The notes under the pieces are model-generated. The model was not told where the DNA came from. It was given only the letters and a program-made list of their open reading frames with translations, and searched no databases. From NCBI GenBank assembly GCA_003647095.1, contig QMME01000003.1, forward strand, positions 1-35,756: a stretch of DNA of 35,756 bases. The letters are read 5' to 3'. The number at the start of each line of letters is the position of its first letter. The stretch's first letter is position 1. This document shows positions 1 through 35,756 of the stretch, one piece after another. The translations under genes and the position numbers were made by a program. This DNA comes from Deltaproteobacteria bacterium (GTDB lineage: Bacteria; Myxococcota; B64-G9).

Positions 1-330
1 GCCGTCGGCGTCGGCATCGGCGCTATCGTCGTGTCCCGGACAGGTGTCGCAGGCATCGGGCACGCCGTCCGCGTCAGCGTCAACATTGTCATCGCCGGCG
101 GCACAGATGTCGCAGGCATCGGGCACGCCGTCTGTGTCGGCGTCCTGGGTGTCGTCGTGTCCCGGGCAGGCGTCGCAGCCGTCGGGTACCCCGTCGGCGT
201 CGGCATCGAGCCCGTCGTCATGTCCCGGGCAAGCGTCACACCCATCGGGTACGCCGTCTGCATCGTCGTCGACGAAGTCGTCGGAGCCCGGGCAGATATC
301 GCAGGCATCGCCGGCACCGTCACCATCGGC
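1..330 (-). repeat. Tandem ~63-nt (21 aa) DxDxDGxPDxCDxCPGxDD-type coding repeats
   Basis: Recurring 'gtcgcaggcatcgggcacgccgtc'-type units at about 63-nt spacing, encoding TSP3-like units. Confidence 0.7.
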
Positions 331-1644
331 GTCGGCCTGGTCGTTGTTGGCCACCGCGGGGCAGTTGTCCACGTCGCCGCAGACACCGTCCTGGTCGCTG
401 TCGTCGTCCGGGTCGTTGGGGCAGGTGTCGCAGTCGTCGGGAATGCCGTCGGCGTCGGCGTCGAGCCGGTCGTCGAAGCCCGGGCAGGCGTCGCAGAAAT
501 CAGGCACGGTGTCCGAGTCGGCGTCCACGGAATCGTCGCCTCCCGGACAGATGTCACAGGCATCGCCGAAAAGATCCCCATCGCTGTCTTCCTGGCCGGG
601 ATTGGCCACCAGCGGGCAGTTGTCGTCGCAGCCGCTGGTGGCGCCGCCGGTGCAGGGGGCGTCACCGGCGCTGCCGCTGGCGTCGCCGTCGTCGAGGATG
701 CCGTCGTTGTCATCGTCGTCGTCACAGGCGTCTCCCTGGCCGTCGCCGTCGTTGTCCTCCTGGCCGGGATTGTAGATGCCGTCGCAGTTGTCACAGGCGC
801 CGGCGAAGCTGTCCCCGTAGCCGTCGGCGTCGAAGTCCCACTGGTGGTTGTTTTCGATGGTGGGACAGTTGTCGCAGGCATCGCCGGCCGAGTCGGCGCT
901 GTTGCCGGCATCGATCTCGCCGGTGTTTTCCTGGCCGGGATTGTCGACGTTGGGGCAGTTGTCCTGGGCGCAGGTGAGCCCGTCGCCGTCCAGATCGACG
1001 GCGGCATTGCTGGCGCCCGGGGTGTCGGTGCCGGCGGCGGGATCGAACTCGCCGATGGCCCACAGGCCGTCACCGTCCGGGCAGCGCAGCACGTGGCCGG
1101 GTACGTAGGAGCCGTCCGGGCCGACGGTGCTGTAGGCGTAGTAGCAGTCACCTCCCTGCCCCAGAGGATCCTCCACCAGGCTGACGGCATCGAGAATCTC
1201 TGCCACCGGCAGGGAGTCGAGCACGCAATCGTCGTTGGTGTCGAGATCGTCGCCGTTGGCGCCCGTGAATCCCGTGGCCAGGACGTAGGTGACGTTGTCG
1301 GAGTTTTCGAAGTTCAGGTTGGCCACCACGTCGGGAGCGGCGATGGTCATGGTGTCCTCGCCCACCAGCAGAAAACCATCCGTGGGAATGCTGTAGCCGC
1401 TCAGGTCCACCACCGCCTCGATTACCCCGCTGCCGCCGGAGCCGTCACCGATGACGAACAGGGTCACCCCGTCGAGGCTTTGCCCGGGCGGGCCGCTGAG
1501 TTCGAAGTACTCGTCGGTGTCGGTGCTGGGCTGGTCGATGCGGATCTCGTTCAGGTACACCTGCCCCAGGGCCGCCGGTGCGCCCAGCAGCACGGCCAGG
1601 GCCGCCAGCAGGGTTGCCGGCAATGACGAAGTTCTCTTGGCCAT
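1..1644 (-). CDS. Secreted lamin-tail-like / thrombospondin type-3-like repeat (Ca-binding Asp-rich) protein, C-terminus beyond window edge
   Basis: Reverse-strand translation from ATG at 1644 is open to base 1: MAKRTSSLPATLLAALAVLLGAPAALGQVYLNEIRIDQPSTDTDEYFELSGPPG... then repeats such as DADADGVPDGCDACPGHDD, DNDGDGQGDACDDDDNDG, ADADGDGAGDACDICPG. Signal peptide; SD-like AAGGAGA upstream. Not in the ORF track because no stop lies in the window. Confidence 0.9.
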   Translation of the reverse strand, partial: MAKRTSSLPATLLAALAVLLGAPAALGQVYLNEIRIDQPSTDTDEYFELSGPPGQSLDGVTLFVIGDGSGGSGVIEAVVDLSGYSIPTDGFLLVGEDTMTIAAPDVVANLNFENSDNVTYVLATGFTGANGDDLDTNDDCVLDSLPVAEILDAVSLVEDPLGQGGDCYYAYSTVGPDGSYVPGHVLRCPDGDGLWAIGEFDPAAGTDTPGASNAAVDLDGDGLTCAQDNCPNVDNPGQENTGEIDAGNSADSAGDACDNCPTIENNHQWDFDADGYGDSFAGACDNCDGIYNPGQEDNDGDGQGDACDDDDDNDGILDDGDASGSAGDAPCTGGATSGCDDNCPLVANPGQEDSDGDLFGDACDICPGGDDSVDADSDTVPDFCDACPGFDDRLDADADGIPDDCDTCPNDPDDDSDQDGVCGDVDNCPAVANNDQADADGDGAGDACDICPGSDDFVDDDADGVPDGCDACPGHDDGLDADADGVPDGCDACPGHDDTQDADTDGVPDACDICAAGDDNVDADADGVPDACDTCPGHDDSADADADG

Positions 1645-1726
1645 GTCGCATCTCCTTTGGAATACGAGGTTTTTTGCCAAACGCCGACACCCGGTCACGG
1701 CGTTCCGGGACCGGGACCGCGCCCTG

Positions 1727-1755
1727 ACACTAGGTTGCCCGCCGCCTGCTGTCAA
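1727..1755 (-). promoter_or_regulatory. Candidate sigma70 promoter for the TSP3-like gene (TTGACA-N17-TAGTGT)
   Basis: Reverse strand TTGACA GCAGGCGGCGGGCAACC TAGTGT, upstream of the ATG at 1644. Confidence 0.5.
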
Positions 1756-1822
1756 CAGCCGACCAGAGGGTTATAAAATATTCTGATAGGTATTGCTTCT
1801 GTTTTTGATAGAAACTTACTAC

Positions 1823-1851
1823 TTGACCCGGCTTTTCGTTCATGCTTTACT
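1823..1851 (+). promoter_or_regulatory. Candidate sigma70 promoter for the atp operon (TTGACC-N17-TTTACT)
   Basis: TTGACC cggcttttcgttcatgc TTTACT, upstream of atpH. Confidence 0.45.
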
Positions 1852-1929
1852 GCGCGCCGCGTCGGGGTACAGGACGGTGAACATTATGCTTTCTTGTTGG
1901 CAGGAGATAACCAGGAAGGGTTGTCAGAG

Positions 1930-2469
1930 ATGAACAGGAAGGTTGCAAGGCGTTACGCCCAGGCGCTGTTCGAACTGGTGGAGAGCAACCACCGGCAGGT
2001 GGCCAGGCGGCTCGAGGACCTCGTCGAACTGCTCGGCCGGAGCCCGGAGCTGCGAGAGGTGTTGCAGAGCCCGGCTTTCCTGCAGGAGGAACGGCGCCGG
2101 GTGGTGGATAAGCTGCTCGAGCGGCTGGGCTGGTCGAAGCCGCTGGACCGGTTCCTGTGGGTGGTGGTGGAGAACCACCGGGTGGCCCTGCTGGGCGACA
2201 TCCTCCAGGTCTTCACCGCCATGGTGGACGAGATGGAGGGAAAGGTCCGCGCCCGGGTGGAAAGCGCCCGGGCCATCGCCGACGAGCAGAAAGATCGACT
2301 CACCGGGGCGCTGTCCCGCGCCCTGGGTCGCGAGGTGATCATCGAGCACGAGCTGCAGCCCCGGCTGCTGGCCGGCCTGCGGGTACGCGTGGGTGACCTG
2401 CTGGTGGACGGCAGCCTGCGCATGCAACTCGACAAGATGCGTGACCAGCTCACACAAACCCCAACCTGA
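1930..2469 (+). CDS. atpH: F1Fo ATP synthase subunit delta
   Basis: MNRKVARRYAQALFELVESN..., ending ...VGDLLVDGSLRMQLDKMRDQL; first gene of the F1 block. ORF track start 1894 is an upstream in-frame alternative. Confidence 0.93.
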   Translation: MNRKVARRYAQALFELVESNHRQVARRLEDLVELLGRSPELREVLQSPAFLQEERRRVVDKLLERLGWSKPLDRFLWVVVENHRVALLGDILQVFTAMVDEMEGKVRARVESARAIADEQKDRLTGALSRALGREVIIEHELQPRLLAGLRVRVGDLLVDGSLRMQLDKMRDQLTQTPT

Positions 2470-2502
2470 AAATAAGCGCTTATAACCAGCGAGGGTGACG
2501 AC

Positions 2503-4047
<1,545 letters not shown>

Positions 4048-4061
4048 GAAGAGACTGAACC

Positions 4062-6406
<2,345 letters not shown>

Positions 6407-6422
6407 GCGGGGAGAGCGAACC

Positions 6423-6836
6423 GTGGCCGATACTTTCCAGTTGCGCCTGCTCACACCCGAGCGCAGCCTCTTCGAGGGCCCGGTGGAAGCGGTCATCGTC
6501 CCCGGCGAGAATGGTCAGCTGGGGGTACTGGCCGGGCACACCAAGCTGGTGACCACCCTGGTACCGGGCGTGGTGCGCTATGTTGCTTCCGGCCAGACCC
6601 ACCAGGTGGCCGCCAGCGGTGGTTTTGCCGAGGTCTCACCCGGCGGGGTAACAATCCTGGCCGACACCGCCGAACCTCCCCAGGAGATAGACCGGCAACG
6701 GGCGGAGCGCTCCCGCCAGGAAGCGCTGCAGGCTCTGGCCAAGCGGGCCGAACTCGACGAGAAAGAGGTCTCACGCCTGGAAGCACGCCTGGCCCGGGCC
6801 CTCAATCGCCTCAAGGTAGCCGACTCGGCTCGCTGA
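6423..6836 (+). CDS. atpC: F1Fo ATP synthase subunit epsilon
   Basis: GTG start; FQLRLLTPERSLFEGPVEAVIVPGENGQLGVLAGHTKLVTTL; typical epsilon length and operon position. Confidence 0.95.
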   Translation: MADTFQLRLLTPERSLFEGPVEAVIVPGENGQLGVLAGHTKLVTTLVPGVVRYVASGQTHQVAASGGFAEVSPGGVTILADTAEPPQEIDRQRAERSRQEALQALAKRAELDEKEVSRLEARLARALNRLKVADSAR

Positions 6837-6926
6837 AAGCGGTCGGTCAATCGGGCCTGGCAACCGTGGCAAGCTCCTGACGAGGTGGGGGTGTTGAACT
6901 GCGCCGAGAGGCCAGGTGGCAACCCT

Positions 6927-6935
6927 TGCTATAAT
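6927..6935 (+). promoter_or_regulatory. Extended -10 promoter (TGcTATAAT) for the histidine-kinase operon
   Basis: Consensus TATAAT with TGN extension in an AT-rich stretch, about 75 bp upstream of the kinase start. Confidence 0.55.
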
Positions 6936-7008
6936 TGATCTTGTTTCTTATGTGGTGTATCAATAACAATCGTTTATCGGTCTGAGCCCGGCCGAGCGAG
7001 GCGTACAG

Positions 7009-8532
7009 ATGCCGGAAGACACAGGCTTGCAAGGTGATGGTCGGCCGGATGATTCCACCAGCATCGGCAAGCTGGACAAGATCCAGCAGGCCCTGGAAAA
7101 CAGGCCTCGGGTGAGCATTCGTGCGCGCATCGCCGCGGTGTTTGCCATCCTGTTCGTGCTCATGTGTACCGTCACCGTCTCGGCGGTGCTGCTGTTGCAG
7201 CAGGTGCGGCAGAAGCAGGTGTTTTTCGAGAAGGTCAGCCACTTCGTCTTCGAGTTACAGCAGGCCCGGCGCTTCGAGAAGAACTTCTTTCTGTATGGAA
7301 CCAACCTGCAGGAAGCCATTACCAATGTCCACGTTGCCCGAGCCTACCTGCGCAAGAACCAGTCCGAGATAGAAGCGGTCATCGGCGGGCAGGGCCTGCA
7401 GTCCATGTTGTCGGGTATCGCCAGCTACCAGAAGGCACTGGAGCAACTACTCGACAATCCGGCGCCGAGCCGGGATCGCAAGCGTATCGAGTCCGCCTTG
7501 CGCAAGTACGGTGCGTTGTTGATAAGCGATGCCGAGGATACCCTGGAGCGTGAGCGCCAGGCCATTCACTCCATGCTGCAGACTTCCATAATCGTGGCTC
7601 TGGGCTTTCTGGGATTCATGGTGGTGATGCTGGTTTTTTTCGCCGGCTTCATTACCCAGGCGGTGCTCAGGCCGCTGGGTCGCTTCATGCGTTATGCCGA
7701 TCGTATCGGCTCCGGCGATCTTTCGCCCATCACCCCGGCCCGCAAGTACCGCGACGAATTCAGCAGCCTGGCAATAGCTTTCAACCGGATGCTGCGCGAG
7801 TTGCTGCACCGGCACGAGCAACTGATCCAGTCGGAGAAAATGGCGGTGGTGGGCAACCTCACCTCTGGGATTGCCCACGAGTTGAACAATCCCCTGAACA
7901 ACATCGGCCTGTCGGTGGAGGCCTTGCTGGATGGCTTCGAGGAAATGGAGGCGGGGCAGATCCGTCATATTCTCGAGCAGGTATCCACCCAGGTGGATCG
8001 GGCCAGCGGCACGGTGCGTAACCTGCTTGATTTCACCCGCAAGGAACATCGTGTCTTTACCCGCCTGGACATCAACCAGGCGCTGCAGGAGACACTGAAG
8101 CTGGTAGAAAACGAGCGCCGTTTGGCGGGCGTGGAGTTGTCGTTGCAGCTGGGTGAAGATATTCCGGCCGTGCGGGGAAACCCCCGGGGCATGGAGCAGG
8201 TCTTCCTGAACCTGTTGCTCAACGCCATTCAGGCTCTTGGTGACGGCGGCCGGATAGAAGCCAGCAGCCGCTGCGAAGGCGGGCGGGTGATTGTCGAGAT
8301 AGCCGATGATGGGCCGGGAATAGCGGCGGAACACCTGGACCACATTTTCGAGCCCTTCTTCACCACCAAGGATCCCGGGCGGGGAACCGGCCTGGGGCTG
8401 TCGGTCAGCCAGGGCATCGTCCAGGAGCATGGCGGCACCATTTCCGTGACCAGTCAGCCGGGGCAGGGTACTCGATTCACCATCAGCCTGCCCATTGCAG
8501 AAGCTCTCCCGGGCAAGGAGGAAGGCATATGA
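7009..8532 (+). CDS. Membrane sensor histidine kinase (TM - sensor - TM - HAMP - HisKA - HATPase)
   Basis: Two hydrophobic TM segments, [26 protein letters not shown]-box [14 protein letters not shown], ATPase motifs DDGPGIA and [13 protein letters not shown]. Confidence 0.93.
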
Positions 8533-9458
8533 GTTTTTCGGTGTACTTGCCGGTCGCCGGCTGTGCCCTCAACATCTTCCTGTTGCTGGGGCTGGGCGGA
8601 CTGGTAGGGTTCCTGTCGGGACTGTTCGGGGTGGGCGGAGGGTTCTTGCTTACCCCGCTGCTGATCATGATCGGTGTGCCTCCCACCGTGGCGGCCGCCT
8701 CTGATTCCAACCAGATCGTGGCGGCCTCGGCGTCGGGCACCTATGCTCATGCCCGGGCCGGTTCGGTGGATTTCAAGATGGGCCTGCTGTTGCTGCTGGG
8801 CGGCATCGCCGGCGGTTCGGTAGGAGTGGTCTTCATCAAGATGCTGCGGGCCCTGGGAGCTGCTGATTTCGCCATCAAGATCACCTACATCATCATGCTG
8901 GGCGGCGTGGGCAGTTACATGTTCTTCGAGAGTCTTGGCAACCTGCGCGGTACCCGGGCGGTGGCGGCCGGTGGGGACAAATCCCGCCCCTCGGTCTATG
9001 CGCGTCTGGTGGAGGCGCTACCCTGGAAGATCCACTTCCAGCGCTCCCGGGTGACGCTATCGGTACTCATGCCGCTGCTGCTGGGGGTGCTGGTGGGCAT
9101 CCTGGCCGCCATCATGGGCGTCGGTGGGGGCTTCATCATGGTGCCGGTCATGGTTTACCTGCTGCGCATGCCCATGCACGTGGTGGTGGGAACCAGCCTG
9201 TTCCAGATACTGTTCACCTGTATCAACGTGACCGTTCTGCAGGCGGCGGTGAATCACACCGTGGATCTGGTGCTGGCGTTGCTGCTGCTGGCCGGTTCGG
9301 TCATCGGTGCACAGCTGGGTGCCAAGGTGAGCCGGCGCCTGAAGGCCGACCAGCTCAAGATTCTCATGGCCATCATTGTACTGGTGGTGATGGTCAAGAT
9401 GCTGGTGGGACTGCTCCTGGCCCCGGACATAATGCTGGCCTACAAGGGAGGGCACTGA
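8529..9458 (+). CDS. TauE/SafE family sulfite exporter-like permease
   Basis: LGGLVGFLSGLFGVGGGFLLTPLLIMIGVPPTVAAASDSNQIVAAS and second half ...GILAAIMGVGGGFIMVPVMVYLLRMP; ATGA overlap with the upstream kinase. Confidence 0.93.
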   Translation: MSFSVYLPVAGCALNIFLLLGLGGLVGFLSGLFGVGGGFLLTPLLIMIGVPPTVAAASDSNQIVAASASGTYAHARAGSVDFKMGLLLLLGGIAGGSVGVVFIKMLRALGAADFAIKITYIIMLGGVGSYMFFESLGNLRGTRAVAAGGDKSRPSVYARLVEALPWKIHFQRSRVTLSVLMPLLLGVLVGILAAIMGVGGGFIMVPVMVYLLRMPMHVVVGTSLFQILFTCINVTVLQAAVNHTVDLVLALLLLAGSVIGAQLGAKVSRRLKADQLKILMAIIVLVVMVKMLVGLLLAPDIMLAYKGGH

Positions 9459-9459
9459 C

Positions 9460-10215
9460 ATGGTGGCCCGGTTCGTGACAGTGTTGCTGTTGCTGGCGGC
9501 ACCGGCTCTGGCGGGCACGGGGTTGACCCTGCAGCCGGAGCGGGTTTCCGCCGGCATGTTCTTCGCCGGTGCCGACGTGGTAGTGCAAGCCCGGGTTCCC
9601 CGCGCCGAGCAGCTGGTGTTCGAGATCAGAGGCCAGCAGAAGACCTATCAGCTCAAGCGCAAGGGCAAGGCGTTGGGCTTGCTGTGGATGAACGTCGGCG
9701 ACCTGGAGATCAAGCATGCTCCGGAGCTTTACCTGCTGGCCTCCTCGGTCGATTGCCAACAGCTGGCTTCTCGGGAAGAGCTGGCCGGTCAGGGAGTAGG
9801 TCTCCCGGCCCTGCGGAGACAGCTGAGCAGCGACGGGCGCCCCCTGACTGCCGAGCTGTTCGAGGACTTCCTGAAGCTCAAGCAGTCAGAGGGCTTGTAC
9901 GAGTTCAGGTCCGGTGTGGTCGAGGTAGATGGAGATGACGCTGGTGACGTGGTCACTACCCGGGTAGTATTCCACCTGCCGGCCAAGGTTCCGCTGGGGA
10001 ACCATCGGGTTAGGGTGCTGGCTTTCAACCAGGGCCGGGGACGGGTACTGTACGAGAAGCCGCTGACCATCGAACAGGTGGGAGCGGCACGCTGGATAAC
10101 GGTGGTTGCCCACAACCATGGACTGCTTTACGGCATCGGGGCGGTGATCATCGCCCTGGTGGTGGGTTTGCTGACCGGCTTTCTTTTCGGCCTGGGTTCC
10201 AAGGGGGCCCACTAG
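9460..10215 (+). CDS. TIGR02186-like (Alph_Pro_TM) membrane-anchored protein
   Basis: Signal peptide, central RKGKALGLLWMNVGDLEIKHAPELYLLASS, C-terminal TM; immediately follows TauE/SafE, a typical neighbour of this family. Confidence 0.75.
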   Translation: MVARFVTVLLLLAAPALAGTGLTLQPERVSAGMFFAGADVVVQARVPRAEQLVFEIRGQQKTYQLKRKGKALGLLWMNVGDLEIKHAPELYLLASSVDCQQLASREELAGQGVGLPALRRQLSSDGRPLTAELFEDFLKLKQSEGLYEFRSGVVEVDGDDAGDVVTTRVVFHLPAKVPLGNHRVRVLAFNQGRGRVLYEKPLTIEQVGAARWITVVAHNHGLLYGIGAVIIALVVGLLTGFLFGLGSKGAH

Positions 10216-10227
10216 ATCGGAAGGACC

Positions 10228-12786
10228 TTGTCTCTCTGGAAAAAGTTGTTTTCGCACCCGCCGGCTAGCGAAACCAGCGAGGGCGTGCGTTTGCAGCTGG
10301 AGCGATTCCAGCAAATCGTCCAGCACAACAACAGCATACTTGCCCGCATCGCCGACGCCGGCGAGCAGCTCAGCGGTGAGTACATTTTCGACACCCAGTA
10401 CCTGCGCGACCTGGCCGAGAAGCTGGCCCAGGATGTACGGGCCGTGGTGCAGGCCCTGAACGAGCTCACCGGCGGTCGCTACCAGGAACTGGTAGAGATA
10501 GTATCGGACCTGGATTACCGCTTGCGGGCCATGCTGGAGGGACGTACCGTGACTCCGGCCGCAGCGGTGATCCTGCGGCTGGAAGAAATCGGAACCGAGC
10601 TGGCCGGGGTGGCCGGTGAGAAGATGGCGCGCCTGGGAGAACTGTCCCGCGTACTGGGAATACCGGTGCCGGCGGGAGTGGTGGTTTCGGCCGATGCCTG
10701 CCGGCGCTTCCTGGATGAACTGGGTATCACCACCATCGTCACGGCCAATCGGGAATTGCCCGGCGAGCAACTCCAGCAGTTGGCGGGCGAGTTGCAACAA
10801 CGCATCCTCGACGCCCGCGTTCCGCGTTGGCTGAGCAGGAACCTGCGCCGGGCGGCCCGGAAATTGCTACGGCAAAGCGGGGCTCACAGCCTGGCCGTGC
10901 GTAGCAGCGCCGTGGGCGAAGACGGAGAGGTTTCCTTCGCCGGCCAGTATCACACCGAGCTGGGAGTGTCGCCGGGCCGGATAGAGGACGCCTATCGCCG
11001 GGTGGTGGCCAGCCTGTTTTCCTCCCGGGTAGTGGAATACCGGCAAAGGCATGGCCTGGATCCCCTGGAGGGTTTGATGGCGGTGGGCATCCTGGCCATG
11101 GTGCCGGCGCGTGCTTCCGGTGTCGTCTATACCCTCGATCCCAATTCACCGGCCAGCGATGCCTTGCTGATCGGCGCCGGTTGGGGACTGGGCTGCTCGG
11201 TGGTGGATGGCAGCCAATCGGCGGATCGTTTCCTGGTGTCACGACGTCCTCCCCACGAGATAGTCGGCAGTTCGCTGGCCAGCAAGGAGTTCCAGGTGGT
11301 GACCACGCCGTTGCCGGGTACGCAGCGGCAAGCGGTAGCCCCGGAGCGGCACCAGGTGCCGGCCCTCACTCCCGAGCAACTGGCCGAGCTGGCCGGGCTG
11401 GCCCTGCGCGTGGAGCGCTACGGGCGCTGCGCCCAGGACATCGAGTGGGCCCTGGACGAGCAGGGGCGGCTGCTGCTGCTGCAGGCCCGGCCCCTGCGTG
11501 TTTCTCCGTCCTCTGCCGCCTCGACGGTAACCGTAGACAACGAGCGCTACCCGGTGTTGTTGCAGGGAAGAGGCGAGGTGGCCTGTCGCGGGGTGGGGTG
11601 CGGGCCGGTGTGGATACCGGGAGAACAGGCGTCGTTGAATGATGTCCCGGAACAGGCGGTGGTGGTGAGCCCCACGGCCACCCCGCGCCTGGCTGCCTGG
11701 CTGCCGCGGGCTGCGGCGGTGGTCACCGATGTTGGTAGTGCCACCGGCCACCTGGCGGCGGTGGCCCGGGAGTTTCGTATTCCCACCATTGTCGACACTC
11801 ATGTGGCCAGCCGGGTGCTGGTGCCGGGCGAGATGGTTACGGTTGATGCCGACGAGAACATCGTCTACCGCGGCGAGGTGGAGGAACTGATCAAGGAACA
11901 CCTGCTGCAGGAATCTTCCTTCGAGGAGAAGCGCGAGTTCCGCTTGCTCAGGCGCATGTTGCACCAAGTGGCTCCGCTGAACCTGGACGATCCCTCTTCC
12001 CGGAAGTTTTCTGCCGGCAACTGTCGCACCTACCACGATGTCATTCGCTTTGCCCACGAGATGGCCGTACGCGAGCTGGTAAGGGGAAGGTGGCTGCACG
12101 CGGCGCGGGCCGGGCAATCGGTATACCGGTTGGCGGTCGATATTCCCATCGATCTGCTGATCATAGACCTGGGAGGCGGTGTCGAAGTCCCGCCGGGCAG
12201 GAGCGAGGTGAGCCTGGAGGAGGTAACCAGCGCGCCATTGCTGTTTTTACTGCGGGGGCTGGTCGGCAAGGGGGTATGGGCCACCGAACCGGCGGACATG
12301 GACCTGGGGGGATTCATGTCCAGTGCCACGCGCACTTCCAGCCTGGCCACGCCTCTGACGGTTCAGCCCGAACAGAACGTGGCCATAGTCTCCACCCACT
12401 ATCTCAGCCTCAACCTCAAGCTGGGCTATCACTACAACCTGGTCAACTGTCGCCTGGCGGATGACGCCGGCGAGAATTTCGTGTATTTTAGGTTCGCCGG
12501 GGGAGTGACCGAGTTGGCCAGGCGTTCACGCCGGGCCATGTTTCTGCGTCGCGTTCTCGAGCGTTACGATTTTGTGGTAGAAAGCAAGGGAGATCTGGTG
12601 ATTGCCAGGCTGAAGATGGTCGATGGCGAGCGGCTACGAGGCAGTTTGGAGATGATTGGTCGCCTGGTGGGTTTCACCAGGCAGCTCGATATATACTTGC
12701 GCAGCGACGAATTGGTTGAGGCCTACGTGGAGAAGTTCCTCTCCGCTGCCGGTGGCACCCACGCGGCGGCGGGCACGGATGGCTGA
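10228..12786 (+). CDS. PEP-synthase-like protein (ATP-grasp PPDK_N + swivelling His domain) with atypical C-terminal region
   Basis: TTG start with upstream GGAAGG; AVRSSAVGEDGEVSFAGQYHTELG ATP-grasp motif; TDVGSATGHLAAVAREFRIPTIVDT swivel-His motif (His codon 11749-11751); no recognisable PEP-utilizers C-terminal barrel motifs. Confidence 0.85.
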   Translation: MSLWKKLFSHPPASETSEGVRLQLERFQQIVQHNNSILARIADAGEQLSGEYIFDTQYLRDLAEKLAQDVRAVVQALNELTGGRYQELVEIVSDLDYRLRAMLEGRTVTPAAAVILRLEEIGTELAGVAGEKMARLGELSRVLGIPVPAGVVVSADACRRFLDELGITTIVTANRELPGEQLQQLAGELQQRILDARVPRWLSRNLRRAARKLLRQSGAHSLAVRSSAVGEDGEVSFAGQYHTELGVSPGRIEDAYRRVVASLFSSRVVEYRQRHGLDPLEGLMAVGILAMVPARASGVVYTLDPNSPASDALLIGAGWGLGCSVVDGSQSADRFLVSRRPPHEIVGSSLASKEFQVVTTPLPGTQRQAVAPERHQVPALTPEQLAELAGLALRVERYGRCAQDIEWALDEQGRLLLLQARPLRVSPSSAASTVTVDNERYPVLLQGRGEVACRGVGCGPVWIPGEQASLNDVPEQAVVVSPTATPRLAAWLPRAAAVVTDVGSATGHLAAVAREFRIPTIVDTHVASRVLVPGEMVTVDADENIVYRGEVEELIKEHLLQESSFEEKREFRLLRRMLHQVAPLNLDDPSSRKFSAGNCRTYHDVIRFAHEMAVRELVRGRWLHAARAGQSVYRLAVDIPIDLLIIDLGGGVEVPPGRSEVSLEEVTSAPLLFLLRGLVGKGVWATEPADMDLGGFMSSATRTSSLATPLTVQPEQNVAIVSTHYLSLNLKLGYHYNLVNCRLADDAGENFVYFRFAGGVTELARRSRRAMFLRRVLERYDFVVESKGDLVIARLKMVDGERLRGSLEMIGRLVGFTRQLDIYLRSDELVEAYVEKFLSAAGGTHAAAGTDG

Positions 12787-12803
12787 AGCCCAGGGAGGTG
12801 CCA

Positions 12804-13202
12804 ATGGCCGACAAGGGAAAGGTGCTGGTGCTGGACGATGAAGAGATCGTCTGTGAAAGGGTGGCTGACAACCTTACCCGCAAGGGTCTCAGCGTGGAGA
12901 CCTTTACCGACAGCCAGCAAGCCATCGACAGGTTGGCCGGCCAGCAGTTCGACGTGGTGGTTACCGATCTGAAGATGAAGGGGCCCAGCGGCCTGGACGT
13001 GGTGCACTTCGTGCGCCAGAACCAGAGCGCCTGTGAAATGATCATCATCACCGGCTATGCTTCCATGGATGCGGCGCGCGAGGCCGAGTATTCCGGGGTG
13101 TACCAGTTCGTCACCAAGCCGTTTCGCATGGAAGATCTCTCCAAGCTGGTACTCAAGGCCGCACGCCGGGCTCGTTCCCGCAAGGGCAAGGTGGCACCGT
13201 GA
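12804..13202 (+). CDS. Receiver-only response regulator 1
   Basis: KVLVLDDEEIV..., VVTDLKM phospho-Asp motif, FVTKPF; no output domain (132 aa). Confidence 0.93.
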   Translation: MADKGKVLVLDDEEIVCERVADNLTRKGLSVETFTDSQQAIDRLAGQQFDVVVTDLKMKGPSGLDVVHFVRQNQSACEMIIITGYASMDAAREAEYSGVYQFVTKPFRMEDLSKLVLKAARRARSRKGKVAP

Positions 13203-13585
13203 GCGCCAAGAAGGTCATCCTGCTCGACGATGAGCCCATCGTCGGTGAGCGGTTGCAGCCGGCACTGGAGAAGGCCGGGTTCCAGGTGGAAAGCTACACC
13301 GACAGCCAGCAGGTGGTGGATCGGTTGGCCCGGGAGCGCTTCGACGTGCTGGTGACAGATCTGAAGATGCGCAAGCCGGACGGGTTGGAGGTCATGCGCT
13401 TTGCCAAGCGCCAGTGGCCGGGTATCAAGGTCATCATCATCACCGGCTTCGCCACCGTGGAGACCGCCACCGAGGCCATGCGCGAGGGGGCGGTGGAATT
13501 CATCGCCAAGCCGTTCAAGATCAGGGCCTTGCGCGATCTCATCTTGCGGATAACAGCGGATACGGAACAATCTCCCCCGTCCTGA
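13199..13585 (+). CDS. Receiver-only response regulator 2
   Basis: GTG start overlapping the previous stop; KVILLDDEPIVGERL..., VLVTDLKM, FIAKPF; no output domain (128 aa). Confidence 0.93.
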   Translation: MSAKKVILLDDEPIVGERLQPALEKAGFQVESYTDSQQVVDRLARERFDVLVTDLKMRKPDGLEVMRFAKRQWPGIKVIIITGFATVETATEAMREGAVEFIAKPFKIRALRDLILRITADTEQSPPS

Positions 13586-13635
13586 TTGACCCGGAAACAA
13601 GCGCCGTCGGGGCGGGAGATTCTCCGCCGGGGTGG

Positions 13636-14313
13636 TCAACTCCCGGTACCGGGCGGGCGCAGGCGGCCGGCATGAATGTCTGCGCGGCGCGCGGGCAGGT
13701 CGGCCGAAGCCCGTTCCAGGTGGCTGGCCATGAGTATGCTTACCCCCTGCCGTTCGACCAGGTTCCTGATCAGCTCGAGCACCCGCTCGCGGACAACCTC
13801 GTCGAGCGAGGCGGTAACCTCGTCGAGCAGCAGTCCCGGGCAGTCGAGCACCAGGGCCCGGGCCAGGGCCACCAGCTTCTGCTCGCCCACAGAGAGCCGG
13901 TCGGCCCGCCGGCCGGCCAGGTGGGCGATACCCAGCTGCTCGAGCACGGCCCGGGCGCGTTGCCGCCGTTGCGGGCGCGGCACCCCGCGCAGGCGCAATC
14001 CGTAGGTGGTGTTACGCAGCACCGAGGTGGCGAACAGGTAGGGTGTTTGCTGCACCAGGGCCAGGCGCCGGCGTAGCTGCATGGGGGCCGGGGCCGTCCC
14101 CCGGTGAAAGGGTTTTCCCTGGAGGTGGATCGTTCCGGCCTCGAGATCGAGCAAGCCGGCCGCTGCCAGGATCAGGGTGCTCTTGCCGCTGCCGTTCTCA
14201 CCGCAGAGCAGGACCAGTTCGCCGCGACCCACGCTCAGTTCGTCGATGTGCAACACCGGCTGGCCGCCCCGCCGGACGCGCAGGTCCCGTATCGACAGGA
14301 AGGGTTCGCTCAT
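13636..14313 (-). CDS. tupC: Tungstate-type ABC transporter ATP-binding protein
   Basis: MSEPFLSIRDLRVRRGGQPVLHIDELSVGRGELVLLCGENGSGKSTLILAAAGLL ... LSVGEQKLVALARAL ... LLLDEVTASLDE; 4-bp overlap with permease. ORF track N-terminal extension is spurious. Confidence 0.88.
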   Translation of the reverse strand: MSEPFLSIRDLRVRRGGQPVLHIDELSVGRGELVLLCGENGSGKSTLILAAAGLLDLEAGTIHLQGKPFHRGTAPAPMQLRRRLALVQQTPYLFATSVLRNTTYGLRLRGVPRPQRRQRARAVLEQLGIAHLAGRRADRLSVGEQKLVALARALVLDCPGLLLDEVTASLDEVVRERVLELIRNLVERQGVSILMASHLERASADLPARRADIHAGRLRPPGTGS

Positions 14314-15002
14314 TTTTCCCCCCGCCGGCTCTGCAACATGCTGGCGGTCAGGTTGACCGCCAGGGCCACAACCAGCAGCACCACTCCCAGGGCCACCCCG
14401 CGGGCGAACTCTCCCTTGCCGGTCTCGAAGGCGATGCCGGTGGTGATGTTGCGGGTGGTGCCGCGAATATTGCCACCCACCATCATGGAGATACCCACCT
14501 CGGCGAACACCCGCCCGAAACCGGCGGCCACGGCGGCCACCAGGGCGGTGCGCATCTCCAGGGCCACCACCCGGGCAGCGCGCAGCCGCCCACCGCCCAG
14601 GCCCAGCACGGTGTGGCCGATACGGGGATCGGCCCGTTCCACGGCGGCCGCGCACAGGCCCACGATGATGGGAAAGGCCAGGATCACCTGGCCGACTACC
14701 ATGGCACCGCGGGTGTAGAGCAGGTTCAGCTCTCCCAGCGGACCGCGCCGGGTCAGAAACGCGTAGACCAGCAGGCCCACCAGCACCGTGGGCAGGGCCA
14801 TCAGGGTGTTGGCCAGTCCCAGCACCAGCCGGCGGCCGCGAAAGCGCCCCAGACCCAGGGCCAGCCCGGCCGGCAGGGCCAGCACGGTGGCCAGGCCGGT
14901 CGAGGTAAGCGACACGCTCAACGACACCCACACCGGACCCCATACCTCCGGGTCCAGCCGCAGCAGCAGGGAAATTCCCTGGACGGTTCCTTCCGCGATC
15001 AT
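14310..15002 (-). CDS. tupB: Tungstate-type ABC transporter permease
   Basis: Multi-TM; VSLTSTGLATVLALPAGLALGLGRFRGRR..., EVGISMMVGGNIRGTTRNITTGIAFETGKGEFARGVALG. Confidence 0.88.
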   Translation of the reverse strand: MIAEGTVQGISLLLRLDPEVWGPVWVSLSVSLTSTGLATVLALPAGLALGLGRFRGRRLVLGLANTLMALPTVLVGLLVYAFLTRRGPLGELNLLYTRGAMVVGQVILAFPIIVGLCAAAVERADPRIGHTVLGLGGGRLRAARVVALEMRTALVAAVAAGFGRVFAEVGISMMVGGNIRGTTRNITTGIAFETGKGEFARGVALGVVLLVVALAVNLTASMLQSRRGEK

Positions 15003-15009
15003 GACCCGG

Positions 15010-15897
15010 TTACGGGGACGGCGCCGGAGGAGGCGGCGTCACGGAGTTGCCGGCCGGCGCCGGCGGTTGCTGGCCGGGGGCCAGGGGGTGAAAGAGGACC
15101 CTGCCGCCCACCTTGAAGCCGGCGATCATCTGGCGGGCCCGGGGAGATTGCAGCCATCCCAGCAGGGCCAGTGCCTCGGGCAGGTGGGCCTGGGGATGCT
15201 TGACCGGGTTTACGGCCATGAACGAGTAGGGGTTTTGCAGCCGGGGATCGCCTTCCACCAGTATCACCAGGTCGAGCGCATCTTCGGCGCTGAGGAAAGT
15301 GGCCCGGTCGGTCAGGCAGTAGGCAGACTTCTCGTCGGCCAGGTTCAGGTTGAGACGCTGGCCGCGACCGGACTCCAGATACCAGCCTCCCCGGGGGTGT
15401 ACCCCCGCCGCCTGCCACAGGCGCAGCTCGGCCCGGTGGGTTCCCGACTGGTCACCGCGGGAGACGAAAGTGGCGGACGCCCGGGCGATCCGGGCCAGTG
15501 CCGCCACGGCATCCCGGCCCCGCACGGCGGCGGGGTCGGCCTGTGGACCCACCAGCACGAAGTCGTTGAACATGATGGTGGCGTGGTGGATGCCGAAGCC
15601 TGCGCCGACGAACTCGTCCTCGGCCTGGCGATCGTGCACCAGCACGGCATCGACGTCGCCGTTGCGGCCCAGTTGCAGCGCCTGGCCGGTACCCACGGCC
15701 AGCACCTGTACCGAGATGCCGCTGCGGGCCTCGAACGGTGGCAGGATGGTCTTGAGCAGGCCGGTGTTGTCCAGCGAGGTAGTGGAAGCCACCCGCAGCA
15801 CCCGGCCAGCACAGGGGCAGTCTCGAGGCTGTTGCCGGCAGGAACAGAGCAGGAGCGCCAGCGCCACGCTGCTTGCCAGTGCGAGTTTTCTTTTCAT
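15010..15897 (-). CDS. tupA: Tungstate-binding periplasmic (lipo)protein
   Basis: Lipobox LLLCSC; RVASTTSLDNTGLLKTILPPFEARSGISVQVLAVGTGQALQLGRNGDVDAVLVHDRQAEDEFVGAGFGIHHATIMFNDFVLVGP matches the TupA pattern. Confidence 0.87.
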   Translation of the reverse strand: MKRKLALASSVALALLLCSCRQQPRDCPCAGRVLRVASTTSLDNTGLLKTILPPFEARSGISVQVLAVGTGQALQLGRNGDVDAVLVHDRQAEDEFVGAGFGIHHATIMFNDFVLVGPQADPAAVRGRDAVAALARIARASATFVSRGDQSGTHRAELRLWQAAGVHPRGGWYLESGRGQRLNLNLADEKSAYCLTDRATFLSAEDALDLVILVEGDPRLQNPYSFMAVNPVKHPQAHLPEALALLGWLQSPRARQMIAGFKVGGRVLFHPLAPGQQPPAPAGNSVTPPPPAPSP

Positions 15898-15968
15898 CTG
15901 TCGGATCCTCCTTCCATTCCGGCGCCATGATATTTCCCCGGCCGTGACAATGAAAGGGTTGTTTGTGC

Positions 15969-15974
15969 TAGTAT
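15969..15974 (+). promoter_or_regulatory. Candidate extended -10 (TGcTAGTAT), 7 nt upstream of the GH31 ATG
   Basis: gtTTGTGCTAGTATctgctccATG; no SD motif between the -10 and the ATG. Confidence 0.4.
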
Positions 15975-15981
15975 CTGCTCC

Positions 15982-18939
15982 ATGAAAAAAAGGCGCCGAC
16001 AGGCCCGAAACAAGCGGGGACAGGCCCGGGTGCTTGTTACGCTTTTTCAGCTAGTTGCGTTGCTTGCCGGATTGTTGCCGACGGCCTGCCGGCATCCGCT
16101 CGTGTCGGGAACCGACGCGGGCCGGCAGGATGGAGAAGGCGGAGAAGGCGGGGACGGAGGTATGGAAGACAGCGACGGCGACTGGAAGCCGGTGGACGAT
16201 GCCGCAAGTTGCCCGGGACTGGTTGACATCGTCGATGCCGGCACACTGTTGCTTCATCTTGGTGCGGTCGATGTGTACCAGCGGTTTTTCTCCCCGGGAA
16301 TCGTGCAGTTGCGCTACCGTCCGGCCGGCAGTCCGCCCCCACGGCGACCTTCCTGGGCGGTGGTGGCCGAACCCGGGGATGAGGATGTTTCTATAGTATT
16401 TTCAGAAGACTGCCGGCAGGTAGAGGTGTCCAACGACACCTTGCAGGTCGTTGCCTCGGCGGACGGCGCCGTACGGGCCTGGCAGCGTCTTGATGACGGG
16501 GAGTTGGAAAACATCTTCACGGCCAGCGGGCCGGTGCAGTTTCCCGACGCCGGCGGGGTGGTGCTTTCCGTGGTGGGCCCGGAGGGGGAGCATGTCTATG
16601 GCCTGGGCGAAAAGACCGGTCCGCTCGACCGGCGCGGCCGGCACCTGGTATTCCGCAACACCGATCCCCTGGCCGGAGGGGGCGACTACACTCCGGATAG
16701 CGATCCCCTCTACCAATCCATACCTTTTTTCATCGGCTTACGCCGGGGACAGGCCCACGGTGTTTTCCTGGACAACAGCCATCGGCTGGTGATCGACCTG
16801 GCGCGTGATGTGGCTGGCGAGTATCGCCTCGAGGCCGATGGCGGAGACATGAACCTCTTTCTACTGGCCGGGCCGGAAATGGCGCAGGTGCTGGAGCGCT
16901 ACACCTGGCTCACCGGAAGGATGCCTCTGCCACCGCGCTGGACACTGGGATACCACCAATGTCGCTGGAGCTACTGGCCGGATGATCGCGTTCGTCAGGT
17001 AGCCGAAGAATTTCGCAGTCGGGCCATTCCCGCCGATGGTCTCTGGTTGGATATAGACTACATGGACGGCTTCCGTTCCTTTACGTGGGATCCGGCGGGA
17101 TTTTCCGATCCGGCCGGCCTGCTGGCCGATCTTGCTTCCCGGGGATTCAAGACCACGGTGATAATCGACCCCGGCCTGAAGCACGATCCGGACTGGGATG
17201 TTTACCAGCAGGGGATTGCCGGAGACCACTTGTTGCACAGTCCCGACGGATCCGTTTTCGTGGGCGAGGTGTGGCCCGGCGAGGCGGTGTTTCCAGACTT
17301 TTCCTCGCCGGCCGCGCGTGACTGGTGGGCCGGGCTGGTACCGAGACTGATCCGAACAGGGGTGCGGGGCCTGTGGATCGACATGAACGAACCGGCGTCA
17401 TTCAGGGCCGTAGACGGATACACCGTTCCGGACGAGGTCCTGGCCCGGGGCGAGGGGGAAGCTACTACCATGGCCGAGGTACACAACGTCTATGCCCTGC
17501 TCATGGCCAAGGCCACCCGTCAGGGAATGGAACAGGCCGCTCCGGACCGGCGTCCTTTTATCCTCACCCGGGCGGGATTCGCCGGAATACAACGCTACGC
17601 CGCCGTCTGGACCGGGGATACCCCGTCGAGTTGGCCCATGTTGCGGACCAGCCTGTCGCTCGTGTTGTCTCTGGGGCTTTCCGGGGTTGCCTTCTGTGGC
17701 AGCGACGTCGGGGGGTTTTCCGGCGGGGCCACGCCGGAGCTGTTTGCGCGCTGGCTGGAACTGGGCTCGCTGAGCCCATTCTTCCGCGGCCACGTGCAGA
17801 CGGGGGCTCCCGACCAGGAACCCTGGGCCTTCGGAGTCGAGGTCGAGGACATCAGTCGCTCGACAATCGGCCTGCGCTACCGGCTGCTGCCCTACTTGTA
17901 TTCCCTGTTTCAGCGGTCCGCGCAGACGGGGGAGCCGGTACTGGCTCCGCTGCTGTTTCACTACCAGCACGATTCCGCCACCTGGGAAATCGAGGATCAG
18001 GCCATGCTGGGTCCCTGGTTGCTGGTGGCGCCGATCATGGAACAGGGGGCCCAGAGCCGTACCCTGTATCTGCCCGCGGGGCGGTGGTACGAGTTGCATT
18101 CCGGCCGCCTGTACCAGGGACCGGCCACCATTACCCGGCGGGTTTCCCTGGCTGCCTTGCCCGTGTTCGTGCGCTCGGGTGCCATCCTGCCGCTGGCGCC
18201 GCTGTTGCAGTGGAGCGACCAGGCACCGCTGGACCGACTGGAGCTGTGGCTGTATCCCGACCGGCAGGAATCGCTTTTTTATCTCTACGAAGACGACGGT
18301 GACTCGACCGCCTACCGGAGTGGCGAATTCTGCCTCAGCGAATACCGCCTGCTACGCACCGCCAGCGGAGCCTCTCTGGTGGCCCGCCGGCGGGGAAACT
18401 ACCATCCCCCGACACGCCCGCTGGTGATTCGTGTTCGTCCCCTGGCCAGACCCCCGGTGGCGGTGTCTGTCGATGCCGTGGCTCTCGCGGAAAGGTCGAG
18501 CAGGGAGGATCTGGAAAGTGTCGGGCGGGGCTGGTGGCTTGACGAAAACGATGGCTCCCTGTGGGTAATTTTCGAAGACCGGGCTGAATTCACGCTGGAG
18601 CTGACCTACGAAGGGGATGAATCGCCATCTCCCACGGTGTGCATGCCCTTTTCCGTGACCGTTCCCGCGGCAACGCCCGCCCAGGAGGGTATCTACCTGG
18701 CACTGTCCACGAACGGCTGGCAGCAGCGGTTCCTGGGCCCGGTGGGGCAAGGCGGTCGCGTGGAGGGTTGTCTCGAGGTTCCGCGTGGTGAGTGGTTCGA
18801 GTACAAGTACACCCGTGGCGACTGGTCAACGGTCGAAAAGTGGACCGGCTGTCTCGAAGCCAGTAACCGCTACGCCCTGGGTGTGGCCCTTCCGGTAAAG
18901 AACGATACCGTGGAGACCTGGGCCGACTGGTGCCAGTAG
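15982..18939 (+). CDS. GH31 alpha-glucosidase-like lipoprotein with C-terminal starch-binding-like domain
   Basis: Lipobox LLPTAC; nucleophile motif GLWIDMNEPASF, acid/base region CGSDVGGFSG; C-terminus FSVTVPAATPAQEGIYLALSTNGWQ...EYKYTRGDWSTVEKW...DTVETWADWCQ. Confidence 0.92.
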   Translation: MKKRRRQARNKRGQARVLVTLFQLVALLAGLLPTACRHPLVSGTDAGRQDGEGGEGGDGGMEDSDGDWKPVDDAASCPGLVDIVDAGTLLLHLGAVDVYQRFFSPGIVQLRYRPAGSPPPRRPSWAVVAEPGDEDVSIVFSEDCRQVEVSNDTLQVVASADGAVRAWQRLDDGELENIFTASGPVQFPDAGGVVLSVVGPEGEHVYGLGEKTGPLDRRGRHLVFRNTDPLAGGGDYTPDSDPLYQSIPFFIGLRRGQAHGVFLDNSHRLVIDLARDVAGEYRLEADGGDMNLFLLAGPEMAQVLERYTWLTGRMPLPPRWTLGYHQCRWSYWPDDRVRQVAEEFRSRAIPADGLWLDIDYMDGFRSFTWDPAGFSDPAGLLADLASRGFKTTVIIDPGLKHDPDWDVYQQGIAGDHLLHSPDGSVFVGEVWPGEAVFPDFSSPAARDWWAGLVPRLIRTGVRGLWIDMNEPASFRAVDGYTVPDEVLARGEGEATTMAEVHNVYALLMAKATRQGMEQAAPDRRPFILTRAGFAGIQRYAAVWTGDTPSSWPMLRTSLSLVLSLGLSGVAFCGSDVGGFSGGATPELFARWLELGSLSPFFRGHVQTGAPDQEPWAFGVEVEDISRSTIGLRYRLLPYLYSLFQRSAQTGEPVLAPLLFHYQHDSATWEIEDQAMLGPWLLVAPIMEQGAQSRTLYLPAGRWYELHSGRLYQGPATITRRVSLAALPVFVRSGAILPLAPLLQWSDQAPLDRLELWLYPDRQESLFYLYEDDGDSTAYRSGEFCLSEYRLLRTASGASLVARRRGNYHPPTRPLVIRVRPLARPPVAVSVDAVALAERSSREDLESVGRGWWLDENDGSLWVIFEDRAEFTLELTYEGDESPSPTVCMPFSVTVPAATPAQEGIYLALSTNGWQQRFLGPVGQGGRVEGCLEVPRGEWFEYKYTRGDWSTVEKWTGCLEASNRYALGVALPVKNDTVETWADWCQ

Positions 18940-18940
18940 A

Positions 18941-19071
18941 CCCGGCATTTCCCGCCTCGGCCGCAATCTCCGCGTCGCTGCTGCGAAAATGGTCCTCGAC
19001 GTAGTTGCACTACGACTGCGGCCATTTTCTTGCATCTCCTCGATCTTGCTGGCCGAGGTGGGAAATCCGGG
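18941..19071. repeat. Long imperfect inverted repeat / two-part hairpin in intergenic DNA
   Basis: Outer arms CCCGGCATTTCCCGCCTCGGCCGCAA (18941-18966) and TTGCTGGCCGAGGTGGGAAATCCGGG (19046-19071) are near-perfect inverse complements; inner hairpin GAAAATGGTCCTCGACGTAGT-TGC-ACTACGACTGCGGCCATTTTC (18985-19029). Confidence 0.85.
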
Positions 19072-19085
19072 AGGGTTGAGTTGCA

Positions 19086-19114
19086 TTGACAGGTGCTCCG
19101 CCGCGGGCTAGCGT
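19086..19114 (+). promoter_or_regulatory. Candidate sigma70 promoter for the Lon-like gene (TTGACA-N17-TAGCGT)
   Basis: Perfect TTGACA, 17-nt spacer, TAGCGT; same style as TTGACA-N17-TAGTGT at 1755-1727. Confidence 0.5.
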
Positions 19115-19152
19115 GCGGAAAGCAAGGGGTATCCGTGGTAATGGGAGGATGC

Positions 19153-21582
19153 ATGGAATTGAAATCGGCAACCAACTCGAAGAGACTGCGCATTTCGCCG
19201 AAACGGCTGCGCCGGCGCATCAACCCCCGCCAGCTTCCCGGCCCCAAGGCCTACGGCAAGCATCGCACCCACATCATTGGCCAGGAACGGGCCATCGAGT
19301 CCATGCAACTGGGACTGCGCATCGAAAGCCCCGGCTACAACGTCTTCGTGTCCGGCCCCTCCGGCAGCGGCAAGATGACCACCACCAGGCACGTACTGGC
19401 CGAGTTCAAGCAGCCGCGGCGGCCCCTGCGCGACTATGCCTACGTGCAGAATTTTCTCGAGCCCGATCGACCGCGCCTGCTGATACTGGATCCCGGAGAC
19501 GGTGCCCGGCTCAAGAAAGGCATGGAGCGGCTGATCAAGTCGCTGCAGCGGGAATTGCCCAAGGCCCTGGGCACGGAAGCCTACCACAAGGAACGCGATC
19601 GCCTGCTCAACGATTACCAGGGCCAGGAGCACGAACTGGTAACGGCCTTCCAGCGCAAGGCCCGGCGCCAGGGCTTCGCCCTGGTGGAGATGCAGGGTGG
19701 ACCAACGGTCGAACACGATGTACTGCCGATAGTCGATGGCGAGCCGGTCCCCCTGCCGGTCCTGGAAGAACAGGAGGCGGAGGGCAAGCTCAGTAGCAAG
19801 CGCTTCAGCCAGTTGGCCAAGCGCCACCAGCGCCTGCGCTCGGAAATGGAACAGGTGGCGCGTCGTACTCGTTCGCTGGCCCGCGAGTTGAACAGCGACC
19901 TGGAAGCCCTCGACCGCCGGGTGGGCGGCGTGGTCATCGACAACCTCATCGAGGAACTGGCGGAGCAGTTTCACAACGAGTCGGTGAGTGACTACCTGGA
20001 CGAGGTCAAGGAGTTTCTGCTGGATCGCATTCCCGCCCTGGCCGGCCGGCTGGAAGACGGCGAGGAGGGTGCCGGCAGCGGCGAACTGATGGTGGATCCC
20101 TTCGCTCCCCTGCAGGTCAACGTGGTGCTTACCAATGCCCACCGCAAGGGCTGCCCGGTGGTGTTCGAGCCGTCACCCACGGTGGCCCGCCTGCTGGGCA
20201 CCATCGAGCGCAGCACCGACGATTCCGGCCGGGTGGAGGTTGACTTCATGAGCATCAGGGCCGGATCCCTGCTGCGGGCCAACGGGGGGTTCCTGCTGCT
20301 GAAGGCGGACGATCTGCTCGGGGAGCCGGGAGCCTGGAAGATCCTCAAGCAGGCCCTTTCCACCGGCCAGCTGGAGATTCGTCCCCCCGAGGGTCCCATG
20401 GCCATGATCAGCACCGGACTCAAGCCGGATCCCATCCCCCTGGACGTGAAGATCATTCTCCAGGGCGACGACATGCTCTACCGGGCTCTTTACCTGGCCG
20501 AGGATGATTTCAAGAAGACCTTCAAGGTGAAGGCGGAATTCGATGATGTCATGGAGTGTCGGGCCTCCACCCTGGAGAAGTTCCTGGCCTTCGTGCAGCG
20601 GGTGGTACAGGAAGAAGATCTGGCCCACCCCAACCGCCGGGCGGTGGCCGAACTCGTCGAGGAGATGATGCGCGAGGCCGAGGACCAGCAGAAATTGAGC
20701 ACCCGTTTCCGGGTGGTGGCGGATCTGCTGCGCGAGGCCACCTACTGGGCGCGCCGGGCCGGGCGCCGAACCATCACCCGGGCCGAGATCGCCCGGGCCA
20801 TCAGCCAGCGCCGCCGTCGTGTCAACCTGGCCGAGGAAAAATACCGCGAGGACATCGAGCGGGACGTGGTGATGGTATCGACCAGCGGCAGCCGGGTGGG
20901 CCAGGTAAACGGCCTGGCCGTGTTCGACCTGGGAGACTACAGTTTCGGCAAGCCCTGCCGGATAACCGCCTCGGCCGGCGTGGGTCGCCAGGGAGTGGTC
21001 AATATCGAGAGGGAGGCCGGCCTGTCGGGCGCCATCCACGACAAGGGGGTGTACATCCTGGGAGGTTTCCTGTCCGAGAGGTTCGGGCGCGACTTTCCGC
21101 TGACCCTGGATGCGCGGATATGCTTCGAGCAGAGCTACAGCGAGATCGACGGCGACAGTGCCTCCTCCAGCGAGGTCTTCGCCCTGCTCAGCAGCCTGGC
21201 CCGGGTGCCGCTGTCGCAGGCCATTGCCGTCACCGGTTCGATCAACCAGCGGGGCCAGCTGCAGCCCATCGGCGGAGTGAACCAGAAGATCGAGGGGTTC
21301 TTCGACATCTGCCAGGCCCGCGGGCTGGATGGAAGTCACGGGGTGATCATCCCCCGGGGCAACCTGCACAACCTGATGCTGCGCCACGAAGTCGTCGAGG
21401 CCGTGCGGCGAGGCCGCTTCCACGTCTGGGCGGCCGCCACCGTCGACGAGGGAATGGAGTTGCTGACCGGGGTGCGGGCGGGCCGGCCGGGGCGCAAGGG
21501 CGTCTATCCGCCGGGTACCCTCAATCGCCTGGTGGCCGATCGCCTGCGCCGCATGGCCGAGACTTACCGTGATTTCAGCTGA
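19153..21582 (+). CDS. Lon-family AAA+ protease (AAA_32/LonB-like ATP-dependent protease)
   Basis: Walker A VSGPSGSGKMTT; catalytic Ser region EIDGDSASSSEVFALLSSLARVPLSQAIAVTGSINQRGQLQPIGGVNQKIEGFF with the Lys. ATG 19153 has SD GGGAGG; the 19093 start would lie inside the promoter spacer. Confidence 0.9.
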   Translation: MELKSATNSKRLRISPKRLRRRINPRQLPGPKAYGKHRTHIIGQERAIESMQLGLRIESPGYNVFVSGPSGSGKMTTTRHVLAEFKQPRRPLRDYAYVQNFLEPDRPRLLILDPGDGARLKKGMERLIKSLQRELPKALGTEAYHKERDRLLNDYQGQEHELVTAFQRKARRQGFALVEMQGGPTVEHDVLPIVDGEPVPLPVLEEQEAEGKLSSKRFSQLAKRHQRLRSEMEQVARRTRSLARELNSDLEALDRRVGGVVIDNLIEELAEQFHNESVSDYLDEVKEFLLDRIPALAGRLEDGEEGAGSGELMVDPFAPLQVNVVLTNAHRKGCPVVFEPSPTVARLLGTIERSTDDSGRVEVDFMSIRAGSLLRANGGFLLLKADDLLGEPGAWKILKQALSTGQLEIRPPEGPMAMISTGLKPDPIPLDVKIILQGDDMLYRALYLAEDDFKKTFKVKAEFDDVMECRASTLEKFLAFVQRVVQEEDLAHPNRRAVAELVEEMMREAEDQQKLSTRFRVVADLLREATYWARRAGRRTITRAEIARAISQRRRRVNLAEEKYREDIERDVVMVSTSGSRVGQVNGLAVFDLGDYSFGKPCRITASAGVGRQGVVNIEREAGLSGAIHDKGVYILGGFLSERFGRDFPLTLDARICFEQSYSEIDGDSASSSEVFALLSSLARVPLSQAIAVTGSINQRGQLQPIGGVNQKIEGFFDICQARGLDGSHGVIIPRGNLHNLMLRHEVVEAVRRGRFHVWAAATVDEGMELLTGVRAGRPGRKGVYPPGTLNRLVADRLRRMAETYRDFS

Positions 21583-21658
21583 GGGGGCGATCCGCCGGAC
21601 GGGGCACCACGCCCCCGCCACCGGTCCGCCTCGCCGTTGCCGCCCGGTAAATATTGGG

Positions 21659-21688
21659 TTGACTCGGCGCGGCAGACCGGCCTACCAT
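21659..21688 (+). promoter_or_regulatory. Candidate sigma70 promoter (TTGACT-N18-TACCAT)
   Basis: Upstream of the lipoprotein gene at 21725. Confidence 0.4.
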
Positions 21689-21724
21689 TTTCCCCCTGAG
21701 TGATAACCCCAGAAGGGAGGATTC

Positions 21725-22804
21725 ATGAAAAAGGCAATTCTACTGGCTGGCGCGGTGTCCCTGTTGCTGCTGGCGGGTTGCTCCAAGAAGGCCGGTGCTC
21801 CCGGCGAGTTTTCCATGGTGCCGGCCGATGCCGACATCGTGGGGGTGCTGGATGCCAAGTCGGTCATGGACTACGTCAAGGGCGTGGCACCCAAGCTGGT
21901 TCCCGCGGAGTTGAAGGACCAGATTCCCCCCATCGAGACCCTGCTGCAGCAGGCCATGCAGATGACCGGCATCGACCTCAACAAGCTGGGCCGGGTGATC
22001 TTCGTGGGTTACGCCGGCAGCGACGAAAAGATGGCCTTCTTTGCCGAGGGCATCGAGGCCAAGGCCCTCAAGGGCAAGAAAGAGGCCGATCACAACGGTG
22101 TGACCATCTACAGCATGCCCCAGCACGTGCACTACGCCGAGATCGCCGGCAAGGGCATCGTCGGCGCACCCAGCGTGGAGATGGTCAAGAAGGTTCTCGA
22201 CGCCCAGAGCGGCAAGGCCAAGAAACTGGCCGACGGCGATCGGGCCAAGCTCCTGGGCGAACTCGCCGGCATGGAAAGCGATCTCGACCAGCTGCGCTTC
22301 TACCTGCTCACCGGCGACCTGCCCGGTACTCCTCCGGGCATGAAGCTGCGCGGCGGGGCCTTCTTCTTCGACCTGGACAAGGGCCTGGCCGGCACCATGC
22401 TCGGTGACGAAGCGGGGGCGCAGAAGATCAAGCAGCAGATCGACATGGGTCTCATGGCCGCCCGCGTGGCCCTGGCCATGCCCCAGGACAAGGGCGAGTT
22501 GCCCGTGGAACTGGACGACTCCGCCAAGAAGATGATCACCGAGGTGCTCAACAAGGTGGAAGCCACCCAGAAGGGCGGCACCGTGACCCTGGCCTACCAT
22601 GGCGATCTCAAGCCCCTGGTGGAAAAGGCCGTGGCCGTGGGCCTTGCTTCCTGGCAGAAGGAACGGGCCGGTGCCACTCCGGTTTCCCCTGCCCCGGCGG
22701 CAGCCCAGCCCCCGGCGGCCCCGGTGGCGGCCCCGGCGGCGGCCCCGGCGGCGGCCCCGGCGGCTGCTCCGGCGGCTCCGGCCCCCCAGCCTGTCAAGAA
22801 GTGA
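21725..22804 (+). CDS. Lipoprotein of unknown function with Pro/Ala-rich C-terminal tail
   Basis: MKKAILLAGAVSLLLLAGCSKK lipobox; SD AGAAGGGAGG; C-terminus PAPAAAQPPAAPVAAPAAAPAAAPAAAPAAPAPQPVKK. Confidence 0.85.
   Translation: MKKAILLAGAVSLLLLAGCSKKAGAPGEFSMVPADADIVGVLDAKSVMDYVKGVAPKLVPAELKDQIPPIETLLQQAMQMTGIDLNKLGRVIFVGYAGSDEKMAFFAEGIEAKALKGKKEADHNGVTIYSMPQHVHYAEIAGKGIVGAPSVEMVKKVLDAQSGKAKKLADGDRAKLLGELAGMESDLDQLRFYLLTGDLPGTPPGMKLRGGAFFFDLDKGLAGTMLGDEAGAQKIKQQIDMGLMAARVALAMPQDKGELPVELDDSAKKMITEVLNKVEATQKGGTVTLAYHGDLKPLVEKAVAVGLASWQKERAGATPVSPAPAAAQPPAAPVAAPAAAPAAAPAAAPAAPAPQPVKK
22691..22790 (+). repeat. Low-complexity GGCCCCGGCGGC-type coding repeat (Pro-Ala tail)
   Basis: Repeated 12-nt ggccccggcggc units. 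Confidence 0.75.
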
Positions 22805-22887
22805 TCTTCATACTTTCTCAAGCCACGACGCCAGCGGCCTGAGCACCCGGCGCGGGTGAGCGGCGGCATTATTTTCCGGAGGTGTCC

Positions 22888-25800
22888 ATGAGGTACCGGT
22901 TTCTGCCGTTGCTGCTGGCGCTGCTGGCAGCGGGGTGTCTGCGGCCGGCGACCTCCCGCCCGGAAGGGGCGACGGCCTTGCCGGCCGTCGAGCCGCGAGC
23001 GCTGTTGGAACGCGGTATCGAGTCGTTCGTGGGGCCGGGGCGGCTGCCGGCGGCCCGGTCGCTGTTTGCCCGGGCTGCCGGTCTGGAGCCCCGCCTCCGG
23101 GAGGCCTGGTGGTGGCTGGCCTGGTCGGACGTCCTGCTGGGTCGCAGCGAGCGCGCCTTCGGCTCTTTCCTGCAAGCGGCCGGCGACTACGCTCACCCGG
23201 CCGACGCCCTGGCCTTGCAACGCGCCTTTGCCCTGCTGTCGGGGCGCCGGCAGGCAGAGCGCCTGCGGGATGTACTGCGCCGGGCCGTCTCCGCTCCCGG
23301 GACCCATCCGCTGGTGCGGGCCCGGGCCCGCTGGCTGCTGGGGCGGTTGCTGCGAAGACTGGGACGCTTCGATCGGGCCCGGCAGGAGTTCGCCCGGCTG
23401 GGCTTCGTCTCCGAGTGGATGGTGGTCGGCCCCTTTGCCAACGACCAGAACTCCGGCTTCGACACCCCCTACGGGCCGGAACGAGAGCCGCTCGATTACC
23501 GGCGGGAGTTCGCCGGCAAGCTGCAGCGAGTGAAGTTCCGGCCGGTGGAGCGCCTCGACTACGATGGCTCGGTCAACCTGTCGGCGTTGCTCGATCCCGA
23601 CAGCTGGAGCTGTGCCTACCTGGCCAGCCACCTGTCGAGTCCCCGGGCCATGCCGGCGGTACTGCGCCTGGGAGTGGGGCGGGCGGTCAAGGTCTGGCTG
23701 AACGGCCGGCTGCTGTTGTCCTCGGACGATGTTGAAAGGGCGGGATTCGACCAGCTGGCAGTCTCCGCCGGCCTGCGCCGGGGCTGGAACCGCTTGCTGG
23801 TCAAGGTCTGCCAGCGCAACGGTCCCTGGTTGCTGCGATTGCGCCTGACCGATCCCCGGGGCCGTCCCCTGCGGCTGCCGGCCACGAACAAGCTGCAGCG
23901 GGTGGCCAGCGGCGCAGACCGGCAGTCTCGCCCCGTTCCTCCCCGGCAACTGGCGGACGTGCTCGAGCAGCAGCTGAAGGGGCGGGGTTCCTGGTTGCAA
24001 CGCCTGCTGGCGCGCTGGCAGATCGAGCAGGGATTCTACCGGCGTGCCGCAGACCGGCTCGACCGCCTGGCGGCGACATCCTCGGGATGCCGTCCCCTGC
24101 TGGCCCTGCTTTCCCACCGGGCACAGCAGGCGGCCGGTCGCGACAGCCTGGCGCTCAAGGCGTTGGATCAAACGACCTGTGCTGCCACCGTCCCCGGCTT
24201 GCTTCTGGCACGAGCCGCCTACGAGAGTTCGCGTGGTCGTTACCAGCGGGCCATGCGCCTGTTGCGCCGTTCCAGGTTGGAACTGGATGGCGAGGGAGAC
24301 GCTGCTCGCCTCTGGACCCGCCTGCTGGTGGAGCGCGGGTTTGCCGTGCCGGCCCGGCAACGGCTGGAGCGCCGGTTGCAACACCGGCCCGACGACGATG
24401 ATTCCTGGCGCCTGTTGGCCGAGGTGGCTGGTACTCTGGACCTGCGACGGCTGGTCTTGCGGTCCAGGAGAAAGGTGCTGGCCCTTCGTCCCGACCTGCC
24501 TGCTGCCTACAACGCACTGGTACGGCTGGCCCGGCAGCGCGGGGACAACGGGCGCGCCCTGCAATTGCTGGATCGCCAGGCACGGGCCTTCCCCTGTTCC
24601 CTGAATACGCGCCTGCTTCGGGCCCGGGTGCTGCTGGCGGTGGGGCGGGAACCGGCGGCCAGGAAACAGCTTGAGCGCTTGCTCCGCTTGAGCCCGGACG
24701 ACTGGCGCGTCTATCGCCTGCTGGGCCAGCTGCATGATCGCCACGGCCGGCGCCGGCTAGCCCTGCAGGCCTTCCAGCGGGCCTTGGAGCTGAAGCCCGA
24801 GGCCAGCTTCCTGCGCGACTACGTGGACTTTCTCGAGGATCGCCAGGACCCGGCCTTCGAACGTTACGGTCTCGGTGCCGACCAGGTTCAGCAGATACTG
24901 ACACGATTGCCTCCACTGTCGGCCTATCCAGAGGCCGAGGCGGTGTTCCTGCTCGACGACGAGGTCACCCATGTCTTTGCCGACGGCTCGGCGCACCACC
25001 TGGTACACCAGGCCTACCTGGTGCGCACGGCCAGCGCCCGGGCTCGCTTCAATCGCTTCGCCGTTCCCAGCGGTCCCTCCTTTCGGCTGGAGGTGGCGGA
25101 GACCATCTTGCCCGATGGCAGTCGCCGCGAGGCGACAGCGGTAAGGCGCGGAGCCATCTACTTCCCCTCGCTGGAGCCGGGCGTGGTGATTCACGTGGCC
25201 TACCAATACGAATCGGCTTCCCTGTCCTGGATGCAGGATCACTTCGCCATGCAGTTCAACTTCCAGGGGCGCTTCCCCTCCTTGCGACCCCGCTGGGTGG
25301 TGGTTACTCCCCCGGGAAAGCAGGTGCAGATCCTCGTACGCGGCCAGGGCATCGAACACCGGCGCCAGTCGCTGGGGGCCGAACGGGTAGACGTCTTTAC
25401 CGCCCGTGACATGCCCATGTTGCACGCCGAGCCGTTGGCGGTTCCGGAACGCGAACGCCGCGCCATGGTGCTGCTGACCACGGTACCCTCCTGGAAGGAA
25501 CTGGCCCGCTGGCAGAACAGCCTTATCGTCGATCAGTTCGAATCGGACCAGGCCATCCGTGAACAGACCGAGAAGCTGGTGGCCGATGCCGGTAGCGTCC
25601 TGGCGAAGGTGGAGGCGCTGTACGGTTTCGTGGCCCGGAAGATCCGCTATCTCAATCACGACGTGGGTATCTTCGGCAAGAAGCCCAACAAGGCCATCAA
25701 TGTTTTCGAAAACCGCTTCGGCGACTGCAAGGACAAGGCCACGCTGTTGATCGCCATGTTGCGCCTGGTGGGTATCGAGGCCGCCTACGCCGGTATCCGT

Positions 25801-26658
25801 ACAGTGGATCGCGGTCCCGTTTTCTGGCAGGTGCCACACGCCCAGACCAACCACGTCATCGCCTACCTGCCCGCCCAGCCGGGCATCGAGCACGAGCTGT
25901 TTCTCGATACCACCGCCGAGTACAACCATTTCCTGCACTTGCCGGAACGCGACCAGGGGGTACGCGCCCTGGTCCTGGAGGGCCAGGGCTACCGCCTGGT
26001 CGACACCCCGGTGCTTCCGCCTTCCGCCTCGCAGCTGCTGTTTACCGCCGACGCCTCCCTGGAGGGTGACGACCTGGTCATGCAGGTGCGCGAGAGCTGG
26101 AGCGGCTGGTTGGCGGCCTGGTTCCGATCGCACCTGAACGTGGAAGGCAAGCGCCGCGAGTTCATGGCCGGACTGCTCAACGTTCGTTTCCCGGGGGCTT
26201 CCCTGTCCGGCGACCACTACCGGGGCATTGACGACCTGGGAAAACAGGCCGGGATAGATTACCGCTTGCTCCTGCCCGGCCGGGCTCGCCGCGAAGGCAA
26301 GCAACTACGACTCAATCTTTTCTGGTTCGACAAGCTGGTGGAGCGCATGACTCCGCGGCCGGAACGCCACGGGGACGTGTTCCTGCCCTACCGGGCGGAA
26401 AGAATATTGCGGGTGAAGCTGCACTTGCCACCCCGGGTGAGGCCGCTGGTACTGCCCCCACCGGTGAACATCGACAACGACCTCGTCGGCTTCTCCCAGT
26501 CATGTTCCGAGAAGGAAGGAGTCCTGGAATGCCAGCGCCGGCTGGTGATCAAGCCCCGGCGCATACCCCGCGAGCGCTACCAGGAATTCCGCCGGCTGTG
26601 TCACCTTATCGATCAGGCCGAACGTGTGGAAATAGTCTTGCCCGACGGCACTCAATGA
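22888..26658 (+). CDS. Large TPR + DUF3857 + transglutaminase-like lipoprotein
   Basis: Lipobox LLAAGC; multiple TPR-like repeats; DUF3857-like mid region; transglutaminase motif NRFGDCKDKATLLIAMLRLVGIEAAYAGIRT. Confidence 0.85.
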   Translation: MRYRFLPLLLALLAAGCLRPATSRPEGATALPAVEPRALLERGIESFVGPGRLPAARSLFARAAGLEPRLREAWWWLAWSDVLLGRSERAFGSFLQAAGDYAHPADALALQRAFALLSGRRQAERLRDVLRRAVSAPGTHPLVRARARWLLGRLLRRLGRFDRARQEFARLGFVSEWMVVGPFANDQNSGFDTPYGPEREPLDYRREFAGKLQRVKFRPVERLDYDGSVNLSALLDPDSWSCAYLASHLSSPRAMPAVLRLGVGRAVKVWLNGRLLLSSDDVERAGFDQLAVSAGLRRGWNRLLVKVCQRNGPWLLRLRLTDPRGRPLRLPATNKLQRVASGADRQSRPVPPRQLADVLEQQLKGRGSWLQRLLARWQIEQGFYRRAADRLDRLAATSSGCRPLLALLSHRAQQAAGRDSLALKALDQTTCAATVPGLLLARAAYESSRGRYQRAMRLLRRSRLELDGEGDAARLWTRLLVERGFAVPARQRLERRLQHRPDDDDSWRLLAEVAGTLDLRRLVLRSRRKVLALRPDLPAAYNALVRLARQRGDNGRALQLLDRQARAFPCSLNTRLLRARVLLAVGREPAARKQLERLLRLSPDDWRVYRLLGQLHDRHGRRRLALQAFQRALELKPEASFLRDYVDFLEDRQDPAFERYGLGADQVQQILTRLPPLSAYPEAEAVFLLDDEVTHVFADGSAHHLVHQAYLVRTASARARFNRFAVPSGPSFRLEVAETILPDGSRREATAVRRGAIYFPSLEPGVVIHVAYQYESASLSWMQDHFAMQFNFQGRFPSLRPRWVVVTPPGKQVQILVRGQGIEHRRQSLGAERVDVFTARDMPMLHAEPLAVPERERRAMVLLTTVPSWKELARWQNSLIVDQFESDQAIREQTEKLVADAGSVLAKVEALYGFVARKIRYLNHDVGIFGKKPNKAINVFENRFGDCKDKATLLIAMLRLVGIEAAYAGIRTVDRGPVFWQVPHAQTNHVIAYLPAQPGIEHELFLDTTAEYNHFLHLPERDQGVRALVLEGQGYRLVDTPVLPPSASQLLFTADASLEGDDLVMQVRESWSGWLAAWFRSHLNVEGKRREFMAGLLNVRFPGASLSGDHYRGIDDLGKQAGIDYRLLLPGRARREGKQLRLNLFWFDKLVERMTPRPERHGDVFLPYRAERILRVKLHLPPRVRPLVLPPPVNIDNDLVGFSQSCSEKEGVLECQRRLVIKPRRIPRERYQEFRRLCHLIDQAERVEIVLPDGTQ

Positions 26659-28847
26659 TGCTGCTGGCGTAACCAGCGCACCACGCTGGGAAGATCGAGA
26701 TCGCTTTCGTCGCTCAAGGTTGCGGTGGAGGCTCCGGCGGCAGGCAAGTAGCACATCTGGGTATAGTCCACCACCATGCGGGCGGCGTTGTAGCGCCAGG
26801 CCAGGCTGGCCAGGGCGTGTTTCATGCGCGCCAGCCAGGCGATGGGCAGACCGGCCTCGTCACGCTGGTAGAACAGGGGTACGACTTGCTCTTGCAGCAC
26901 CCGGCGCAACTGTTCCCCCTCGCGGGCGTCCTGCACGGCGGGATCGCTATGCAGCGAACCGTCGCCGATGGCAAAACCGTTCTCGCCGTCATAAGCCTCG
27001 GCCCACCAGCCATCCAGGGTGGAGCAGTTCAGGCCGCCGTTGAGGACGACTTTCTGGCCGCTGGTGCCGCAGGCTTCGAGCGGACGACGCGGGTTGTTCA
27101 GCCACAGGTCCACACCCTGTACCAGGTGCCTGGCCACGTTGATGTCGTAATCCTCCACCAGCACCATCCGGCCCCGCAGTTCCGACCGGCGGCTGAGGTG
27201 GAAGATACGCTTGATGATCTCCTTGCCCCGCTCGTCCCGGGGGTGGGCCTTGCCGGCGTAGAGAATCTGCACCGGCCGCTGCTCGTCTCCCAGCAGCCGG
27301 ACCAGCCACTCCTCATTGTCCAGCAGCAGGTTGGCACGCTTGTAAAGGGCGAAGCGTCGGGCGAAGCCTATGGTCAGGGCGTCGGGATTGAGCAGGCCGG
27401 CCCGCTGGCGGGCTTCCTGCTCGTCCTCTCCCCGGCGCAGGGCCTGTCGTACCAGGCGTCGCCGGACGAAATCGATGAGGCGGCCCTTCAGGACCCGGTG
27501 GGTCTCCCACAGTTCACCGTCATCGATATCCAGCACTTCCTGCCATACCTGGGGGCGACGAATGCGTTCGAGCCAGTCGCGACCCAGATGCCGTTCATAC
27601 AGGCGGCGCATCTGCGGTGCCAGCCAGGAAGCCACGTGCACCCCGTTGGTGATGTGACCGATGGGCACCTCGTGGACGGCTCTGCCCGGCCAAAGCGATT
27701 GCCACATGCGCCGGCTCACCCCGCCGTGGATGGCCGACACCCCGTTGGCCCGCTGTGACATCTTCAGCGCCAGCACCGTCATGCAGAACGGTTCCCGCTG
27801 GTCGTCGGGATCGCTGCGCCCCAGGCCCAGGAACTGCTTTTCGTCGATGTTGAGCCTCTGCCGCAGGCGACCCAGGTTCTGCTCCACCAGGTCTGCCGGG
27901 AAGCGATCGTGCCCGGCCTCGACGGGGGTGTGGGTGGTGAACACGGTGCTCTCGGCCACCTGCCGGGCCGCCACCTCGAAGGATGTTTCCTGCTCGCTCA
28001 TGAGCCGGCGGGCCGCTTCCAGGGCGGCGAAGGCGCAGTGACCCTCGTTCAGGTGAATGACGCCGGGCTTGATACCCAGGGCCTCGAGTGCCCGCATGCC
28101 GCCGACGCCGAGCAGGATTTCCTGGCGGATGCGTACCCGCTGGTCACCTCCGTAGAGGCGTTCCAGGTGGGTGGCCAGTGCCTGGTCGGCGGCGACGTTG
28201 TCCTCGGTTCGCGGATCGAGCAGCAGCAGGCGGTTACGACCCACCCGCGCCTCGAGCACGCTGGAGAAAAGGGGTCCGTCGAGGGTGTCGACGCGCACCT
28301 GCACCGGCTGGCCGTCCGTTCCGCGGGCGGGCCGCAGGGGCAGGGAGGCCAGGTCGGCGGTTTCGTACTGTTCCTGTTGCCAGCCGTCGAGATCTATCCG
28401 CTGCCGGAAGTAGCCCTGGTCGTAGAACAGTCCTACTCCCACCATGGGAACGCCCAGGTCCGAGGCCGCCTTGAGGTGATCTCCGGCCAGTACCCCCAGG
28501 CCGCCCGAGTACAGGGGCAGCGACTCGTGCAGCCCGAACTCGGCGCAGAAATACGCCACCGGGCGCACCCGCAGGGGCCCGGCATGGATGCGGCCCCAGC
28601 CGCGGCGGGCATCGAGGTATTCCTGTAAACGATGGTAGGCATAGATGACGCGACTCTCGATGGCCAGTTCCCGGGCCCGCTCCTCGAGCCGTCCGGGTCC
28701 GCTTTCACGCAGGAAGGCCAGGGCGTTGTGGTTGCAGCGCCGCCACAGCTCCTCGTCGAGTTCACGCAGGATATCTATGAACTCGGGTTGCCAGGACCAC
28801 CACAGGTTCCCGGCGATGTGAAGCATCTTCTGGTAGAGCTTTTCCAT
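26652..28847 (-). CDS. glgP: Alpha-glucan (glycogen/maltodextrin) phosphorylase, GT35
   Basis: [23 protein letters not shown]..., [57 protein letters not shown]-Lys region [33 protein letters not shown]-terminal extension to 28970 unlikely. Confidence 0.93.
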
Positions 28848-29079
28848 GGTTGCCTCCAGCCGCCAGTGAGTGAGGCATTGTCCTAGATCGGAAAACGACT
28901 CGTCAACCAAGAAAACTTCTGGTGGAGAGCAACGATTGACAGGGCAACGGCGGCGATGGTACACAGGCATGCCGCTGGTAGTTGCCCGGGTGGCGCTAAC
29001 CGGGTAACCTGGCTACAAATGGTCCGAAACCCGGAGTCCTCGACTCACCGGCACCGGGAAGGAAGGATCCGACGAGATC

Positions 29080-30087
29080 ATGAGCGATGCGCTGCTAACA
29101 GCCCGGGCCGTGGATGTCAGCCCACTCGCCGACGCCCAGCGACTGGTGGCACCAGCGCTGCAGCTGGTCGAGCGGCAGATTGAACAGAGCACCTCGTCGG
29201 CAGTACAACTGGTTCCCGAAGTGGCGCGTCACCTGGTGGATTCCGGGGGCAAGCGTATCCGCCCCACCCTATCGCTGCTGGTCTGTCGCCTGGCCGGTGG
29301 CCACGCGGAAGACGATGTCGAGCTGGCCGCCGCCACGGAACTGTTCCACAATGCCTCGCTGTTGCACGACGACGTGGTGGATCGCGGGCACGTGCGCCGC
29401 GGGGTGCCGGCGGCGCCCCGGGTGTACGGAAATTCCGCCAGTGTGCTGGTAGGAGATTTTCTCATGGCCCGGGCGCTGAAACTGGTGGTGGAACACGGCT
29501 CCCGGCACTTGCTCGAGCACCTGTGTTCCACCATTACCTCGATGGCCGAAGGAGAGGTCCTGCAGCTGGTGCGTTCCGGGCGGATGACCCTGAACATGCC
29601 CGGTTACGAGCAGATCATCTCCGGCAAGACGGCAGGCCTGTTTTCCTGGTGCTGCCGGGCCGGGGCCTGCCAGGCTGGGGCGAAAGAGTCGCAGGTGGAG
29701 GCGGCGGCCCGGTTGGGCAAGTTCTTCGGCATGGCCTTTCAAGTGACCGACGACGTGCTCGACTACACCTCCGGGCCGGAGAGAAGCGGCAAGGACCTGG
29801 CCAACGACCTGCAGCAGGGCAAGGTGACCCTGCCGTTGTTGTTCGCCTGCGAGCGGGATTCGTCCCTGTTCGAATGCGTGGAGGAACTGGCCCGCGGCGA
29901 GCCAGGCCCCGAGCAGTGCCTGCACATCGTCGAGCGGGTAATCGCTTCCGACGCCATCGACCGTTCCATGGAAATGGCCCGGGACTTCTGCGGCAAGGTC
30001 TCCGAGGAGTTGGGAAGTTTTGCAGGCGGTCCGGAATCGGAGGTCATCGAACGCCTGACCGCCCACCTGCTGGAAAGAGTATCCTGA
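29080..30087 (+). CDS. Polyprenyl (octaprenyl-type) diphosphate synthase
   Basis: GGKRIRPTLSLLV, first Asp-rich motif LLHDDVVDRG, second motif FQVTDDVLDYT. Confidence 0.93.
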   Translation: MSDALLTARAVDVSPLADAQRLVAPALQLVERQIEQSTSSAVQLVPEVARHLVDSGGKRIRPTLSLLVCRLAGGHAEDDVELAAATELFHNASLLHDDVVDRGHVRRGVPAAPRVYGNSASVLVGDFLMARALKLVVEHGSRHLLEHLCSTITSMAEGEVLQLVRSGRMTLNMPGYEQIISGKTAGLFSWCCRAGACQAGAKESQVEAAARLGKFFGMAFQVTDDVLDYTSGPERSGKDLANDLQQGKVTLPLLFACERDSSLFECVEELARGEPGPEQCLHIVERVIASDAIDRSMEMARDFCGKVSEELGSFAGGPESEVIERLTAHLLERVS

Positions 30088-30239
30088 CCAGGCAACCGGT
30101 TGTATAAACCGAAACGTTATGACCTACATGTGGTGGTAACTGTAGTTTCTGATCTCGCAATATTTTTCCCATCCACCTGCTAACAGTGTGATTTTGAAGA
30201 GTGTTTTGGTCAAGTGGCCGATTCCGGGCATGCAATACC

Positions 30240-30256
30240 TGTGACGTATTGTCACA
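30240..30256. promoter_or_regulatory. Inverted repeat TGTGAC-GTATT-GTCACA, candidate activator (UAS) site
   Basis: Perfect 6-bp inverted repeat with 5-bp spacer, about 95 bp upstream of the -24/-12 element. Confidence 0.6.
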
Positions 30257-30310
30257 TAGAACACAATAATGCGCGGTGCGTCAGGACGTGCAGTGACATA
30301 TGTTTCTATA

Positions 30311-30323
30311 TATCAAGGAGTTG
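30311..30323 (+). promoter_or_regulatory. IHF consensus match (TATCAAGGAGTTG; WATCAANNNNTTR)
   Basis: Exact match to the IHF core consensus, located between UAS and -24/-12. Confidence 0.55.
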
Positions 30324-30349
30324 TCGAGCACCGGTATTATGCGCGATTT

Positions 30350-30365
30350 TGGCACGGCATATGCA
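30350..30365 (+). promoter_or_regulatory. Sigma54 (RpoN) -24/-12 promoter TGGCACGGCATATGCA
   Basis: One mismatch from TGGCACRNNNNTTGCW with correct GG-N10-GC spacing; 36 bp before ATG 30402. Confidence 0.7.
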
Positions 30366-30401
30366 CCCGGTGAAGGCGGACGCTAGCATAGGAGGAAGGA
30401 C

Positions 30402-31706
30402 ATGCGTAAAATCATTTCGATTCTGGCGGTGGCCGGTCTGGTGGCGGCGTGTTCGCCCGGCAGCATCGAGGACATTTCTCCGACGGCCGATGATTCCTTC
30501 AGCCGCCAGGACAACAAGATAGTGGGTGGCTCGGTTTACGAGGGCCTGCCCGCGGTGGGAGCCCTGGTCTACAACGGCAACATGCACTGCACCGGTACCC
30601 TGATTGCCCCGCGCAAGGTGCTCACCGCCGGCCACTGTGTCTCGGGCTTCAGTGCCTCGCGCATGCAGTTCGTCATCGGCCCGCGCATCGACCAGGCCCA
30701 GTACGTCATCGACGCTGCTTCCATACAGGCACACCCGTACTACAACGGTTCCTCGATAACCAACGATATCGGCCTGGTCATTCTCAAGCAGGATGCTCCC
30801 ATTGCTCCCCTGGGTATCAACACCGCCAGCATGAACTCGTGGAAGGGCACCAGCCTGTTCTTCGTCGGCTACGGTGTCAACAACGGCTACAACCAGACCG
30901 GCGCCGGTATCAAGCGGGCGGTGTGGATGGACATCACCGGTGTCTCCACCTCCACGTTTTCCTACGAGAATCCCGACAAGAACACTTGCAACGGAGACTC
31001 CGGTGGACCCGCCTTCCTCAAGACCTCCTCGGGCGACTACCTGGTGGCCGGGGTTACCTCCTACGGCGACCAGTACTGCAATTCCTACGGTGTCGATACC
31101 CGCGTCGATGCCTACCTGGACTTCGTCGGTGAGACCGGTGGCAGCACACAGCCCGACCAGCCCGCCGATCCCTGCAACGGCGAGACCTACGAGGGTCGCT
31201 GCGACGGCGACACCGTGGTCTGGTGCGAAAACGACCAGGTAAACACCCAGGACTGCGCTGCTTCCGGCAAGGTCTGCGGCTGGTCCGACCAGTACGGCTA
31301 CTATGGTTGTGTCGCCGCCCCGCAGCAACCGGATGAACCACCCGATCAACCTCCCGACCAGCCCGCCGATCCCTGCAACGGTGAAACCTACGAGGGTCGC
31401 TGCGACGGCGACAGCGTCATCTGGTGTGAAAACGACCAGGTCAACACCCAGGATTGCGCTGCTTCCGGCAAGGTCTGCGGCTGGTCCGACCAGTACGGCT
31501 ACTATGGCTGCATAACGGCTGCCCAGCAGCCCGATCAGCAGCCCGAGCAGCCCGCGGACCCTTGCAACGGCGAGACCTGGCAGGGTCGCTGCGAGGGCGA
31601 CACGGTCATCTGGTGCGAAAACGACCAGGTCAATTCCATCGACTGCGGTTCACACGGCGCCAGTTGCGGCTGGAACTACCAGAAGGGCTACTACGACTGC
31701 ATCTAG
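30402..31706 (+). CDS. Trypsin-like serine protease lipoprotein with three C-terminal 6-Cys repeats
   Basis: Lipobox LVAAC; IVGG..., catalytic His TAGHC, Asp NDIGLVIL, Ser CNGDSGGPAF; C-terminal DPCNGETYEGRCDGDTVVWCENDQVNTQDCAASGKVCGWSDQYGYYGC x3. Confidence 0.93.
   Translation: MRKIISILAVAGLVAACSPGSIEDISPTADDSFSRQDNKIVGGSVYEGLPAVGALVYNGNMHCTGTLIAPRKVLTAGHCVSGFSASRMQFVIGPRIDQAQYVIDAASIQAHPYYNGSSITNDIGLVILKQDAPIAPLGINTASMNSWKGTSLFFVGYGVNNGYNQTGAGIKRAVWMDITGVSTSTFSYENPDKNTCNGDSGGPAFLKTSSGDYLVAGVTSYGDQYCNSYGVDTRVDAYLDFVGETGGSTQPDQPADPCNGETYEGRCDGDTVVWCENDQVNTQDCAASGKVCGWSDQYGYYGCVAAPQQPDEPPDQPPDQPADPCNGETYEGRCDGDSVIWCENDQVNTQDCAASGKVCGWSDQYGYYGCITAAQQPDQQPEQPADPCNGETWQGRCEGDTVIWCENDQVNSIDCGSHGASCGWNYQKGYYDCI
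31155..31706 (+). repeat. Three tandem coding repeats (periods about 201 and 189 nt) encoding 6-Cys domains plus Pro/Gln/Asp linkers
   Basis: Copies begin near 31155, 31356 and 31545; copies 1 and 2 nearly identical. Confidence 0.85.
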
Positions 31707-31729
31707 GGCGAGCACCTTCCCCTTTCCTG

Positions 31730-31759
31730 CCCCCCGCCTCCACGGGCGGGGGGTGTTTT
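31730..31759 (+). terminator. Rho-independent-like terminator after the protease gene
   Basis: CCCCCCGCC-tccacg-GGCGGGGGG followed by tgtttt. Confidence 0.8.
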
Positions 31760-31760
31760 C

Positions 31761-34439
31761 TCATCCGGCTCGTTCCAGGCGCACCGCGCACACCTTGAAC
31801 TCGGGGATCTTGGCCACCGGGTCCAGCGCGGTGTTGGTGAGCCGGTTGGCGGCCGCCTCGAAGTAATGGAAAGGAATGAATACCACTCCGCAATCAACCC
31901 GCTCGTCGATGCGGGCCTCGAGTTCGATCTGGCCGCGCCGGGAGATAACCCGTACCGGTGCCGAGCCGGAGATGCCCAGGCGGCGGGCATCGGCCGGGTT
32001 GACCTCGATGAAGGGACGCGGCGCCAGCGCTTCGAGGCCGGCCGCCTTGCGCGTCATGGTGCCGGTGTGGAAGTGTTGCAGCACCCTGCCGGTGGTAAGC
32101 AGCAAGGGATACTTCTTGTCGGGCAGTTCCGCCGGGGGCAGGTACTCGATGGCGTGGAACTTGCCCAGGCCGCGGGCGAAGCGCCCCACGTGCAATATGG
32201 GGGTGCCGGGATGGCCCGGGGTCGGGCAGGGCCAGCATAGCTGCTCTCCCTGGCGCAGGCGCTCGTAGGTGATACCACGATACTGGGGGGTGACCACCGC
32301 CAGCTCGGTGAAGATCTCCTCGGCGGAACTGTAGTTCCAGCCGTGGTCCAGGCGCCTGGCCAGTTCGCTGATGATCTGCCAGTCGGGGCGGGCCTGTCCC
32401 GGAGGGGGCACCGCCTGGCGGCTGAGTTGCACGCGGCGCTCGGTGTTGGTGTAGGTACCCTCGCGCTCGGCGTAGGCCGCCGCCGGCAACACCACGTCTG
32501 CCAGGCGGGCCGTTTCGGTGAGAAAGATGTCCTGCACCACCAGGAAATCGAGATGGCCCAATGCCTTCTCCACGTGACCACTGTCGGGGTCGGAAAGCAT
32601 GGGATTTTCGCCCATGATGTAGAGCGCCTTCACTTGCCCGCTTTCCGCACCATCGAGGATCTCGGTGATGGTCAGGCCGGGCTTGTCGGGGAGCGACTCG
32701 AAGGGGACACCCCAGGCCTGGGACATCTTCTGGCGGGCGGCCAGGTCGGCCACCTGCTGGTAGCCGGAAAAGACGTTGGGCAGCGCTCCCATGTCACAGG
32801 CACCCTGCACGTTGTTCTGGCCGCGCAGGGGGTTGACCCCCCCGCCTTCCACGCCCACGTTGCCACACAGCATGGCCAGGTTGGCCAGCGATTTCACGTT
32901 GTCGGTGCCGGTTACGTGCTGGGTGATGCCCATGGCGTAGGCGATCGAGGAGGGACGCTCGCTGGCGTAGATGCGGGCCGCCAGAACGATATCGTCCGCC
33001 GACACCCCGGAAATCTCCTGGGCCCGCTGCGGCGAATACTGCTCGATCACCCGCCGGAATTCCTCGAACCCCTCGGTGCGCTCCTGGATGTACTGGTGGT
33101 CGTGCAGGTCCTCGGAGACGATGACGTTCATCATGGCGTTGAGCACGGCGACGTCGGTACCCGGCCGGTGGCGCAGCCACACCGTGGCCAGCCCCGCCAG
33201 GGGGATGTCGCGCGGCTCGAGCAGCAGCAGCTTGGTGCCCCGGCGTATGGCCCGGCGCATGTGGTGGGCGATGATGGGATGGTTCTCGCTGGTGTTGGAG
33301 CCGGTGACCAGGAGTGTCCGCGCCTTGCCGAAGTCGGCGATGGGATTGGTCATGGCACCGCTTCCAAACGTGGCCGCCAGACCGGCGACCGTGGAGCTGT
33401 GTCAGAGCCGGGCGCAGTGGTCGACGCTGTTCGACCCCTGCACCTCCCGGGAAAACTTCTGCATCAGGTAGTTGTCTTCGTTGGCCACCTTGGCCGAGGA
33501 AAAGGCGGCGAAGGCCTCGCCCCGGTGCTGGCGGAACTTCTGTGCCACCAGATCGAGCGCCTCGTCCCAGTCGCATTCCACCAGCTCACCCCGCTTGCGC
33601 ACCAGCGGGCGGGTGAGTCGCTCCGGGTCGTGCAGGTAAGGAAACGAGCCGAAGCGGCCCTTCAGGCACAGCAGGCCCCGGTTGACCTCGCTGTGGCGGT
33701 CGCCGGAAGCGGCCACGACACGATCCCGCCGAACGTGAAGCTCGATGCTGCAACCGGTGCCGCAGTAGGGGCAGATGACCGTCTCTTTCCTGTCCGGGCG
33801 GGGTGGTTGCTCGCGGAAGCTCAGCGCCCCGGTGGGACAATGCACCACGCACTCGCCGCAGGATTCGCAGATGCTCTCGGCGATGGGCTGGTTGGCGAAC
33901 GGTCCCACCTCCACGGCGTGACCGCGGCCCAGGAAGTCTATGGCCCCCAGGCCGATGATCTCCTGGCAGGTGCGAATGCAACGGGCGCAGCGCACGCAGC
34001 GGTTCATGTCACGCACGAACAACGGGTTGGATTCATCGATGGTGCTCTCGCGCAGCACCGGGATGAGACCGTGCTCGCGCACGCCCAGCTCCTCGGTGAG
34101 CTTCTGCAGCTCGCAGTCGAGGTTGGCCCGGCAGCGCAGGCAGTCGTAGGTGTGATCGGCCAGCAGCAGCCTGAGCACGGTGCGCCGTGCCGCCAGGATC
34201 TCGTCGTCCTCGGTGGTGACCTTCATTCCCTCGGCCACCTCGGTGATACACGACGGGGGCATGCCGCGCATGCCCTCGACCTTGACGATGCACAACCGGC
34301 AGCCGCCGTAAGGTTCCAGGTCGGGGTGGTGGCACAGGGTGGGAATGCGCACCCCGGCCTGACCGGCGGCCTTGAGGATGGTGGTGCCCCGCTCCACCTC
34401 GACCTCCTTGCCGTCTATGAAGAGCTTGATGGTGGACAT
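31761..34439 (-). CDS. fdhA: Selenocysteine-containing formate dehydrogenase alpha subunit with NuoG-like [2Fe-2S]/[4Fe-4S] N-terminus (in-frame UGA at 33404-33402, Sec at residue 346)
   Basis: ORFs 33402..34439 (ends ...[10 protein letters not shown]) and 31761..33353 are in the same frame, separated by one TGA and 16 sense codons: ...[36 protein letters not shown]..., the FDH active-site context with Sec/Cys. Confidence 0.92.
33372..33390 (-). promoter_or_regulatory. Bacterial SECIS-like hairpin downstream of the UGA
   Basis: Transcript GGUCGCC-GGUCU-GGCGGCC: 7-bp stem with one U-G wobble, apical loop GGUCU, loop starting 18 nt after the UGA. Confidence 0.8.
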
Positions 34440-34442
34440 GGT

Positions 34443-35756
34443 TCAATCCTCCAGATCGCAGCGCAGGCAACGCCGTGCTTCCTGCACCGCTGCCTGCTTG
34501 GTGTAACCTTTTTCCACCGGCAGAAAATCGCCGCTCAGGGATTTCACTGGCCGGACGGGAACGGGTACTCGCCGGGATGCCTTGCCCGAGGAAGCTATGG
34601 CCGGCAAGTTGTCGAGATCCTCGGGTCCGGTGAACACCTCATCGATATCGCCGCTGCCGCCCAGGTAGATGTCTATGGCCCGGGCCGCCCGGCGGGCGGC
34701 GCCGATGGCTTCTACCACCGAGGCCGGGCCGGAAACGGCGTCCCCGGCGGCGAACACTCCCGGGTGCGAGGTGACCATTTCATCGTTCACTGCGATGCGA
34801 TTGGCCCGGCCCACCTCCACCCCCAGTCGCTTCGGTATCTCCGGCTGCTGGCCGATGGCGGCCAGCAGGGTGTCGGCGGTGACGGTGAAGTCGCTGCCCG
34901 CGATGGGTACCGGCCGGCGCCGTCCGCTGTCATCCATGGGGCCGAGCTCCATGCGCTGGCAGGTAATTTCCAGCCTGCCCCGGCGGCGCCTGGCGGCTAC
35001 CGGCAGCACCAGTTGTTCGAGCACCACCCCTTCTTCCAGGGCATCGCCAATCTCGTGGGGATCGGCGGGCATCTCGGCCCGGGTGCGCCGGTAGAGAATG
35101 GTGACCCGGGCACCCAGGCGCCGGGTGGTGCGGGCGGCATCGATGGCCGAGTTGCCGCCGCCGATCACTACCACCTCCTGGCCCAGGCGCGGGCGCTTGC
35201 CCCGCGACACCTCGCGCAGGAACTGCACGCAGTCGGTGACCCCGGGAGATTTTTCTCCGGGCATGCGCAGCGACAGGCCTTGGTGGGCCCCCAGCGACAG
35301 GAACACGGCATCGAAACCCTGCTTGAGGAGTTTGCTGCTCGACTCCACCCGGGTTCGGGTCTTGAACTTCACCCCGGCCCGGCGCACGATGGCGATGTCG
35401 CGGTCCAGGTCCTCGGCGCCGAGGCGGTAGCGGGGAATGCCGTAGCGCAGCATGCCACCCAGCTTCTCGAACTGCTCGAAAACCGTCACCTGGTGACCGC
35501 AGACCTTGGACAGGTAATAGGCGGCGGTCAGGCCGGCCGGACCCGAGCCCACCACCGCCACCTTCTTGCCGGTCCGCGGCGCCGGCTTGCCGGTGCGAGC
35601 CTCGGCCCGGGCACCGTACTTGACGGCGGCTCCCTTGAGCGCCCGGATGGCGATGGGTTCGTCCAGGGAACCCCGGCGACAGCGGCTCTCGCAGGGATGG
35701 AAGCATACCAGCCCGCATACCGAGGGCAGCGGCATGCTCTCGCGCACCACCAGGTA
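34443..35756 (-). CDS. GltD-like FAD/NAD(P)-dependent oxidoreductase, N-terminus beyond window edge
   Basis: ...YLVVRESMPLPSVCGLVCFHPCESRCRRGSLDEPIAIRALKG..., dinucleotide motifs VAVVGSGPAGLTAAYYL and VVVIGGGNSAID, C-terminal CLRCD; open through 35756 (TAC CTG), so the GTG start at 35750 is probably not real. Confidence 0.9.
   Translation of the reverse strand, partial: YLVVRESMPLPSVCGLVCFHPCESRCRRGSLDEPIAIRALKGAAVKYGARAEARTGKPAPRTGKKVAVVGSGPAGLTAAYYLSKVCGHQVTVFEQFEKLGGMLRYGIPRYRLGAEDLDRDIAIVRRAGVKFKTRTRVESSSKLLKQGFDAVFLSLGAHQGLSLRMPGEKSPGVTDCVQFLREVSRGKRPRLGQEVVVIGGGNSAIDAARTTRRLGARVTILYRRTRAEMPADPHEIGDALEEGVVLEQLVLPVAARRRRGRLEITCQRMELGPMDDSGRRRPVPIAGSDFTVTADTLLAAIGQQPEIPKRLGVEVGRANRIAVNDEMVTSHPGVFAAGDAVSGPASVVEAIGAARRAARAIDIYLGGSGDIDEVFTGPEDLDNLPAIASSGKASRRVPVPVRPVKSLSGDFLPVEKGYTKQAAVQEARRCLRCDLED

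Follow-up and report, generated by a model that had tools for sequence, protein, structure and literature searches.

A six-gene module found in the window (the whole 35,756-nucleotide stretch of DNA that was analysed) is nearly confined to microbes that respire sulfur by means of the dissimilatory sulfite reductase DsrAB. This distribution argues that the module probably controls the movement of sulfur anions across the membrane. It appears to be a variant of a gene cluster that is known but has not been explained, and the enzyme encoded in it resembles phosphoenolpyruvate (PEP) synthase and ends in an apparently undescribed domain that is strongly tied to DsrAB. The reading preferred here, which we consider moderately likely, is that of a sulfur-oxyanion transport module under phospho-control in bacteria with dissimilatory sulfite reductase.

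Organization of the Locus

Six open reading frames, all on the plus strand, lie at positions 7009-13585 (Table 1), and their checked coordinates agree with the original prediction of six co-directional, tightly joined genes. The kinase and TauE genes overlap by 4 nt (8529/8532), as do those of the two response regulators, RR1 and RR2 (13199/13202), while gaps of 1 nt (TauE/PF09608, 9458/9460), 12 nt (PF09608/PEP-synthase-like, 10215/10228) and 11 nt (PEP-synthase-like/RR1, 12786/12798) separate the others. The extended -10 element predicted ahead of the module is present and perfect. Read-through from the upstream ATP synthase operon (atpA, atpD, atpC) into the kinase gene is also possible, because that gene starts only 172 nt past atpC. 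Convergent genes for a TupA/TupB-like tungstate ABC transporter meet the six-gene module.

Table 1. Features of the six-gene module, in positions of the window.
Feature	Position	Strand	Evidence
Extended -10 promoter-like element, TGCTATAAT (perfect)	6927..6935	+	Sole match in window, 0.05 expected
Sensor histidine kinase	7009..8532	+	Pfam HAMP, HisKA and HATPase_c; hydropathy
TauE/SafE-family (TSUP) anion permease	8529..9458	+	PF01925, 170 bits (cut-off 32.6)
Gly-Gly-His tail of TauE	9447..9455	+	Shared with PF09608-linked TauE proteins
PF09608 (Alph_Pro_TM) partner	9460..10215	+	152 bits (cut-off 24.5)
Lys-Gly-Ala-His tail of PF09608 protein	10201..10212	+	Alignment A4
PEP-synthase-like enzyme, 852 aa, TTG start	10228..12786	+	Pfam, NCBIfam and PDB alignments
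N-terminal extension (residues ~20-110)	10285..10557	+	Family-conserved F27, N34, L88
ATP-grasp domain PPDK_N (residues 129-435)	10612..11532	+	PF01326, 232 bits
Swivelling phosphohistidine domain, PEP-utilizers mobile domain (residues 474-543)	11647..11856	+	PF00391, 61 bits
Orphan C-terminal domain, replacing the PEP barrel	11890..12783	+	Alignment A3
RR1, single-domain (Asp57, Lys107)	12798..13202	+	Pfam Response_reg alone
RR2, single-domain (Asp54, Lys104)	13199..13585	+	Pfam Response_reg alone

Pfam domain searches recovered the predicted gene content of a histidine kinase, a TauE/SafE permease, a PEP-synthase-like protein and two receivers devoid of an output domain. The hydropathy profile of the kinase has hydrophobic segments at residues 44-62 and 194-212, and the region of about 130 residues between them is presumed to be periplasmic. 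All residues of two-component phosphotransfer are present, namely the H-box His290 of the kinase and the Asp and Lys pair of each receiver.

The PEP-Synthase-Like Enzyme and Its Orphan Domain

The ATP-grasp domain of the enzyme has the conserved residues R225-SSA-ED, E396, D404, E406, Q419 and R421, and the histidine of the swivelling domain, His508 (codon at 11749-11751), is kept in 88 of 89 near-full-length homologues, the exception being D. piger (L104), which has Arg there. In PEP synthases, the first half-reaction converts ATP to a phosphohistidine on the enzyme, AMP and Pi. Given this chemistry and the conservation of the ATP-site residues and His508 among homologues, the ATP half of the enzyme looks active, and this first half-reaction is likely to take place.

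The remainder of the protein is quite different from a PEP synthase. A Pfam search of the enzyme for the PEP/pyruvate barrel found it absent, and PEP synthases in the PDB align only up to about residue 557. In place of the barrel there is an orphan domain of about 290 residues, the last part of the enzyme, and the usual synthesis of PEP is therefore impossible. The domain features the motif C(R/K)TxHDxxRFxHE (12022-12060), and six residues shared by every near-full-length homologue (C599, H603, D604, H610, H735 and D821) could be metal or phosphate ligands. Nothing in Pfam matched past PF00391, the domain has no significant match among PDB sequences, and its AlphaFold2 model (pLDDT 86, pTM 0.77) matched no PDB fold at E<=0.001; in this fold search and that of the PF09608 partner, weak resemblances to RecJ, arginine-kinase and Ig-like folds fell short of that threshold and were set aside. 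A plasmid search with the enzyme returned ordinary PEP synthase halves only, and an apparent fusion of 1833 aa (G256) proved to be just an extended open frame that adds no other domain.

Up to eight scored copies of the enzyme occur per genome. In the domain tree, the window enzyme lies inside a clade of PF09608-linked enzymes (clade of 16, support 0.999, with lower support within) and apart from most copies of its own phylum, a placement that suggests acquisition by transfer or old paralogy.

Conservation of the Neighbourhood

The motif pattern of the orphan domain was scanned across 84,980 species genomes and matched at least 116 stretches; among the matches listed (at least 116), nearly all are labelled Deltaproteobacteria or Desulfo- taxa. 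A neighbourhood search of the kind suggested in the original prediction finds TauE, PF09608 and barrel-less PEP-synthase-like genes recurring with two-component genes: among the 116 named loci listed, each of at most 8 kb, a kinase or receiver is present in 81, TauE in 37 and a DASS sulfate-type carrier in 5. By chance, TauE would be expected at about 1.2% of loci (five copies in 3.4 Mb). In 79 of the listed loci, the enzyme occurs without TauE inside the fetched stretch, and it may thus do more than control TauE.

Two types of partner are found between TauE and the enzyme, either PF09608 or a protein of about 228 aa, here called c4, for which no convincing Pfam match was obtained. The genes for TauE, PF09608 and the enzyme adjoin one another on the same strand in 8 of the 116 listed loci, and those for TauE, c4 and the enzyme are contiguous in 9, with two loci (L179 and L180) showing the order kinase, receiver(s), TauE, c4, enzyme. 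Among 30 PF09608 loci in the D. piger phylum, TauE is immediately upstream in every case, the enzyme gene is downstream in 17, and 11 of the PF09608 genes precede a universal-stress-type gene; 54 of the 55 genomes in that phylum with PF09608 also carry the orphan domain. The module is therefore conserved far beyond close relatives.

These counts bear on two other explanations. It is very improbable that the two-component and PEP-synthase-like genes are accidental neighbours that are transcribed separately: gene order around the enzyme does differ among genomes, as this explanation would have it, but the junctions in the window overlap or nearly touch, and the contiguous arrangement of TauE, PF09608 and enzyme recurs in the 8 listed loci and the 17 PF09608 loci given above. 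A metabolic role, in which a small molecule or a protein of sulfite reduction, held by the orphan domain, receives phosphate from the enzyme while the transporter and two-component genes only share the enzyme's regulation, has more to recommend it, and we nevertheless regard it as unlikely. The conserved catalytic residues together with the invariant C/H/D/H/H of the orphan domain resemble an active site, most of the listed enzyme copies are away from TauE, and copies can be numerous within a genome. However, these copies recur beside kinases or receivers (the same 81 listed loci) and beside differing transporters, which suits signalling or gating better.

Co-occurrence With DsrA

The presence of DsrA was judged by the cut-off of TIGR02064. 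Among 296 genomes of the D. piger phylum, DsrA is found in 108 of the 110 with the orphan domain vs. 39 of the 186 without it (Fisher p 2e-44, a value that ignores shared ancestry), and these 39 make up 27% of the DsrA genomes of the phylum. In the window's phylum, all four genomes with the domain belong to the 9 of 195 that have DsrA (p 2e-6, again ignoring shared ancestry); in four DsrA genomes of the window's family (G002-G005), the domain was not found with the window's single sequence as the only query. The one genome with the domain among 279 Pseudomonadota is a DsrA-positive Rhodocyclaceae metagenome-assembled genome (MAG), the domain being absent from the other 278. Twenty-five named loci were picked for their odd taxonomy (Bacteroidetes, Zixibacteria, Acidobacteria, Nitrospirae and Rhodocyclaceae included), and the genomes behind them comprise 21 in which DsrA exceeds the cut-off, two with clear fragments of it and two others, both draft MAGs.

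The window's own genome, which is 70% complete, encodes dsrA, dsrB, dsrL-like, dsrN-like, dsrC and dsrM on one contig (C31), and an ORF of 77 aa at the dsrD position (L174:4064-4297) matched no family. Reductive DsrAB is known in Myxococcota (PMC10591310), which is probably the window's phylum. The original prediction that periplasmic sulfur-anion or redox sensing could be coupled to a PEP-synthase-like phosphotransfer step thus gains partial support, the co-occurrence with DsrA providing the sulfur-anion link and the active-looking ATP half of the enzyme the phosphotransfer.

The Permease, Its Partner and Their Histidine Tails

The PF01925 match of the permease spans the whole profile (positions 1-237 of 237), and the window's genome has five TauE-type permeases, the module copy included. 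Membership in this family leaves the substrate and the direction of transport unfixed. The partner had been predicted to be TIGR02186-like; judged by profile scores, it is a member of the Pfam family PF09608 and merely resembles the NCBI family TIGR02186, whose profile gives 85.5 bits, under its cut-off of 255.25. No mention of TIGR02186 was found in the literature searched. The protein has a signal-peptide-like N-terminus, a beta-sandwich ectodomain and one C-terminal transmembrane helix (~221-246), and its AlphaFold2 model (pLDDT 91.6, pTM 0.82) matched no PDB fold at E<=0.001.

Both membrane proteins terminate in histidine. At 30 PF09608-linked loci (L181-L210), the TauE C-terminus is -GGH in 29 and -LGH in one, and there are others besides. 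The final His is present in all 37 PF09608 proteins of alignment A4, which comprises the window protein and PF09608 proteins of mostly DsrAB-type genomes, and in none of 30 from Pseudomonadota, which are without the PEP-synthase-like enzyme. Of 21 complete c4 proteins, 19 have a terminal His, and a His tail was looked for in the DASS carriers and none was seen. The C-terminal transmembrane helix in the model of the PF09608 protein would place its tail probably in the cytoplasm, on the same side as the enzyme. The idea that the tails are owed solely to the enzyme is weakened by a genome (G330) with DsrA and with His tails on TauE and PF09608, yet without the enzyme, and by the 7 of 30 Pseudomonadota TauE proteins that end in His; the tails are thus not strictly tied to the enzyme. 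They may serve for docking, accept a phosphoryl group or bind metal, and they offer a specific target to test.

Proposed Function

Little is understood about how sulfate and sulfite reducers regulate electron-acceptor uptake. In the proposed transport module, TauE and its PF09608 partner would form the permease, with sulfite, thiosulfate, sulfate or an anion like them as its substrate. The domains of the membrane kinase suggest that it senses a periplasmic signal and phosphorylates both lone receivers, which, lacking a DNA-binding output, would act by protein contact. The PEP-synthase-like enzyme, with its conserved residues, would use ATP to phosphorylate its own swivelling histidine, and because the orphan domain stands in for the PEP/pyruvate barrel, the phosphoryl group would pass to another acceptor or serve as a switch. 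Most likely, the enzyme would gate or regulate the permease from the cytoplasmic side. A narrower version, to which we give little credence, is that the enzyme switches the permease by means of an ATP-driven phosphohistidine and, under the control of the receivers, uses its orphan domain to dock on or phosphorylate the invariant terminal histidines of the membrane subunits. If true, this would be a new way for sulfite and sulfate reducers to gate the transport of anions.

It is also conceivable, if rather improbable, that the module serves export and detoxification under sulfite or sulfide stress, in the manner of TauE/SafE exporters, rather than uptake. TauE takes its name from a protein proposed to export sulfite (cited in PMC3949148) and genes for universal stress proteins are frequent neighbours, but Desulfovibrio cells that have lost the related cluster are protected from added nitrate and grow slightly less well on thiosulfate, which suggests entry (PMC4001038).

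Comparison With Known Systems

Like PEP synthase (pyruvate, water dikinase, TIGR01418), the window enzyme has an ATP-grasp domain followed by a swivelling phosphohistidine domain with the catalytic His, but it is without the PEP/pyruvate barrel and scores 269.5 bits against a cut-off of 739.75. Rifamycin phosphotransferase, a PEP-synthase-like enzyme that hands phosphate to a non-pyruvate acceptor, is a precedent for the mechanism, although the window enzyme scores 190.7 bits against 999 for that family (NF041857) and the orphan domain lies outside it. The alphaproteobacterial TauE-TIGR02186 pair (e.g., Sinorhizobium meliloti pSymB) has the same order as the window, with TauE directly followed by PF09608, whereas no PEP-synthase-like gene, kinase or receiver occurs within 1.5 kb and the PF09608 tail has no His.

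The closest parallel is the Desulfovibrio 'nitrate cluster' (DVU0251-DVU0245 and Dde_0597-Dde_0605; Korte et al., 2014, PMC4001038). Mutants of D. alaskensis and D. vulgaris with an insertion in the TauE, receiver or PEP-synthase-like gene resist nitrate and not nitrite, and those of D. alaskensis (G20) are mildly sick on thiosulfate according to unpublished data cited there. The authors proposed that the cluster encodes a thiosulfate transporter that leaks (PMC4001038), a view taken up in later work as a loss of putative thiosulfate transporters (PMC9723548). A comparison of sulfate carriers in sulfate reducers lists TSUP-type genes in all 44 genomes, and the portion of that paper drawn on here does not describe this module (PMC5840216).

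The nitrate cluster and the window share TauE, a histidine kinase, a lone receiver and a protein with PPDK_N and mobile domains in a DsrAB organism. They differ in that the window has PF09608 where the cluster has the DVU0250 protein, two receivers instead of one, and an enzyme of 852 aa compared with about 745 for DVU0246, while the PtxB/PhnD protein and the phosphatase of the cluster are absent from the window's six genes. The gene composition of L179 and L180 equals the core of the nitrate cluster. From position only, we infer that c4 is the DVU0250 family and, from annotation and gene order, that the enzyme is homologous to DVU0246; D. piger (L104) carries the orphan domain. The original prediction of an uncharacterised system holds as to a real, conserved module, and needs amending insofar as a related cluster with knock-out phenotypes is known (PMC4001038). 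New here are the link to DsrAB, the orphan domain and the invariant C-terminal His of the PF09608 partner, none of which the prediction contained. Taken together, a cluster reported in 2014 without a mechanism is now tied to a large family whose apparently undescribed domain hardly occurs outside DsrAB organisms, a link that matters for controlling oil-field souring with nitrate and for marker genes of dissimilatory sulfur metabolism.

Variant copies of the enzyme and neighbouring genes

The orphan domain, which replaces the PEP barrel in the PEP-synthase-like enzyme, is present in five copies in one genome (G077; contig C33, loci L050-L052 and L175), and four of these lie at 73, 85, 87 and 134 kb on contig C33. 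Two short paralogues, in L052 and L051, are possibly regulatory or acceptor copies. At L063, L082, L088, L113, L144 and L167, at least two PEP-synthase-like genes adjoin one another, in some cases with a receiver in between. The phosphohistidine position of the D. piger homologue is occupied by Arg, so this enzyme has possibly lost its activity, unless the sequences are misaligned at that point.

Coordinates of the features discussed
Feature	Location	Strand	Remark
77-79 aa ORF, dsrD position	L174:4064-4297	+	directly 3' of dsrB
77-79 aa ORF, dsrD position	L175:7805-8041	+	directly 3' of dsrB
Short orphan-domain paralogue	L052:11169-12773	-	no recognisable ATP-grasp, no phosphohistidine
Short orphan-domain paralogue	L051:6523-7707	-	no recognisable ATP-grasp
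D. piger enzyme homologue	L104:4392-7100	+	Arg at phosphohistidine position
dsrAB	G077 contig C33, about 101.5-103.7 kb		contig shared with four orphan-domain copies
TauE C-terminal tail	window 9447-9455		
PF09608 protein C-terminal tail	window 10201-10212		
TupA-like binding protein, TupB-like permease, ABC ATPase (tungstate transport)	window 13639-15897	-	

The ORFs in the dsrD position resemble one another, and neither matches the DsrD family. Locus L245 (G330:C1:355000-370000), from a DsrA genome, encodes TauE and PF09608 proteins, both ending in GGH, along with a kinase, an NtrC-like regulator and USP genes; this genome has no PEP-synthase-like enzyme with the orphan domain.

In the window, L181-L210 and the 37-protein alignment A4, every PF09608 protein ends in His, and the TauE partners in the window and L181-L210 end in -GGH (one in -LGH). 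His is also the final residue in 19 of 21 proteins of c4, the alternative partner.

The Tup-like genes are convergent with the six-gene module, and their products score below the equivalog cut-offs. DASS (Na_sulph_symp) carriers lie close to PEP-synthase-like genes in L050, L074, L075, L080, L091 and L180, a proximity suggesting that its role is not confined to a single type of anion carrier.
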